This document shows, piece by piece, positions 1 through 64,000 of a DNA stretch of 64,000 bases. This stretch comes from Limnohabitans sp. INBF002 (GTDB lineage: Bacteria; Pseudomonadota; Gammaproteobacteria; Burkholderiales; Burkholderiaceae_C). A program made the translations under genes and the position numbers. The number at the start of each line of letters is the position of its first letter. The first letter of the stretch is position 1. The DNA lies in the NCBI RefSeq assembly GCF_027924905.1, contig NZ_AP027055.1, positions 744,001 to 808,000 on the forward strand, read 5' to 3'. Under the pieces are notes generated by a model. It saw nothing but the letters and a program-made list of their open reading frames with translations. It had not been told where the DNA came from and did no database searches.

Positions 1-436
1 GCAAGGCGCGCGCAGCGGTGTCTTGGTTGACTTGTGCTTGGCGCATGGTTTGCTCGGCCAATGGGGCTTGCACTTCGCGCAACTGGCGCAGCTTGGCTTG
101 GGCTTGGGCCACGGCTGACTCGGCTTGCCGCGCATTGGCCACCAGCTCTGCGTCTTCCAGCTGAATCAACGGTTGTGCTGCCGTCACTGTTTGGCCTTCG
201 TTCACAGGCACGGCCTTGACGGTGCCGGTGATTTGCACGCCCAAATCCACGCGGTGTGGGCTTTCGATGTGGCCGCTGGCCACCACGGTTTGCACAAAAT
301 CGCGTTGCACCACCACTGCCACAGGCGTTTTCGGCCCCAGCCAGAAGTTCAGCCCTAGCCAAACGGCCAAGCCTAAAACGGTGCAGGCGATGAGAATTTG
401 GGTGCGGTAAGCGCGTAGGTTTTGTATCAAAGACAT
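1..436 (-). CDS. HlyD-like periplasmic adaptor (membrane fusion protein), N-terminal part
   Basis: Leftward gene whose C-terminal part lies outside the window; about 145 residues are visible. The protein starts with a short cytoplasmic stretch and one hydrophobic anchor (about residues 12-32), followed by a biotinyl-lipoyl-like half motif (SGHIESPHRVDLGVQITG, then VNEGQTVTAAQPLIQLED) and the start of an Ala/Gln-rich coiled coil. This order is typical of adaptor proteins of ABC or RND export systems, which bridge the inner-membrane pump and the outer membrane. The transported substrate cannot be told. An in-frame ATG at 448 is an alternative start. It is divergent from the RNB ribonuclease gene with only about 45 nt between them. 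Confidence 0.8.
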   Translation of the reverse strand, partial: MSLIQNLRAYRTQILIACTVLGLAVWLGLNFWLGPKTPVAVVVQRDFVQTVVASGHIESPHRVDLGVQITGTVKAVPVNEGQTVTAAQPLIQLEDAELVANARQAESAVAQAQAKLRQLREVQAPLAEQTMRQAQVNQDTAARAL

Positions 437-481
437 AGCAAAACCCATGATACGCCCGCCACCACCAGCTACATTCGTGCT

Positions 482-1954
482 ATGGGGTACAAACACTTTC
501 TCGGTCGTTCAGATTTGTCATTGATTGCGGGGCAAGCCATGATCGAGCGTGGTTTAGAGCCCGAGTTTTCTCGGGCGGCCTTGCAAGAACTCAAGGCCAT
601 CGCGCACGCCGGGCAAGACATCGACCCGCGCGTGGTGGACATGACGGCTTGGTTGTGGTGCTCCATCGACAACGATGACTCTCGCGACCTAGACCAACTC
701 ACCGTGGCAGAAAAACAAGCGGATGGCCAAACCAAGGTGTGGGTAGCCGTGGCCGATGTGGATGTGTTGGTGCCCAAAAGCTCTGCCCTGGATGCGCACG
801 CCAAACACAACACCACCTCGGTGTACACCTCGACGCGCATTTTCCCCATGCTGCCCGATCGCTTGTGCACGGATCTCACCTCGCTCAATCCGCATCAAGA
901 ACGTTTGGCCGTGGTGGTGGAGATGTGCATCAATGCCAATGCCGAAGTGACCCACAGCCAGCTCTACCGCGCCAAGGTGCACAACAAAGCCAAGCTGGCC
1001 TACGACGCGATTTCTGATTGGATTGAAGGCGACGAAGCTTTGCCTGATCCGGCGCAAGCGGTGCATGGCATGGCTGAGCAGTTGCTGTTACAAGACGCGG
1101 TCGCTCAGAGTCTGCGCGCACGTCGGCATGCCCACGGTTCGTTGGAGTTTGAAACCTTGCAACCCCATGCGGTGTTTGAAGGCGAGCGTGTGGTGGCGAT
1201 TCGCCAACAAGTGCAAAACCGTGCGCGTCAGTTGATTGAAGAATTCATGATTGCGGCCAACACCTGCACGGCCCAATTTTTGGCACATCACGGGCACGCC
1301 TCGCTGCGCCGCGTGGTGCGCTCGCCAGAGCGTTGGCAGCGCATCGTGGCCTTGGCCGCCACGTATGACGAACATTTGCCGCCCGAGCCCGATTCGTCCG
1401 CCTTAGAAACTTTCTTAGCCAAGCGCCACAAAGCCGACCCTGTGCGCTTTCCGGATTTGTCATTGATCGTCGTCAAGCTCATGGGCTCGGGTGAATATGT
1501 AGTGGAGCGCGCCAACAGCGAAGCCATTGGCCACTTTGGCTTGTCCGTGCGCGACTACACCCACTCCACGGCACCCAACCGCCGGTACCCCGACTTGGTG
1601 ACACAGCGCATGATCAAAAGCGTGTTGATGGGCGCGCCTGCCCCCTACAGCAGCGCCGAATTAGAGTCGCTGGCCTTGCATTGCACCCAGCAAGAAGATG
1701 CCGCACGCAAAGTGGAGCGCCGCATGCGTAAATCCGAATCTGCCTTGATGCTCGCGGGCCACATCGGTCAGGTGTTTGAGGCCGTGGTCACGGGCAAAAC
1801 GTCCAGCGGCACCTGGGTGCGGGTGTTTTCGCCACCGGTTGAAGGCATGCTCACGTCCTACACCTCAGACCATGAGGTGGGTGAACTGTTGCGCGTGAAA
1901 TTGATCCACACCAATGTCGAACAAGGCTTCATTGACTTCGCTGCTTGGGGTTGA
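482..1954 (+). CDS. RNB-domain (RNase II/R family) exoribonuclease
   Basis: Predicted 490-residue 3'-5' exoribonuclease of the RNase II superfamily. The acidic metal-binding cluster [12 protein letters not shown] lies at about residues 60-72, and the catalytic arginine region [16 protein letters not shown] at about 360-376 matches the family signature. The protein is shorter than RNase R (about 800 residues) and lacks obvious N-terminal cold-shock domains; it begins almost directly with the RNB domain and ends with a short S1-like segment. It therefore resembles the short RNB proteins common in Burkholderiales rather than classical Rnb or Rnr. The open frame extends upstream to a TTG at 422, but the ATG at 482 is preferred because the longer form adds a non-conserved tail. 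Confidence 0.85.
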
Positions 1955-1992
1955 GCTGCACCCTCGATAATTGCGAGAGTTCAAGGAGTTGT

Positions 1993-2850
1993 ATGGATAT
2001 CGTTTTGTTGCTCAAAGCCGCCGTGATGGGCGTGGTCGAAGGTTTGACCGAGTTTTTGCCTATTTCATCGACAGGCCACCTCATCTTGGCCGGCGCTTTG
2101 CTGGGAATGGATGACGAGAAGGGGAAAGTGTTTGACATCGCCATTCAGACGGGCGCCATCTTTGCCGTCATCATTGTGTATTGGCAAAAAATTGCCAGCA
2201 CCGTGGTGGCTTTGCCCACGCAGGTCGAGGCGCGTCGCTTTGCTTTGAATGTGCTGATCGCCTTTGTGCCCGCCGTGGTGTTGGGCTTGGTGTTTGGCAA
2301 GTTCATCAAAGCGCATCTGTTCACGCCCACCGTGGTGGCCAGCACCTTCATCATCGGTGGCTTCATCATCTTGTGGGCCGAAGGCTGGGGCCGTGCCAAG
2401 CCTGAGGACGAAGAAGCGCCAGCCGTTGAGCCTGCCCGCATTGAAACGGTGGAAGCCATGTCGCCGCTCGACGCTTTGAAAGTGGGCTTGGTGCAGTGCT
2501 TGGCCATGATTCCTGGCACCAGCCGCAGCGGTGCAACCATCATTGGCGGCATGTTGTTGGGCTTATCACGCAAAGCGGCCACTGACTTTTCGTTTTACTT
2601 GGCGATTCCTACGCTCATTGGTGCGGGTGCCTATAGCCTCTACAAAGAGCGTGCGCTGCTGAGCATGGCCGATGCGCCCGTGTTTGCCGTGGGCTTGGTG
2701 TTCTCTTTTCTGAGTGCATGGATTTGTGTGCGTTGGTTGCTGCGCTACATCGCCAGCCACAGCTTTGTGCCGTTTGCTTGGTACCGCATTGTGTTTGGCA
2801 TCTTGGTGTTGGTGACGGCTTGGACTGATATGGTGACTTGGGCGGCTTGA
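1993..2850 (+). CDS. uppP: Undecaprenyl-diphosphatase UppP (BacA)
   Basis: Integral membrane phosphatase that recycles undecaprenyl diphosphate to the monophosphate carrier used for peptidoglycan and other envelope glycans; overproduction in other bacteria gives bacitracin resistance. The 285-residue product has the two family motifs: [17 protein letters not shown] at residues 14-30 (E16, E20, H29) and [13 protein letters not shown] at about 175-187 with the catalytic arginine. Multiple hydrophobic segments fill the rest. The ATG at 1993 is preceded by a good Shine-Dalgarno sequence (AAGGAG, 1983-1988), which rules out the longer open frame starting at 1945. It follows the RNB gene by 38 nt and may be cotranscribed. 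Confidence 0.96.
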
Positions 2851-3162
2851 TTTTTTCTTGCTGAGCTCGCACAAGGCATGAGGCAGGCGCAGTGGCCTCA
2901 TGCGGTTACCGAAATCGGCCACTGCGCCTGCCTCATGCCTTGCGCTACGGCGAGCTGAGTGAGGTGCCGAAATTCACGAAAGCCACTGTGTCGTTAATGG
3001 CCGGACCGATGCACACAACCCGCAGCAGGTGAGTGTGGTCAGCGCCCGCGAAGGCGATTTTGGCGCGTAGCGACGCATGAGCCGCCGCGGGTGCTGGCCA
3101 TGCTCATCTGCGGAGCGTATAAAAATCTCGCTGCTGAATCAGCGAAACAAAGCCAACGAAAT
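2851..3162. other. Intergenic region between convergent genes with a large hairpin
   Basis: A stretch of 312 nt between uppP and the leftward hydrolase gene. The left part holds the long inverted repeat annotated separately. The right part (about 2960-3160) shows no convincing coding frame, RNA gene or promoter. A convergent junction is where bidirectional terminators are expected, so the hairpin may end transcription, although it lacks a clean T-run. Confidence 0.6.
2869..2945. repeat. Long inverted repeat, 29-bp arms (28/29 matched)
   Basis: Arms 2869-2897 and 2917-2945 are complementary with one mismatch around a 19-nt loop. A further 6-bp pairing (AGCTCG at 2864-2869, CGAGCT at 2951-2956) can extend the stem with a bulge. 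It lies just after the uppP stop codon. It could act as a terminator, an mRNA-stabilising stem, or be a copy of a dispersed palindromic element; the family cannot be decided from one copy. Confidence 0.85.
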
Positions 3163-3981
3163 TTAGCCGATGAGGTTGAGCAACGCCGTTTCCACAGCCG
3201 CAGCCGCCACAAACGGATGCTCCATCGGAAACAGATGCGTGCCATCAATCTTCATCACACGCCCATGCGTGATGCGACGGCTTAAATCTAAACCCACTTG
3301 TTTCAATTCACGCGATTGCAAGCCGCCGATCAGGGCGGCTTTGCATTTGAGTGGGTGGCGTTTGAAGTAGGTTTCTAAGTGGTCGGGCAGGCCGTTGTAG
3401 ATGGCGCTCTCGATGTCGCGGTCAAAGCTCAGCACGCGGCGTGTGCCTTGTGCGGTTTGCTCGTCGTGTGTGCCGTATTTCACGTAGTCTTGCAGCACTT
3501 GTGGGTGCCATTTGGCAAAGACTTTTTTGTGTTGAAAGTGTTCCAGCACTTCAGCTTCACTGGCCCAGCTGGTGCGGCGCTTGCGGCTGATGGCCGCGGG
3601 TGACAGGGCTTCTGCACCGGGCAAACGCTTGACGGTTTTGAGCAGCTGGGCTTTCCAGCCGCCCAACATGGGCGAGTCCAGCAGCACCACACCGCGTACC
3701 AGCTCGGGATGCTTGGCTGCCACCATCATGCTCAGGATGCCGCCTAGCGAATGGCCCAGCAAAAACACGGGGCCGTTTTGCGCAGCCAAGGGCGTGGCAA
3801 AGTCGGTGAGCTGCTGCACCAAGTGCGGCCAGTTGTCGGTGACGGGGTAGCGTGGGTCGTGGCCAAATTTGTCCACGGCTTCCACACGAAAACCGCGCGC
3901 GCGAATGGCGTCCAGCATCACGCCATAGGTGCTCGCGGGAAAGCTGTTGCCGTGCGAGAAGACGATGAGCGGTTGTGTCAT
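3163..3981 (-). CDS. Alpha/beta hydrolase
   Basis: A 272-residue protein of the alpha/beta hydrolase fold. It opens with an oxyanion-hole region (VFSHGNSFPASTYG, residues about 6-19), has the nucleophile elbow GHSLGG at about residue 87, an aspartate in the later strand region, and a candidate catalytic histidine in GTHLFPMEHP near the C-terminus. The substrate is unknown; esterase or lipase activity is the usual inference. The ATG at 3981 was chosen because it sits 5 nt after the stop of the upstream peptidase gene; the longer frame to 4083 would run into that gene. It is the last gene of a leftward mutS-peptidase-hydrolase run. Confidence 0.85.
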   Translation of the reverse strand: MTQPLIVFSHGNSFPASTYGVMLDAIRARGFRVEAVDKFGHDPRYPVTDNWPHLVQQLTDFATPLAAQNGPVFLLGHSLGGILSMMVAAKHPELVRGVVLLDSPMLGGWKAQLLKTVKRLPGAEALSPAAISRKRRTSWASEAEVLEHFQHKKVFAKWHPQVLQDYVKYGTHDEQTAQGTRRVLSFDRDIESAIYNGLPDHLETYFKRHPLKCKAALIGGLQSRELKQVGLDLSRRITHGRVMKIDGTHLFPMEHPFVAAAAVETALLNLIG

Positions 3982-3986
3982 GCCGT

Positions 3987-4814
3987 TCAGATGAGTTTGT
4001 CGTCTGGGGTTTGAATCTTCTTCAAAGCCTGCACGCGTTGTGCGGGTTGCATCAAAGGTGTGGCGGTGGCGCCGCCGTTCCACATCGGGTCTTCGATGCT
4101 GTCAAACACCTCGCGCAGTTTTTCGCCCCAGGTGTTGTGCATCATTTGGAAGTAGGGGTTGTGTTCGTCGATGCAAACCACCTTGTCGCTTTCAAACTTG
4201 TCGGCTTCGTACACCACCATGTCCAGCGGCAAGCCCACAGAGAGGTTGGACTTGAGGGTGGAGTCCATCGACACTAGCGCGCACTTGGCGGCTTCGTCCA
4301 GTGGGGTGTCGGGGTGCAACACGCGGTCAAGCACAGGCTTGCCGTATTTGGATTCGCCAATTTGGAAGTAGGGCGTTTCAGCCGTGGCTTCGATGAAGTT
4401 GCCGGGCGAGTACACCTGGAACAAACGCATGCCTTCGCCTGCAATTTGTCCACCAAAGATGAGCGACACATTGAAGTCCACACCCGAGGCTTTAAGAGCC
4501 GCTGCATCGCGCTCGTGCACACGGCGAATGGCCGCGCCCAACACGCGCACCGCATCAAACATGCTCTTGGCGTTCCAGATGGTGATGGGTTCGCTCTCGG
4601 GTGTGTCTTTGAGTTGCTCGACTTGCAAAATCTCACGCACCGATTGCGAGATGGACAAGTTGCCAGCCGACAGCAGCACCATGAAGCGGTCGCCCGGCTT
4701 CTCGTAAACAATCATTTTGCGGAAGGTGCTGATTTGGTCGAGGCCCGCGTTGGTGCGCGAGTCGGACAAAAACACGAGGCCCGCTTTGAGTTTGATACCG
4801 ACGCAGTAGGTCAT
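3987..4814 (-). CDS. Proteasome-type peptidase (Anbu / COG3484 family)
   Basis: A 275-residue Ntn-hydrolase related to the 20S proteasome beta subunit, of the bacterial Anbu (ancestral beta subunit) type. The initiator Met is followed directly by Thr2, the expected N-terminal nucleophile, in [20 protein letters not shown]; the [11 protein letters not shown] segment and the central [12 protein letters not shown] segment are characteristic. Such proteins assemble into open rings and are thought to be self-processed peptidases; the physiological substrate is not established. Known Anbu loci often include a transglutaminase-like protein, an alpha-E protein and an ATP-grasp protein; none is present here. 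Its ATG overlaps the mutS stop by four nucleotides, which suggests translational coupling to mutS. Confidence 0.88.
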
Positions 4815-7510
4815 AACAGTTTCTTCAATTGGTACAGAGCGTCCAACGCATCGCGTGGACTGAGTTTGTCGGGGTCGATCTCGGCCAGCTTGGCTTGTAG
4901 CGGGCTGGGGCCCACGTCGTCTTGCAACGGTGGTGGGGCAAAGAGGTCGACTTGTACCTTCGATGCGTCAGCCCCCGCTTCGAGCGAGGCCAGCGCATGG
5001 CGGGCATGGCTGAGTACAGCAGAAGGCATGCCAGCTAAGCGGGCCACTTGAATACCGTAGCTGCGGCTGGCAGGGCCAGGCTGAATTTCGTGCAAAAACA
5101 CAATGCTGGCACCCGACTCAGCGGCGCTCACATGCACGTTCACCGCCGCGCGGTGGTTGGCAGGGAACTCGGTGAGTTCAAAGTAATGCGTGGCAAACAG
5201 CGTGAAGGCTTGGGTCTTGTCGTGCAAGTGCGTGGCAATGCCGCTGGCCAAGGCCAAGCCGTCAAAGGTGGAGGTGCCGCGGCCAATCTCGTCCATCAAC
5301 ACCAAGCTGTGCGGCGTGGCGGCATGCAAGATTTGCGCAGCCTCGGTCATTTCCAGCATGAAGGTCGATTGCGCGTTGGCCAGGTCATCAGCCGCGCCAA
5401 TGCGGGTGTGGATGGCGTCAATCGGCCCAAGTCGGCACGCCGTGGCTGGCACATGGCTGCCGAGGCTGGCCAGCAACACGATGATGGCCACTTGGCGCAT
5501 GTAGGTCGACTTACCACCCATGTTGGGGCCGGTGATGACTTGCATGCGTTGCTTGTGGCCCAGCATGGTGTCGTTGGCAATGAAGGTTTTGGCGGCACCG
5601 CCCGCCACCACGCCATGCGTTTCGGCCAAGCGGGCTTCCACCACGGGGTGACGGCCTTGCACGATTTCAATGCACGGCGTTTTGACAAACTCAGGCGCGC
5701 ACCAGCCCAGCGTGAGCGAGCGTTCGGCCAAAGCGCAGAGAGCATCTAGTGTGGCCACAGCTTGTGCCAAGCGGGTGAGGGCGGGCACGAACTGCTGCAA
5801 GGTGTCGAGCAGTTGCTCGAACAAAAACTTCTCGCGAGCCAAGGCGCGTTCTTGCGCGCTGAGGGCTTTGTCTTCAAAGGTTTTCAGCTCGGGCGTGATG
5901 AAGCGCTCGGCGTTCTTCAAGGTTTGGCGACGCGTGTAGTCGGCGGGTACTTTGTCGATCTGGCCTTGCGTGACCTCGATGTAAAAGCCATGCACCTTGT
6001 TGAACTGCACGCGCAGGTTGGCAATGCCGGTGCGCTCGCGTTCGCGGGCTTCGAGTTCGAGCAAGAAGCCGTCGCAGTTGTTTTGGATGGCGCGCAGCTC
6101 GTCCAAGTCGGCGTCGTAGCCGTGGCCGATGACGCCACCATCGCGCACCAAGACAGCGGGTTCGGGCAGCAAAGCGCGTTCGAGCAATGCACCGCATTCG
6201 GGCGGCACGCCCATGTCTTGGGCGATTTGCACTAAAAGCGAGGGCGCTAGGCCGCTCTGCTGCGTGTCCCCCGCTCGCTGCGCGAGCTCCTCCTTGACCT
6301 CCGCAGAGCGGCCTACCGCCCTCGCTTCTGAGGCGATAGGAATGAGCGGCTGAATGCGCAGCGCTTTTTGCAGCGCTTGGCCCAAGGACACCAATTCACG
6401 CGGGCGCACTTGGCGCAGCGACACGCGGGCGCTGATGCGCTGCACATCGCCCGAGCCTTTGAGGGCGTCGCGCAACACTTTGTAGCTTTGGGTGCGGTTG
6501 TCTTGCAGCGCTTCAATGGCGGCCAAGCGGTGCATGGCTTGGCTGCGGTCGCGCTCAGGCGAGAGCAACCAGTTTTTGAGCTGGCGGCTGCCCATGCCCG
6601 TCATGCAGGTGTCGAGCAGCGAGAACAAGGTGGGCGAGTCTTCGCCGCGCAGAGTTTGGGTCAGCTCTAGGTTGCGGCGGGTGGTGAGCGGCAGGTCAAT
6701 CAGCGCATCGTTGCGCGCCACGTACACGCCGTGCACGTGTGTGAGGGCGCGGCCTTGGGTGTGTTCGGCGTAAGCGAGTAAGGCTGCGGCGGCAGCGTGG
6801 GCTTGCACCACGTCTTGTGCGTTCCACGCGTTGAGAGACGCGGCTTGCAAATGCTCCAGCAGCTTGCGGCCACCCAACGCGGCATCAAACTGAAACGCAG
6901 GGCGCACTTGGGCGGGTAGGCCCAAATTGCTGCAAAAGTTTTTGAGCTGTTGCTCAAACGCAGGGCTGACCTCGGCGCTGTAAATGATTTCGCTGGGGGC
7001 CACGCGTGCAATCCAGTTGGGCAGCTCTGCTGTCTCACACTCGGCCAAATGCACCAAACCTTGCGTGACGCTGAGCCAAGCCAAGCCGCAACCATGGCGG
7101 TCGCTTTGGTGAATGGCCAGCACATAGGCTTCGGTTTTGTCGCTGAGCAAGGCGCTGTCTGTGAGCGTGCCCGGCGTGACCACGCGCACCACTTTGCGCT
7201 CGACGGGGCCTTTGCTGGTGGCCACGTCGCCCACTTGCTCGCAAATCGCCACGGATTCGCCGAGCTTGATGAGGCGTGAGAGGTAGGTTTCGAGCGAGTG
7301 AAATGGCACACCGGCCATCACCACGGGCTCGCCGTTGGACTGGCCGCGCTGCGTGAGCGTGATGTCGAGCAGGCGCGTGACCTTCTCCGCATCGGCAAAG
7401 AACAACTCGTAAAAGTCGCCCATGCGGTAGAACAACAGCGTCTCGGGGTGGTCAGCTTTGAGCCCCAAGTACTGCTGCATCATGGGGGTGTGCCCAGACA
7501 AATCACGCAT
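4811..7510 (-). CDS. mutS: DNA mismatch repair protein MutS
   Basis: Mismatch-recognition ATPase of methyl-independent repair, 899 residues and slightly long for the family (about 850-870 is usual). The mismatch-contacting Phe-Tyr-Glu is in GDFYELF (residues 31-37). The ABC-type ATPase is at the C-terminal end with Walker [10 protein letters not shown] at about 660 and the Walker B/signature region [16 protein letters not shown]. About residues 395-425, in the core domain, are encoded by a near-perfect palindromic insertion (see the repeat at 6236-6327), which accounts for much of the extra length. The frame stays open, so the protein is probably functional. The start ATG gives the conserved [15 protein letters not shown] opening. 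mutL lies about 39 kb away. Confidence 0.97.
6236..6327. repeat. Palindromic element inserted in frame within mutS
   Basis: Inverted repeat with 25-nt arms (6236-6260 and 6303-6327), 24 of 25 positions complementary, around a 42-nt loop that itself contains a small GCTCG...CGAGC palindrome. Read in the mutS frame it encodes about 31 residues rich in Ala, Glu, Gln and Arg that look unlike the flanking MutS sequence. Its size and hairpin shape resemble the intergenic palindromes at 2869-2945 and 13315-13583, so a mobile or dispersed palindromic element is inferred. Confidence 0.8.
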
Positions 7511-7535
7511 CGCAGTGCCTGCCAGAAAGATGTTT

Positions 7536-8402
7536 TTACAAAGGCGCGTCTGGCGCAGCGCGTGACACGCTCAAGGTCTTGGCTGCCGTGCTGGCGGCGC
7601 GCTTGTCGTCTGCGCCTGCAAACTTGGAATACTTTTGCGTGATGGGCACCAACTGCGCGTAGATGCGTGGGGAGGCCGCCAAGCACTCTTCGTGCTCAAG
7701 GTAAGGGCCTTCGCCTGTGAAGTTGCTCACCAAGCCACCGGCTTCGGTGATGAGCAACGCACCCGCGGCCATGTCCCAAGGCTTCAAGCCCAGTTCAAAG
7801 AAACCATCGCTGAAGCCTGCGGCCACATAGGCCAAGTCGAGGGCCGCAGCGCCTGGGCGGCGCAAGCCTGCCGTGCGTTGCATCACGTCGCCCATGAGGC
7901 TGAGGTACTTGTTGAAGTCGTCACCTGGGCGGAACGGGAAGCCTGTGGCGAGCAAACACTCTTCCAGGCGGGTGCGTTTGCTCACGCGGATGCGGCGATC
8001 GTTCATGAACGCGCCACGGCCTTTGGTGGCGGTGAACAAGTCGTTGCGGGTGGGGTCGTAAATGACGGCTTGTTCTAAGCGACCTTGCACTTGCAGGGCA
8101 ATGCTCACGCAGTAATAGGGGAAGCCGTGGATGAAGTTGGTCGTGCCGTCCAGCGGGTCGATGATCCAGATGTGGTCTGCGTTGGGGTTGCCATGCGTGG
8201 AGCCAGACTCTTCGGCCAAGATGCCGTGGTCGGGGTAGGCGGTGAGGAGGGTCTCGATGATGACGCGTTCGCTGTTTTGGTCAACTTCAGTCACAAAGTC
8301 GTTCACTTGCTTCTGTGAAATACGCACCGCTTCCACGTCGAGCGCGGCGCGGTTGATGATGGCGCCGGCGGCGCGTGCAGCCTTGACGGCCACGTTGAGC
8401 AT
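7536..8402 (-). CDS. suhB: Inositol-1-monophosphatase family protein (SuhB)
   Basis: Mg2+-dependent phosphatase of the IMPase/FBPase superfamily, 288 residues. The metal-binding motifs are all visible: E in ILAEESG (about residue 67), [17 protein letters not shown] at about 83-99 and [15 protein letters not shown] at about 213-227. In enterobacteria SuhB also binds the Nus/antitermination machinery; whether that holds here is inference. The frame could extend upstream to 8945 but that would overlap the divergent trmJ gene completely, so the ATG at 8402 ([13 protein letters not shown], matching the family start) is used. The C-terminal about 20 residues are Ala/Lys-rich and probably not conserved. 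Confidence 0.94.
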
Positions 8403-8532
8403 GGGGTGTACAGAAGAAGAGGACGACATAGATTTTGTGAAGAGCTGGCCCAAACAGGCCGAAGATGAACGCCCGGCGATGCGGGCGGCGACAATGGCGC
8501 AGATTTTACGCGCGAAGACTGACAAAACTCCT

Positions 8533-9324
8533 ATGAAAACCCGCTTCATCCTAATAAACACCAGCCACGCCGGCAATGTGGGGGCCACGGCCCGTGCCAT
8601 GAAGGTGATGGGTTTCACCGATTTGGTGCTGGTCGCGCCCCGTTGGGACAACGTCCTGCGCCGCGAAGAGACCATCCAGCGTGCCAGCGGTGCCTTGGAT
8701 GTGCTGGCCAACGCCCGCGTCGTGGCAACTTTGGACGAAGCGATTGAGGGCCTGCACCACCTGTGCGCCACCGCCATGACGCCGCGTGACTTTGGTCCGC
8801 CCACCCTAGAGCCGCGCCCACACTTTGCAGCCTTGGCTGCCGAACATGGCCAAAACGCCGACTTTGGCGTGGGCTTTTTGTTTGGCTCCGAGCGCTTTGG
8901 CATGCGCAACGAAGACGTGTACCGCTGCCACACCTGCCTGAGCATTCCAACGGATCCAAAGTTTGGGTCGTTGAATTTGGGGGCTGCGGTGCAAGTGTTG
9001 GCTTATGACTGGCGGCAGGCTTTGGGGGGACTTGCCACGATGCTGCCGTCTGTTGATGCTGCTTCTGCTTCTGCGAGCGCACCCGCAACGCAAGAGCTCA
9101 CACCGTTGGCCGATGCCCAACAACTCGCAGGCTTGCTCGACCACTGGCAGCAGTCGCTGACCGACATTGGGTTTCTCGACCCAGAAGCGCCCAAAAAGCT
9201 CATGCCGCGCTTGAACCAGTTGTTCAACCGCGCCCAGGTGACGCAAGAAGAAATTCACATCTTGCGCGGAATTGCCAAGGCCATGTCGCAGGCTTCTCAC
9301 AAGAGCGCTGACGGACAACGATAA
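8533..9324 (+). CDS. trmJ: tRNA (cytidine/uridine-2'-O-)methyltransferase TrmJ
   Basis: SPOUT-class RNA methyltransferase, 263 residues, expected to 2'-O-methylate position 32 of certain tRNAs using S-adenosylmethionine. The N-terminal signature is [22 protein letters not shown] (first part at residues 6-18), and the knot-forming SAM-binding motifs are [10 protein letters not shown] at about 117-126 and [21 protein letters not shown] further on. The C-terminal tail carries a helical extension. The ATG at 8533 gives the conserved [12 protein letters not shown] start and leaves about 130 nt shared with the divergent suhB promoter. cysE follows after 10 nt. Confidence 0.92.
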
Positions 9325-9334
9325 TCACACCACT

Positions 9335-10105
9335 ATGTTTTCACGCCTACGCTCTGACGTTCAATGCATTTTGGACCGCGACCCCGCCGCTCGAAGCCGC
9401 TGGGAAGTGCTGACTTGCTACCCCGGTTTGCACGCGGTGCTGCTGCATCGCTTGGCCCACGGTTTTTGGAATATGGGTTTCAAGTGGTTGGGTCGCTTTG
9501 TTTCGCACATCTCGCGTTGGTTCACGGGCATTGAAATTCACCCCGCTGCCAAGATTGGTGACCGCGTGTTTTTTGACCACGCCATGGGTGTGGTGGTGGG
9601 TGAGACCGCTGAAATTGGCGACGGCTGCACGATTTACCAAGGCGTGACCTTGGGCGGTACCTCGCTCTACAAAGGCGAAAAGCGTCACCCCACCTTGGGC
9701 AAAGACGTGGTGATTGGCGCGGGCGCCAAAGTGTTGGGCGGCTTCACCGTGGGTGACGGCGCCAAAGTGGGCAGCAACGCGGTGGTGACCAAGCCCGTGC
9801 CCGCAGGTGCCACAGCCGTGGGCAACCCCGCGCGCATCATTCAAGCCGAAACCGACGCTAAGCGTGAAGAGGCCGCATCCAAGATGGGTTTCTCAGCCTA
9901 CGGCGTGACCCAAAACGACGACCCTGTGAGCCAAGCCATGCGTGGTTTGATTGACAACGCCACGTCACAAGAACACCAAATTGCGTTGCTCTGGAAAGCC
10001 ATTGAACAACTTTCGTCAGGTCAAGCCAAACCCGATTGCATGCCCAGAGACGCTGCGCGTCAAGAGCATTTCGAGGCGGCGCGCATCAACCAGCTGTTGG
10101 ATTGA
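9335..10105 (+). CDS. cysE: Serine O-acetyltransferase
   Basis: Catalyses acetyl-CoA + L-serine to O-acetylserine, the first step of cysteine synthesis. The 256-residue protein has the N-terminal helical region starting [19 protein letters not shown] and a left-handed beta-helix of hexapeptide repeats (about residues 65-175) with the catalytic His/Asp segment [19 protein letters not shown] and the [16 protein letters not shown] loop. The C-terminal about 70 residues are an extension beyond the core SAT fold. The ATG at 9335 was chosen over upstream frames that overlap trmJ. It probably forms an operon with trmJ and the small downstream gene. Confidence 0.94.
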
Positions 10106-10107
10106 CC

Positions 10108-10488
10108 ATGTATTTTTTGAATGTGTATCCCAAGCGCCTTTGGGCAACTTTGAACCCCGTGGGGGCGTTCGAAGGGCAGTTCACGTTTGATTTAGAGCAA
10201 TACGGTTTGCTCACAAGCGACATCGTGTGCGAAGTGACGATTGCCGAAGACCCGATTGTGCGAGGTCAGTGGAAGATGGTGGTGAAGCCCATGTTCAACT
10301 TGGAGATGCCGCACTTCGACAAGTTTGTGGACACCTTGAACCACTATGTGTTTGAGGTTTTGCAGTTCATGCCCAGCCGCACCGCGCCGGGCAAAGACTT
10401 GCCCATGGTGAAGTTGTTTTTTGACGGTATTTACTTTGACATGTCAGGCTCAGAGCCTGTGGTGCAAAAAATTGCAGGCGCGGCTTGA
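10108..10488 (+). CDS. Conserved hypothetical protein
   Basis: A 126-residue protein I do not recognise. It starts 2 nt after the cysE stop (ATG at 10108), so it is almost certainly cotranscribed with cysE. The sequence begins MYFLNVYPKRLWATLNPVGAF, is rich in aromatic residues and predicted beta/alpha mixed, contains no signal peptide, cysteine pair or obvious catalytic motif, and ends with a small Ala/Gly tail. A cytoplasmic location is likely. The tight spacing hints at a link with serine acetylation or with tRNA modification, but that is only positional. Confidence 0.75.
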   Translation: MYFLNVYPKRLWATLNPVGAFEGQFTFDLEQYGLLTSDIVCEVTIAEDPIVRGQWKMVVKPMFNLEMPHFDKFVDTLNHYVFEVLQFMPSRTAPGKDLPMVKLFFDGIYFDMSGSEPVVQKIAGAA

Positions 10489-10500
10489 TGGCCTGCGGCG

Positions 10501-11121
10501 TTAAACGCGTTTGGATTTAACGGCCGTCTTTGGACGCCAACCTTTGCAAAACGCATCGCGCGTTTCCATGTACGGCCCGCCAATCAAATCGATGCAATAG
10601 GGCACCGCCGCAAACACGCCGTCCACCACTTGCTTGCCCTCTGCGTCTTTCAAGCCGCCCAAGGTTTCTTGAATCGATTTAGGTTGGCCCGGCAAGTTGA
10701 TGATGAGGCACTCGTCACGAATCACCGCCACTTGGCGTGACAGGATGGCGGTGGGCACAAACTTCAAACTCACTTGGCGCATTTGTTCGCCAAAGCCCGG
10801 CATTTCTTTGTGGGCCACGGCCAAAGTGGCTTCGGGTGTCACATCGCGTTTGGCAGGGCCTGTGCCGCCGGTGGTGAGCACCAAGTTGCAACCGGCATCG
10901 ACCAGCGCAATCAGGGTTTGGCTGATGGTGGCTTGCTCGTCGGGGATGAGGCGCTCGACATAGTCAATCGGGTTGTACAAAGCATGGCCTAGCCAATCGC
11001 GCAGTGCGGGCAGGCCTTTGTCTTCGTAGGTGCCGCTGGAGGCGCGGTCGCTGATAGACACAATGCCGACCTTGATGGTGTCGCAACGGGCATCTGGGGT
11101 GAGCAAGGTGGTGTCTGTCAT
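10501..11121 (-). CDS. mog: Molybdopterin adenylyltransferase MogA
   Basis: Activates molybdopterin by adenylation before molybdate insertion in molybdenum cofactor synthesis. The 206-residue protein shows the MoCF_biosynth fold: KVGIVSISDRASSGTYEDKG near the N-terminus, the MPT-binding motif LTTGGTGPAKRDVTPEAT at about residues 81-98, and INLPGQPKSIQETL near 150. It is a stand-alone MogA rather than a MoaB/MoeA fusion. It is the second gene after darP (8 nt gap) in a leftward pair and converges on the cysE operon. Confidence 0.93.
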   Translation of the reverse strand: MTDTTLLTPDARCDTIKVGIVSISDRASSGTYEDKGLPALRDWLGHALYNPIDYVERLIPDEQATISQTLIALVDAGCNLVLTTGGTGPAKRDVTPEATLAVAHKEMPGFGEQMRQVSLKFVPTAILSRQVAVIRDECLIINLPGQPKSIQETLGGLKDAEGKQVVDGVFAAVPYCIDLIGGPYMETRDAFCKGWRPKTAVKSKRV

Positions 11122-11129
11122 GGCTTGTC

Positions 11130-11804
11130 TTATGGCTTGTATGAGTCTTCGTCTTCTTCAGGCGTGTGCTGCGCGTCTTCTGCAAGGTTGAGCTGCTCTT
11201 TGATGAGCTGAAAAATCTCACGGTACGCACGGCTTTGGCGCGGCAACAAACCTTTGGCAATGTCGGCTTTGGTGGTGGCGTCGTCCTTGCGGGCTTGGCG
11301 CACCAAGGCACGCAGCTGCTGGCTGTCGGTGCTGGGGTACTCGTTCATCCACTCTTGCAAAGCGGCATCCTCGGCCAGTAGGCGGTCACGCCAGCTTTCG
11401 GCCAAGTGCAGGGCCAAGGTGTCTTTGGTGCTGCCCATGCGTTGTTCGTTGAGCGCGTCTTTGACAGCTTCAATCGACTCTTCGCTGAGCTTGCGCATGA
11501 GCTTGCCCACGTACTGCATTTGACGGCGCTTGCCTTCAAAGTTGGTGATGCGGCGCGCTTCGGCCAGCGCTTCGCGCAGCTGGTCCGTCATGTGGCCTTG
11601 CGTGTTCAGGCGCTCAATCAGTTCGCCGCGCAGGGTGAGCAACTCGACGCCCAAATCTTGGCGGTCGTCGCTGTCTTTTTTGCGGTCGGTGCGGCTCAGG
11701 CCCTCAGTGCCCTTGAGTTCGGCTTTGAGTTCGAGGTCGAGTTCGCTGCCCTCGGCCACAAATTGGCCTCGGACAAAGTAACCTTTTTTGGGTTTACGTG
11801 ACAT
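11130..11804 (-). CDS. darP: Ribosome biogenesis factor DarP (YjgA, DUF615)
   Basis: A 224-residue, highly charged, helical protein of the YjgA/DUF615 family, which associates with late 50S ribosomal precursors. Recognisable segments are RRQMQYVGKLMRKL (about residues 93-106) and the C-terminal RQARKDDATTKADIAKGLLPRQSRAYREIF region, which spans the most conserved block. The N-terminus is basic (MSRKPKKGYFVRGQFV). It is divergent from pmbA, an arrangement (yjgA next to pmbA) that is also found in E. coli and other proteobacteria and supports both calls. Confidence 0.92.
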   Translation of the reverse strand: MSRKPKKGYFVRGQFVAEGSELDLELKAELKGTEGLSRTDRKKDSDDRQDLGVELLTLRGELIERLNTQGHMTDQLREALAEARRITNFEGKRRQMQYVGKLMRKLSEESIEAVKDALNEQRMGSTKDTLALHLAESWRDRLLAEDAALQEWMNEYPSTDSQQLRALVRQARKDDATTKADIAKGLLPRQSRAYREIFQLIKEQLNLAEDAQHTPEEDEDSYKP

Positions 11805-11882
11805 AAATTGGGGGCTTTAAATAGGTCGGTTTGCCCTTCAACACAAAGGACAAACGCAGTGACAAGTATCATAGCCGCCGAT

Positions 11883-13271
11883 ATGACCAAAGCCTCCAAA
11901 ACCCAAGCCTCTTCCCACACGCCTGCTCAAGGTTTCAGCTACAGCCGCGAACACTTCGAGTCGCTGGTCGATGCCGCCTTGAAGCACGCCAAAAAGCTGG
12001 GGGCCACCGATGCGGGGGCCGATGCCTCTGAAGGCTGCGGTTTGAGCGTGTCGGTGCGCAAAGGCGAACTCGAAAACGTGGAGCGCAACCGCGACAAATC
12101 ATTGGGCGTGACGGTTTACTTGGGCCACCGCCGTGGCAATGCCAGTACCTCCGATTTCTCGCAAGCCGCGATTGAACGCACCGTGCAAGCGGCCTATGAC
12201 ATTGCCCGCTTCACTGCCGAAGACCCAGTGGCGGGCTTGCCCGACGAAAAAGACATAGCCAAACACCACCCCGATTTGGATTTGTTCCACCCCTGGAACA
12301 TCACCAGCGCAGACGCCGCCACCCTTGCGCTGCGTTGTGAAGCCTCGGCCATGCAAACCGACAAGCGCATCACCAACAGCGAAGGCGCAGCGGTGTCGGC
12401 CCAGCAAAGCCATTTTTTCAGCGCACACACCCACGGTTTTCGCGGCGGCTATGCCAGCTCGCGCCACACCATTTCGGTGGCACCCATTGCAGGCAAGGGC
12501 GACGGCATGCAGCGCGACGCGTGGTACAGCTCCATGCGCAGCGCCGATGAGTTGGCGTCACCCGAGTCCGTCGGCCGCTACGCCGCCGAACGCGCATTGA
12601 GCCGCTTGAAGTCACGCAAGATTGCTACTGTTGAATGCCCCGTCTTGTTTGAAGCCCCCGTGGCCGCAGGCTTGTTGGGTGGTTTTGTGCAAGCCGTGAG
12701 CGGCGGTGCGTTGTACCGCAAGAGCACCTTCTTGCTCGACTCACTGGGCAAACGCGTGTTCCCCAAACACATCGACATTTCGGAAGACCCGTTTGTCATG
12801 CGCGGCAAAGGCAGCTCGCCGTTTGACGACGAAGGCGTGACCACCCGCGCACGTCGTGTGGTGGATGCAGGTCGCGTGGAAGGCTATTTCCTCAGCAGCT
12901 ACACCGCCCGCAAGCTGGGTATGCCCACCACAGGCAACTCAGGTGGCTCACACAACTTGGTGATGTCCTCACGCCTGACGCAAAGCGCAGACGACCTCGA
13001 TGCCATGCTGAAAAAGCTGGGCACGGGTTTGTTTGTGATTGAGTTGATGGGCCAAGGCGTGAACTACGTGACAGGCGACTATTCACGCGGCGCCAGTGGC
13101 TTTTGGGTGGAGAACGGGCGCATTGCCTACCCAGTGCAAGAGATCACGATTGCAGGAAATATGAAAGACATGTTCCAAGGCATTGAGGCCATTGGTTCTG
13201 ACGCTTACACGATGGGGGCCAAGACGATTGGTTCTGTGCTGATCAATCGCATGAAGGTGGCAGGTAGCTAA
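11883..13271 (+). CDS. pmbA: Metalloprotease PmbA (TldE)
   Basis: The TldE/PmbA subunit of the TldD-TldE heterodimeric metalloprotease, which in E. coli matures microcin B17 and degrades CcdA. The 462-residue product has the conserved early region ATDAGADASEGCGLSVSVRKGELENVE (first part at about residues 40-55), TRARRVVDAGRVEGYFL in the middle, and GTGLFVIELMGQGVNYVTGDYSRGASGFWVENG toward the C-terminus (key block GDYSRGASGFWVENG). The catalytic zinc motif belongs to TldD, not to this subunit; tldD is not in the window. The ATG at 11883 was chosen; the 78-nt gap to darP probably holds divergent promoters. Confidence 0.93.
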   Translation: MTKASKTQASSHTPAQGFSYSREHFESLVDAALKHAKKLGATDAGADASEGCGLSVSVRKGELENVERNRDKSLGVTVYLGHRRGNASTSDFSQAAIERTVQAAYDIARFTAEDPVAGLPDEKDIAKHHPDLDLFHPWNITSADAATLALRCEASAMQTDKRITNSEGAAVSAQQSHFFSAHTHGFRGGYASSRHTISVAPIAGKGDGMQRDAWYSSMRSADELASPESVGRYAAERALSRLKSRKIATVECPVLFEAPVAAGLLGGFVQAVSGGALYRKSTFLLDSLGKRVFPKHIDISEDPFVMRGKGSSPFDDEGVTTRARRVVDAGRVEGYFLSSYTARKLGMPTTGNSGGSHNLVMSSRLTQSADDLDAMLKKLGTGLFVIELMGQGVNYVTGDYSRGASGFWVENGRIAYPVQEITIAGNMKDMFQGIEAIGSDAYTMGAKTIGSVLINRMKVAGS

Positions 13272-13627
13272 GCTTCTTTGTTCGTTGCGTTTTGGTTTTG
13301 TAGTTTGCTGAGGCGCGAATGCGGTGTGGCGTAACTGCCCTAGGCTCCTCTTCGCTGCGCTCAGAATGTCGCTACGGGCAGTCACGCCACACCGCATTCG
13401 CTTTAGGCGCTCTGCATGAGCTTTGTCGCTGCGCTCAAAGCCCTTACTTCGACAGCACTAGCTGGCGTGAAATCGCTAAGCACACACAAACCGCTGCTGA
13501 CGGGGCTAGGGCCCCCGCAATCCGTAGCGACATTCTGAGCGCAGCGAAGAGGAGCCTAGGGTTGTGGGGGGCCTAGCCCCGTCAACAGTCAGAGAAGGGG
13601 AGTTATGCCCCACCCCTTAACGAAGCA
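13272..13627. other. Non-coding stretch made largely of interlocking palindromes
   Basis: 356 nt between pmbA and the leftward yqeY gene. No coding frame in it looks real. It is dominated by three inverted-repeat pairs (next entry), plus a short stem at about 13420-13441 (GCTTTG...CAAAGC). The remaining 13584-13627 is featureless. Sequence blocks of the type TTCGCTGCGCTC recur in it, which is the usual look of dispersed palindromic units in this bacterial group. Confidence 0.7.
13315..13583. repeat. Three interlocked inverted repeats (A-B-A' and C-B'-C')
   Basis: Pair A: 13315-13340 with 13376-13401, 25/26 complementary. Pair B: 13339-13377 with 13522-13560, 39/39 complementary. Pair C: 13499-13520 with 13562-13583, 20/22 complementary. 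B is the loop of hairpin A and B' is the loop of hairpin C, so each hairpin presents a loop perfectly complementary to the other. The simplest origin is two oppositely oriented copies of the same B element, each nested in another palindrome. Alternative folds (long B-B' stem, or two hairpins) are mutually exclusive. Confidence 0.9.
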
Positions 13628-14074
13628 TTAACCCGCCAACGCAGCCTTCACAGCAGCAGACACCAGTCCCATATCTGCCTTGCCCGCCAACTGCGCCTTC
13701 ACAGCACCCATGACCTTGCCCATATCGCCTGGGCCCGCAGCGCCCACTTCAGTCACGATGGCCTTCACAGCGGCGGTGATTTCGTCGGCGCTCAAACGCT
13801 GAGGCAAATACACCTCCAGCACTTTCATCTCGGCGCTTTCGATGTCGGCCAAGTCTTGGCGTTGCGCTGACACATAAGCCGCCACAGAGTCTTTGCGTTG
13901 CTTGATGAGCTTGTCCACGATGGCAATCACCATGGCGTCGTCCAACTCCACGCGCTCATCGACTTCTTTTTGCTTCATTGCCGCTTGCAACAAGCGGATG
14001 GTGCCCAAGCGCACGCTGTCTTTGGCGCGCATGGCGGTTTTCATGTCTTCGGTGATTTGTGCTTTGAGGCTCAT
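13628..14074 (-). CDS. yqeY: GatB/YqeY domain protein
   Basis: A 148-residue protein of the YqeY family, related to the C-terminal tRNA-binding domain of the GatB subunit of Asp/Glu-tRNA amidotransferase. It starts MSLKAQITEDMKTAMRAKD and contains the typical LGTIRLLQAAMKQKEVDE helix and the C-terminal PGDMGKVMGAVKAQLAGKAD block. Its precise function is not settled; a role in tRNA or amidation quality control has been proposed for the family. It lies downstream of rpsU in the same direction, a common proteobacterial order. Confidence 0.92.
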   Translation of the reverse strand: MSLKAQITEDMKTAMRAKDSVRLGTIRLLQAAMKQKEVDERVELDDAMVIAIVDKLIKQRKDSVAAYVSAQRQDLADIESAEMKVLEVYLPQRLSADEITAAVKAIVTEVGAAGPGDMGKVMGAVKAQLAGKADMGLVSAAVKAALAG

Positions 14075-14103
14075 GGTGCATTCCTAGGGAGAGAAGTCAA
14101 TCG

Positions 14104-14142
14104 AAAAAAAAGCCCGCTGAGGCGTCCCTAGCGAGCTTTTTT
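14104..14142 (-). terminator. Rho-independent terminator after rpsU
   Basis: On the minus strand a 9-bp stem AAGCTCGCT / AGCGGGCTT (one G-U pair) is followed by a run of T residues. It sits between rpsU and yqeY, so it should reduce transcription of yqeY relative to rpsU. A-rich and T-rich tracts on both sides could also make it bidirectional. Confidence 0.8.
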
Positions 14143-14156
14143 GGGGCAGAGGCTGC

Positions 14157-14369
14157 TTAGTACAGCTTCTTGGGCAACTGCATGCTGCGGATGCGCTTGT
14201 AGTTGCGTTTCACGGCTGCTGCTTTTTTGCGTTTACGTTCAGCGGTTGGCTTCTCGTAGAACTCGCGAGCGCGCAAGTCGGTCAACAGACCCAATTTTTC
14301 AATGGTGCGCTTGAAGCGACGCAGAGCGACGTCAAACGGTTCGTTTTCTTTTACACGGATGGTGGTCAT
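14157..14369 (-). CDS. rpsU: 30S ribosomal protein S21
   Basis: A 70-residue small-subunit protein, highly basic, starting [21 protein letters not shown] and ending in a Lys/Arg-rich tail (MQLPKKLY). Length and sequence match bS21 of betaproteobacteria. The open frame includes five extra codons upstream, but the ATG at 14369 gives the universal [11 protein letters not shown] start. S21 takes part in translation initiation at the anti-Shine-Dalgarno region. The gene is followed by a terminator and then yqeY. Confidence 0.97.
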
Positions 14370-14504
14370 TACCAAAGTTTCCAAATATTTGCAGTCAGAG
14401 GGTGCCTAGGAAGATCGTGCCTTAGCGCCATGCCTGCGGTGTTCCCCAACATTAAGTTGATCAGGCCGTTGGGGGTTTGCCAGCAAAGACCAAGATTATA
14501 ACGA

Positions 14505-15755
14505 CTAAACCGCCGGTTTCAAACGGGCTCCCAAGGCTTTTGCGCAGGCATGGGCGCTGGACCACGCCCACTGGAAGTTGTAGCCGCCCAGCCAGCCGGT
14601 GATGTCCACCACTTCGCCAATGAAATACAGGCCTGGCTGCTTGGATTCCATGGTTTGCTGCGACAAATCGCGCGTATCCACGCCGCCCACAGTGACCTCT
14701 GCTTTTTTGTAGCCCTCGGTGCCCGTGGGGGTGAGGGGCCATGCGCTCAGGCGCTGAGCTAAAAGATTCAGGGCTTTGTCGCTGGCTTCGATCACCGGGC
14801 GTTGCCACGCAGGGTCTTGGCTAGTCCAGGTGTCGGCCAAACGTGAGGGCACCCAAGTGGTCAGCTCGTTGGCGATGAGTTTTTTAGACTGCTGTTTGGC
14901 GGCCAGCAAGGCGTCAGTCAGGTCCACCTCAGGCGCGAGGTTGATGCGTATGTCAGCGCCTACTTGCCAATAGCTGGAGATTTGCAGCACGCCCGGGCCT
15001 GACAAGCCGCGGTGGGTGAAGAGCAAATCTTCGTCAAAACTTTGCAGTGTTTTCTTGGTTCCAGTTTCAATGCGCACCGGCAGCGAGAGGCCCGAGAGTT
15101 GGGCATAGGGTGCCCAAGCTTTGTCGTCAAACGTGAGCGGCACAAGGCCTGGACGGGGCTCGACCACGCGTAAGCCAAACTGCTTAGCCAGTCGGTAGCC
15201 AATGTCAGTCGCGCCAATTTTTGGGATGGACAAACCGCCCGTCGCCACCACCACGGCTGCGGCGTGGACCATGCCTTGGCCGGTATCGACCTCATAGCGT
15301 TGTGCTTCTGGGTCTGTATCGGAGTAACGAATGTCTTTGAGGCTGCAGGGCTGCCAGCGTGTGACGCTGCCGCCGCTCGCAGAGCCATTGCATTCAGCCA
15401 GCAACATCTGAATCAGGTCTTCGGCCGAGCGGTCGCAAAACAGCTGGCCTTTGTGCTTTTCGTGAAACGGAATGTTGTGCTTTTGCATGAGCGCCACAAA
15501 GTCTTGTGGCGTGTAGCGCGACAGGGCGCTGCGGCAGAACTGCGGGTTGTCGCCCAAGAAGTGTTTGTGCGGTGCGCGCACATCCAGCTCGCGGTTGGTG
15601 AAGTTGCTGCGGCCACCGCCGGAGATGCGAATTTTCTCAGCCACTTTCTCGCTGTGATCCAGCACCAGCACTTGCAATCCTTGCTGTGCAGCCACGCCTG
15701 CGCAAAACAATCCGGCAGCACCGGCACCCACAATCACAACATCAAACGATTTCAT
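14505..15755 (-). CDS. NAD(P)/FAD-dependent oxidoreductase, BaiN/HI0933 (YhiN) family
   Basis: A 416-residue flavoprotein. The N-terminal dinucleotide-binding motif is VVIVGAGAAGLFCAG (residues 6-20), followed by KIRISGGGRSNFTN at about 41-54, a hallmark of the HI0933 family, and a second FAD-contact region GGLSIPKIGATDIGY near 173. The C-terminal FAD motif GLYFIGEVVDITGWLGGYNFQ is at about 374-394 (core GEVVDITGWLGGYN). The physiological substrate is unknown for most members. The gene stands alone between rpsU (divergent control region not obvious) and the methyltransferase gene upstream. Confidence 0.9.
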   Translation of the reverse strand: MKSFDVVIVGAGAAGLFCAGVAAQQGLQVLVLDHSEKVAEKIRISGGGRSNFTNRELDVRAPHKHFLGDNPQFCRSALSRYTPQDFVALMQKHNIPFHEKHKGQLFCDRSAEDLIQMLLAECNGSASGGSVTRWQPCSLKDIRYSDTDPEAQRYEVDTGQGMVHAAAVVVATGGLSIPKIGATDIGYRLAKQFGLRVVEPRPGLVPLTFDDKAWAPYAQLSGLSLPVRIETGTKKTLQSFDEDLLFTHRGLSGPGVLQISSYWQVGADIRINLAPEVDLTDALLAAKQQSKKLIANELTTWVPSRLADTWTSQDPAWQRPVIEASDKALNLLAQRLSAWPLTPTGTEGYKKAEVTVGGVDTRDLSQQTMESKQPGLYFIGEVVDITGWLGGYNFQWAWSSAHACAKALGARLKPAV

Positions 15756-15776
15756 GCAGGGAGTTTAGTGGGTGAC

Positions 15777-16559
15777 TTAGCCTGCAGAGGCTTGCAATTC
15801 AGCTCTGCCTTGCATCGCCAACAACCCCTTGAACACATCACCAATCACGATCACAGATGGACTGGCCAATTCTTCACGGACGATGGTGTCATGTAACAGC
15901 TGCAACTCACACACCACATGGCGCTGTATGGGCAAGCTCACTTGGTGAATCACGGCCACGGGTGTGTCAGCACGCATGCTTTGCAGCAGCGCCGCTTGCA
16001 ACTGTGCTGCGCCACTCACGCCCATGTAAATCACCAAGGTGAGTTTGGCTTGTTGCGCGGTTTGGCCCAAGGCCACCCAATCCACGCTGTCGGCTGCGCC
16101 TTGTTTGGCGTGGCCGGTGATGAACAGCACGCCATGCGCATGTTCGCGATGAGTGAGGGGAATGCCCAACGAGGTCACGCCCGCCAAGCCTGAGGTGATG
16201 CCGTTGATGACGGTCACGGCAATGCCTTGTGCCTGCAAGTGTTCCACTTCTTCGCCACCACGGCCAAAAATGAAGGGATCGCCACCCTTGAGGCGCACCA
16301 CGGTTTCGCCGGCCAGCGCTTCTTGCGTCATGAGTTTTTCAATGAAGGCTTGTGGGGTGGATTTGCAGCCGCCGCGCTTGCCCACATAAATGATGCGCGC
16401 TGTGGGGGATGCGTGTGCGGTGATGGCATCACTCACCAAATCGTCCACCAACAACACCGTAGCCGAGGCAATGGCTTTGACCGCTTTGAGCGTCAACAGC
16501 TCAGGGTCGCCTGGGCCTGCACCGACCAAAGTCACATGGGGTGGTTGCGTGTGTGTCAT
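15777..16559 (-). CDS. cobA: Uroporphyrinogen-III C-methyltransferase
   Basis: SAM-dependent methyltransferase (SUMT) making precorrin-2 from uroporphyrinogen III for siroheme or cobalamin synthesis. The 260-residue protein has VGAGPGDPELLTLKA near the N-terminus (SAM/P-loop-like motif), VRLKGGDPFIFGRGGEE at about residues 88-104 and GITSGLAGVTSLGIPLTHR near 120-138. It is the stand-alone enzyme, without the CysG dehydrogenase/ferrochelatase domain. An in-frame TTG at 16565 would overlap the ybiB stop; the ATG at 16559, 2 nt after that stop, is preferred. Cotranscription with ybiB is likely. Confidence 0.92.
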   Translation of the reverse strand: MTHTQPPHVTLVGAGPGDPELLTLKAVKAIASATVLLVDDLVSDAITAHASPTARIIYVGKRGGCKSTPQAFIEKLMTQEALAGETVVRLKGGDPFIFGRGGEEVEHLQAQGIAVTVINGITSGLAGVTSLGIPLTHREHAHGVLFITGHAKQGAADSVDWVALGQTAQQAKLTLVIYMGVSGAAQLQAALLQSMRADTPVAVIHQVSLPIQRHVVCELQLLHDTIVREELASPSVIVIGDVFKGLLAMQGRAELQASAG

Positions 16560-16561
16560 GG

Positions 16562-17464
16562 TCAAAGGCTCAAGGCTTTCAGCACGGCTTGCACTTGTGC
16601 GGCCAGCGGTGCGGGTACGGGCAATTCGCCTTTAAGCACAGCCTGTGTGTAGCGTGCGGTGCTGGCGGCGTCGATGTCGGTGGGCAGTTCTGGCAGTTTG
16701 ATGAGCGAACCTGCTTGTGCCTCGACCAAAGGTGTGCGCGTGCCGCGCACAAACGCGGCCATCTGCGGTGTGCGGCGTGCATCGGCCACCACTTCGCCCT
16801 CGGTGCCGCGCAGCAGCAATGCGCGCGCGCCGGTCAGCTCAAAGGTGGCGGCCATGGAGATGGCGTATTCGGGGTGGGTGTAGCTGCTGACCAGCAAGGC
16901 GTCGGCAGCTGTGGTGGGGTTCATCAGCTTTACTAAGCTGTGTGCTGGGTTGCGCAGGCCCACCACGCGGCGTACATCCAGCAAGCGCTTCAACCCCGGG
17001 CAAAGTACCTCGGTGGGGATGAACACCACTTCGCCCGCTTGCACCGCGCGTGCTTGGTCTAAGGCGGTCACGCCCATGGCACTCAACACCTCTTGGCTGG
17101 TGATGCGGCTGGATTCTGTGGCCGTGCCGTGCATGACGACGGTCAAGCCTTCACGTGCCAGCAGGTGTGCCAGCAAGGCCGTCAGCACTGGCAGCTTGCG
17201 CGCGCCGTTGTAGCTGGGCAGCACCACGACAGGGCTGGATGCGCTGATGTGTTGCAAGCGGGCATGTGTGGCATCTAAAAAACCAGCCATTTCTTCAGCT
17301 GTTTCACCCTTGATGCGCATGGCGATGCAGAAGGCGCCCAGCTCTAAATCGCTCACGTTGCCGTCAAGGATTTGGCCCATCAAATCTGTGGCTTGTGCTC
17401 GGTCAAGCGCGCGGGCGCCATCGCGGCCGCGTCCGATGTCTTTGATGTAATGGCTGATACTCAT
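16562..17464 (-). CDS. ybiB: YbiB/TrpD2-like DNA-binding protein
   Basis: A 300-residue member of the nucleoside phosphorylase class III / anthranilate phosphoribosyltransferase fold, of the YbiB (TrpD2) branch that lacks TrpD activity and binds nucleic acid. It begins MSISHYIKDIGRGRDGARALD, has the helical N-domain (DLMGQILDGNVSDLELGAFCIAMRIKGET) and the strand motif PVLTALLAHLLAREGLTVVMHG. In E. coli ybiB is SOS-linked; no LexA box was recognised upstream here. It is placed directly before the cobA-type gene. Confidence 0.85.
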   Translation of the reverse strand: MSISHYIKDIGRGRDGARALDRAQATDLMGQILDGNVSDLELGAFCIAMRIKGETAEEMAGFLDATHARLQHISASSPVVVLPSYNGARKLPVLTALLAHLLAREGLTVVMHGTATESSRITSQEVLSAMGVTALDQARAVQAGEVVFIPTEVLCPGLKRLLDVRRVVGLRNPAHSLVKLMNPTTAADALLVSSYTHPEYAISMAATFELTGARALLLRGTEGEVVADARRTPQMAAFVRGTRTPLVEAQAGSLIKLPELPTDIDAASTARYTQAVLKGELPVPAPLAAQVQAVLKALSL

Positions 17465-17535
17465 GCTGCGATTGTCTCGCAGGCTTGATAACTTATGGCT
17501 ATATGGTCAATTCATGTGGGGCGACCACGCGCGGG

Positions 17536-17832
17536 TCAAGCGAACTGGTTGAGCAAGAGCCCGCTGAGTTTGTCTGGGCGGTGCACATCATGCGGAATTT
17601 GGTTGTATTCGATTTTTCGCAGAACTTCGCCAGAGCGTTCGTCAGTCACGACGACATTGAGTGTTTTATGCACGCTGTCAAACGCAAACGACAGTGCCAC
17701 CGTGCTGGGCGAGCGAACGGCAGTGGCGGGCGGCTGCACAGTTGGGGTCGCGCTTGGGAGGGGGGGCGGGCCGTTCATCACGGCGTCATCCAGATGCGCT
17801 GGCGCGGTTGGGAGCAGTGACAGGTGTGACAT
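17536..17832 (-). CDS. FlaG-like small protein
   Basis: A 98-residue protein whose C-terminal half resembles the FlaG family: VALSFAFDSVHKTLNVVVTDE followed by RSGEVLRKIEYNQIP (about residues 45-80), the typical F-x-x-D-x(5)-V-x-V-x-D-x-x-T/S-G-E-V-x-R-x-I pattern. The N-terminal half is Pro/Ala-rich and disordered. FlaG proteins are usually found beside fliD and fliS in flagellar loci, but no flagellar gene is nearby, so this is an orphan. The ATG at 17832 is used; the longer frame begins at a TTG. It is divergent from the TCS-1 regulator and shares the control region with TGAC-N6-GTCA palindromes. Confidence 0.6.
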   Translation of the reverse strand: MSHLSLLPTAPAHLDDAVMNGPPPLPSATPTVQPPATAVRSPSTVALSFAFDSVHKTLNVVVTDERSGEVLRKIEYNQIPHDVHRPDKLSGLLLNQFA

Positions 17833-17889
17833 AGGCGGTTCTTTTTCAGCGTTTACACCTGAACTATCGGCCCGCAGACGCGTTAGATT

Positions 17890-17933
17890 AGTGACATGCC
17901 GGTCATCCCCCAATTGATGACGGAGATGTCATC
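17890..17933. promoter_or_regulatory. Two palindromic operator-like boxes TGAC-N6-GTCA upstream of TCS-1
   Basis: Box 1: TGAC at 17892-17895, six bases, GTCA at 17902-17905. Box 2: GATGAC-ggagat-GTCATC at 17916-17933. The two TGAC half-sites are 26 nt apart. They lie between the FlaG-like gene and the response regulator gene, 60-100 nt from the regulator start. The geometry equals the cop-box type palindrome bound by CusR/CopR response regulators (recalled as ATGACAA-NN-TTGTCAT), so autoregulation by the adjacent regulator is inferred. Confidence 0.65.
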
Positions 17934-17993
17934 TGGGGGTTTCTTTGAAATTGAACTTATCCATTCAAAATGAAATCAATACAAAAACAAAGG

Positions 17994-18683
17994 ATGGTTG
18001 ATTTGAAAGTTCTGCTGATCGAAGACGAAGCCAAGATTGCCGAGTTCGTCATCAAAGGCCTGTCAGCTGCTGGCTATGACGTGACGCACGTCGATGATGG
18101 TGAGCGCGGGTTGGCTGCGGTGCTTGCAGGTGCGCATGATCTGGTGATTTTGGATGTGATGCTGCCCAAGCTCAACGGGTTTGATGTGCTTCATCAAGTC
18201 AGAGAAGCAGGCCATGCAACGCCTGTGATCATTTTGAGCGCCAAAGTCGATTTGCCTGACCGTTTGATGGGGTTTGAGATGGGCGCCGATGACTATTTGC
18301 CCAAGCCGTTTTTCGTTGAGGAACTGGTGGCACGTATCAAGGCCGTGATGCAGCGCAAGATGCCGGAGCAAGTGCAGCAAATCGCAGTCAGTCATTTGAC
18401 GCTGGATGTGGTCAGCCACAAGGTGCAATGGTTTGGTGTGACCGCGGTGCTGAGCCAGCGTGAGTTCAGTTTGTTGGCGTTTTTGATGCGCTCACCGGGG
18501 CATATTTTTTCGCGACAACAAATTCTCAAACATGTCTGGGAGATCAACTTTGACCCAGAAACCAATGTGGTCGATGTGTGTGTGCGACGCATCAAGCGAA
18601 AGCTTGAACGAGGCAGCGGTGGGCATACGTCCCCGATTGAGTCTGTGCGTGGGGTGGGTTACCGATTGCGGGTCGAGGCATAA
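17994..18683 (+). CDS. OmpR/CusR-type response regulator (TCS-1)
   Basis: A 229-residue two-domain regulator: receiver domain with the acidic pocket IEDE (residues 9-12) and phospho-acceptor D54 in VILDVMLP, the conserved Lys in YLPKPFFVEEL near 101-111, then a winged-helix DNA-binding domain ending ESVRGVGYRL. An upstream in-frame ATG at 17970 exists, but the start at 17994 gives the same length as its paralogue at 56203-56892. The kinase gene follows after 3 nt. The paired palindromes upstream and a second pair before the TerB-like gene are probable targets. The family suggests metal or envelope/redox stress sensing. Confidence 0.9.
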   Translation: MVDLKVLLIEDEAKIAEFVIKGLSAAGYDVTHVDDGERGLAAVLAGAHDLVILDVMLPKLNGFDVLHQVREAGHATPVIILSAKVDLPDRLMGFEMGADDYLPKPFFVEELVARIKAVMQRKMPEQVQQIAVSHLTLDVVSHKVQWFGVTAVLSQREFSLLAFLMRSPGHIFSRQQILKHVWEINFDPETNVVDVCVRRIKRKLERGSGGHTSPIESVRGVGYRLRVEA

Positions 18684-18686
18684 GGC

Positions 18687-20072
18687 ATGAAAAGATCATT
18701 CAAGGCGCGTTTGTTCCTGCACGTGGTTTTGATCACCGTCGTGGTGATCTGGGCAAACCGTGTCATTGCTCAGTATTTTTTAACCGATCAGTTGCAGACG
18801 CGCATCCATCAAGAAATGGGCGTTGCATTGACCACTTGCGCAGACCATTTTGAAAACCACGATGCGTTTGTGAACTGTTTCAAGGCGATTGAAAAAGGCA
18901 GCTTGTTCAGCAATGCTTCAGATTTTTATGTCTTGTGTGACAGATCTAAAAGTACCGCCAAGTCAGGCGTCACGCCTGCGTGTCAACCGCTTTTGGCAAA
19001 TGATGATTTTTGGCAAAGTACGGCCGTGTCGAGTCATGGCGATTTGGTGCTGTCCCATGGTTGGGTGGGGGGGCAAGATTGGTATGCCGTTCGATTTAAA
19101 AACCGGGTGCAAGGGCCTGAGGTTTGGCTCGAGGGGGAACAGATTGATGTGCTGATGCAGCGCGTTTGGGCGCTGCGCGACCGTAACACCATCTATGTAT
19201 TGCCCACGATATTGGGCATGCTCTTGTTGCTCACGCTTTACTTGACCCATGTGATGATGCGTCCGATCACCTTGATTCAAAACAACATGTCAAAGCTGAC
19301 GGCGAGCACGCTGGATCAATTCATCGTGTTGCAGGCACCTTTCAAAGAGTTTGAAAAATTGGTGCAAGTGTTTGACGACTTACGAATTCGCTTGAATGAC
19401 AGCTTCACCAAAGCGCGCCGGTTTGCGGCGGATGCCTCGCACGAGCTGCGCACGCCCCTCACCATTTTGAGAGGCAACGTGGAGCGTTTGATTCACGATT
19501 TGCCCATGGGTTCAGATGCCCAAATTCGCATGCGAAGCATGAGCGATGAAGTCGAGCGCTTGATTGAAATTACCGAAAAACTTTTGCTGCTTTCGCGTGC
19601 AGATGCCAACAGCTTGAAGCAGGACTTGACGGATGTGAATTTGAGTGACTTGCTTGAACAATTGATCAAGGATGCGCATTCGTTTCAATCGAGTTTGAAA
19701 ATCACAGGTGCCATTACGCCGGGTGTGATTTGGCGTTGCGACAAAACCTTGATACGTCAGTTGGTTCAAAACTTGTATACCAATGCCGTGAACTACAACC
19801 GAGTGCCTGGATGGGTTCATTTCAGCCTGACGCAGTCACAAGGGCGTTTTCAGCTGATGGTTGAGAACCCCGCTGCAGGGATTCCTGAGGACCTAAGCGA
19901 TCGGGCGTTTGATCGCTTCTACCGAGGTGATGCGTCTCATGCGCGTCAAATTGATGGTTTGGGTTTGGGCTTGAGTATTTGCCTGGAAATTGCCAAGCTG
20001 CACAAAGCCACTTTGTCCTTGACGGCGACTGATAAGCAAACGGTCGTAGCGACTTTGTCTGCTCCTTTGTAG
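18687..20072 (+). CDS. Sensor histidine kinase (TCS-1)
   Basis: A 461-residue inner-membrane kinase. TM1 is at about residues 8-28, a periplasmic sensor domain at 30-168, TM2 at about 169-192, followed by a HAMP-like linker, the H-box ASHELRTPLTI (His252), an N-box LVQNLYTNAVNYN near 360 and the G-boxes including GLGLGLSICLEIAK. The sensor domain contains four cysteines (51, 64, 84, 99), which the paralogous kinase at 54.8-56.2 kb lacks; this points to a thiol-redox or soft-metal signal (inference). The gene is coupled to the regulator by a 3-nt gap. The ligand is unknown. Confidence 0.92.
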   Translation: MKRSFKARLFLHVVLITVVVIWANRVIAQYFLTDQLQTRIHQEMGVALTTCADHFENHDAFVNCFKAIEKGSLFSNASDFYVLCDRSKSTAKSGVTPACQPLLANDDFWQSTAVSSHGDLVLSHGWVGGQDWYAVRFKNRVQGPEVWLEGEQIDVLMQRVWALRDRNTIYVLPTILGMLLLLTLYLTHVMMRPITLIQNNMSKLTASTLDQFIVLQAPFKEFEKLVQVFDDLRIRLNDSFTKARRFAADASHELRTPLTILRGNVERLIHDLPMGSDAQIRMRSMSDEVERLIEITEKLLLLSRADANSLKQDLTDVNLSDLLEQLIKDAHSFQSSLKITGAITPGVIWRCDKTLIRQLVQNLYTNAVNYNRVPGWVHFSLTQSQGRFQLMVENPAAGIPEDLSDRAFDRFYRGDASHARQIDGLGLGLSICLEIAKLHKATLSLTATDKQTVVATLSAPL

Positions 20073-20094
20073 CGCATCACGCCGGCGCTAGTTT

Positions 20095-20139
20095 GATGAC
20101 CAAGGCGTCATCTGGCGGGCCTATGACGGAGTTGTCACC
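20095..20139. promoter_or_regulatory. Two palindromic operator-like boxes upstream of the TerB-like gene
   Basis: Box 3: GATGAC-caaggc-GTCATC at 20095-20112. Box 4: TATGAC-ggagtt-GTCACC at 20122-20139. TGAC half-sites are 27 nt apart, nearly the same spacing as the pair upstream of the response regulator, and box 4 ends 31 nt before the ATG of the TerB-like gene. The shared motif and spacing imply that the TerB-like gene belongs to the TCS-1 regulon. Confidence 0.65.
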
Positions 20140-20170
20140 CAGAAATTTACCAGGGTGATTACTGTGACGT

Positions 20171-22153
20171 ATGGCCGTCGCAAACCTCAAAACCGATCTT
20201 TTAGACACCCTCAAAAGTGATGCTGGGTTGGTTGACGCTGACGGCGGCGAAAAGATCTTTTTGACGCCTTATTTGGCCCTTGCATGTAGCTTGCTCTACA
20301 TGATGGCTTCTGACGGCGAGCTGGAGGCGCAAGAGAGCAGTCAACTGCAAGCGGTGCTGGGCGGAGACAAGGCTGTACTCAGTTACGCCTTGCGTTATGT
20401 TCAGTCTGTTCCTGTTGAGCAGTTTTTTGCAACCGCTTCAGAGCTGTTGAGCGTCAAAGACAAGTGGTGCATTCTGACCAATGTCTGCGATGCCTTGCTG
20501 GCCGACGGACATGCGGACCGTGCAGAGCTGGCGCTCTTTGCGCAGATGACCAAGGCCTTTGGTGTGCATGAGTCACAGTTTGAGGCGTATTTCACAATAC
20601 TGGCGCTCAAAAACGACAAATCGGTTTTAGGTCGATACGCTGGGGTGAAGGACGATCGGCAGCCAATGACACCTCACTTCGCTTTGGCGATTGCGCTGCT
20701 CTATATGCTGACCTCCGATGGCTCGATTGGGGCTCAAGAGGTGGGGCAATTAGAGGCGGCCATTGGTGAGTTCGATGGCTTGCAAAACGTGGCCCTCAAA
20801 TACGTGCGTTCCGTGAAGTTGAAGGAGTTCTTGGACGAAGCTGCGGCTATGTTGAAGCCTGAGCAAAAAATTTATATTCTGACCAACGTTTGCGACTCGA
20901 TGCTGTCGGATGGTGAGGTTGCGAATTTGGAAGACAAGCTCTTCTTGAATATGCTGACCGCATTTGGTTATACAGAAAAAACGTTTGCACGCTATTTGCA
21001 AGTTCTGGAAACTAAGAATTTCAAACCGTTTGACACCAGCGCATTCAAGAATCGGGTCACCCATGAACGCGTCACTGGTGTGGATGATGCGGATGGCGTC
21101 TTATTCAAAAATGAATTGGCAGAGGCGGCCAACCAGGGTGTGTGGGTTGGCTCGGCAGCCAATACAGAGATGAGCCAGTTCATCGCGCGCACCATGGATG
21201 ACAACATCCAAAGCGTCGCCGATGATTTTGAAAACCAAGGCAATGTGGTCAAAGTCGGCCAGAACGCGACGGACGGTTTGAATCTGCAAAAAATCGGTGA
21301 CGGGGACAGTGCAGCGAACCGTCAACGCGCGGGGGAGGGTGACCCCGCTGACAATTTGCAAAAAGTCGAGACGTCCGCCCAAGACACCAATCGGCAAACC
21401 ATCAACTCTGCAGCGTCCATCGCAAACCAGCAGTTGATTGGCGTTGATGGGGCTGGCGTCAATCTGCAAGCGATCGATGTTGATGCGGATGGCACGCACC
21501 GAGAAGCCATTTCGCCTGAAGTTCGCGCGCAAAACATTCAAGAGGTGGCGGAGGAGGTCAACCACAGGCTGGACCGCTTTGAAGTGGCCCATTCCCAGTT
21601 TTTACAGATCGGGCGGACTCAGAAGTTCACGGATGCATTTGTGCCAATCGAACATGATGCGTTGGATCTCAATCGGCAATTGGTGGATGAGTCGTTCGCC
21701 AGGCTGGGGCTTGGGGGTTCGTTGGTGGACACATCATCTGCAGTCCCGTCTGTGTCCGAGGTTGAGGCTGCGGGAGTGCCAGCGCCAGCGTTAGCGTCTC
21801 AAGACACAGCGGCCCCTGCGGTTTCGGTGGCCAAAGCCGCGTCACCTTTGCCGCAAAAAGACCCGTCGGCTGCGCATACCAATCGCAGAAGCGCCGCCAC
21901 GAAAGAGCATCGATTCGGGCAGGCGGGCTTGGGTTTGTACCGCGGGCGAGGCTTTGCTTATGTCCAGCTGGCCGTGGCTGCTTTTGCCGTTGCCTTTGCT
22001 GCACCGATTGACATGCGAACCGTGTTGGGGCGTTCGGCCACGGGGCCTTTGATCGTGATTCCCCCCTTGGTGTCTGGGGCAAACGAGCGTCGCCACGAGC
22101 TGGAGTCGGAGTTGTCATCTGCACAGGGAGAGGCGCAGGCGATGGCGCAGTGA
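20171..22153 (+). CDS. Double TerB-like domain protein with eight 12-residue repeats
   Basis: A 660-residue protein of unusual architecture. Residues about 30-150 and 165-285 are two TerB-like (tellurite-resistance) domains, each with paired acidic DG motifs: MASDGELEAQE and LLADGHADRAE in the first, LTSDGSIGAQE and MLSDGEVANLED in the second; in TerB such residues bind metal. Residues 371-466 are eight consecutive 12-residue units with N (or H) at position 1, mostly Q at 3 and a hydrophobic residue at 5. A Pro/Ala-rich linker (520-580) leads to one hydrophobic segment (about 595-613), possibly a membrane anchor, and a short charged tail. No signal peptide is seen. Paired operator-like boxes upstream link it to TCS-1. 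I know no named family with this arrangement. Confidence 0.8.
   Translation: MAVANLKTDLLDTLKSDAGLVDADGGEKIFLTPYLALACSLLYMMASDGELEAQESSQLQAVLGGDKAVLSYALRYVQSVPVEQFFATASELLSVKDKWCILTNVCDALLADGHADRAELALFAQMTKAFGVHESQFEAYFTILALKNDKSVLGRYAGVKDDRQPMTPHFALAIALLYMLTSDGSIGAQEVGQLEAAIGEFDGLQNVALKYVRSVKLKEFLDEAAAMLKPEQKIYILTNVCDSMLSDGEVANLEDKLFLNMLTAFGYTEKTFARYLQVLETKNFKPFDTSAFKNRVTHERVTGVDDADGVLFKNELAEAANQGVWVGSAANTEMSQFIARTMDDNIQSVADDFENQGNVVKVGQNATDGLNLQKIGDGDSAANRQRAGEGDPADNLQKVETSAQDTNRQTINSAASIANQQLIGVDGAGVNLQAIDVDADGTHREAISPEVRAQNIQEVAEEVNHRLDRFEVAHSQFLQIGRTQKFTDAFVPIEHDALDLNRQLVDESFARLGLGGSLVDTSSAVPSVSEVEAAGVPAPALASQDTAAPAVSVAKAASPLPQKDPSAAHTNRRSAATKEHRFGQAGLGLYRGRGFAYVQLAVAAFAVAFAAPIDMRTVLGRSATGPLIVIPPLVSGANERRHELESELSSAQGEAQAMAQ
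21281..21568 (+). repeat. Eight tandem 12-codon units inside the TerB-like gene
   Basis: Units start at residues 371, 383, 395, 407, 419, 431, 443 and 455 with no insertion or deletion. Typical units read NLQKIGDGDSAA, NRQTINSAASIA and NLQAIDVDADGT. The conservation is at protein level (N-x-Q-x-I/V); the 36-nt units are not near-identical in DNA, so this is an old, selected repeat rather than a recent minisatellite. A regular beta-solenoid or stacked structure is plausible. Confidence 0.85.
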
Positions 22154-22200
22154 GGTGATGCGGGGCACGGTGCAGCGTTGACCGCATAAACTCACGGCCT

Positions 22201-23241
22201 ATGTTGATCCTCGGTATCGAATCCTCTTGCGACGAAACAGGTGTGGCGCTGGTCCGTTCAGACGGGCAGGCTTTGCCCACACTGTTGTCGCACGCCCTTT
22301 ACAGCCAAGTGGCCATGCATGTGGCCTATGGCGGCGTGGTGCCTGAACTAGCCAGTCGAGACCACATTCGTCGCGTGATTCCGCTGGCACGCGAGGTCAT
22401 GGCCGAGGCCCAACGTACGTTGCAAGATGTGGATGTGGTGGCTTACACCCGTGGCCCTGGCTTGGCGGGTGCGTTGTTGGTGGGGGCGGGCGTGGCTTGC
22501 GCTTTAGGTGCCGCCTTGAACAAGCCCGTGCTCGGCGTGCATCACTTAGAGGGCCATTTGCTGTCACCGTTTTTGAGTGAAGACCCGCCCGAGTTTCCAT
22601 TCGTGGCCTTGTTGGTGTCTGGTGGCCATACACAGCTCATGCGCGTGGACGGCGTTGGCCGCTACGAATTGCTAGGCGAAACCATTGACGACGCTGCCGG
22701 CGAAGCCTTTGACAAATCGGCCAAGCTGATGGGCTTGGGCTATCCCGGTGGCCCGGCGCTCTCGAAATTGGCCGAGCAGGGTGACCCTGCGGCTTTCAAG
22801 CTGCCGCGCCCCTTGCTGCACAGCGGCAATCTAGATTTTTCGTTCGCAGGCCTGAAAACCGCGGTGATGACCCAAGCCAAAAAGCTGGGCGGCGACTTGG
22901 ACGCCCGCAAGGCCGATTTGGCCGCGTCTACCGAGGCCGCCATTGTCGAAGTTTTGTTGAAAAAGTCGCTCACGGCCTTGCGCGAAACCGGCCTGAAGCG
23001 CTTGGTGGTGGCGGGCGGTGTTGGCGCTAACCGGCATTTGCGCGAGCAGCTCAATGCGGCTTGCAAGCGCCAAGGCGTGCGGGTTCATTACCCCGAGCTG
23101 CACTTGTGCACCGACAACGGGGCCATGATCGCCATGGCGGCGGCTATGCGGCTGCAAAGCGGCGAGGGCGGCATGGCGCAAGCTCAGCCGCGCTACAGCT
23201 TTGACGTCAAACCCCGCTGGCCGCTGGCGGAGTTGGCCTAA
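22201..23241 (+). CDS. tsaD: tRNA N6-threonylcarbamoyladenosine transferase TsaD
   Basis: Catalytic subunit of t6A37 tRNA modification; it transfers the threonylcarbamoyl group from TC-AMP to A37 of ANN-decoding tRNAs together with TsaB and TsaE. The 346-residue protein is of normal length, starting [18 protein letters not shown], with the metal-binding HLEGH (residues 115-119), the VSGGHTQLM phosphate loop near 138 and the [13 protein letters not shown] motif near 270. tsaE is present at 52 kb. The ATG at 22201 directly gives the family N-terminus. Confidence 0.97.
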
Positions 23242-23273
23242 TTCGCGGGCCCAAGCCCAAGACGGCTGCGCCT

Positions 23274-23281
23274 GCTATACT
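23274..23281 (+). promoter_or_regulatory. Extended -10 promoter candidate for rpsO
   Basis: TATACT at 23276-23281 is preceded by TG one base upstream (TGCTATACT from 23273), the extended -10 pattern. No good -35 box is visible at the usual distance. It lies 87 nt upstream of the rpsO start, within an otherwise unexplained tsaD-rpsO gap. Confidence 0.45.
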
Positions 23282-23367
23282 CTATGGGCTTTACCTTTTG
23301 GGGTAAGCAAAGCACGTTGCACCAACTTCCACGGTGCAACGCAAGTCAAATATTTAAGGAAAAAACC

Positions 23368-23631
23368 ATGTTGACAGCAAAAATTGCTGAAGTCGTTAAA
23401 GACAACGCACGCGCCGCCGGCGATACAGGTAGTCCCGAAGTCCAAGTGGCTTTGTTGACTGCTCGTATCAACGAACTCACACCTCACTTCAAACAACACG
23501 CCAAAGACCACCACGGTCGTCGCGGTTTGTTGCGCATGGTGAGCCGTCGTCGTAAATTGCTCGACTACCTCAAGTCGAAAAACTTTGACCGTTACGCTGC
23601 TCTGATCGCCAAGCTTGGCCTGCGCAAGTAA
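23368..23631 (+). CDS. rpsO: 30S ribosomal protein S15
   Basis: An 87-residue primary 16S rRNA-binding protein, with the typical [20 protein letters not shown] segment (residues 18-37, core [14 protein letters not shown]) and the [21 protein letters not shown] core. The frame extends 28 codons upstream, but the ATG at 23368, preceded by an AAGGA Shine-Dalgarno, matches the family start. It is followed by a terminator and pnp, the classic rpsO-pnp order. S15 autoregulates its own translation in E. coli; whether the leader here folds the same way was not determined. Confidence 0.97.
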
Positions 23632-23650
23632 TCGTTAAATTTCTAACGAC

Positions 23651-23686
23651 AAACGCCTGAGTTTTCAACAAGCTCAGGCGTTTTGC
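23651..23686 (+). terminator. Rho-independent terminator between rpsO and pnp
   Basis: Perfect 11-bp stem AAACGCCTGAG / CTCAGGCGTTT (23651-23661 and 23673-23683) around an 11-nt loop, ending in T residues. It lies 20 nt after the rpsO stop codon. As in other bacteria, partial read-through into pnp is possible. Confidence 0.85.
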
Positions 23687-23747
23687 ACTTTTAAACACAC
23701 TTCTTCATCACCGGCACGACAACGAGGCGCAGATTCGAAAGCTGTGT

Positions 23748-23779
23748 CATTCCAAAAAAGCACCAACTTTTCTGGAATG
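23748..23779 (+). promoter_or_regulatory. Hairpin in the pnp 5' leader
   Basis: CATTCCA at 23748-23754 pairs with TGGAATG at 23773-23779, and A/T pairs continue inside to give a 13-position stem with a single mismatch and a 6-nt loop. It lies 48 nt upstream of the pnp ATG. In E. coli the pnp leader is cut by RNase III in a stem and PNPase then represses itself; this stem is a candidate for the same control. Confidence 0.5.
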
Positions 23780-23827
23780 GCATCGTGTACTGCACCGGGG
23801 CCTGCCAAATTTCATTAGGAAAAACAC

Positions 23828-25960
23828 ATGTCAATTTTCAACAAAGTTACCAAGACATTCCAATGGGGCCAACACACGGTCACCATGGAAACCGGCGAAG
23901 TGGCTCGCCAAGCTGGCGGCGCTGTGCTCGTCAACATGGACGACACCGTGGTGCTCGCCACCGTCGTGGGTTCGAAGATCGCCAAAGCTGGCCAAGACTT
24001 CTTCCCCTTGACCGTTGACTACATCGAGAAAACATACGCTGCAGGCAAGATCCCTGGCAGCTTCTTCAAGCGCGAAGCCAAGCCCAGCGAACACGAGACA
24101 TTGACCAGCCGTCTGATCGACCGCCCCATCCGTCCGTTGTTCCCAGAAGGTTTCTACAACGACGTGCACGTGGTGATTCACACTGTGTCATTGAACCCAG
24201 AAGTCGATGCTGACATCGCTGCGTTGATCGCCGTGTCTGCTGCTTTGAGCATCTCTGGTATTCCTTTCAACGGCCCTATCGGTGCCGCTCGCGTGGGTTA
24301 CATCAACGGCGAATACGTCTTGAACCCAGGTCAAACACAACGCAAAGACAGCCAGATGGACCTCGTGGTCGCTGGTACAGAAGCCGCTGTGTTGATGGTG
24401 GAATCTGAAGCTCAACAGCTGTCAGAAGAAATCATGTTGGGTGCTGTGGTGTTCGGTCACGAGCAAGGCAACATCGCGATCAACGCCATCCATGAATTGG
24501 TGCGCGACGCTGGCAAGCCCGCTTGGGATTGGTCTGCACCTGTCAAGGACGAGCCATTGATCGCCAAGGTCAAAGCCCAAGCCGAAGACAAGCTGCGCGC
24601 TGCCTACCAAATTCGCAACAAGCAATCACGTACGCACGCTTGCCGTGAAGCTTACGGCGCTGTGATGGCGGGTTTGAAGGCCGATGGCGTTGAGTTTGAT
24701 TCGGTCAAAGTCGAAAACATGTTGTTCGACATAGAAGCGCACATCGTTCGCAGCCAAATCTTGGCAGGCGAGCCACGCATCGACGGCCGTGACACACGCA
24801 CCGTGCGTCCTATCGAAATCCGTAACAGCGTGTTGCCACGTACCCACGGTTCTGCTTTGTTCACACGCGGCGAAACCCAAGCTTTGGTGGTCACCACTTT
24901 GGGTACCGAGCGCGACGCACAACGCATCGACGCCTTGGCTGGTGAGTACGAAGACCGTTTCATGATGCACTACAACATGCCTCCGTTCGCCACTGGCGAA
25001 GTGGGCCGCATGGGTTCGACCAAGCGCCGCGAAATCGGTCACGGCCGTTTGGCCAAGCGCGCTTTGGTGGCTGTGTTGCCAACCAAAGAAGAGTTCCCCT
25101 ACACCATGCGCGTGGTGTCTGAAATCACAGAATCCAACGGTTCTTCATCCATGGCTTCGGTCTGCGGTGGCTGCTTGTCCATGATGGACGCTGGCGTGCC
25201 GATGAAAGCACACGTGGCCGGTATCGCCATGGGCTTGATCAAAGACGGCAACCGTTTTGCGGTGTTGACCGACATCTTGGGTGACGAAGATCACTTGGGC
25301 GATATGGACTTCAAAGTGGCCGGTACCACCAACGGTATTACTGCTTTGCAAATGGACATCAAGATCCAAGGTATCACCAAAGAAATCATGCAAGTCGCAT
25401 TGGCTCAAGCCAAAGAAGCACGCATGCACATCTTGGACAAGATGCAAGCCGCCATGGGCGAAGCCAAGACCGAAGTGTCTGACTTTGCACCTAAGTTGTT
25501 CACCATGAAGATCAACCCCGAGAAGATCCGTGACGTGATCGGCAAAGGCGGCGCCACCATCCGTGCGTTGACCGAAGAGACCGGCACACAAATCAACATC
25601 GAAGAAGACGGCACCATCACCATCGCTGCGACTGACGGCGCTAAGGCTGAAGAAGCCAAGCGTCGCATCGAAGAGATCACGGCTGAAGTCGAAATCGGCA
25701 AGGTCTATGAAGGCCCCATCACCAAGTTGTTGGACTTCGGTGCCTTGGTCAACTTGTTGCCAGGCAAAGATGGTTTGTTGCACATCAGTCAAATCGCCCA
25801 CGAACGCGTTGAGAAAGTCACCGACTACCTCAGCGAAGGTCAAATCGTGCGCGTCAAAGTGCTCGAGACAGACGAAAAAGGTCGCGTGAAGTTGTCGATG
25901 AAAGCATTGATCGACCGCCCACAAGCTGACCACGCGCACGACGCAGCCCCACAAGCCTAA
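23828..25960 (+). CDS. pnp: Polyribonucleotide nucleotidyltransferase (PNPase)
   Basis: Phosphorolytic 3'-5' exoribonuclease of the degradosome, 710 residues. Two RNase PH-like domains (about residues 10-230 and 310-540) are joined by the helical domain; the C-terminus carries a KH domain with [17 protein letters not shown] near 567-583 and an S1 domain containing [16 protein letters not shown] near 643-658. The protein ends in a short His/Ala tail. The ATG at 23828 gives [14 protein letters not shown], typical for betaproteobacteria. It forms the first gene of a rightward run with the quinone reductase and tpiA. Confidence 0.98.
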
Positions 25961-25986
25961 TTGAGGTTTGAGAGGCGGTCGCGCAC

Positions 25987-26991
25987 ATGATGCACATCGT
26001 TGAAATCACCACGCCCGGCGCCCCTGAGGTGCTGCGCGTGGCCCAGCGGCCCGTGCCGCTGGCGGGTGAGGGTGAATTGCTGATTCGTGTCAGCGCCAGT
26101 GGCGTCAACCGCCCTGACGTGCTGCAGCGAACCGGCAATTACCCCGTGCCCGCTGGCGCATCGGATGTGCCGGGCCTGGAGGTGGCAGGTGTCATTGAAT
26201 CGGGTGATGCAGCGGCGATGGCTGCTGCTGGCCTGAGCGTGGGTGACCGTGTGTGTGCCTTGGTGGCCGGTGGTGGCTATGCGCAGTATTGCGTGGCGCC
26301 TGTGGCGCAGTGTTTGCCAGTGCCCAAAGGGTTGAGTGATGTTGAAGCGGCTTCGTTGCCTGAGACATTCTTTACCGTTTGGAGCAATGTGTTTGACCGT
26401 GCGCATTTGCAATCGGGCGAAACCTTGCTCGTGCAGGGGGGCTCTAGCGGCATTGGTGTGACGGCGATTCAAATGGCCAAGGCCATGGGAGCCACTGTCA
26501 TCGTCACTGCGGGTAGCGACGACAAGTGTGCTGCGTGCGTGGCGCTGGGTGCTGACCATGCGATCAACTACAAAACCCACGACTTTGCGGCCGAGGCCAA
26601 GCGCCTGACCGGTGGCAAAGGCGTGGATGTGGTGCTCGACATGGTGGCTGGCGACTATGTGGCACGTGAAGTGGAATGCTTGGCAGAGGATGGCCGTTTG
26701 GTCATCATCGCGTTGCAAGGTGGTACCAAGAGCAGCTTCAACGCAGGTTTGGTGCTGCGCCGTCGTTTGAGCATCACGGGTTCGACCTTGCGTCCACGCT
26801 CGGTGGCCTTCAAAGCAGCGATTGCACGCAATTTGCGCGAGCATGTGTGGCCGTTGATCGAAGCCGGGCGCATCAAGTCTGTGATTCACGCCACATTTGA
26901 GGCGGCTTCTACCGATGGTGCTGCCAATGCGCACCGTTTGATGGAGTCCAATCAACACATTGGCAAGATTGTTTTGACTTGGAGTAAGTGA
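25987..26991 (+). CDS. NAD(P)H-quinone oxidoreductase (zinc-free MDR family)
   Basis: A 334-residue member of the medium-chain dehydrogenase/reductase family, quinone oxidoreductase branch. It has the GroES-like N-domain ([17 protein letters not shown]) and the NADPH-binding motif [19 protein letters not shown] at about residues 150-168; structural zinc cysteines of alcohol dehydrogenases are absent. It likely reduces quinones or enones with NADPH. The stop codon overlaps the tpiA ATG by one base (TGATG), so the two genes are translationally linked. A position next to tpiA is common in Burkholderiales. Confidence 0.9.
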
Positions 26992-27749
26992 TGAAACAAA
27001 AACTTATTGCGGGTAATTGGAAGATGAATGGCAGCCTGGCTGCCAACGAAGCTTTGGTGCACGGTGTGCAGCAGGGCTTGGCGCAAGCCTTGGGTGGTAA
27101 ACACGCCCAGGTCGCGGTGTGTGTGCCTGCGGCGTATTTGTCGCAAGTGCAGCAGTTGGTCAAAGGCTCGGGCGTTGACTTGGGTTCACAAGATGTGTCG
27201 GCGCACGAGCAGGGCGCTTATACGGGTGAAATTTCGGCTGCGATGCTGAAAGACTTTGCGGTGCGTTACGCCATCGTCGGTCATTCAGAGCGTCGCCAAT
27301 ACCACGGTGAAACCGATGAGCAAGTGGCGCACAAAGCGCAACGCGCGCTGTCGGCGGGCATCACGCCCATCGTGTGTGTGGGCGAGACTTTGGCTGAGCG
27401 CGAAGCGGGCAAAACCGAAGAAGTGGTCAAGCGACAATTGGCCGCTGTGATTCATACCAACGGCCATTGCATCAGCGAAATCGTGGTGGCTTACGAGCCC
27501 GTTTGGGCCATTGGCACAGGTAAAACGGCCTCGCCAGCGCAAGCGCAAGCGGTACATGCCGTGTTGCGTGCGCAGCTCAAAGCGGCGACCGAGCATTCTG
27601 AGCGCGTGCACATTCTGTACGGTGGCAGCATGAACGCGGCCAATGCGACTGAATTGCTGGCGCAACCCGACATTGATGGCGGCCTGATTGGTGGCGCAGC
27701 TCTCAAGCCTGCAGATTTCTTAACCATCATCGCTGCTGCGGCACGTTGA
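26991..27749 (+). CDS. tpiA: Triosephosphate isomerase
   Basis: Glycolytic enzyme interconverting dihydroxyacetone phosphate and glyceraldehyde 3-phosphate, 252 residues. Catalytic residues are visible: Asn/Lys in AGNWKMNG (residues 8-15), His in VGHSERR near 97 and Glu in [14 protein letters not shown] near 169; the phosphate-binding GGSMNAAN lies near 213. The ATG at 26991 overlaps the upstream stop; an in-frame GTG immediately before it is not needed. secG follows after 25 nt. Confidence 0.98.
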
Positions 27750-27774
27750 AATTAATACATTTTTCGGAGTTTTT

Positions 27775-28113
27775 ATGAGTTTGATTTTGAATATCGTTCA
27801 AGTGGTTCAGTTGTTGGCTGCATTGGGCATGATTGGTTTGATCTTGGTTCAGCACGGCAAAGGTGCGGACATGGGCGCTGCTTTCGGCAGTGGCAGCTCT
27901 GGCAGCTTGTTTGGTGCCAGCGGTGGTGCTAACTTTATGTCGCGCACGACGGGTGTGTTGGCTGCTGTTTTCTTTGTCTGTACATTGGCTTTGGCTTACT
28001 TTGGTAACTTGCGTCCTGTCAGCTCTGGCAGCGTGCTCGAAGGTGCTGTGGTTGCCCCTGCGCCAGTGGCCGAAGTGCCTGCCTCTGGTGCGGCGCAAAT
28101 CCCCACCAAGTAA
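27775..28113 (+). CDS. secG: Protein translocase subunit SecG
   Basis: A 112-residue inner-membrane subunit of SecYEG. Two membrane segments (about residues 4-23 and 55-76) flank the conserved cytoplasmic loop QHGKGADMGAAFGSGSSGSLFG. The C-terminus is an Ala/Pro/Val-rich tail. Good Shine-Dalgarno (GGAG, about 8 nt upstream). The order tpiA-secG-tRNA-Leu-nuoA is conserved across many beta- and other proteobacteria. Confidence 0.95.
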   Translation: MSLILNIVQVVQLLAALGMIGLILVQHGKGADMGAAFGSGSSGSLFGASGGANFMSRTTGVLAAVFFVCTLALAYFGNLRPVSSGSVLEGAVVAPAPVAEVPASGAAQIPTK

Positions 28114-28222
28114 TCGCAAAACCTTCACGCTTCAGAGCGAATGGGGCCCTTTTTCGGGGTAAACTCTGAGGCTGTTCAGGAAGCGTTATCCCTCTTCGCT
28201 TTTGTAGAACAAACAACCCAAA

Positions 28223-28307
28223 GCCGTCGTGGTGAAATTGGTAGACACGCTATCTTGAGGTGGTAGTGGCGAAAGCTGTGCGAGTTCGAGTCTCGCCGAC
28301 GGCACCA
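28223..28307 (+). tRNA. tRNA-Leu (anticodon GAG)
   Basis: 85-nt class II tRNA. The acceptor stem GCCGTCG pairs with CGACGGC, followed by discriminator A and an encoded CCA (28305-28307). The anticodon stem CTATC/GGTAG encloses the loop TTGAGGT, giving anticodon GAG, which reads CUC/CUU leucine codons. The T-arm GTTCGAGTC and a long variable arm (leucine type) are visible. It sits between secG and nuoA, its usual place. Confidence 0.96.
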
Positions 28308-28316
28308 TCCAAAAAA

Positions 28317-28356
28317 AGTCTGCTGTAACTCTGGTGTCAACCAGTTACGGCAGACT
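28317..28356 (+). other. Strong hairpin between tRNA-Leu and nuoA
   Basis: AGTCTGCTGTAACT at 28317-28330 pairs with AGTTACGGCAGACT at 28343-28356 (14 positions, one G-T wobble). It begins 10 nt after the tRNA CCA end. There is no T-run after it, but an A-run precedes it, so on the plus strand it looks more like an RNA-processing or stabilising stem at the 5' end of the nuo transcript than a terminator. Confidence 0.6.
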
Positions 28357-28396
28357 TCGCAGACTAAAAACCAGATAGTCAGACCGCGAGATTGAG

Positions 28397-28756
28397 ATGA
28401 GCTTAGAACAATACCTTCCCGTCCTCTTATTCATCCTTGTGGGCCTTGGCGTGGGGGTTGCTCCCCAAGCGATCGGCTTTTTCTTAGGCCCACGCCGTCC
28501 TGATCCGGCCAAAAACTCCCCTTACGAATGCGGCTTCGAAGCGTTTGAAGACGCGCGCATGAAGTTTGATGTGCGCTACTACTTGATTGCCATCCTCTTC
28601 ATTTTGTTTGATTTGGAAATCGCATTTTTGTTCCCTTGGGCCGTGGCGCTCAAGGAAATTGGTTTCATTGGCTTCATCGACATGATGATCTTCCTTGCCA
28701 TCCTCGTTGCAGGCTTTGCCTACATGTGGATCAAGGGTGCCATCGATTGGGAGTAA
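28397..28756 (+). CDS. nuoA: NADH-quinone oxidoreductase subunit A
   Basis: First gene of the complete complex I operon. The 119-residue membrane subunit has three hydrophobic segments and the conserved loop between TM1 and TM2 ([21 protein letters not shown], core [16 protein letters not shown]) that contributes to the quinone-chamber/E-channel region, with [11 protein letters not shown] in TM2. It starts [12 protein letters not shown]. Its position directly after tRNA-Leu suggests the operon promoter is upstream of, or shared with, the tRNA. Confidence 0.97.
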
Positions 28757-28796
28757 CCCAATCGGCTCTCTGTCCTATTGGGAATAAGGAATAACT

Positions 28797-29273
28797 ATGT
28801 CACTTGAAGGCGTTTTCAAAGAAGGCTTCATCACCACGTCGTATGACTCGGTGGTGAATTGGGCCAAAACGGGCTCGTTGTGGCCCATGACATTCGGTTT
28901 GGCTTGCTGCGCGGTTGAGATGATGCATGCGGGTGCTGCCCGTTATGACATCGACCGCTTCGGCATGTTGTTCCGTCCAAGTCCCCGTCAGTCCGATCTG
29001 ATGATCGTGGCTGGCACCTTGTGTAACAAGATGGCCCCCGCTTTGCGTAAGGTGTATGACCAAATGTCTGAGCCACGTTGGGTGTTGTCCATGGGTTCGT
29101 GCGCCAACGGCGGTGGTTACTACCACTACAGCTACTCAGTGGTGCGCGGTTGTGACCGCGTCGTGCCTGTGGATGTGTACGTGCCAGGCTGCCCGCCCAC
29201 GGCTGAGGCTTTGTTGTACGGCATCTTGCAGCTGCAAAGCAAGATCCGCCGCGAAAACACCATCGCACGCTAA
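28797..29273 (+). CDS. nuoB: NADH-quinone oxidoreductase subunit B
   Basis: Carries the terminal [4Fe-4S] cluster N2 that reduces quinone. Cluster ligands are visible in [10 protein letters not shown] (tandem Cys near residue 38), MGSCANGGG near 102 and [14 protein letters not shown] near 132. The 158-residue protein starts [17 protein letters not shown] with a GGAATAAGGA-type Shine-Dalgarno about 10 nt upstream. It is a peripheral-arm subunit next to NuoD. Confidence 0.98.
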
Positions 29274-29297
29274 TTGCACATTGCGTAGGAAAGACAA

Positions 29298-29909
29298 ATG
29301 AGCCATTCCATTCAAACGCTTGAAGCGGCCTTGCACGACGTGCTGGGCAGCAAAGTCAAGCTTCTCGAATCCGCTTTGGGCGAATTGACCTTGACGGTCT
29401 CTGCGGCCGATTACCACGGTGTGTGCCAAACCCTGCGCGACGATACGCGTCTGGGTTTTGAGCAGTTGATGGACCTGTGTGGTCTGGACTACTCGGGCTA
29501 CAAAGACGGAGCCCATTCCAAATTCACCGATGGCCCCCGCTTTGCGGTGGTCAACCATTTGCTCTCGGTGACTCACAACTGGCGCCTGCGCGTGCGTGTG
29601 TTCGCTGTGAGTGAAGACGTGCCTGTGGTTGCTTCTGTCAACGACTTGTGGAACTCTGCCAACTGGTTCGAGCGCGAAGCGTTTGACTTGTTCGGCATCG
29701 TGTTCGAAGGTCACCTCGACTTGCGTCGTTTGTTGACCGATTACGGCTTTGTGGGGCATCCCTTCCGTAAAGATTTTCCAACCTCGGGTCACGTCGAAAT
29801 GCGTTACGACGCCGAGCAAAAACGTGTGGTGTACCAACCCGTCACCATCGAGCCGCGCGAAATCACGCCGCGCATCATTCGTGAAGACAACTACGGTGGT
29901 ACGCACTGA
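29298..29909 (+). CDS. nuoC: NADH-quinone oxidoreductase subunit C
   Basis: A 203-residue peripheral-arm subunit (30-kDa family), separate from NuoD rather than fused as in E. coli. The family signature is the segment [21 protein letters not shown] near residues 119-139 (core [10 protein letters not shown]), followed by [17 protein letters not shown]. It ends two nucleotides before nuoD starts. Confidence 0.97.
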
Positions 29910-29911
29910 CC

Positions 29912-31165
29912 ATGGCTGATATCAAGAACTACACCCTGAACTTGGGCCCTCAACATCCTGCAGCACACGGCGTGCTGCGTTTGGTGTTGGAACTCGACGG
30001 CGAAGTGGTCCAACGCGCTGACCCCCATATCGGCTTGTTGCACCGCGCCACTGAAAAGTTGGCCGAGAGCAAAACCTACATCCAATCGTTGCCTTACATG
30101 GACCGTCTTGACTACGTGTCCATGATGTGTAACGAGCACGCTTACTGCTTGGCCATCGAAAAAATGATGGGCATTGAAGTGCCAGAGCGTGCGCAGTACA
30201 TCCGCGTGATGTATTCCGAAATCACCCGTTTGCTCAACCACTTGTTGTGGTTGGGCTGCCATGGTTTCGACTGCGGCGCGATGAACATCTTGATTTACTG
30301 CTTCCGCGAACGTGAAGACTTGTTCGACATGTACGAAGCGGTGTCGGGTGCGCGCATGCATGCGGCTTACTTCCGTCCAGGTGGCGTGTACCGCGACCTG
30401 CCAGACAGCATGCCTCAGTACAAGGCCAGCAAAGTGCGCAATGCCAAATCGGTGGCGCGTTTGAACGAAGGCCGTTCAGGTTCTTTGCTCGACTTCATCG
30501 ACGATTTCACACAACGCTTCCCCAAGTTGGTGGACGAGTACGAAACCCTGTTGACTGAAAACCGCATTTGGAAACAACGCACGGTCGGTATCGGCGTGGT
30601 CACACCAGAGCGAGCGAAAAACCTCGGTTTCTCGGGCGCGATGTTGCGCGGCTCAGGCATCGCTTGGGACTTGCGCAAGCACCAGCCTTATGACGTGTAT
30701 GACCGCATGGACTTCGATATTCCTGTGGGCAAAACCGGTGACTGCTACGACCGCTATTTGGTGCGCGTTGAAGAGTTGCGTCAGTCCAACCGCATCATCA
30801 AGCAGTGCGTGGACTGGTTGCGTGCCAACCCTGGTCCTGTCATCACCGACAACCACAAAGTGGCCGCTCCTAGCCGTGAAGGCATGAAGTCCAACATGGA
30901 AGAGTTGATCCACCACTTCAAACTCTTCACAGAAGGTTTCCACGTGCCCGAAGGCGAGGCTTATGCCGCCGTCGAGCATCCCAAGGGTGAGTTTGGTATC
31001 TACCTCGTGAGCGATGGTGCCAACAAGCCCTACCGTATGAAGATTCGCGCCCCTGGTTTTGCCCACTTGGCAGCCATGGATGAAATGGCGCGCGGCCACA
31101 TGATCGCTGACACCGTCGCGGTCATTGGCACCATGGACATTGTGTTCGGGGAAATTGACCGATGA
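29912..31165 (+). CDS. nuoD: NADH-quinone oxidoreductase subunit D
   Basis: The 49-kDa subunit, 417 residues, which forms the quinone-binding pocket with NuoB and is related to the large subunit of NiFe hydrogenases. It begins [20 protein letters not shown] (the [13 protein letters not shown] motif includes the quinone-site histidine) and contains [15 protein letters not shown] [15 protein letters not shown] and the C-terminal D-x-VFGEIDR end. The last codons overlap the nuoE start by four nucleotides. Confidence 0.98.
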
Positions 31166-31677
31166 GTTCTGTAAACACCCACCACAGCGCACCGCTGTCG
31201 GCCGAGACCCACGCGCGTTTTGTGCGTGAAGTTGCCAAATACCCAGACGATCAGAAGCAATCTGCCGTCATGGCTTGCTTGTCCATTGCGCAGCAAGAAC
31301 AGGGCTTTGTCAGCGCCGAAAGCGAGCGCGTGATTGCTGAGTTGCTCGGCATGGCCCCCATGGCTGTGCACGAAGTGACCACCTTCTACAACATGTACAA
31401 CCAACAACCGGTTGGCAAGTTCAAGATCAACGTGTGTACCAACCTGCCATGCCAGTTGCGCAACGGGCAGGGCGCTTTGATGCACTTGGTGAAAACCTTG
31501 GGTATTGAAGTTGGCGAGACCACCGCTGATGGCATGTTCACCGTGCAACCTGGCGAATGCATGGGCGCTTGCGCTGATGCGCCTGTGTTGTTGGTGAACG
31601 ACCGCACCATGTGCAGCTACATGAGCGACGACAAGATCGACCAAATGGTCGCAGGCTTGCGCGCGGTGAAGGAATAA
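31162..31677 (+). CDS. nuoE: NADH-quinone oxidoreductase subunit E
   Basis: The 24-kDa subunit, 171 residues, holding the [2Fe-2S] cluster N1a. Ligands are seen as C-x4-C in [10 protein letters not shown] (near residue 91) and C-x3-C in [12 protein letters not shown] (near 133). A Ser/His-rich start precedes the thioredoxin-like fold. Its ATG overlaps the nuoD stop (ATGA). Confidence 0.97.
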
Positions 31678-31679
31678 GC

Positions 31680-33032
31680 ATGACTACCTCTAGCCAAGCT
31701 TTACAAGTTCTCTCTCAATTCCAAACGACCGCGGTGGAAACATGTTTCCACGACCGTCACATCGGCCCCCAAATTTTGGCTGGCTTGAACGGTAACAACT
31801 GGTCGTTGCAAGACTACGTCGCACGCGGTGGCTACCAAGCCCTGCGCAAAATTTTGACCACAGCCATGACGCAAGACGAAGTCATTGCTACTGTCAAAGA
31901 ATCTGGTTTGCGTGGTCGTGGCGGTGCGGGCTTCCCCACAGGTTTGAAGTGGAGCTTCATGCCCCGCCAGTTCCCAGGTCAAAAGTACTTGGTCTGTAAC
32001 TCAGACGAGGGCGAGCCCGGGACTTGCAAAGACCGCGAGATCTTGCAGCACAACCCGCACATCGTGATTGAAGGTATGGCCATCGCCGCTTTTGCCATGG
32101 GCATCAGCGTGGGCTACAACTACATCCACGGCGAAATCTTCCAAACCTACGAGCGTTTTGAAGCCGCCCTCGAAGAAGCCCGCGCTGCTGGTTTCTTGGG
32201 TGACAACATTTTGGGTTCGACGTTCAGCTTCCAGCTGCACGCCGCCCACGGTTTTGGCGCTTACATCTGCGGCGAAGAAACCGCTTTGTTGGAATCGCTC
32301 GAAGGTAAAAAAGGCCAACCCCGTTTCAAGCCACCGTTCCCAGCGAGCTTTGGTTTGTACGGCAAGCCCACCACCATCAACAACACCGAAACATTCGCAG
32401 CGGTGCCTTGGATCATCAACAACGGTGGTCAGGCTTACCTCGAATGCGGCAAGCCCAACAACGGCGGCACCAAGATCTTCTCGGTCAGCGGTGACGTCGA
32501 GCGTCCTGGCAACTACGAAATCCCGATGGGCACACCGTTCTCCAAACTGTTGGAGTTGGCCGGTGGCGTTCGCAAAGGTCGCAAGCTCAAGGCTGTGATC
32601 CCTGGCGGTTCGTCTTCGCCGGTGTTGCCTGCCGACATCATCATGGACTGCACCATGGACTACGACAGCATCGCCAAAGCGGGTTCGATGTTGGGTTCAG
32701 GCGCGGTGATCGTGTTGGACGACTCACGCTGCATGGTCAAGAGCCTGCAACGTTTGAGCTACTTCTACATGCACGAGTCATGCGGCCAATGCACACCTTG
32801 CCGTGAAGGCACAGGTTGGTTGTGGCGCATGGTCGACCGCATTGAGCGTGGTGAAGGCCGCGAAAGCGACTTGGCTTTGCTCGACAACGTGGCAGAAAAC
32901 ATCATGGGCCGCACGATTTGCGCCCTCGGAGACGCAGCAGCCATGCCCGTGCGCGGCATGATCAAGCACTTCCGCCATGAGTTTGAACACCACATCACGC
33001 ACAAGACCTGCTCGGTCTCTGCCTACGTTTGA
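31680..33032 (+). CDS. nuoF: NADH-quinone oxidoreductase subunit F
   Basis: The 51-kDa subunit, 450 residues, which binds NADH, FMN and the [4Fe-4S] cluster N3. Visible motifs are [16 protein letters not shown] (FMN/NADH site, near residues 78-93), [15 protein letters not shown] near 108 and the cluster motif [14 protein letters not shown] near 368. The open frame continues upstream into nuoE, but the ATG at 31680, 2 nt after the nuoE stop, is the logical start. Confidence 0.98.
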
Positions 33033-33046
33033 CACGGATAAGTGCC

Positions 33047-35170
33047 ATGATTGAAATCGAACTCGACGGTAAAAAGATTGACGTCCAAGAAGGCTGCATG
33101 ATCATGCACGCAGCTGAAAAGGCCGGCACCTATATTCCGCACTTCTGCTATCACAAGAAACTCAGCATCGCGGCCAACTGCCGCATGTGCTTGGTGGATG
33201 TGGAGAAAGCTCCTAAGCCTATGCCTGCTTGCGCCACGCCCGTGACGCAAGGCATGATTGTTCGCACCAAGAGCGACAAAGCCATCAAGGCCCAACAGTC
33301 GGTGATGGAGTTTTTGCTCATCAACCACCCACTGGATTGCCCCATTTGCGACCAAGGCGGTGAGTGCCAGTTGCAAGACTTGGCGGTGGGCTACGGCGGT
33401 ACCACTTCACGTTACGAAGAAGAAAAACGTGTGGTCAATCCCAAGGACGTCGGTCCTTTGGTGAGCATGCAAGAGATGAGCCGCTGTATCCAATGCACAC
33501 GCTGCGTGCGCTTTGGTCAAGAAGTGGCTGGCATCATGGAGCTCGGCATGTCGCACCGCGGCGAGCACGCTCAGATTGAAACCTTCGTGGGTCAATCGGT
33601 CGACTCCGAGTTGTCGGGCAACATGATCGACATCTGCCCCGTGGGCGCGTTGACCAGCAAGCCATTCCGTTACAGCGCACGTACTTGGGAATTGAGCCGT
33701 CGCAAGTCGGTCAGCCCACACGATGCGACCGGCGCCAATTTGGTCGTTCAAGTCAAGAACAACAAAGTCATGCGTGTCGTGCCTTTGGAAAACGAAGACG
33801 TCAACGAATGCTGGATTGCTGACCGCGACCGTTTCAGCTACGAAGCTTTGGACAGCGCAGACCGCTTGACCAAGCCCATGCTCAAGCAAGGCGGCGAGTG
33901 GAAAGAAGTCGATTGGCAAACAGCCCTCGAGTACGTGGCCAACGGCTTGCAAGGCGTCAAAGCCCAGCACGGCCCACAAGCCATCGGCACGTTGGCCAGC
34001 CCACACAGCACAGCTGAAGAGTTGTACTTGGCCGCAGCGCTGACGCGCGGCTTGGGCAGCCAAAACATCGACACACGTTTGCGCGCTGCAGACTTCCAAA
34101 CTGATGGCAAAGCCCGTTGGTTGGGCACTTCTGTGGCCTCTCTCACCACGCTGCAACGCGTCTTGGTGATTGGCTCAAACATCCGCAAAGACCAGCCTTT
34201 GTTGGCCCAACGTCTGCGCCAAGCTGTGCGCAACGGTGGCAAGGTCAACGCCCTGAACGCACAAGCCTACGACTGGGCCATGCCTGTGGCCAACACCTTG
34301 GTGGCAGACGCCGCCAACTGGGTGCAAGCCTTGGCTGACATCGCTGCTGCCGTCGGTGCTATCACGGGTGCGGCTGCGCCTGTGGCTGGCAACGCCAACA
34401 GTGCCGAAGCACAAGCCATCGCCAAGTCCTTGACAGGCGGTGAGCGCAAAGCCATTTTGTTGGGTAATGCAGCGGCGCATCACGCCAAAGCGTCTAGCTT
34501 GCTCAGCTTGGCCAACTGGATCGGTGCACAAACAGGCGCCACCGTGGGTTATCTCGGCGAAGCCGCCAACACCGTGGGTGCCCAAGTGGTGGGTGCCTTG
34601 CCAAAAGCGGGTGGTCAAAACGCTGGCCAAATGTTGGCAGGTGGTTTGAAGGCCGTGGTGTTGCTCAACACCGAACCCGCTTTCGACGCTGCCAACGGCG
34701 CTGCTGCGGCACAAGCCATCGGTCAAGCCGAAATGGTCGTCACCTTGTCGCCTTTCAAGGCCAATATGGACATCAGCGATGTGCTGTTGCCCATCTCGCC
34801 TTTCACTGAGACGGCTGGTACTTTCATCAACACCGAAGGTCGCGCACAAAGCTTCCACGGTGTGGTCAAGCCTTTGGGCGAGACACGCCCTGCATGGAAA
34901 GTCTTGCGCGTGTTGGGCTCGATGCTCCATGTGCCAGGCTTCGAATTCGAGACCATCGAAGAAGTGCGTGCCCAAGCGATTCCTGCCGACGTGCAAGCCT
35001 TGCTCTCCAATGCATGCACAGCCAGCGTGGACGTGAGCCCAGTTGCTGGTCAGCCTGCCTCTGCGGCGATTTACCAACTCGACAGCTTGGTGCGTCGCGC
35101 ACCATCGCTGCAACTCACCGCTGATGCGAAGCAACCTGCGGTTGCGGCCCAGTCGCAAGGAGGCCTGTGA
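33047..35170 (+). CDS. nuoG: NADH-quinone oxidoreductase subunit G
   Basis: The 75-kDa subunit, 707 residues. The N-terminus has a ferredoxin-like [2Fe-2S] domain ([15 protein letters not shown]) and the His/Cys cluster motif near [18 protein letters not shown], then [16 protein letters not shown]; the rest is a molybdopterin-oxidoreductase-like domain without cofactor, Ala-rich near residues 400-600. The ATG at 33047 gives [13 protein letters not shown]; the TTG upstream is not used. The stop overlaps the nuoH start by one base. Confidence 0.97.
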
Positions 35171-36252
35171 TGGTTGACAACATTTACAACGCAGGCTTTG
35201 GCTTGATGTCTGATGTGTGGTGGACCACACTGGCATGGCCCGTTCTGTGGGCTTTGCTCAAGATCGTGGCGGTGCTGTTGCCTTTGCTCGGTTGCGTGGC
35301 TTACCTGACTTTGTGGGAACGCAAAGCCATTGGTTACACCCAAATCCGTAAAGGCCCCAACCGCACTGGCCCTGGTGGCTTGTTGCAGCCCATCGCTGAC
35401 GCGCTGAAGTTGCTCACCAAAGAAATCATCATCCCGACTCAAGCGACCACCAGCTTGTTCTTCTTGGGCCCAATCATGACCATCATGCCAGCCTTGGCTG
35501 CATGGGCGGTGATTCCTTTTGGTCCTGACGTGGCTTTGGCCAACGTCAACGCTGGCTTGCTGTTCTTGATGGCCATCACCTCGCTTGAGGTGTACGGCGT
35601 CATCATCGCGGGTTGGGCGTCTAACTCTAAGTACGCTTTCATTGGCGCCATGCGCGCATCGGCCCAAATGGTGAGCTACGAAATTGCCATGGGCTTTTGC
35701 TTCGTGATCGTCTTGATGATCTCGAACAGCTTGAACATGACCGACATCGTCATGGGCCAAGCCAAAGGCATGATGGCTGACAAGGGCTTGGGCTTCTTGT
35801 CTTGGAACTGGTTGCCTTTGTTCCCCGTGTTCATCATTTACTTCATCTCCGGTTTGGCAGAAACCAACCGTCACCCGTTTGACGTGGTGGAAGGTGAATC
35901 CGAAATTGTGGCTGGCCACATGATCGAATACTCGGGCATGTCTTTCGCCATGTTCTTCTTGGCTGAATACGCCAACATGATCTTGGTCTCGATGTTGACC
36001 GTGGTGATGTTCTTGGGCGGCTGGTTGTCACCCATCGACAACGCACTGTTCAACATGATCCCTGGCTGGATTTGGCTCGGGCTTAAGACCTTCGTGGTCG
36101 TGACCATGTTCTTGTGGGTGCGTGCCACGTTCCCACGTTATCGCTATGACCAAATCATGCGTTTGGGTTGGAAGATCTTCATTCCGCTCACCCTGATCTG
36201 GTTGTTGGTGGTGGGTGTTTGGATTCAAACACCTTGGAATATCTGGAACTAA
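35170..36252 (+). CDS. nuoH: NADH-quinone oxidoreductase subunit H
   Basis: Membrane subunit of 360 residues with about eight transmembrane segments, at the junction of peripheral and membrane arms next to the quinone tunnel. Family motifs: [21 protein letters not shown] (core [15 protein letters not shown]) and [22 protein letters not shown] (core [16 protein letters not shown]). An in-frame GTG precedes the ATG at 35170; the ATG overlaps the nuoG stop. Confidence 0.98.
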
Positions 36253-36267
36253 GGCCGGAAACACACC

Positions 36268-36780
36268 ATGACAACGACTACACAATCCGTTCCTTTCTCG
36301 TTGCGCGACTTTTTGTCGAGCTTCCTCTTGATCGAGCTGTTCAAAGGCATGGCCCTCACCGGCAAGTACATGTTCTCGCGCAGCATCACCATTCAGTTCC
36401 CGGAAGAGAAGACACCTTTGTCTCCGCGCTTCCGTGGCCTGCATGCTTTGCGTCGTTATGAAAACGGCGAAGAGCGTTGCATTGCTTGCAAACTTTGCGA
36501 AGCCGTGTGCCCAGCGATGGCGATCACCATCGAATCAGACCAGCGCGAAGACGGCAGCCGCCGTACCACCCGCTACGACATCGACTTGACCAAGTGCATC
36601 TTCTGCGGTTTCTGCGAAGAAAGCTGCCCCGTTGATTCGATCGTTGAAACACACATCTTTGAGTACCACGGCGAAAAACGCGGTGACCTGTACTTCACCA
36701 AAGAAATGTTGTTGGCAGTGGGCGACCGCTACGAACCCGAAATCGCTGCCAACAAAGCAGCTGACGCCAAATACCGTTGA
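36268..36780 (+). CDS. nuoI: NADH-quinone oxidoreductase subunit I
   Basis: A 170-residue ferredoxin-like subunit carrying two [4Fe-4S] clusters (N6a, N6b). Both C-x2-C-x2-C-x3-C-P motifs are intact: [13 protein letters not shown] near residues 71-83 and [15 protein letters not shown] near 110-124. The N-terminal amphipathic helices ([21 protein letters not shown]) attach it to the membrane arm. Confidence 0.98.
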
Positions 36781-36788
36781 AAGATTTC

Positions 36789-37538
36789 ATGATGGACGTT
36801 CAATCGGCTCTTTTTTACGCGTTCTCAGCAGTCATGCTGTTTGCGTCATTCCGCGTCATCACGGCGCGCAACCCTGTGCACGCCGCGCTGTACCTGGTCT
36901 TGGCCTTCTTCCAAGCCTCGGGTATCTGGATGTTGCTCAAAGCAGAATTCCTCTCCATCGCCCTCGTGCTCGTGTACGTGGGCGCGGTGATGGTCTTGTT
37001 CTTGTTCGTGGTGATGATGCTTGACATCAACATCGACAGCATTCGCCAAGGCTTCTGGAAGCATTTCCCACTCGCAGCCACTGTGGGTGCAGTGATTGCT
37101 CTGGAATTGGCCGCTGTGTTGTTGGGTGGTTTCCGCATCAGCGAACCTCAAAAACAACTGGCTGCACAAGTCATTTCACCAGCGGCTGTCACGGCTGTGG
37201 CGCCGGTGGATGTGGCTTCTGCCACGGTCAACGCTGCATCCGCTGTTTTGCCTGCTGTAGATGTGGGCCACGTGGTGGTGGCGCAAGCTTCTAACACCAA
37301 AGCCTTGGGTGTGTTGCTCTACACCGAGTACCTGTACCCCGTGCAAGTGGCGGCATTGATTTTGTTGGTGGCTTTGATTGCTGCCATCGCTTTGACTTTG
37401 CGCGCACGCAAAGACAGCAAATTCCAAAACGCGGGCGACCAAGTTCGCGTCAAGGCCCGTGACCGTGTGACGTTGGTGAAGATGGATGCGGTCAAACCCG
37501 CGCCTGCAGCACCCGCCGCCGAGGAGACAAAAGCATGA
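36789..37538 (+). CDS. nuoJ: NADH-quinone oxidoreductase subunit J
   Basis: Membrane subunit, 249 residues, longer than E. coli NuoJ (184). Five hydrophobic segments carry the fold; the conserved TM3 region [18 protein letters not shown] is near residues 61-78. Between TM4 and TM5, about residues 118-165 are an Ala/Val/Pro-rich insert (for example [20 protein letters not shown]). The C-terminus adds a charged/Ala-Pro tail. Tandem ATGs at 36789 and 36792 are both possible; a TTG at 36777 overlaps nuoI and is not preferred. It overlaps nuoK by four nucleotides. Confidence 0.95.
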
Positions 37539-37843
37539 GCATCACCTTAGGCCATTACCTCACGCTGGGTGCGATTCTGTTCGCGCTCTCCGTGATCGGC
37601 ATCTTCTTGAACCGTAAAAACTTGATCGTCTTGTTGATGGCGATTGAATTGATGTTGCTCGCGGTCAACATGAACTTCGTGGCGTTCTCGCACTACTTGG
37701 GTGACTTGAACGGCCAAATCTTTGTTTTCTTCATCTTGACCGTGGCGGCTGCTGAATCTGCCATCGGCTTGGCGATTCTGGTGCAGTTGTTCCGCAACAA
37801 GTCCAGCATCAACGTGGATGAACTCAACACGCTCAAGGGTTAA
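37535..37843 (+). CDS. nuoK: NADH-quinone oxidoreductase subunit K
   Basis: A 102-residue antiporter-related (MrpC-like) membrane subunit with three transmembrane helices. The proton-path glutamates are in [16 protein letters not shown] (E in TM2) and [12 protein letters not shown] (E in TM3). It starts [19 protein letters not shown] within an ATGA overlap with nuoJ. Confidence 0.98.
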
Positions 37844-37849
37844 TTCATC

Positions 37850-39877
37850 ATGTCACAAACCCTGCAAGCTTCTACATTGTTGGCAGTGCCCATGGCACCG
37901 CTGGTGGGTTCGGCCTTGGCTGGTATTTTTGGTACGCGCTTTGGCGGTAACAAAATTGGCCGCGGCTTGACCCACTCACTCACCATCTTGGGCGTGTTCA
38001 TCGCCTTCGTGTTGTCTGCCATGACGCTGCAAAGCGTCGCCATGGACGGCGCACGTTTCAACGAAACCCTCTATACATGGATGGTGGTGGGCGATTTGAA
38101 AATGGAAATCGGCTTCATGGTCGATGGCCTGACCGCCATGATGATGTGCGTCGTGACCTTTGTGTCATTGATGGTTCACCTCTACACCATTGGCTACATG
38201 CAAGAGGACGAAGGCTACAACCGCTTCTTCTCGTACATCTCTTTGTTCACCTTCTCCATGTTGATGCTCGTCATGAGCAACAACATGCTGCAACTGTTCT
38301 TCGGTTGGGAAGCTGTGGGCTTGGTGTCTTATTTGTTGATCGGTTTCTGGTTCAACAAACCCACAGCGATCTTCGCGAACATGAAAGCCTTCTTGGTCAA
38401 CCGCGTGGGTGACTTCGGCTTCATCTTGGGCATTGGTTTGATCGCGGCCTACGGCGGCACTTTGAACTACACCGAAGCTTTCGCTAAGGCTGGTGAATTG
38501 GGCGCACTCACATTTCCTGGCACCGATTGGATGCTGGTGACGGTGATTTGTATCTGCTTGTTTATCGGCGCGATGGGTAAGTCGGCTCAGTTCCCACTGC
38601 ACGTCTGGTTGCCTGATTCGATGGAAGGCCCCACACCGATCTCTGCGTTGATTCACGCAGCGACCATGGTGACGGCCGGCATCTTCATGGTCACCCGCAT
38701 GTCGCCTTTCTTTGAATTGTCAGACACTGCGCTGAACTTCATCTTGGTGATCGGTGCCATCACAGCCTTGTTCATGGGCTTCTTGGGTCTGATCCAAAAC
38801 GACATCAAGCGCGTTGTGGCTTATTCCACACTGTCGCAACTCGGTTACATGACTGTGGCTTTGGGCGCTTCTGCTTATTCAGTGGCCGTGTTCCACTTGA
38901 TGACCCACGCGTTCTTCAAGGCGTTGTTGTTCCTTGGTGCCGGTTCCGTCATCATGGGTATGCACCACAACCAAGACATCCGTTGGATGGGCGGCGTGCG
39001 CAAGTACATGCCCATCACTTGGATCACTTCGTTGTTGGGTTCGCTGGCTTTGATCGGTACACCGTTCTTCTCTGGCTTCTATTCCAAAGACAGCATCATC
39101 GAAGCTGTGGCTGAAAGCACCTTGCCTGGTGCTGGCTTCGCCCACTTCGCGGTGTTGGCTGGCGTGTTCGTCACAGCGTTCTACTCGTTCCGCATGTACT
39201 TCCTCGTGTTCCACGGCGAAGAGCGTTACGACCAAAACCCTGACGCACACCACGGCCACGATGACCACCATGGTCACGACGATCATGGCCATGACCACGG
39301 TCCACACGAGTCCCCATGGGTGGTGACGGTGCCTTTGGTCTTGCTCGCCATTCCTTCTGTGCTGATTGGCTTCTACACGATTGGCCCCCTGTTGTACGGT
39401 GAGTTCTTCAGCGACGCCATCTTCATCAACGCCGACAAGCATCCCGTGATGCACGAGTTGGCCCATGAATACCACGGCGCTGTCGCTATGGCCTTGCACG
39501 CCCTCAGCACAGCACCGTTCTGGTTGGCTGTGGCCGGTGTGGCAACGTCTTACTACATGTACATGATCAACCCAGCTGTGCCTGCGGCGATCAAACGCGT
39601 GTGCCACCCCATCTATGTCTTGTTCGAGAACAAGTACTACTTGGATTGGTTCAACGAAAACGTCTTGGCCCGTGGCGCACGCGCTTTGGGTACCGGTTTG
39701 TGGAAGGGCGGCGACCAAGCCATCATCGAAGGTGGTGTGGTGAACGCTTCTTGGAAGTTGGTGGGTTGTGTGTCTTCATGGACACGTCAGTTGCAAACTG
39801 GCTACCTCTACCACTATGCCTTGGTCATGATCCTTGGCGTGTTCTTGCTGATGACGTGGTTCGTCTGGCTCAAATAA
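37850..39877 (+). CDS. nuoL: NADH-quinone oxidoreductase subunit L
   Basis: Distal proton-pumping subunit, 675 residues, Mrp-antiporter-like with about 16 transmembrane helices and the long lateral helix at the C-terminus. Conserved pieces: FFGWEAVGLVSYLLIGFW (pump Glu in TM5), SAQFPLHVWLPDSMEGPTP and a Lys-containing TM7 region. Around residues 464-485 an extramembrane loop is very His/Asp-rich (ten His in about 20 residues, for example HHGHDDHHGHDDHGHDHG), which could bind metal. The gene is followed closely by nuoM. Confidence 0.97.
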   Translation: MSQTLQASTLLAVPMAPLVGSALAGIFGTRFGGNKIGRGLTHSLTILGVFIAFVLSAMTLQSVAMDGARFNETLYTWMVVGDLKMEIGFMVDGLTAMMMCVVTFVSLMVHLYTIGYMQEDEGYNRFFSYISLFTFSMLMLVMSNNMLQLFFGWEAVGLVSYLLIGFWFNKPTAIFANMKAFLVNRVGDFGFILGIGLIAAYGGTLNYTEAFAKAGELGALTFPGTDWMLVTVICICLFIGAMGKSAQFPLHVWLPDSMEGPTPISALIHAATMVTAGIFMVTRMSPFFELSDTALNFILVIGAITALFMGFLGLIQNDIKRVVAYSTLSQLGYMTVALGASAYSVAVFHLMTHAFFKALLFLGAGSVIMGMHHNQDIRWMGGVRKYMPITWITSLLGSLALIGTPFFSGFYSKDSIIEAVAESTLPGAGFAHFAVLAGVFVTAFYSFRMYFLVFHGEERYDQNPDAHHGHDDHHGHDDHGHDHGPHESPWVVTVPLVLLAIPSVLIGFYTIGPLLYGEFFSDAIFINADKHPVMHELAHEYHGAVAMALHALSTAPFWLAVAGVATSYYMYMINPAVPAAIKRVCHPIYVLFENKYYLDWFNENVLARGARALGTGLWKGGDQAIIEGGVVNASWKLVGCVSSWTRQLQTGYLYHYALVMILGVFLLMTWFVWLK

Positions 39878-39889
39878 GGAGAATAAAAA

Positions 39890-41368
39890 ATGGGTTTATT
39901 GAGCCTTGCCATTTGGACGCCAATTCTGTTTGGTGTCATCTTGCTCGCCTTCGGGCGTGACGAACATGCGAAAGTGGTGCGTTGGATCGCGTTGATCGGT
40001 TCTGTGGTCAGCTTGGCTGTCACCTTGCCTTTGTTCAACCAATTCGATGTCTCTACGTCAGCACTGCAATTTGTTGAAAAGTCGATGTGGATCGAGCGCT
40101 TCAATGTGTTCTACCACCTCGGTGTGGACGGCTTGTCCTTGTGGTTCGTGTTGCTGACTGCTTTCATCACCGTGATCGTTGTGATCGCGGGCTGGGAAGT
40201 GATCACCGAGCGTGTGAACCAATACATGGGCGCGTTCTTGATCTTGAGCGGTTTGATGATCGGCGTGTTCAGCGCGGCCGACGGCATGCTGTTCTATGTG
40301 TTCTTCGAAGCCACGCTGATTCCGATGTACTTGATCATCGGTGTGTGGGGCGGCCCCAACAAAATCTACGCTGCGTTCAAGTTCTTCTTGTACACGTTGC
40401 TGGGTTCTTTGTTGATGTTGATCGCCTTGATCTATCTGTATACCCAATCGGGCGGAAGCTTTGATTTGGCTGTTTGGCACAAACTGCCATTGCCAGCCAA
40501 TGCGCAAACCTTGTTGTTCTTTGCCTTCTTTGCTGCGTTTGCGGTGAAGGTTCCCATGTGGCCTGTGCACACCTGGTTGCCAGACGTGCACGTGGAAGCG
40601 CCTACCGGTGGTTCTGCTGTGCTGGCTGCGATCATGTTGAAGCTCGGTGCTTATGGTTTCTTGCGCTTCTCAATGCCCATCGCACCTGATGCGGCACACG
40701 AATACGCTTGGCTCATGATTGCTTTGTCGCTCGTGGCCGTGGTCTACGTGGGCTTGGTGGCCATGGTGCAAGAAGACATGAAAAAGCTGGTGGCTTATTC
40801 ATCCGTGGCGCACATGGGCTTCGTGACTTTGGGCTTCTTCATCTTCAACGACATCGGTGTGTCTGGCGCTGTGGTGCAAATGATTGCCCACGGCTTTGTG
40901 TCTGCCGCCATGTTCTTGTCAATTGGCGTGTTGTACGACCGCATGCACTCGCGTGAAATCGCCGCCTACGGTGGCGTGGTCAACACCATGCCCAAGTTCG
41001 CTGCCTTCGCTTTGTTGTTCGGTATGGCCAATTGCGGCTTGCCAGGCACCGCAGGTTTCGTGGGCGAGTGGATGGTCATCTTGGGTGCCATCAAATACAA
41101 CTTCTGGGTTGGCTTTGCTGCTGCCTCAGCCTTGATCTTCGGCGCGGCTTACACCTTGTGGATGATCAAGCGCGTGTATCTGGGCCCTGTGGGCAATGAC
41201 CACGTCAAAGAGTTGACCGACATCAACGGCCGTGAGTTCGTGATGTTGGCCTTGTTGGCAATCGCCGTGTTGGCCATGGGTATCTTCCCCAAGCCCTTCA
41301 CCGATGTGATGGATGTGTCCGTGGCTGACTTGCTCAAGCACGTGGCCATCTCCAAGTTGCCCCAATAA
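39890..41368 (+). CDS. nuoM: NADH-quinone oxidoreductase subunit M
   Basis: Antiporter-like proton-pumping subunit, 492 residues, about 14 transmembrane helices. The pump glutamate is in YVFFEATLIPMYLIIG (near residue 143) and the HTWLPDVHVEAPTGGSA signature is near 225. The AGGAG Shine-Dalgarno at 39877-39882 is well placed. Confidence 0.98.
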   Translation: MGLLSLAIWTPILFGVILLAFGRDEHAKVVRWIALIGSVVSLAVTLPLFNQFDVSTSALQFVEKSMWIERFNVFYHLGVDGLSLWFVLLTAFITVIVVIAGWEVITERVNQYMGAFLILSGLMIGVFSAADGMLFYVFFEATLIPMYLIIGVWGGPNKIYAAFKFFLYTLLGSLLMLIALIYLYTQSGGSFDLAVWHKLPLPANAQTLLFFAFFAAFAVKVPMWPVHTWLPDVHVEAPTGGSAVLAAIMLKLGAYGFLRFSMPIAPDAAHEYAWLMIALSLVAVVYVGLVAMVQEDMKKLVAYSSVAHMGFVTLGFFIFNDIGVSGAVVQMIAHGFVSAAMFLSIGVLYDRMHSREIAAYGGVVNTMPKFAAFALLFGMANCGLPGTAGFVGEWMVILGAIKYNFWVGFAAASALIFGAAYTLWMIKRVYLGPVGNDHVKELTDINGREFVMLALLAIAVLAMGIFPKPFTDVMDVSVADLLKHVAISKLPQ

Positions 41369-41382
41369 AGAGGGATTGAAAA

Positions 41383-42870
41383 ATGTTTGAAAAACTGAGC
41401 ATCGCTGCGGTTTATCCCGAAATGCTGTTGGCTGTCATGGCCATCGTCATTGCGATGGTGGACTTGTTCGTCAAGTGCCCACGTCGCACCACCACTTACG
41501 CTTTGTCGCTCCTCACCATCGGTGTGGTCGCGTACTTGGAAGCCGTTGCCGCCACACAAGGCCAAACGGTTTATAGCTTCGGCAATATGGTGGTCTCTGA
41601 CCCCATGGGCAGCTGGCTCAAGTGCTTTGCAGCTTTGGCTGTGATGGTCACTTTGGTCTACGGCCGTCCTTATGCTGCTGAGCGCGACATGTTGCGCGGC
41701 GGCGAGTTGTTCACCTTGGGTTTGTTTGCTTTGCTGGGCATGTTCGTCATGATCTCGGGCAACAACTTCCTCGTGTTGTACCTCGGCTTGGAATTGCTGA
41801 CTTTGTCTAGCTACGCCATGGTGGCCTTGCGCCGCGACAGCGCCGTGGCCAGCGAAGCTGCGATGAAATACTTTGTGTTGGGTGCGATGGCCAGCGGCTT
41901 CTTGCTCTATGGCTTGTCCATGTTGTACGGCGCCACAGGCTCGCTCGACATCAGCACCGTGTTCAAGGCTGTGGCCTCGGGTCAAATCAAGCACCAAGTG
42001 TTGGTGTTGGGCTTGGTCTTCGTGGTCTGCGGTTTGGCATTCAAATTTGGTGTGGTGCCTTTCCACATGTGGATCCCTGACGTTTACCAAGGCGCACCCA
42101 CAGCCATCACCTTGATGATTGGTGGCGCGCCTAAGTTGGCCGCATTTGCCATGACCATCCGTTTGTTGGTGGAAGGCTTGTTGCCCTTGGCCGTGGACTG
42201 GCAGCAAATGTTGATGGTCTTGGCCATCTCATCCTTGCTAATTGGTAACTTGGCCGCAGTGGCGCAAACCAACCTCAAGCGCATGTTGGCCTTCTCGACC
42301 ATTGCCCAAATGGGTTTTGTGTTGATTGGTTTGCTCTCTGGCGTGGTCAATGGCAACACTGCCGCTGCGGCCAATGCCTACAGCTCATCCATGTTCTACG
42401 TCATCACCTATGTGCTGACCACCTTGGCCACCTTCGGCATCATCTTGTTGTTGGCCCGTGAAGGTTTTGAAAGCGAAGAAATTGCTGACCTCGCTGGCTT
42501 GAACCAACGCAGCCCCCTGTACGCAGGTGTGATGGCCGCTTGTATGTTCTCGTTGGCGGGTGTGCCACCCCTGGTTGGTTTCTATGCCAAGCTGTCGGTG
42601 TTGCAAGCCTTGATCGCTTCAGGCCAAGCCGGTGCGATTGTCTTGGCTGTGTTTGCTGTGATGATGTCGCTGATTGGTGCGTTCTACTACTTGCGCATCG
42701 TCAAGGTCATGTACTTTGACGCCCCCATCACGGCCACCACCGTGTCTGCTGGCAACGATGTGCGCGTGGTCTTGAGCCTCAACGGTGCCTTGATCTTGAT
42801 CTTGGGCATCTTGCCCGGTGGTTTGATGGCCTTGTGTGCCAAAGCCATTGTGTCTACGCTGGGTACCTAA
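41383..42870 (+). CDS. nuoN: NADH-quinone oxidoreductase subunit N
   Basis: Last gene of the complex I operon, 495 residues, about 14 transmembrane helices, antiporter-like. Recognisable are [20 protein letters not shown] (pump Glu near residue 133, core [14 protein letters not shown]), [19 protein letters not shown] (core [11 protein letters not shown]) and the TM8 Lys in the [16 protein letters not shown] segment. A strong terminator follows 18 nt after the stop. Confidence 0.97.
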
Positions 42871-42888
42871 GCCCTTGCTACCTCACAT

Positions 42889-42914
42889 AAGCCAGCTTTC
42901 GAGCTGGCTTTTTT
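42889..42914 (+). terminator. Rho-independent terminator of the nuo operon
   Basis: Perfect 9-bp stem AAGCCAGCT / AGCTGGCTT with a TTCG tetraloop and a following T-run. It ends the 14-gene nuo operon. The next gene's first possible start codon is at 42916, right after the T-run. Confidence 0.95.
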
Positions 42915-42915
42915 C

Positions 42916-43506
42916 ATGATGACTATGAAAACCACCTCTGATGACCATTTGGTCGAACACACGCTAGACCACGTCGAGTTGCTCAAAGGCCACTTTTTGC
43001 ACGCCTTTCGCGACACCGTGCGCTTGCCCAGCGGTGGCACCGCCACACGTGAGTTTGTGATTCACCCCGGCGCGGTGATGATCATCGCCATCCGCGACGA
43101 TGGCCGTTTGGTGATGGAGCGCCAATACCGCTACCCCGTGCAGCAGGTGATGATTGAGTTTCCCGCGGGCAAGCTCGATCCGGGTGAAGACCGTTTGGTG
43201 TGTGCCCAGCGCGAGTTGCTAGAAGAAACTGGCTACCGCGCCACCGAGTGGGCCCATGCGGGTGTCTTGCACCCCGTCATCAGCTATTCCACCGAGTTCA
43301 TCGACATTTGGTTTGCACGCGGCCTGACCCAAGGCGAGCGACAACTGGACGAAGGCGAGTTTCTCGATGTGTTTGATGCCAGCGTGGACGAGCTGCTGGC
43401 ATGGTCACGCGACGGCCAACTGACGGACGCCAAAACCCTCACAGGTTTGCTCTGGTTGCAAAACCACCTCAGCGGCGCATGGCCCCTGCAATGGCAGAGC
43501 CTATGA
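42916..43506 (+). CDS. NUDIX hydrolase (ADP-ribose pyrophosphatase-like)
   Basis: A 196-residue pyrophosphohydrolase. The Nudix box G-x5-E-x7-R-E-x2-E-E-x-G is intact in GKLDPGEDRLVCAQRELLEETGY (key G, E, REL, EETG; near residues 92-114). The upstream MERQYRYPVQQVMIEFPAG and the downstream PVISYSTEFIDIWFARGL blocks match ADP-ribose diphosphatases (NudF-like). The start is uncertain: ATGs at 42916, 42919 and 42925 are in frame, none with a Shine-Dalgarno because the nuo terminator lies immediately before. Transcription by read-through or from a promoter inside nuoN is implied. Confidence 0.9.
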   Translation: MMTMKTTSDDHLVEHTLDHVELLKGHFLHAFRDTVRLPSGGTATREFVIHPGAVMIIAIRDDGRLVMERQYRYPVQQVMIEFPAGKLDPGEDRLVCAQRELLEETGYRATEWAHAGVLHPVISYSTEFIDIWFARGLTQGERQLDEGEFLDVFDASVDELLAWSRDGQLTDAKTLTGLLWLQNHLSGAWPLQWQSL

Positions 43507-43548
43507 CTGTGGCAACGCGTGTGAGACGTGCTGCGGGATAATCGAGCC

Positions 43549-44010
43549 ATGAAAGTGTTAGACCTTCAATGCGCCCAACACCATGTGTTTGAAGGCTGGT
43601 TTGGTTCCGAGGACGATTACCAAAGCCAGCTCACACGTGGCTTGCTGAACTGCCCGATGTGCGGCGATGCCAACGTGAGCAAAAAACTCAGCGCACCGCG
43701 CTTGAACCTGAATGCGACCGAGTCCGCTGACAACGCAACGCCCACATCGCCCAGCCTACAAGACGTGGCCAACCTAGGGCCCGCACAGTTGCAAGCCGCT
43801 TTGCTCAAGATGGTGCGCCATGTGGTGGCGAATACCGAAGACGTGGGCAACAGCTTCCCCGAAGAAGCCCGCAAGATGCACTATGGAGAAGCTGAGGCAC
43901 GCAACATTCGCGGCCACGCCACACCTGAAGAAACTGAAGGGTTGATCGACGAAGGCATCGCCGTCATGCCTTTGCCACTGCCTGACGTGCTCAAAGAGCC
44001 GTTGCAGTAA
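43549..44010 (+). CDS. DUF1178 family protein
   Basis: A 153-residue protein of the DUF1178 family (COG5319). It begins [24 protein letters not shown] and has a CPMCG zinc-ribbon-like half (residues about 40-44) followed by [11 protein letters not shown]; the C-terminus contains the typical [20 protein letters not shown] stretch. Function is unknown. It is probably cotranscribed with the NUDIX gene. Its last 20 nt overlap the 3' end of the convergent miaA gene. Confidence 0.88.
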
Positions 44011-44992
44011 ACCGCTGCACAGTGGCGAGTGTTTGCGCCAAAGCATCAGGTGCATCACAGGGGATGACGATGCGCTCGTCCATGCCGCGCAGCCAAGTGA
44101 GTTGTCGTTTGGCCAACTGCCGCGTAGCCGCAACGCCCAACTCGTGCAGTTGGGGCAAGATGCTTTCTGGGGCGGCGCCTACAGCCACTGCACGGTCGAG
44201 CAACTCCCACGCTTGGCGGTACCCCACACAGCGCATGCTGGGCAAATCGATGTGCAAGTCACCTCGCGCACGCAGGGTTTGTACTTCGGCCAGAAATCCT
44301 CCCGCCAGCATGATGTCAAAGCGCAGCGCAATGCGCGCATGCAGCCATGCGCGGTTGACGGGCTCTAGCGAGAGCAGGGGCATCGTCAGTGCTGGTTGCG
44401 TTGCACGCGTGGCATCTGCTTCAGCAAACCATTGCGACAAAGCTTTGCCGCTCACGCGCCACACCTCGAGTGCGCGCGAGATGCGCTGCGCATCGTTGGG
44501 CGCCAAGCGTGCAGCCGTGATGGCATCGACCTTCGCCAGTTCGGCATGCATGGCGGGCCAGCCCAAGGCGAAGGCTTGTTGCTCGATTTCGGCGCGCAGC
44601 TCGGGCTGTGCAGTGGGCAAGTCGTCAATGCCATTGCGCAAGGCTTTGAGGTAGAGCATGGTGCCGCCCACCAGCAGTGGCAGCTTGCCGCGCGCGCGGA
44701 TGTCGGCCATCAGGGCTGAGGCATCGCGGGCAAACTCAGCCGCGCTGTAGGCGTGTCGTGGGTCGCGAATGTCAATCAGGTGGTGCGGCACTTGTGCGAG
44801 TTCATCGGCATTGGGCTTGGCCGTGCCAATGTCCATGCCGCGATACACCAAGGCCGAATCCACGCTGATGATTTCAACGGGCCATGCTTGGGCGATCGCC
44901 AAAGCTGCTGCAGTTTTACCGCTGGCCGTCGGACCAACGAGGGTGATGGCGTCAACGGTCCAGCCTTGTGCCAGATGCGATGCGTTAGACAC
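43991..44992 (-). CDS. miaA: tRNA dimethylallyltransferase MiaA
   Basis: Adds the dimethylallyl group to A37 of UNN-decoding tRNAs. The 333-residue protein has the P-loop [15 protein letters not shown] near residues 19-33, [18 protein letters not shown] near 46-63, [18 protein letters not shown] near 106 and [12 protein letters not shown] near 300. No ATG is available upstream of the P-loop; the GTG at 44992 is chosen, overlapping the 3' end of the MFS gene by eight nucleotides. The gene also overlaps the convergent DUF1178 gene tail-to-tail by 20 nt. mutL-miaA linkage is conserved in proteobacteria; here an MFS gene is inserted. Confidence 0.93.
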
Positions 44993-46172
44993 GCGGGCCT
45001 CCACGGCGCAACACCAGCAGCCAAGCCGACAGCGCAGTGATGACAGACCAAAACGCGATGCTTTGCGCCATGGGCAGCGCAGAGCCGTCTTGCACCGCAC
45101 CCAGCCACAGCCCTGTGATGAAAGCTGCCGCCATCATCAAGAAGCCGCCTAGGGCCGATGCCGCACCCGCCGCTTTGGGGAAAGGCCCCACCGCACCACT
45201 TTGACCGCATGGCTGATGGATGCCGTGCGCCAAGACGAACCAATAAAACGGCCCCATCAGACTCACCACACTTTGCCCACCCAGCCACGCATTGAGTGCC
45301 ATCCAGCCGCCGCCCACCAAGCTGAACACCCCGCCAATGGCGACCGTTTGCGTCACGCCAAATCGAGCCAACAAACGACGGCACAACACGGTGCCCAGTA
45401 AATAAGTGAAGGCCATCGAAAACAACAACAACCCGTATTGCCAGCGCGCCAATCCCAACAAGTTGATGAAAACGAACGAAGACGATGCCAAGAAGGTAAA
45501 GAGCCCGCCGTACGAGCCAATCGACACACAGGTGAACGCCACAAACGTGGGGTGGCGCACGATGTGCCACCACGTCTTTGCTAGCACCTTGACCTGCAGC
45601 GCATGTGGGTTTTTACGATGCACCGTTTCTTTGAATGTCAGGGCAACCAAGATCAGTGCGATCGCCCCAAACCCCATCACCAAACTCAGTGCAGCGTGCC
45701 AGCTCCACAAGTCGGTCAGCAAGCCGCCCAAAGGCGCACTGGCGCAAGCCAAAAAACCTAAACCTGTCAGCGCCTTCGACATCACGCCTGCGCCTGTCTC
45801 GGGGGTGTACAGGTCGCGCACGATGGCACGTGCACACATCACCACCGCACCCATAGCAGCGCCTTGTAAAGCGCGCCACACGATCAGTTCTTGCATGCTG
45901 CTGGCCAACACACAGCCCAAGCCTGCGAGTGTGAAAGTGCCCAAGCCCCACAACAAAATCGGACGACGGCCAAAGCGATCGGACAGGGGGCCCCACACCA
46001 ACTGCGATGTGCCAAAGGCCAACAGCAAAGCGCTGAGCGTGAGCTGCACCTGCGACAGCGTTGCACCAAACTCTGCCTTGATGGCAGGCAGTGCGGGCAA
46101 GTACAAGTCGGTGGCCACAGGCTGAATACCCAGCAGCATCGACAGCAACACAATGATGAGCGTGGGGGACAT
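44985..46172 (-). CDS. Bcr/CflA-type multidrug efflux MFS transporter
   Basis: A 395-residue major facilitator with about 12 transmembrane helices. N-terminal motif [17 protein letters not shown] (motif D1 of drug:H+ antiporters) and loop 2-3 motif [17 protein letters not shown] (motif A) identify the 12-TM drug exporter group; ARAIVRDLY matches Bcr/CflA proteins. The substrate is not predictable. Its ATG overlaps the mutL stop by one base and its end overlaps miaA, so it is embedded in the mutL-miaA operon. Confidence 0.9.
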
Positions 46173-48103
46173 CAGCGACCGCGTAAAAACAGCGCGTCGA
46201 GCTCACGCATGGTCAGTTGTCGCCAGGTGGGGCGGCCATGGTTGCATTGGTCCGAGCGTTCGGTCACTTCCATTTGGCGCAGCAAACCATTCATCTCATC
46301 CACCGTGAGTTTGCGGTTGGCACGCACCGCACCGTGACAGGCCATGGTGGCCAGCAGTTCGTTGCGTGCGCGTTGCACCACCGTGCTGGCGTCGTGTTGG
46401 CTCAATTCGGCCAACACGTTGCGCGCCAATGCCACGGCGTCGCCTTGCGCCAAGCTGCTGGGCACGGCACGCACCGCGAGTGTTTTGCTCGACAGCGTGG
46501 AGATTTCTAAACCGAGTTCTTGCAGCGCTTCGGCGCAGGCCTCTGCGGTGGCCACCTCTTGCGCGGTGGCAGGGAAAGTGGCGGGAATCAGCAGCGGTTG
46601 GCTGCTGATACGCTGCGCGTCAATTTGTGTTTTGAGTTGTTCGTACACGATGCGCTCGTGCGCGGCGTGCATATCGACCAGCACCAAACCTTGCGCGTTC
46701 TCGGCCAAGATGTACACGCCATGCAGCTGCGCGATGGCTTTGCCCAAAGGCCAAGTTTCGGGGGCCGCCTCTTGCAGTGACGGGGCGGGTGCGTTGGCAG
46801 CACTGAATGCGCTGGGCGCAAAACTTTGCGCAGATTGTTCTTCAGCAGCCAAGCTGGTGCGGGGTGTGGGTTGCCACAGTGCGCCTAAGTCAGACACACG
46901 TGTGCCAGCCAAAGGCATGGGCGCTTGTTGCCAGTTGGCGTTGGGCCAGCTGGGGGCCGTAGGTGAGCCGAAAGCGTTGGCGTTACCAGAAGCCTCTGAC
47001 GTCCCCGCCATCGGGAGCTCATGGTTTTGCAGGGCATTGGCCATGAGCATGTTGGCGCGTGGCACCGCCAAGGCGTTTTCTACCGCGTGGCGCACGGCTT
47101 GGTGCACCTCACGGCCATCACGGAAACGCACTTCAATTTTGGTGGGGTGCACGTTGACGTCCACACGCGTGGGGTCAATCTCCACATACAGCGCATAGAT
47201 GGGTTGGCGGTGGCCGTGCAGCACATCTTCATACGCGCTGCGTGCCGCATGGGTGATGACTTTGTCACGCACATAGCGGCCATTCACATACGCAAACTGA
47301 TGGTCCGCACGTGAGCGGGCGGCGTCTGGAATGCCTGCGCGTCCCACCACGGTGACATGGCCCGATTGGTAATGCACAGCGACTGAGTTTTCTAAAAAAT
47401 CGTCGCCCAACACATCGGCCAAGCGGCGGTCTAGCGCGGCTTGGTATTGCTTGTTCAGGTCTTCACCCGAAGCTGCGTCAATGGTTTGCGCGCGCCATTG
47501 CTCCACCAACTTGCCTTCGTGCCAAATGGCAAAACCCACTTCAGGGCGGGTCAAGGCGTGGCGGCGCACAGCTTCTACGCAGTGGGCCAGTTCGGTGTTG
47601 TCGGTCTTTAAAAACTTGCGGCGGGCGGGCGTGCTGTAAAACAGCTCTTTGACTTCCACCGTCGTGCCTTGGGCGCGGGCGGCGGGTTGCAGCTCGCCGC
47701 TGCGGCCATCGAGCAGCATGGCGCTGTCTTGGTTTGCCGTGCGTGACAGCACCGACAACTCAGAGACCGATTGAATCGCGGCCAACGCTTCGCCGCGAAA
47801 ACCCATGGTGCCTACCGATTCAAGCTCGGTGAGGCTGGTGATTTTGCTGGTGGCGTGGCGCTTCAAGGCCACAGGCAACTCATGGGCGGGAATGCCCACG
47901 CCGTTGTCTTCCACGCTGATCAGGCGCACACCACCGGCCAACAAGCGCAGTGTGATGTGCGTGGACCCCGCGTCTAGCGCGTTGTCCACCAGTTCACGCA
48001 CGACAGCGGCGGGGCGTTCGATCACCTCGCCAGCGGCGATTTGGCTGATCAGTTCATCTGGGAGTTCGCGGATGGCGCGTGGGGGTTGGGTAGCAGGGTG
48101 CAC
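46172..48103 (-). CDS. mutL: DNA mismatch repair protein MutL
   Basis: A 643-residue GHKL ATPase that couples MutS recognition to downstream excision. ATPase motifs: ELVDNALDAGSTHI near residue 37, DNGVGI near 65 and TMGFRGEAL near 99. The C-terminal domain has a DMHAAHERIVYE motif near 485, matching the latent endonuclease signature DQHAx2Ex4E, and CNHGRPTW near the end, so this MutL is probably the nicking type, unlike the E. coli protein. The start is a GTG; an in-frame stop lies just upstream and no ATG is available. Confidence 0.95.
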   Translation of the reverse strand: MHPATQPPRAIRELPDELISQIAAGEVIERPAAVVRELVDNALDAGSTHITLRLLAGGVRLISVEDNGVGIPAHELPVALKRHATSKITSLTELESVGTMGFRGEALAAIQSVSELSVLSRTANQDSAMLLDGRSGELQPAARAQGTTVEVKELFYSTPARRKFLKTDNTELAHCVEAVRRHALTRPEVGFAIWHEGKLVEQWRAQTIDAASGEDLNKQYQAALDRRLADVLGDDFLENSVAVHYQSGHVTVVGRAGIPDAARSRADHQFAYVNGRYVRDKVITHAARSAYEDVLHGHRQPIYALYVEIDPTRVDVNVHPTKIEVRFRDGREVHQAVRHAVENALAVPRANMLMANALQNHELPMAGTSEASGNANAFGSPTAPSWPNANWQQAPMPLAGTRVSDLGALWQPTPRTSLAAEEQSAQSFAPSAFSAANAPAPSLQEAAPETWPLGKAIAQLHGVYILAENAQGLVLVDMHAAHERIVYEQLKTQIDAQRISSQPLLIPATFPATAQEVATAEACAEALQELGLEISTLSSKTLAVRAVPSSLAQGDAVALARNVLAELSQHDASTVVQRARNELLATMACHGAVRANRKLTVDEMNGLLRQMEVTERSDQCNHGRPTWRQLTMRELDALFLRGR

Positions 48104-48127
48104 GGCCTCATTTTAGAGGCAGGGATA

Positions 48128-48790
48128 ATGCAGCCTATGGAACTTATTACTTTCTTGATCGACTTCATCCTGCACGTAGACCGCTACTTGGAAGCCTTTG
48201 TGCAAGCCAATGGCACTTGGGTCTATGCCTTGCTGTTTCTCATCATTTTTGTGGAGACCGGTTTGGTGGTCATGCCCTTTTTGCCCGGTGACTCGCTGCT
48301 GTTTGTGGTGGGGGCTATGTGCGGCGTGGGCTTGATGGATTACGGCTTGTCTGTGGCCTTGCTGCTCACCGCTGCGGTGGCGGGCAACCAAACCAATTAC
48401 ACGATTGGCCGCTTCTTTGGCCCGAAGGTGTTTGCGTGGGAAGACTCCAAGTTTTTCAACCGCCGTGCTTTCGACCAAGCCCACGCGTTTTACGAGCGCT
48501 ACGGCGGTGTGACCTTGATCGCCGCACGCTTCATGCCCTTTGTGCGCACCTTCGCGCCCTTTGTGGCAGGCGTAGCGCAGATGACGCGTCGCAAGTTCAC
48601 CTTCTTTGACATCACCGGTGGCGCGTTGTGGGTGGGCGGTATCGTGACGGCGGGTTACTTCTTTGGGAACATTTCGTGGGTCAAAACCCATTTGGACAAG
48701 ATCATCTGGGCGATGATTTTTATTCCCGGCGCTTTGGCTATTTATGGCTCGTGGAAAGCCTCACGCGCTGCACACATCAACGCTGACTGA
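48128..48790 (+). CDS. DedA family membrane protein
   Basis: A 220-residue inner-membrane protein of the DedA/VTT superfamily, members of which flip polyprenyl or phospholipid carriers. Signature segments are FVETGLVVMPFLPGDSLLFVVGA (core FLPGDSLLFVVG, near residues 47-58) and the re-entrant ARFMPFVRTFAPFVAGVAQM (near 134-153, core RFMPFVRTFAPFVAG). It starts at ATG 48128 with AGGGA just upstream; the ATG at 48137 (MELITF) is an equally plausible start by spacing. It is divergent from mutL and convergent with the VF530 gene. Confidence 0.92.
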   Translation: MQPMELITFLIDFILHVDRYLEAFVQANGTWVYALLFLIIFVETGLVVMPFLPGDSLLFVVGAMCGVGLMDYGLSVALLLTAAVAGNQTNYTIGRFFGPKVFAWEDSKFFNRRAFDQAHAFYERYGGVTLIAARFMPFVRTFAPFVAGVAQMTRRKFTFFDITGGALWVGGIVTAGYFFGNISWVKTHLDKIIWAMIFIPGALAIYGSWKASRAAHINAD

Positions 48791-48798
48791 AGACGGCG

Positions 48799-49050
48799 TT
48801 AAAACCTACGTTCTGTGCGGCGCACGTCGCGCAGCATGAACAAATACAAGCTCTCCACCTTGTCGCGCGCCCAAGGTGTTTTGCGCAAAAACTTCAGGCT
48901 TGAGCCCACGCTTGGGTCGTGCGTGAAGCAGCGAATGTTGATGCGCTCTCCCAACCCCTCCCAGCCGTAATAGTCAGCCAGTTCGGTGACGATTTTTTCC
49001 AACGTCATGCCGTGCAGTGGGTTTTTGGGTTGTGCGGGTGTGTCGGTCAT
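48799..49050 (-). CDS. VF530 family small protein (DUF2132)
   Basis: An 83-residue protein with the conserved block [24 protein letters not shown] near residues 10-33 (core [17 protein letters not shown]) and [22 protein letters not shown] further on, which characterises VF530 proteins; the family structure resembles DNA-binding folds and function is unproven. Its ATG overlaps the stop of the aminotransferase gene (ATGA), so it is the last gene of the tsaE-amiC-aminotransferase run. Confidence 0.9.
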
Positions 49051-50195
49051 GGTGTGAGGTCTGCAAGGTTTGACACGGCGTCGAGCAAGCGTGCGATTTC
49101 TTCGTCCGTGGTGGTGGTGTGCGCTGAAATTCGCACAACATCGGTTAACCCCCGCGCCCGCATGTCGAGTGGCGTGAAGGCCGTGCCGTTGACGGCAAGC
49201 TCAATCCCTTGTTGGGCTAGGTGTGTTCGCACAGTGTCTGAGGCGAGGCCTTGTGCGGTGAAGGCAATCAAGCCAGAAAGCTGTGTGCCTACATCATGGT
49301 TTTGGATATGTGGCATGCCTTGCAAGGCTTCGCGAAGCTTGCTGGCTTTGCTTTGTACGTGGGCTTGAATTGTGTCTAAACCTTGTGCGAGCGCCTCTTG
49401 AATCGCTTGCCCTAAACCTAAGCGAGCGGCCATGTTGGCCTCGGATGTTTCAAAGCGCCTCGCATCGTCACGCAGTTGGTACTGACCGTTGGTCAGAGGT
49501 GCAGAAAAATGGTCCAGCGCCGCAGGTTGAAGGGCTTGAAGAAAACCACGACGGACATACAACAAGCCTGTGCCGCGTGGGCCGCGCAGCCACTTGCGTC
49601 CTGGTGTGGTGAGGACATCGCAATTCAGTGAACGCACGTCAACCGGCATTTGTCCCACGGCTTGTGCCGCATCCAAAAAGAAGGGGGTCTTGGCCGTATG
49701 CGCCAAAGCGCCTACGTGTGCCGCAGGTTGGATGAGGCCGCCATTGGCTGGGAGCCACGTGAGTGAAATTAAGCGCACGCGGTGGTCAAGCATGGCTGCC
49801 AATTGCGTCAAGCAAACTTCGCCAGTGGGTGTGCTGGGGATTGTTTCAACCACAGCGCCATCCCGCTGCGCGATGTGCGTCAAGGCTGCGTAGTTGCCAC
49901 CCCATTCGCTGCGCCCCACCAAGATGCGATCGCCTGGGGTGAAGTGCAGGCAATTCATCACTTCGCGCCAACCACGAGAGTGGCTGTCTGTCAGGGCGAT
50001 TTCATCGGCATCGCAACCCAAAAGTTGGGCCGCATGTGTGTAAACGGCGGCCAACGCCTTGTGTTGATGCACCGCCGCACCATACCCACCTAAACGGGTT
50101 TCTAGGTGCAAATGCGAGACCATGGCATCGACCGTAGATGCCGACATGAGCGATGCCCCTGCGTGATTGAAGTAGGCCAAGGGCTGTGCGTTCAT
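49047..50195 (-). CDS. Class V aminotransferase-like PLP enzyme
   Basis: A 382-residue fold-type I PLP enzyme of the class V aminotransferase/cysteine desulfurase group. The PLP-binding lysine is in [20 protein letters not shown] near residue 200, with the upstream Asp/Gln pair in [17 protein letters not shown]-terminal [15 protein letters not shown] is typical for isopenicillin-N-epimerase or EgtE-like enzymes. The substrate is unknown. The ATG at 50195 lies 1 nt after the amidase stop; the longer frame overlaps the amidase and is not used. Confidence 0.85.
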
Positions 50196-50196
50196 C

Positions 50197-51609
50197 TTAG
50201 GTATTGCGGGTTTTGGCCAGCGGTGGATTGCGTGAGAAGTAGCGCTCAATGCCTTTCATCAGCGCATCGGCCAAGTCGTTTTGGTATTGAGGGCTGACCA
50301 AACGTTTCTCTTCTTCGGGGTTGCTGATGAAGGCGGTTTCCACCAACACGCTGGGAATGTCGGGCGCTTTCAACACGGCAAAGCCCGCTTGCTCCACACG
50401 GCCTTTGTGCAGTTTGCCAATGTGTTTGATTTGCCCCAGCATCGCGCTGCCGAGTTTGAGGCTGTCTTTGATTTGTGCGGTGGTACTCATGTCAAGCAGG
50501 GCGCGTTGCACGGCGGCGTCTTGGCTCTTGATGTTCAAGCCACCAATCAAGTCGGCACGGTTTTCTTGCTTGGCCATCCACTTCGCAGCAGCGCTGGAAG
50601 CTGCACCATCGCTCAGGGCAAACACGCTGGCGCCTTTGGCTTCGGGGGTTTGAAACGCGTCTGCATGGATGCTGATGAATAAGTCCGCCTGCACGCGTCT
50701 GGCTTTTTCCACGCGCTGTTGCAGCGGCACAAAGTAGTCGGCATCGCGTGTGAGGTAAGCCCGCATAGGCAAGTTGCCGTGTTTTGTTTTGATGACGGTG
50801 TTGTTGATGCGGTCACGCAAGCGGTGCGCAATTTTCAGCACCACATCTTTTTCGCGTGTGCCACTGGGGCCTGATGCGCCGGGGTCTTCGCCGCCGTGGC
50901 CGGGGTCGAGGGCCACGATGATGAAGCGCTCACCGTCTTGTTGTTGGTTGACCGATGCCGCGGTGGTGATGGGCGCAGACGCTGTGGATGCCGCAGGCGA
51001 GGGCAGCTCGGGTGTGGCGTTGGGCTTGGCCATCAAATCGCCCACAGGGTCGGCACGTGTGCCCAATTTAGACGCAGAGGGCGTGGGCGTGGCCGTCATC
51101 GACGGTGCGTTGTAGGCTGTACCGCCCTTGAGCTTGTCCACGATCAAGGCTTCCAGTGGGTCGGCCACTTCAGAGGGGTAGAGGTCAAGCACCAAGCGGT
51201 GTTGGTATTGGGTGTTGCCGGTTTTCACGGGCAGCAAGTTGAACACTTGCGGCTTCACCATTTGGCGCAGGTCCAACACCAAGCGCACGGTTTTGTTGGC
51301 GTATTGGCCCACGCGCACACCGGTGATGTACGGGTCGTCCGAGCGCACTTTGCCTACGAGCTCTTTGAGGGCGGGATTGAGCTCGATGCCTTCAATGTCC
51401 ACGGCCAAGCGCGGTGGGTTGGCTACAAAAATTGGCACAGTTTTAAGCGCTGTGTCGCTTTCAATCGTCACGCGTGTGTAGGCCGCAGCGGGCCACACGC
51501 GCACGGCCACAATGCTGGCGCCCCACGCAATGTCGGCACTGCCTAACAGCAAGGCGAGCGAGCCGCCTTGAAGCAGGCTGCGTCTTTGGATGCCCTTGTG
51601 TTGCGTCAT
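50197..51609 (-). CDS. amiC: N-acetylmuramoyl-L-alanine amidase (AmiC type)
   Basis: Zn-dependent periplasmic amidase that cleaves septal peptidoglycan during daughter-cell separation. The 470-residue protein has a twin-arginine signal (QRRSLLQGGSLALLLG, residues 8-23), an AMIN domain (about 32-150) for septal targeting, a Pro/Ser/Ala-rich linker and an amidase_3 domain with zinc ligands in ALDPGHGGEDPGASG, the Glu in SGTREKDVVL and SIHADAF. It overlaps tsaE by four nucleotides. In E. coli the equivalent position next to tsaE and mutL is held by amiB. Confidence 0.94.
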   Translation of the reverse strand: MTQHKGIQRRSLLQGGSLALLLGSADIAWGASIVAVRVWPAAAYTRVTIESDTALKTVPIFVANPPRLAVDIEGIELNPALKELVGKVRSDDPYITGVRVGQYANKTVRLVLDLRQMVKPQVFNLLPVKTGNTQYQHRLVLDLYPSEVADPLEALIVDKLKGGTAYNAPSMTATPTPSASKLGTRADPVGDLMAKPNATPELPSPAASTASAPITTAASVNQQQDGERFIIVALDPGHGGEDPGASGPSGTREKDVVLKIAHRLRDRINNTVIKTKHGNLPMRAYLTRDADYFVPLQQRVEKARRVQADLFISIHADAFQTPEAKGASVFALSDGAASSAAAKWMAKQENRADLIGGLNIKSQDAAVQRALLDMSTTAQIKDSLKLGSAMLGQIKHIGKLHKGRVEQAGFAVLKAPDIPSVLVETAFISNPEEEKRLVSPQYQNDLADALMKGIERYFSRNPPLAKTRNT

Positions 51610-52079
51610 GCCAGCAGCTCCTGCCCGCGTGGGGTGAGGGCACTGATGCGCACTTGGCGTTGCTCGGCGTCGTCCACTTGGATGTCGAGTTCAAGGTCTG
51701 GCGTGGGCATCACGCCAGCGGCGTTTTGCGGCCATTCGCACAGCTTCAAGCCCGTGCTGGCAAAGATGTCACGAAAGCCAGCGTCTTCCCATTCGCGTGG
51801 GTCGCTGAAGCGGTAAAAGTCAAAATGCCACACCTCGCCCGCATCCACGGTGTAGGGTTCGACCACGGCATAGGTCGGGCTTTTGATGCGGCCCTCGACG
51901 CCCAAGGCGCGTAGCAGGTGGCGCACAAAGGTGGTTTTGCCTGCGCCCAAGTCGCCATGCAAGGCGATGCAAGCATTCAGGTTGGCGCGTGTCAATGCGG
52001 CGGCCAGCTGCGTGGCAAACGCAGCGGTGGCGGCTTCATCGGGCCAAACCAGAGTTTTTACAATGGGCGAATTGTTCAA
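51606..52079 (-). CDS. tsaE: tRNA t6A biosynthesis ATPase TsaE
   Basis: ATPase of the TsaBDE complex; works with TsaD (22 kb). The 157-residue protein has Walker A HGDLGAGKTTFVRHLL near residue 42, SPTYAVVEPY and WHFDFYRFSDP, all typical. There is no ATG near the start: the TTG at 52079, with GGA about 6 nt upstream, is the best choice, and the frame also opens from a TTG at 52121. It is divergent from queG, whose TTG start is only about 10 nt away. Confidence 0.9.
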   Translation of the reverse strand: MNNSPIVKTLVWPDEAATAAFATQLAAALTRANLNACIALHGDLGAGKTTFVRHLLRALGVEGRIKSPTYAVVEPYTVDAGEVWHFDFYRFSDPREWEDAGFRDIFASTGLKLCEWPQNAAGVMPTPDLELDIQVDDAEQRQVRISALTPRGQELLA

Positions 52080-52088
52080 AGGTATCCG

Positions 52089-53186
52089 TTGTCTATCGAT
52101 TACAAATTGTTGCTCACGCAAATTCAGGCTCTAGGGCAAACACTGGGATTTTCGCAAATTGCGGTGGCCCCTTTGGATTTGTCTTCCGCCGAGCCGCATT
52201 TGCAAAATTGGCTGGCCCAAAACTTCCACGGCAGCATGGACTATATGGCCCGCCACGGCCTCAAGCGCGCGCGTCCTGCCGAGCTGGTGCCGGGCACCTT
52301 GAGCGTGCTGACCGCCCGCATGAACTACCTGCCGCGCGACACCGCCGAGGGCTGGCAAGACGCCGAGTGGCAACGCTTGCGTAACCCTGCGGAGGCCGTG
52401 GTGTCGGTCTATGCCAGAGGGCGCGACTATCACAAGGTACTGCGCAACCGGCTCGACACGTTGGCCCAGCAAGTGGATGCCTTGTTGGTCGAGACGCTCA
52501 AGCCCCATGGTTTTGAATACCGCGCCTTCACCGATTCAGCCCCCGTGCTGGAGGCTGAGCTGGCCACACGCAGTGGCCAAGGCTGGCGCGGCAAACACAG
52601 CTTGGTGCTGAACCGCGAAGCGGGCTCGATGTTTTTCTTGGGCGAGATTTTTTTGAATGTGGCCTTGCCTGCATCTGAACCCACCAGTGCGCACTGTGGC
52701 CAATGCACCGCTTGCATGGATGTGTGCCCCACACAGGCCATCGTGGCCGAAGGCTTGGTGGATGCACGCCGTTGCATTTCGTATTTGACGATTGAGCACG
52801 ACGGCACCATCGACGAGGCGCTGCGCCCTTTGATGGGCAACCACATCTACGGCTGCGACGACTGCCAGCTGATATGCCCATGGAACAAGTTTGCGCAAGC
52901 GTCGAGCTTGCCCGATTTTGATGTGCGTGCAGGCTTGGTGGGGCAGGGCATGGCGCGACTCTTGGCGTGGACCGAGGATGAGTTTTTGCGTTACACCGAA
53001 GGCAGCCCCATACGTCGCATAGGCCATGTGCGCTGGCTGCGTAACCTCGCCGTGGCTGCGGGCAATGCGCTGCGGCAGGCGGACGACGCAGCTTTGCGCC
53101 AAGCACTACAGGCCCACCTCACTCACAGCAACGAGGTGGTGCGTGAGCATGTGCAGTGGGCCTTGGCGCAAAGTGCGCACGAGTAA
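52089..53186 (+). CDS. queG: Epoxyqueuosine reductase QueG
   Basis: Cobalamin- and Fe-S-dependent enzyme for the last step of queuosine synthesis in tRNA. The 365-residue protein has NWLAQNFHGSMDYMARH near residue 37, two ferredoxin-type motifs CGQCTACMDVCPTQAI and CDDCQLICPWNKFA, and C-terminal HEAT-like helices. The frame is open far upstream across tsaE, but no ATG or GTG fits; the TTG at 52089, preceded by AAAGG at 52078-52082, is chosen. queG beside tsaE is a conserved proteobacterial neighbourhood. Confidence 0.92.
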   Translation: MSIDYKLLLTQIQALGQTLGFSQIAVAPLDLSSAEPHLQNWLAQNFHGSMDYMARHGLKRARPAELVPGTLSVLTARMNYLPRDTAEGWQDAEWQRLRNPAEAVVSVYARGRDYHKVLRNRLDTLAQQVDALLVETLKPHGFEYRAFTDSAPVLEAELATRSGQGWRGKHSLVLNREAGSMFFLGEIFLNVALPASEPTSAHCGQCTACMDVCPTQAIVAEGLVDARRCISYLTIEHDGTIDEALRPLMGNHIYGCDDCQLICPWNKFAQASSLPDFDVRAGLVGQGMARLLAWTEDEFLRYTEGSPIRRIGHVRWLRNLAVAAGNALRQADDAALRQALQAHLTHSNEVVREHVQWALAQSAHE

Positions 53187-53195
53187 TATCAAGCG

Positions 53196-53537
53196 ATGAG
53201 ATTTTTCACCCGTTTGATATTTGCGCTGATTGGCATGGCGTTCGCCATTTTGTTTGCCATCGGTGTGTTGTGTTGGCTCGCCTTGTATGTGGTGTTTGCT
53301 TGTCTGCGTTGGTTGACCACAGGCCAAAAGCCACAAGTGCTGATGATGTGGCAACAAATTCAAGCGATGCGCAAAGGCATGCAGACGGGGCAGGGTGCAA
53401 GCTGGTCCAGCTGGTCTCGCTCCAGTGATGGGCAATGGCATGAGGCGCATGGACATGTCTCAAATGGTGATCACAAAGCGGATGTCATAGAAGACGCCGT
53501 GGTGCGCGAAATCCATGACAAGCGTCGCTTGCCCTAA
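53196..53537 (+). CDS. Hypothetical small membrane protein
   Basis: A 113-residue protein not recognised. Residues about 5-40 form one long or two short hydrophobic helices (LIFALIGMAFAILFAIGVLC, then WLALYVVFACLRWL), followed by a Gln/Ser/Trp/His-rich soluble part ending VVREIHDKRRLP. It starts 9 nt after queG and may be cotranscribed. Its last four codons fall inside the left copy of the 35-bp repeat that flanks the TCS-2 module, so its natural C-terminus may have been altered by that event. Confidence 0.7.
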   Translation: MRFFTRLIFALIGMAFAILFAIGVLCWLALYVVFACLRWLTTGQKPQVLMMWQQIQAMRKGMQTGQGASWSSWSRSSDGQWHEAHGHVSNGDHKADVIEDAVVREIHDKRRLP

Positions 53538-53560
53538 CTCAATCACCGCCAGCTCGTAGT
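53526..53560. repeat. Direct repeat, left copy (mltB 3'-end remnant)
   Basis: 35 nt identical at 33 positions to 57178-57212. Read on the minus strand it encodes YELAVIELGQA, the same peptide (YALAVIELGQA) as the C-terminal part of the intact mltB. It marks the left edge of the TCS-2 module. Confidence 0.85.
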
Positions 53561-53569
53561 TGTGTTTAA

Positions 53570-54415
53570 TTAGTCATCAAATAAAACTTTATCTTTGGAC
53601 GGTGCCATGACATTGATCAACAGCTCTTGGCTATCTGCTTTAAACGCCTCTTCAAAACGCCAAGTGAATTGGTTGGTCACGCGTTGTAGTAGGCGCTTGG
53701 GTACGCCGTATTGTGTTGGCACACGATAGCTGCCCTCAAAAATCGCAAGCCCATCCTCATCTTTGTAACCGCGAAAATGCAATGGTCTAATCAACGTTGA
53801 TGCGGCCATAACGAGGGTTTGCACATCACTGACCTCAATGGACTCTTTCGCCTTGGCGCGCGCGTACAGCTGAATCGCAGAACCCGACTTGTCGATCGTT
53901 GTGTGTAGCGGGTATGCCAACCCGTACATCGCCATCGAATCAATTTCGTCAGTGGCTGCATTGAGCTTGCTTTCAATGCCTTGCGAACGGAAAAACGTAA
54001 GCAGCACATCGGTAGAGATGTCCTCAGGCTTGTAAAACGACTTTTTGGTGTCGGCCACTTTGCTGCGTGTTTCTTCAATGATCTCAATGATGTGCATGGC
54101 CATCCGAGGTGCGTCATTGCGATGGACTTTGGCATCGGCCAACACAATCTGCAGGACTTTGATGACATCTTCAAACGCGTGCATTGAAATGCGAATGTCT
54201 GCAATGGCCGTTTGCACGATATCTTGTCGGTAATCCATATCCGGCTTGCGCATGATGTACGTCGCATAGGTCAGCTGATCCGCAACTATTTGCACCAGCG
54301 GCACCGAGAAAAAATAGTGCATCAATCCACGCTCTTGACGCACCCTTTCATAAAAAGAAGCAATGATTTTTTTTAGTCCTGTAGTACCGCCGTATTTTTG
54401 AACAAGGTCTTGCAT
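53570..54415 (-). CDS. Truncated-globin-like protein with an unknown C-terminal domain
   Basis: A 281-residue protein. Residues 1-115 align by eye with group I truncated hemoglobins: YGGTTGLKKIIASFYERV (including the B10-region Tyr) and RISMHAFEDVIKVL, which corresponds to the GITMHHF region of mycobacterial trHbN. At the position of the proximal heme-binding His there is Ile71, so classical heme binding is doubtful. Residues about 120-281 are an extra mixed alpha/beta domain I do not recognise. No signal peptide: cytoplasmic. It lies 9 nt after the Cys-repeat gene and is probably in its operon, next to TCS-2. Globin-fold sensors without heme are known, so a signalling role is conceivable (inference). 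Confidence 0.7.
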   Translation of the reverse strand: MQDLVQKYGGTTGLKKIIASFYERVRQERGLMHYFFSVPLVQIVADQLTYATYIMRKPDMDYRQDIVQTAIADIRISMHAFEDVIKVLQIVLADAKVHRNDAPRMAMHIIEIIEETRSKVADTKKSFYKPEDISTDVLLTFFRSQGIESKLNAATDEIDSMAMYGLAYPLHTTIDKSGSAIQLYARAKAKESIEVSDVQTLVMAASTLIRPLHFRGYKDEDGLAIFEGSYRVPTQYGVPKRLLQRVTNQFTWRFEEAFKADSQELLINVMAPSKDKVLFDD

Positions 54416-54424
54416 GTTCTTCTA

Positions 54425-54724
54425 TCAGCGCCACATAGCCAATCGTTGTTTGTCACGCACAGCCATCAAACACGATTGGCGTTTGATCGGACTGCTGATC
54501 TTGTCGCAACCATACGAGTTAGATGCCACCATAGCGCGGCAATAAAACACGCCATCTGATGATGAAATTTGATCGCAGATTACTGCATTCACCATGGTTG
54601 TCGCTGTGCAAAGGTATTGCTCGTCTTTGTTTCGTTTCATTTCGCAATCGCGCACAGACTCACAAAATCCGGCCTGCGACATGGCCAATAGCAATGAACC
54701 GGTGAATAGATGCCGCATCTTCAT
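54425..54724 (-). CDS. Small secreted protein with regular cysteine repeats
   Basis: A 99-residue protein with an N-terminal signal peptide (residues 1-19, MKMRHLFTGSLLLAMSQAG). Cysteines at 27, 39, 50, 62, 73 and 85 are spaced 12/11/12/11/12, giving three 23-residue units beginning C27, C50 and C73; two of them share a CDxISS start. An extra Cys21 lies at the start of the mature part but does not form a lipobox. A disulfide-stapled helical-repeat fold in the periplasm is inferred. A strong Shine-Dalgarno (AAAGGGG) precedes the ATG. A palindrome of the TCS-2 type lies about 80 nt upstream. No family is recognised. Confidence 0.75.
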   Translation of the reverse strand: MKMRHLFTGSLLLAMSQAGFCESVRDCEMKRNKDEQYLCTATTMVNAVICDQISSSDGVFYCRAMVASNSYGCDKISSPIKRQSCLMAVRDKQRLAMWR

Positions 54725-54804
54725 TTTTAAACCCCTTTGTTAAGGTTTAAAGGTACGGTTTTAGAGCTTGATGCGCTTCAATTCATTGCTGCATGTAATG
54801 GTTG

Positions 54805-54820
54805 ATAACAGCTTTGTAAT
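54805..54820. promoter_or_regulatory. Imperfect TTAC-N6-GTAA box upstream of the Cys-repeat gene
   Basis: ATAACAGCTTTGTAAT: the right half (GTAAT) and spacing equal the box before the TCS-2 regulator, the left half differs by one base (TAAC for TTAC). Another GTAATG half-site lies at 54795-54800. It sits in the promoter region of the Cys-repeat/globin-like operon, just after the kinase gene. Confidence 0.5.
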
Positions 54821-56206
54821 TTATGAACTCACTGAAATCTTGCCCTCAATGCGTACTTTTTTATCGGGCGTGACTTGTAAGTGAAGGTCACCGCCATGTG
54901 CCCTGACTATTTCTTTGCACAAACTCAACCCAAGACCCGAGCCCGCGATGACACCTCTGTCTTCACGCTGTACTTGGAGATGCCTGTAAAACCGCTCAAA
55001 GACACGGTCATCCAGGCCATCTAATGTGAGATTCGTTGTATTGCAGATCGAGAAATAAACTTGCTGACCCATCACGCGCGCTTGAAAGTCGATCGAGCCG
55101 TTTTTGTAGTTGTATTTGATGGCATTGCCGAAGAGGTTGTTCATCAATTGAAAAATAAAATCTCGATCTGCATTGATAAGAATAGTTCCTTCGATTTCCT
55201 TCTTTAAGATCAAGTCTGGTCTGTAACTTTTGATGTCATCCATCATTTGACCCACCAAATCGTTGAGGTTGACCTCTTCTTTCTCAAGTCCAATTTGCCC
55301 AGCGTCGGCTTGTGAGAGGAAAAGTAATTTGTTTGTAATCGAGATCAACCGCTCCACTTCCTCCGACTCCAAAGACAGCTCCATTTGTGTCGTTGAACCA
55401 TCGGGTGCGTGGTTAATCAATCGGTGCAAATGGCCGCGAATAATGGTGAGTGGCGTTCGTAACTCATGGGCTGCATCACTTGAAAATCGCGCAGCTTGCG
55501 TGTAATTGGCTCTCAGCCTGTCAGTCAACTCGTTGAAGTATTGAATGAATACGCCAAATTCTTTGAAATTGTCTTTGGTCTCTAAATGTTCGTGAGGGCT
55601 TGAAAACTTGATGTGTCCAAATGCGCTTTGCAAGTTCTTAATCGGTTTCAGCACGACATAAATAATGAATACCGTCGTCAGAACCACAAAAGCAATGAGG
55701 ATAGGCAACATTTTTATAGCGATTTGATTTCTCACTTCCAATATTTCACTGAGTGATTTTTGAAACGCTGCTGCATTAACGCCGATGTAGAGCTGCTGCG
55801 AATTCCGTAATACACGTACCACGCGCCAATTTTTTTGATCCCACTCCATGCTTGTGGTTTCGAAAGGTTTCGTATGCAAGGGCTCCCATTCAACCTGTTG
55901 AGAGGCCAAGCTACGCGCAAACTCTGCTACCTCAGTGCTTGGTTTGACGTTGTCGACAAATACAAGCATGTCTTTGGAATGAAGATGCAAGACCGTCTTT
56001 TCAAGATTCGCCTGAAACACGTTCAAATCGAGTTGTCCGGTGTTGGCATCCAACTCTTTTTGCACATGCTGAGCCAATACGTCACTGAAGTACATCCGGA
56101 ATGGCTCACCACTGGTCCACCTAACCACCACGCGAGATGCGACGACAACCGACACCACACAAAGGGTGACCGATAAAAAGACGTGTAACTTAAATGAGCG
56201 TCTCAT
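54821..56206 (-). CDS. Sensor histidine kinase (TCS-2)
   Basis: A 461-residue inner-membrane kinase, the same length as the TCS-1 kinase and with a similar opening (MRRSFKLHVFLSV versus MKRSFKARLFLHV). TM1 is at about 9-28, a periplasmic domain at 30-163 without cysteines, TM2 at about 164-187, the H-box DAAHELRTPLTIIRG with His247, an N-box LMNNLFGNAIKYN and a G-box GSGLGLSLCKEIVRAHGG. The ligand is unknown. The ATG overlaps the regulator stop by four nucleotides. Base composition by eye is more AT-rich than the flanking core genes. Confidence 0.92.
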   Translation of the reverse strand: MRRSFKLHVFLSVTLCVVSVVVASRVVVRWTSGEPFRMYFSDVLAQHVQKELDANTGQLDLNVFQANLEKTVLHLHSKDMLVFVDNVKPSTEVAEFARSLASQQVEWEPLHTKPFETTSMEWDQKNWRVVRVLRNSQQLYIGVNAAAFQKSLSEILEVRNQIAIKMLPILIAFVVLTTVFIIYVVLKPIKNLQSAFGHIKFSSPHEHLETKDNFKEFGVFIQYFNELTDRLRANYTQAARFSSDAAHELRTPLTIIRGHLHRLINHAPDGSTTQMELSLESEEVERLISITNKLLFLSQADAGQIGLEKEEVNLNDLVGQMMDDIKSYRPDLILKKEIEGTILINADRDFIFQLMNNLFGNAIKYNYKNGSIDFQARVMGQQVYFSICNTTNLTLDGLDDRVFERFYRHLQVQREDRGVIAGSGLGLSLCKEIVRAHGGDLHLQVTPDKKVRIEGKISVSS

Positions 56207-56892
56207 GGCGATACGTTATTGAATCGGTAGCCCACGCCACGAATGGTCTCTAAGGGAAAGGCTTGCAAAGCATCTGGGCGGGCGTCGTCCAATTTGCGGC
56301 GGAGTCGTTGAATGCAGACATCGACCACGTTCGTGCCTGGATCAAAATCGACATTCCATACTTGTTTGAGGATTTGCTGCCTAGAAAAAATTTGTCCTGG
56401 TGACAACATCATGCACTCCAGCAACACAAATTCGCGTTGTGTGAGGGGGGCCGCATGCTCGCCCCATTGTGCGACACGTGAAAATCGATTCAGGGTTAAG
56501 CCACTTTGCGAAATGAAGGCATGTGCGCTGCCCGACTGTCTTGCAATCAAAGTTTTGACACGCACAATCAATTCCTCAATGAAAAAGGGTTTGGCCAAGT
56601 AATCGTCAGCACCTTTTTCAAAACCTTTCAGGCGATCTATCAGTTCGGTGCGTGCGGTCAGCATCATGATGGGCGTTTTTAAACCTTTGCGTCTAATTTC
56701 GCCCAGCACCTCAAACCCGTCCATCAACGGCATAGAGACGTCCAGGACGATGGCATCAAATTTTTTTATCAGGGCCGTGTTCAGCCCCCTGAAGCCATCT
56801 GAATCGTGATGGACTGTAAAACCCTCTGACTCGAAACCCGAAATGATGAAATCAGCGATATTTTTCTCATCTTCAATCAACAAAATATTCAT
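56203..56892 (-). CDS. OmpR/CusR-type response regulator (TCS-2)
   Basis: A 229-residue regulator, same length as its TCS-1 paralogue. The receiver domain has IEDE (residues 6-9), D51 in IVLDVSMP, and the Lys in YLAKPFFIEEL near 98-108; the winged-helix domain ends ETIRGVGYRFNNV. The ATG at 56892 gives MNILLIEDEKNIADF; the longer frame (to 56976) adds a non-conserved leader and overlaps the operator. A perfect palindrome with 7-bp arms lies 40 nt upstream, so autoregulation is likely. Confidence 0.92.
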   Translation of the reverse strand: MNILLIEDEKNIADFIISGFESEGFTVHHDSDGFRGLNTALIKKFDAIVLDVSMPLMDGFEVLGEIRRKGLKTPIMMLTARTELIDRLKGFEKGADDYLAKPFFIEELIVRVKTLIARQSGSAHAFISQSGLTLNRFSRVAQWGEHAAPLTQREFVLLECMMLSPGQIFSRQQILKQVWNVDFDPGTNVVDVCIQRLRRKLDDARPDALQAFPLETIRGVGYRFNNVSP

Positions 56893-56931
56893 GATTTGAT
56901 TTTGACGCGCAATGCGAAAACTTTGCTGTAA

Positions 56932-56947
56932 ATTACAACTTTGTAAT
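56932..56947. promoter_or_regulatory. Perfect palindrome ATTACAA-CT-TTGTAAT upstream of the TCS-2 regulator
   Basis: Arms 56932-56938 and 56941-56947, 2-nt spacer; equivalently TTAC-N6-GTAA. Same half-site spacing as the four TGAC-N6-GTCA boxes of TCS-1, one base different per half-site. It resembles the class of boxes bound by CusR/HprR-type regulators (from memory). The site is 40 nt upstream of the regulator ATG. Confidence 0.65.
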
Positions 56948-57129
56948 CGCCATTGACGTGTTTCATTCAGGGGCACTTAACAGGCTCTAGCTCGTTCGGA
57001 TGTGTTGTGACGCTTTGCACGTCGCCCTCTCATAAGCGTCAAGGGCCAGATGAAATCCCTAGGCCGTTACTTAGAGGACCTCGATAACAAGCTTGGAGAC
57101 CAACTTTAAGACGATGTGCTCAATACAGT

Positions 57130-58242
57130 TCAACGTGAACTCGACTGGTAAGCCGTCAAAGCACGATTCGCTTTCACCGCTTGCCCCAACTCAATCACCG
57201 CCAGCGCGTAGTAGCTGCTCCAGTTGTAGCGTGTCACCACATAAAAGTTGTCGGTGCCCGCCACATAGCTGGGTGGCTCGTCACCATTGAACAACTCCAC
57301 CAAGGCTAAAGAGCCGTTGTGCTTTTGCGCTTGTTCGTCTAGCACCGCGCCTTTGGCGGTGAAGTTGCTCACGCTGAACGAGGGCAAGATGTCGGGGGCC
57401 AGCAAGGTGGGTTTGTCCAAACGCGCTTCATCAAAGCTCACGGGGTAGTGTGTGGGCATACCGGTTTGCCAGCCAAAGGCTTTGAAGTAATTGGCCACCG
57501 AGCCAATCGCGTCCACTGGGCTGTTGCGCAAATCAATGCGGCCATCGCCATCAAAGTCCACTGCAAACTTGGCCGCGCTGGAGGGCATGAACTGTGGCCA
57601 GCCCATGGCGCCCGCAAAGCTGCCGGTGATGCTGGCGTCGCCTTGGTGGTGGGCTTGCACCAAGAAGTGGCCCAGCTCAGATTTGAAGAAGGCTTGGCGT
57701 TCAACTGCGCGTGGGTGTGCGGCGGGGAAGTTGAGCGTGAGTGTGGTCAAGGCATCGAGCACGCGGTAGTTGCCCATGTTTTGGCCGTAGAAGGTTTCTA
57801 CACCGATGATGCCCACAATCATTTCGGCAGGCACGCCATAGGTTTGCTCCGCACGGGCGAGGTCGCTTTGGTAGGTTTGCCAAAACTGGGTGCCCGCATC
57901 AATGCGGCGGCTTTCAATGAAGCGCTCGCGATACGCACGCCAGTTCTTGGCGGTGGGCACGGTGGGCGGCAGCACCATCTTGGGCACGCCCTTTAAAAAC
58001 TGTGCTTTGCTGATTTGCTCACGCACCCAAGCTTTGGGTAGCTTGTGCTGTTGGGCCAGCTCATCGGCCAGTGCGATGGCTTCTGTGGTTTTCCCGTAGA
58101 CAGGGCCGCGTGTGGAGGCTTTATGAGCAACGGTTTTGTGAGCTTTCGCATGCGACTTGGCTGTTGCCTCGCCTGCAAATGCAGCCATTAGCAACAACAC
58201 GGCGGTGATTTGACGTAACGCAAGAGTTGGCTGCAAAGCCAT
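57130..58242 (-). CDS. mltB: Lytic murein transglycosylase B (MltB family)
   Basis: Cleaves the MurNAc-GlcNAc bond of peptidoglycan with formation of 1,6-anhydro ends. The 370-residue protein starts with a signal peptide (ITAVLLLMAAFAGEATA), then a Lys/His/Ala-rich stretch; the SLT-type catalytic Glu is in IGVETFYGQNMGNYRVLDAL near residue 150, and GSFAGAMGWPQFMPSS and DFDGDGRIDL are typical. It is probably not a lipoprotein (no lipobox). The frame opens from a GTG at 58269, but the ATG at 58242 gives a better signal peptide. The last 15 codons lie beyond the 35-bp repeat and may have been supplied by the TCS-2 module. Confidence 0.93.
   Translation of the reverse strand: MALQPTLALRQITAVLLLMAAFAGEATAKSHAKAHKTVAHKASTRGPVYGKTTEAIALADELAQQHKLPKAWVREQISKAQFLKGVPKMVLPPTVPTAKNWRAYRERFIESRRIDAGTQFWQTYQSDLARAEQTYGVPAEMIVGIIGVETFYGQNMGNYRVLDALTTLTLNFPAAHPRAVERQAFFKSELGHFLVQAHHQGDASITGSFAGAMGWPQFMPSSAAKFAVDFDGDGRIDLRNSPVDAIGSVANYFKAFGWQTGMPTHYPVSFDEARLDKPTLLAPDILPSFSVSNFTAKGAVLDEQAQKHNGSLALVELFNGDEPPSYVAGTDNFYVVTRYNWSSYYALAVIELGQAVKANRALTAYQSSSR
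57178..57212. repeat. Direct repeat, right copy (inside mltB)
   Basis: Partner of 53526-53560 (33/35 identical, same orientation). It lies in the mltB coding region near the 3' end and encodes YALAVIELGQA. It marks the right edge of the 3.65-kb TCS-2 module. Confidence 0.85.
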
Positions 58243-58339
58243 ATAAAACGGGGATGTATGTGTTTTCACGCAGTGTTTGCAAGGGAAAAAGCAAGGTCAC
58301 CATGGTAAGCTGACTTGAAGAAGAACCGAGGCAGACGAG

Positions 58340-59293
58340 ATGAGTAAAACAGGCTATTACACGCATCCCCTGTGCATGAAGCACGAGATGGGTGAGGGGC
58401 ATCCTGAATGCCCAGAACGGCTCAGCGCCATCCAAGACCGCTTGCTCATCAGCGGCGTGGATCTCGGTCTCACGCAGATCGAAGCGCCCGAAGCGCCTTT
58501 GGCCGACATCGAGCTGGCGCACGACCGCATGTACATCGCGTCCTTGCGCGGTTTGTCGGACCAGTTGGTGGAAGACATCGCCGCTGGTGGTCCTGCGTAT
58601 GGTCACTTGGATTCAGACACCAACATCAACAGCTACACGTGGAAAGCCGCCTTGGCTTCAGCAGGTGCCGCCGTGGCGGCGACGGACGCGGTGATTGCAG
58701 GCGAGTTGACCAACGCGTTTTGTGCCGTTCGCCCACCCGGCCACCATGCCGAGCGCAGCAAGGCGGGTGGTTTTTGTTTTTTCAACAACGTGGCGATTGC
58801 GGCCAAATACGCGCTAGAGCGTCATGGCTTGAAGCGCGTGGCGGTGGTGGACTTTGATGTGCACCATGGCAACGGCACGGAAGACATCTTGAGTGGTGAC
58901 GACCGTGTGTTGATGGTGAGTTTTTTCCAGCACCCGTTCTACCCACACACGGGCACCGAACACCCCGCAGCCAACATGCTCAACATTCCTGTGCCGGCCT
59001 ACACCAAAGGCATGGAGGTGCGTGAATTGATCGAGACCCATTGGGTGCCCCGCTTAGAAGCGTTCAAACCCGAAATGATTTTCATCAGCGCCGGTTTTGA
59101 CGCCCACCGCGAAGACGACATGGGTCAGATGGGGTTGGTCGAGCAAGACTACGCTTGGATCACCCACCGCTTGCGTGACATTGCGGCGCGTCACGCACAG
59201 GGGCGCATCGTGTCTTGCCTCGAAGGCGGCTACGATCTGAGTGCGCTGAGTCGCAGCGTGGAAGCGCATTTGCGCGTGTTGGCAGATATTTAA
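58340..59293 (+). CDS. Histone deacetylase family protein
   Basis: A 317-residue arginase/deacetylase-fold hydrolase of the bacterial HDAC-like group (acetoin utilisation/acetylpolyamine amidohydrolase relatives). Zinc and catalytic motifs are intact: RPPGHHAERSKAGGFCFFNN near residues 131-150 (core PPGHHAE), DFDVHHGNGTED near 170 and AGFDAHREDDMG near 251. The natural substrate in bacteria is usually unknown (acetylated polyamines or proteins). The mscS-like gene follows after 3 nt, so both are likely cotranscribed. Confidence 0.93.
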   Translation: MSKTGYYTHPLCMKHEMGEGHPECPERLSAIQDRLLISGVDLGLTQIEAPEAPLADIELAHDRMYIASLRGLSDQLVEDIAAGGPAYGHLDSDTNINSYTWKAALASAGAAVAATDAVIAGELTNAFCAVRPPGHHAERSKAGGFCFFNNVAIAAKYALERHGLKRVAVVDFDVHHGNGTEDILSGDDRVLMVSFFQHPFYPHTGTEHPAANMLNIPVPAYTKGMEVRELIETHWVPRLEAFKPEMIFISAGFDAHREDDMGQMGLVEQDYAWITHRLRDIAARHAQGRIVSCLEGGYDLSALSRSVEAHLRVLADI

Positions 59294-59296
59294 ACA

Positions 59297-60541
59297 ATGA
59301 ACGATTTACAAGAACTGTTGCTGGACCTGCAAAGTCCAGCGATTGCGTTAGAACTCGCCGGTTTGGCGCTGTGTTTGGCTTTGGCTTGGGGTTTGAGCTG
59401 GGCCTTGGGGCGTAGATTCACGTCTCCCAACTCGATTTTGTTTGGGCGTCGATTGATGGATGGCGTGCTGTTTCCAGCGCTGGCCTTGGTCTTGACCTAT
59501 GGCTTGAAGCTGGTACTGATGAAGACGCAGCGTGTGGCAGTGCTGAAGATGGCTTTGCCCGTGCTGATGTCGCTGGTGCTGATTCGCTTGATCGCGCGTG
59601 TTTTGGCTGCGGTGTTCCCCAATTCGCGCGGTGCGCGCATCTTGGAACAAGTCGTGTCTTGGCTGGCTTGGGGTTTGGCTGTGCTGTGGATCACGGGCTG
59701 GTGGGGCCCGATGATGGATGAGCTGGATGGCTTGCAATTCATGCTCGGTAAGACACGCATCAGCGTGACGCATGTGCTGGAAGTGGTGTTTACCTCTGGC
59801 TTTGTCTTGGTGCTGGCGCTGTGGCTGTCGGCCACCCTTGAGCAACGTGTTCTCAACCGTGCGTTTGAAGATTTATCCATGCGCAAGGTGGCAGCCAATG
59901 CCATGCGCGTGTTGTTGTTGATCATCGGCACTTTGTTTGCCTTGTCTTCGCTGGGCTTTGATTTGACGGCCTTGTCGGTCTTGGGTGGTGCCTTGGGTGT
60001 GGGTATTGGTTTTGGTTTGCAAAAGCTAGCCGCTAACTATGTGAGCGGCTTTGTCATCTTGCTAGAACGCTCGCTGCGTATTGGCGACTTTGTGCGTGTG
60101 GATGGCTTTGAAGGCCGCGTGACCGACATCAAAACCCGCTACACCTTGGTGCGTGCCAGCAATGGCAGCGAAGCGGTGGTGCCCAATGAATTGCTGCTGA
60201 CGCAGCGTGTCGAGAACTTGTCACTCGAAAGCCGCCACTTGCTGCAAACTTGTACCTTCTGGGTGGGGCTGGAAAGCGATGTGGCCCGCGTGCAAGACGT
60301 GTTGGTACAAGCTGCACTGAGCGCTGAGTGGGTGCTGTCCAGCCCCATGCCCCAAGCCTTGCTGGGCGAGGTGGCGCCTCAGGGCCTGCGTTTCAATTTG
60401 AATTTCTGGATGGAAGACCCCGTGAATGGCCAATCTTTGACGCGCTCGCGCGTCAACATCGCGGCGCTGAGCGCTTTGCGTGCGGCTGGCGTGGTGTTGG
60501 TGCATTCGCCCCAAGAGGTGGTGTTGCGCCATCCTGCTTAA
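59297..60541 (+). CDS. MscS-type mechanosensitive channel
   Basis: A 414-residue membrane protein: five or six hydrophobic N-terminal segments, then the MscS pore-lining helix region LTALSVLGGALGVGIGFGLQKLAANYVSG near residues 228-256 (core GGALGVGIGFGLQKLAANY) and the beta domain starting LLERSLRIGDFVRVDGFEGRV with the PNELLLTQRVENLS motif. It is longer than E. coli MscS (286), the additional helices being N-terminal as in MscK/YbdG-type proteins. It likely releases solutes on hypo-osmotic shock. Confidence 0.92.
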   Translation: MNDLQELLLDLQSPAIALELAGLALCLALAWGLSWALGRRFTSPNSILFGRRLMDGVLFPALALVLTYGLKLVLMKTQRVAVLKMALPVLMSLVLIRLIARVLAAVFPNSRGARILEQVVSWLAWGLAVLWITGWWGPMMDELDGLQFMLGKTRISVTHVLEVVFTSGFVLVLALWLSATLEQRVLNRAFEDLSMRKVAANAMRVLLLIIGTLFALSSLGFDLTALSVLGGALGVGIGFGLQKLAANYVSGFVILLERSLRIGDFVRVDGFEGRVTDIKTRYTLVRASNGSEAVVPNELLLTQRVENLSLESRHLLQTCTFWVGLESDVARVQDVLVQAALSAEWVLSSPMPQALLGEVAPQGLRFNLNFWMEDPVNGQSLTRSRVNIAALSALRAAGVVLVHSPQEVVLRHPA

Positions 60542-60543
60542 GA

Positions 60544-60568
60544 TTTTCCTAGGGACTTCCCTAGAAAA
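60544..60568. repeat. Palindrome CTAGGGA-CT-TCCCTAG after the MscS gene
   Basis: Perfect 7-bp arms (60549-60555, 60558-60564) with outer T4/A4 pairing past a bulged C. It lies immediately after the MscS-type gene stop and about 95 nt before etfB. It may be a weak terminator or an operator. Confidence 0.5.
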
Positions 60569-60612
60569 GCACGGTCGTTCGATAAAAAGGCGACTTTGAT
60601 CTCTACAATGTT

Positions 60613-60628
60613 ACGTTTACGTAAACGT
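60613..60628. promoter_or_regulatory. 16-bp perfect palindrome upstream of etfB
   Basis: ACGTTTACGTAAACGT, located 34 nt before the etfB ATG and just after a TACAAT -10-like hexamer (60604-60609). It resembles palindromes bound by MerR-type LiuR-like regulators of branched-chain and fatty acid catabolism (from memory). The position overlapping the transcript start suggests a repressor site. Confidence 0.6.
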
Positions 60629-60661
60629 CAATCTGTTTAATTTAAATATTGGAGCTTTTGC

Positions 60662-61411
60662 ATGAAAGTTTTGGTCGCAGTCAAACGCGTGGTGGACTAC
60701 AACGTCAAGGTCCGCGTGAAGTCGGACAACTCGGGCGTTGACATTGCAAACGTCAAGATGAGCATGAACCCGTTTGATGAGATCGCGGTGGAAGAAGCCG
60801 TGCGCCTCAAAGAAAAGGGTGTGGTCACTGAGGTGATCGCCGTGTCTTGCGGCGTGGCCCAGTGCCAAGAAACCTTGCGCACCGCGATGGCCATTGGCGC
60901 AGACCGAGGCATCTTGGTCGAGACCGCTGAAGAGCTGCAACCCTTGGCCGTGGCCAAGCTCCTCAAAGCTTTGGTCGACAAAGAGCAGCCTGGCTTGGTG
61001 ATTCTGGGCAAACAAGCGATTGACGACGATTGCAACCAGACCGGCCAAATGTTGGCGGCGTTGGCCGACATGCCCCAAGCCACCTTTGCTTCCAAAGTCG
61101 AAGTGGCGGGCGACAAAGCCAGCGTGACCCGTGAAGTCGACGGTGGCTTGGAAACCATTTCGATCAGCCTGCCCGCCGTCATCACGACTGACTTGCGTTT
61201 GAACGAGCCCCGCTACGTGACCTTGCCCAACATCATGAAGGCCAAGAAGAAGCAACTCGATGTGTTCAAGCCCGAAGACTTGGGCGTTGACGTGAGCCCC
61301 CGCATCAAGACCCTCAAAGTGGTCGAACCTGCCAAGCGCAGCGCGGGCATCAAGGTGCCAGATGTGGCCACTTTGGTGGACAAGCTCAAAAACGTGGCAA
61401 AAGTTATTTAA
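60662..61411 (+). CDS. etfB: Electron transfer flavoprotein beta subunit
   Basis: A 249-residue AMP-binding subunit of the ETF heterodimer, which takes electrons from acyl-CoA dehydrogenases to ETF-quinone oxidoreductase. It starts [19 protein letters not shown] and has the family segment [20 protein letters not shown] (seen as [16 protein letters not shown] near residues 178-193) with the dehydrogenase recognition loop. Good position upstream of etfA with 39 nt between them, and a downstream acyl-CoA dehydrogenase supports a fatty acid oxidation role. Confidence 0.97.
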
Positions 61412-61450
61412 GCCCGTCATTTAAAGAACACAAGCGCAGGAGAAACACAC

Positions 61451-62383
61451 ATGACATCCCTCGTGATTGCAGAACACGACAACGCCAGCATCAAAGGCGC
61501 AACCTTGAACACCGTCACAGCCGCAGCCGCCATGGGCGCTGACGTGCACGTGCTGGTCGCAGGCCACAACGCGGGTGCTGCCGCAGCCGCTGCAGCGCAA
61601 ATTGCAGGCGTGAGCAAAGTCATCCACGCCGACGGCGCCACGCTGGAAGCTGGCTTGGCCGAGAACGTCGCAGCGCAAGTGCTGGCCATCGCTGGCAACT
61701 ACACCCACATCTTGTTCCCCGCCACAGCGGCGGGTAAGAACGTGGCACCGAGAGTCGCCGCCAAGCTGGACGTGGGCCAAATCAGCGACATCACCAAGGT
61801 GGACAGCCCAGACACGTTTGAGCGCCCCATCTATGCGGGCAATGCGATTGCTACCGTGCAAAGTACAGATGCTGTCAAAGTCATCACCGTGCGCACCACA
61901 GGTTTTGATGCAGCCGCTTCTACAGGTGGCTCGGCCGCAGTGGAAACCACAGCAGCAGCCACAGACTCAGGCAAGAGCAGCTTCGTGGGCCGTGAAGTCA
62001 CCAAGAGCGACCGCCCAGAGCTGACCGCAGCCAAGATCATCGTCTCGGGTGGCCGTGCCTTGGGCAGCTCAGAGAAGTTTGACGAAGTCATGGTTCCCTT
62101 GGCTGACAAGCTGGGTGCTGCGATTGGTGCCAGCCGTGCTGCGGTGGACGCAGGCTATGCCGCCAATGACTTGCAAGTGGGTCAAACCGGCAAGATCGTG
62201 GCACCTCAGTTGTACGTGGCCTGCGGCATCAGCGGCGCCATCCAACACTTGGCCGGTATGAAAGACAGCAAGGTGATCGTGGCCATCAACAAAGACCCCG
62301 AGGCGCCGATCTTCAGCGTGGCTGACTTCGGCTTGGAGGCTGACCTGTTTGTGGCTGTGCCAGAGTTGGTCGCTGCCCTTTAA
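61451..62383 (+). CDS. etfA: Electron transfer flavoprotein alpha subunit
   Basis: A 310-residue FAD-binding subunit of ETF. The C-terminal FAD motif is [18 protein letters not shown] near residues 255-272, with [10 protein letters not shown] just before and [16 protein letters not shown] after; the N-terminal domain resembles EtfB. It starts [21 protein letters not shown] terminator follows 10 nt after the stop. Confidence 0.97.
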
Positions 62384-62393
62384 ACACACTGTG

Positions 62394-62421
62394 AAAAGGC
62401 ACTCTTCGGGGTGCCTTTTTT
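62394..62421 (+). terminator. Rho-independent terminator after etfA
   Basis: 9-bp stem AAAAGGCAC / GTGCCTTTT around an 8-nt loop, followed by further T residues. It separates etfBA from the acyl-CoA dehydrogenase gene that starts at 62446, so the latter has its own promoter or depends on read-through. Confidence 0.85.
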
Positions 62422-62445
62422 GTACTGAATTTTGGAGACATAAAA

Positions 62446-64000
62446 ATGAGCTACATCGCCCCCATCAAAGACATGGTGTTCAACATGGAACACTTGGCTG
62501 GCCTCGAACAAGTGGCCCAAATTCCAGCATTCGAGGACATGGGCGTGGAAACCGCCCAAGCCGTGCTGGAAGAATGCGCCAAGTTGAACGAGTCGGTGCT
62601 TGTGCCTTTGAACTGGGAAGGCGACAAGAACCCATCGTTCTTCAAAGATGGTCACGTGACCACCACGCCCGGCTTCAAAGAGGCCTACCAACAGTACTGT
62701 GAAGGCGGCTGGCAAAGCCTGCAGCACCCCGCCGATTTTGGCGGTCAAGGTTTGCCCAAAACCATTGGTGCGGCTTGCGGCGAAATGCTCAACTCGGCCA
62801 ACATGAGTTTTGCGTTGTGCCCGATGTTGACTGACGGCGCGATTGAAGCGTTGCTCACCGCTGGCTCTGACGAGTTGAAAGCCACGTACCTTGAAAAGCT
62901 CATCTCGGGCGAGTGGACTGGCACCATGAACTTGACCGAGCCACAAGCGGGCTCTGACTTGGCGGCCGTGCGCACCCGCGCTGAGCCTTTGCCAGACGGC
63001 ACCTACAAAGTGTTTGGCACCAAGATTTTCATCACCTACGGTGAGCACGACATGGCCGAAAACATCGTCCATCTTGTGCTGGCCCGTGTGCAAGGCGCGC
63101 CCGAAGGCGTGAAGGGCATCAGCTTGTTTGTGGTGCCCAAATTCATGGTGAACAAAGACGGCTCGTTGGGCGCGCGTAACGATGTGCACTGCGTGAGCAT
63201 CGAACACAAGATGGGCATCAAAGCCAGCCCTACAGCGGTGTTGCAGTATGGCGACCACGGCGGTGCAATTGGCTTCCTCGTTGGTGAAGAAAACCGTGGC
63301 CTCGAATACATGTTCATCATGATGAACGCCGCGCGTTACGCCGTGGGCGTGCAAGGCATTTCGATTGCCGAACGTGCGTACCAAAAGGCTGTGACCTTCT
63401 CGCGTGACCGCGTGCAAAGCCGCCCTGTGGACGGCAGCATGAAAACCAGTGCGCCCATCATTCACCACCCCGACGTGCGTCGCATGTTGATGACCATGCG
63501 CGCCTACACCGAAGGTTGTCGCGCCATGGCCACCGTGGCTGCGGCGGCGTATGACGCCTCGCACCACCATCCCGATGCCGACACGCGCAAAGACAACTTG
63601 GCGTTCTACGAATTTTTGGTGCCGTTGGTCAAAGGCTTCAGCACCGAGATGAGTTTGGAAGTCACCAGCCTGGGCGTGCAAGTCCACGGCGGCATGGGCT
63701 TCATCGAAGAAACGGGTGCGGCACAGTACTACCGCGACGCCAAAATTTTGACGATTTACGAAGGCACCACCGCCATTCAAGCCAACGACTTGATCGGTCG
63801 CAAAACAGGCCGTGATGGTGGCCAAACCGCCAAAGGCATTGCCGCGCAAATCGCCAACACCGAAGCTGATTTACTCAAGAGCGGCAGTGCCAATGCCAAG
63901 GCGATGGCCGCACGTTTGAAAGCCGCGCGCGAAGCCTTCTTGAATGTGGTCGACTTCGTGGTGGCAGGTGCCAAAGCCAGCCCCAACGCGGTGTTTGCAG
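62446..64000 (+). CDS. Acyl-CoA dehydrogenase (3'-truncated by window end)
   Basis: About 518 residues of a flavin-dependent acyl-CoA dehydrogenase; the C-terminus lies beyond the window. Substrate/FAD motifs are MNLTEPQAGSDLAAVRTRA near residues 162-180 and GVQVHGGMGFIEETGAAQYYRD near 410-431, and the catalytic-Glu region YEGTTAIQANDLIGRK. The long form (about 600 residues, like FadE-related DmdC/AidB-type proteins) is common beside etfBA in Burkholderiales. A Shine-Dalgarno TTGGAG lies about 10 nt upstream of the ATG. Confidence 0.93.
   Translation, partial: MSYIAPIKDMVFNMEHLAGLEQVAQIPAFEDMGVETAQAVLEECAKLNESVLVPLNWEGDKNPSFFKDGHVTTTPGFKEAYQQYCEGGWQSLQHPADFGGQGLPKTIGAACGEMLNSANMSFALCPMLTDGAIEALLTAGSDELKATYLEKLISGEWTGTMNLTEPQAGSDLAAVRTRAEPLPDGTYKVFGTKIFITYGEHDMAENIVHLVLARVQGAPEGVKGISLFVVPKFMVNKDGSLGARNDVHCVSIEHKMGIKASPTAVLQYGDHGGAIGFLVGEENRGLEYMFIMMNAARYAVGVQGISIAERAYQKAVTFSRDRVQSRPVDGSMKTSAPIIHHPDVRRMLMTMRAYTEGCRAMATVAAAAYDASHHHPDADTRKDNLAFYEFLVPLVKGFSTEMSLEVTSLGVQVHGGMGFIEETGAAQYYRDAKILTIYEGTTAIQANDLIGRKTGRDGGQTAKGIAAQIANTEADLLKSGSANAKAMAARLKAAREAFLNVVDFVVAGAKASPNAVFA

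Follow-up and report, generated by a model that had tools for sequence, protein, structure and literature searches.

How accessory genes enter chromosomes without integrases is unsolved for a large share of hotspots (PMC5635113); those exchanged by flanking homologous recombination are described there with fixed core flanks, fast turnover and no mobility genes found. In V. cholerae T6SS effector displacement and Rhs C-terminal displacement, new cargo comes attached to a conserved gene region, and the older genes end up farther out as orphan remnants; for the T6SS case, homology-facilitated illegitimate recombination (HFIR) has been proposed (PMC5361080). In HFIR, one end recombines by homology and the other is joined illegitimately (PMC3240628; PMC2884548). 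The interval between queG and mltB in Limnohabitans sp. INBF002 resembles each of these, but it also differs from each. Its boundary scars are displaced tails of a core gene, which sets it apart from the integrase-less hotspots; mltB is a housekeeping lytic transglycosylase of which only ~15–25 codons are exchanged, and the cargo has unrelated functions instead of being toxin–immunity pairs; and HFIR is here deduced from genome scars and not from experiment. Displacement has precedents in Rhs and T6SS loci, of which the case of a housekeeping gene represents a variant. Listings of the Limnohabitans literature on genomic islands, gene transfer and genome evolution yielded nothing on the queG–mltB locus.

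The window, i.e., the whole 64,000-nucleotide stretch analysed, carries the following features at this locus:

51918..53186, plus strand: queG (epoxyqueuosine reductase), left core flank; Pfam QueG_DUF1730 6.1e-20, Fer4_16 2.4e-23
53196..53537, plus strand: conserved 113-aa gene, its end changed by the repeat copy
53526..53560, minus strand: left repeat, a displaced mltB 3′ tail fused to the 113-aa gene; nhmmer E 3.6e-6
53570..54415, minus strand: 281-aa protein with truncated-globin-like (~2–112) and YbjN-like (~125–269) domains
54425..54724, minus strand: 99-aa Cys-rich protein, signal-like N-terminus (by eye), presumed periplasmic
54805..54820, no strand: degenerate regulator box, 2 mismatches, 80 nt upstream of the Cys-rich gene
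54821..56206, minus strand: sensor histidine kinase; nearest NCBIfam model cztS_silS_copS, under cut-off
56203..56892, minus strand: OmpR-type response regulator; nearest NCBIfam model cztR_silR_copR, under cut-off
56932..56947, no strand: perfect palindrome ATTACAA-N2-TTGTAAT, ~40 nt upstream of the regulator gene
56949..57129, no strand: 181 nt from the conserved module end to the mltB stop
57130..58269, minus strand: mltB (lytic transglycosylase), right core flank, intact; SLT_2 E 6.6e-82, clade-typical tail
57178..57212, minus strand: right repeat, within mltB

The preliminary description of this DNA had proposed a module bracketed by direct repeats of the mltB 3′ end. The two copies are indeed in the same orientation and identical at 33 of 35 positions. 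When the whole window was searched for direct repeats 30 nt or longer (seed 14), this pair alone came up, which rules out a chance repeat. The accessory contents between the copies also stand as first listed: a globin-like gene, a Cys-rich gene, the kinase and the regulator, with 237 non-coding nt between the regulator and mltB. The suggested composition check gave a GC of 0.43–0.50 across 53.5–57.0 kb vs. 0.54–0.62 in the flanks (51.0–53.5 and 57.0–60.0 kb; 500-nt bins).

On the strand of mltB, the left copy encodes YELAVIELGQA; it also covers the final codons and stop of the plus-strand 113-aa gene, and that stop codon is created where the left copy has T for the C of the right copy. The product of this gene ends in DKRRLP in place of DKPSLPKD or similar. 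Compared by eye, the first 8–9 nt of the left copy (CGCTTGCCC) align with the end of the 113-aa gene in relatives (AGCTTGCCC in genome G042, AGTTTGCCC in genome G058), so the mltB-derived part is nearer 26–30 nt. A sequence of this length allows neither dating of the left copy nor its assignment to a donor.

An uninterrupted junction of queG, a hypothetical gene and mltB with one repeat copy, which had been anticipated, is seen in relatives. The site is empty in G057, G058 and G055, where queG is followed by the 113-aa gene and, after a gap of 9–34 nt, by mltB, and these genomes keep the spacer and tail that are missing from the left side in the window; entry at the mltB 3′ end is supported. 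At the same site, different genes accompanied by comparable mltB scraps occur in related species, and queG itself is present in 79 of the 84 genomes of the genus. The stretch between queG and mltB is thus a hotspot of gene turnover in Limnohabitans. The suggestion that the module may have supplied the last 15 codons of mltB is not supported, since the same VKANRAL..QSSAR-type tail is found in G057 and G058, both without the module, and a close variant in G042; a donor of the same clade may have been the source of this tail. Compared with G041 or G057, mltB has no clear recombination tract except for its fast-evolving last ~50 nt.

Forty-eight mltB loci come with 1 kb or more of 3′ flank, and displaced mltB pieces, all in the orientation of mltB, were found at five of them: G000, G042, G011, G023 and G073 (two pieces), the last two being draft assemblies with an estimated contamination of 6–7%. 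One ectopic piece is present in G003. The pieces were detected by differing methods (profile, blastn, tblastn), and profile matches at E 0.9 or worse were left out except for G042 (E 0.92), which rests on blastn. In G042, 235-nt repeats composed of the 113-aa gene end and the mltB tail flank a hydrolase. The displaced tail of G023 retains the hydrolase start that directly follows mltB in G063, and the alignments of the two share 57 nt of mltB tail. G073 has one remnant by DUF2389 and another by a decayed 113-aa gene (second remnant, E 0.0068), an arrangement such as successive displacements would be expected to leave. Control tails from queG (29) and hdac (24) gave no extra match at E < 0.01. 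Tail self-repeats scoring at least 18 occur in 3 of 45 mltB vs. 1 of 319 other ORFs (Fisher p 0.0065), the sole non-mltB case being an adjacent tandem; this strict test recovers three of the five genomes with displaced pieces and misses G023 and G011. A G091-like donor for the 379-aa gene of G073 was rejected because 89.5% nucleotide identity offers too little contrast with the 84–85% of queG/mltB, and no donor strain was found.

A search for the module at other sites in other genomes had been suggested, and G095, G094, G055 and G011 do carry module genes at loci other than mltB. Each of the four genes has an open frame, and the set is found together again in G095, G094 and G011, which makes a decayed element an unneeded assumption; the module of the window can be aligned with that of G095 as far as 56948. 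The module globin is 84% identical to that of G095 vs. 68% to that of G055, and queG is 86% and 91% identical, respectively; by these figures the module and the core genes differ in which genome they resemble more. Displaced gene tails were also sought at the other module sites (G094, G011, G095), where just weak repeats of 22–30 nt at 70–77% were found and the candidates were discarded.

We consider it fairly probable, and favour it over an att site, that recombination was anchored in mltB while the opposite end was joined illegitimately, with displacement of the old tail. Incoming DNA with accessory genes beside an mltB 3′ end would pair with the resident mltB as a homologous anchor, and its other end would be joined illegitimately within the resident mltB tail; such a combination would place the new cargo beside a complete mltB end and leave the old tail farther out, where it forms a short direct repeat. 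The displaced tail of the window would then have been trimmed by a deletion of ~75–77 nt between GCTTGCCC-like short repeats, which would have fused it to the 113-aa gene; in G057, G058 and G042, TGCCC repeats spaced by 75–77 nt span the native junction. This order of events is the one that we propose, and the likeliest uptake route would be natural transformation: natural competence is suggested by only two genes, of the families ComEC and DprA, present as open frames of 841 and 412 aa. As in HFIR or sequential displacement, there is an intact mltB anchor on one side and a junction of mltB tail and unrelated cargo on the other. A displaced end with its former neighbour is found in G023 (vs. 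G063), G073 and G042; the 113-aa gene has this place in the window, presumably after the secondary deletion. Against this reading count the missing donor strain, the shortness of the left copy, the draft state and contamination of G023 and G073, the borderline E values in G073 and G042, the two genomes missed by the strict self-repeat test, the want of a clear recombination tract in mltB and the lack of displaced tails at the other module sites.

Site-specific integration, with the mltB 3′ end as attB, the repeats as attL and attR and a recombinase that acts in trans or has meanwhile disappeared, corresponds to the att-site comparison first made and now appears unlikely. An insertion at a 3′ end with direct repeats is what mltB presents; insertions are confined to one short mltB stretch (YNWSSYYALAVIELGQA), mltB tails are restored, and the uniform orientation of the displaced pieces would also fit. 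However, no integrase gene lies between the repeats of the window, and a scan of 34 proteins from queG–mltB intervals (all 31 ORFs of at least 90 aa in 20 intervals, 113-aa gene excluded, plus a DUF2389 protein and two G023-locus proteins) revealed neither integrase nor transposase. The cargo consists of ordinary metabolic or regulatory genes, and independent insertions share no common crossover core, the tail copies being 35, 57 and 235 nt long with breakpoints spread across ~15 codons. In a genus-wide scan for PF00589, at least 83 of 84 genomes have a match, the listing covering part of the matches, so an integrase acting in trans may exist.

Equally improbable, in our judgement, is a local duplication in which template switching or slippage during repair copied ~30 nt of mltB beyond an insert of other origin: it agrees with the short homologies at the left junction (GCTTGCCC) and would explain the window alone by one event, but it leaves unexplained the tails of G023, G073 and G042, which keep the neighbour found downstream of mltB in relatives. 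It is very unlikely that the module was ancestral at mltB and lost repeatedly through recombination between the repeats, for although direct repeats allow deletion of intervening DNA and several species have module genes, those of G095, G094, G055 and G011 are not at mltB, such a deletion would not restore the spacer and tail kept by empty-site relatives at the left junction, and module GC differs from that of the flanks.

Regarding the cargo carried by the mltB-anchored insertion that we favour, it would be a self-contained two-component regulon responding to periplasmic copper or oxidant stress. The TTACAA-N2-TTGTAA palindrome upstream of the regulator has no mismatches at 56932 and in the modules of G095, G094 and G011, and it matches the E. 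coli CusR/HprR box (CATTACAAAATTGTAATG) as given in PMC9302797. Both boxes, perfect before the regulator and degenerate before the Cys-rich gene, are conserved at the other sites of the module. A genome-wide pattern search with at most 2 mismatches returned 3 sites, and the pattern reversed as a control returned 4; it is thus solely position and conservation that make the box informative, and a genome-wide regulon by pattern was dropped. We suggest that a CusR/HprR-like regulator would bind the palindrome that precedes its own operon and, less strongly, the box before the Cys-rich/globin–YbjN pair. As in CusR/HprR systems, regulator and kinase are closest to heavy-metal subfamilies, but both score under the NCBIfam subfamily cut-offs (cztR_silR_copR, 208.1 bits, cut-off 279.2; cztS_silS_copS, 167.3 bits, cut-off 292.55). 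The Cus efflux system is linked to CusR-type regulation, whereas the module is linked to a Cys-rich protein and a globin–YbjN fusion and not to MsrPQ or Cus efflux. A defence function was set aside, the two module proteins scanned having no PADLOC match.

The N-terminal part of the 281-aa protein resembles group-1 truncated haemoglobins in predicted fold and sequence profile but lacks the proximal histidine: its position is I71, and none of 25 aligned sequences has His there, while 8 of 25 have His at position 79. The C-terminal part has a predicted YbjN fold, similar to YbjN/AmyR in the model. No NCBIfam model is matched by this protein, and in Pfam Bac_globin alone matches, below threshold. 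We found no paper joining YbjN with a globin domain. Carriage on plasmids, phages or viral contigs was also considered and rejected, the protein and its alignment having no match there.

Taken further, and tentatively, the mltB 3′ end in Limnohabitans might serve as a docking site that needs no integrase and builds up layer by layer: each cargo would bring its own mltB tail and push older tails and cargo outward, and the displaced tails would thus record insertion order. One such cargo might be a nomadic copper/oxidant-type two-component regulon with a haem-less globin–YbjN output. The module supplies a regulator-linked context for a globin–YbjN protein that falls outside the NCBIfam models. 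Short displaced tails of a conserved gene are a scar that can be searched, counted and ordered, and the mechanism is therefore testable from genomes alone.

The 35-nt direct repeats reported in the preliminary description were borne out: they are in the same orientation, identical at 33/35 positions and spaced 3652 nt apart, and a whole-window search for direct repeats of at least 30 nt returned this pair alone.

53526-53560, left copy: encodes YELAVIELGQA on the mltB strand, as previously described, and also overlaps the end of the 113-aa plus-strand gene
57178-57212, right copy: within mltB, the lytic transglycosylase gene

The window's 113-aa gene ends in DKRRLP*, vs ...DKPSLPKD* or similar in relatives, because its stop comes from the repeat copy. 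Over its first 8-9 nt, the repeat is similar to the native end of this gene in two relatives, G042 and G058. The left repeat by itself is too short for telling donor from recipient. The window corresponds to 744001-808000 of one single 2.59-Mb contig.

The uninterrupted junction that had been proposed as a check is present in G057, G058 and G055, where queG, the 113-aa gene and mltB follow one another, with 11, 9 and 34 nt, respectively, from the 113-aa gene stop to the mltB stop (mltB protein identity to the window's: 95%, 89% and 84%). The nearest relative by mltB, G041 (96%), is devoid of the 113-aa gene and holds 2.9 kb of other cargo between queG and mltB. The module's 281-aa globin-YbjN protein was unmatched in G041, G057, G042 and G058, and the GC content deviates (module 0.43-0.50, adjoining bins 0.54-0.62). 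The window's mltB tail, VKANRAL..QSSAR, is of a type seen in relatives without the module; therefore, the last 15 mltB codons need not be module-derived, a possibility raised in the preliminary description.

Parts of the module have relatives elsewhere. In G055 (L139:1880-3164), Cys-rich and globin-YbjN genes occur without adjoining kinase or regulator, and a degenerate regulator box still lies ~80 nt upstream. Globin-YbjN-like domains are C-terminal in ~600-aa proteins (L144:3167-4963 and L145:6338-8122) with a long, coiled-coil-looking N-terminal part. A paralogous two-component system (window:18003-20045; regulator 50% and kinase 31% identical to the module's) gave no match to the module's palindrome at ≤2 mismatches.

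The queG-mltB interval was inventoried in 20 genomes besides the window's. Its cargo includes a bicarbonate transporter, a molybdopterin enzyme, a membrane transporter, Fic and M20 proteins, an autotransporter-like protein, an acyltransferase, an alkaline phosphatase, a porin and an 11-kb stretch containing ABC transporter and TauD genes; some intervals are nearly empty. ORFs of at least 90 aa, some perhaps not real genes, numbered 38: the 113-aa gene in 7 cases and others in 31. A Pfam scan of 34 interval proteins (these 31, one DUF2389 protein and two from the G023 locus) matched no integrase or transposase; across whole genomes, the integrase matches listed are a lower bound. The G023 hotspot also encodes, in reverse orientation, a 166-aa protein of QCGFIRD..C repeat units (L037:14182-14682) with distant likeness to the module's Cys-rich protein.

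Displaced tails were sought with a profile built on 50 mltB tails, 48 of them from loci whose 3′ flank extends for 1 kb or more. Displaced pieces, all in mltB's orientation, occur at 5/48 loci, a lower bound and not a rate, since detection methods differed between loci. The profile found extra copies in the window (E 3.6e-6), G023 (5.8e-8) and G073 (9.4e-12 and 0.0068), the latter two genomes being draft assemblies with estimated contamination of 6-7%, and an ectopic copy in G003 (3e-15). G023 is the clearest case: its alignments with G063 share a 57-nt overlap at the mltB tail, and the displaced tail retains the same hydrolase start as lies immediately after mltB in G063. One G073 remnant adjoins DUF2389, like mltB in G011 and G079, and the other a decayed 113-aa gene, as in G057. 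In G042 (completeness 100%, contamination 1%), blastn detected a displaced tail of 65 nt at 89%, for which the profile gave E 0.92 only; the repeats extend to 235 nt at 86%, taking in the 113-aa gene end. The 67 nt of internal mltB fused straight onto a DUF2389 gene end or remnant in G011 (L033:5849-5992) is what is left of an old junction between mltB and DUF2389. At an unrelated G003 locus (L035:2576-2885), a DUF2389 gene with ~60 nt of mltB tail looks as if it had been copied to another place. Neither control set (29 queG tails, 24 hdac tails) yielded an additional match at E<0.01; the best was 0.012. A stricter, ungapped comparison gave scores of ≥18 for 3/45 mltB ORFs (window, G042, G073) vs 1/319 other ORFs, the latter an adjacent tandem (Fisher p 0.0065).

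Displaced copies vary in length and break point, ranging by eye from YNW to IELGQ. This variation, together with the lack of a recombinase among the interval proteins, fits recombination that would be anchored via mltB homology and closed by an illegitimate join at the opposite end. In the window, a later deletion of ~75-77 nt between TGCCC-containing repeats may have fused the tail to the 113-aa gene; in G057, G058 and G042, the native junction has such repeats on either side, at a distance of 75-77 nt from each other. A donor for the incoming DNA was not found among the genomes compared. ComEC- and DprA-family genes are both in the window genome, and we infer transformation as the uptake route. 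HFIR is described in PMC3240628 and PMC2884548, and hotspots without mobility genes, exchanged via flanking core genes, in PMC5635113. The mltB case resembles the displaced T6SS effector genes of V. cholerae, for which the same general mechanism is put forward in PMC5361080.
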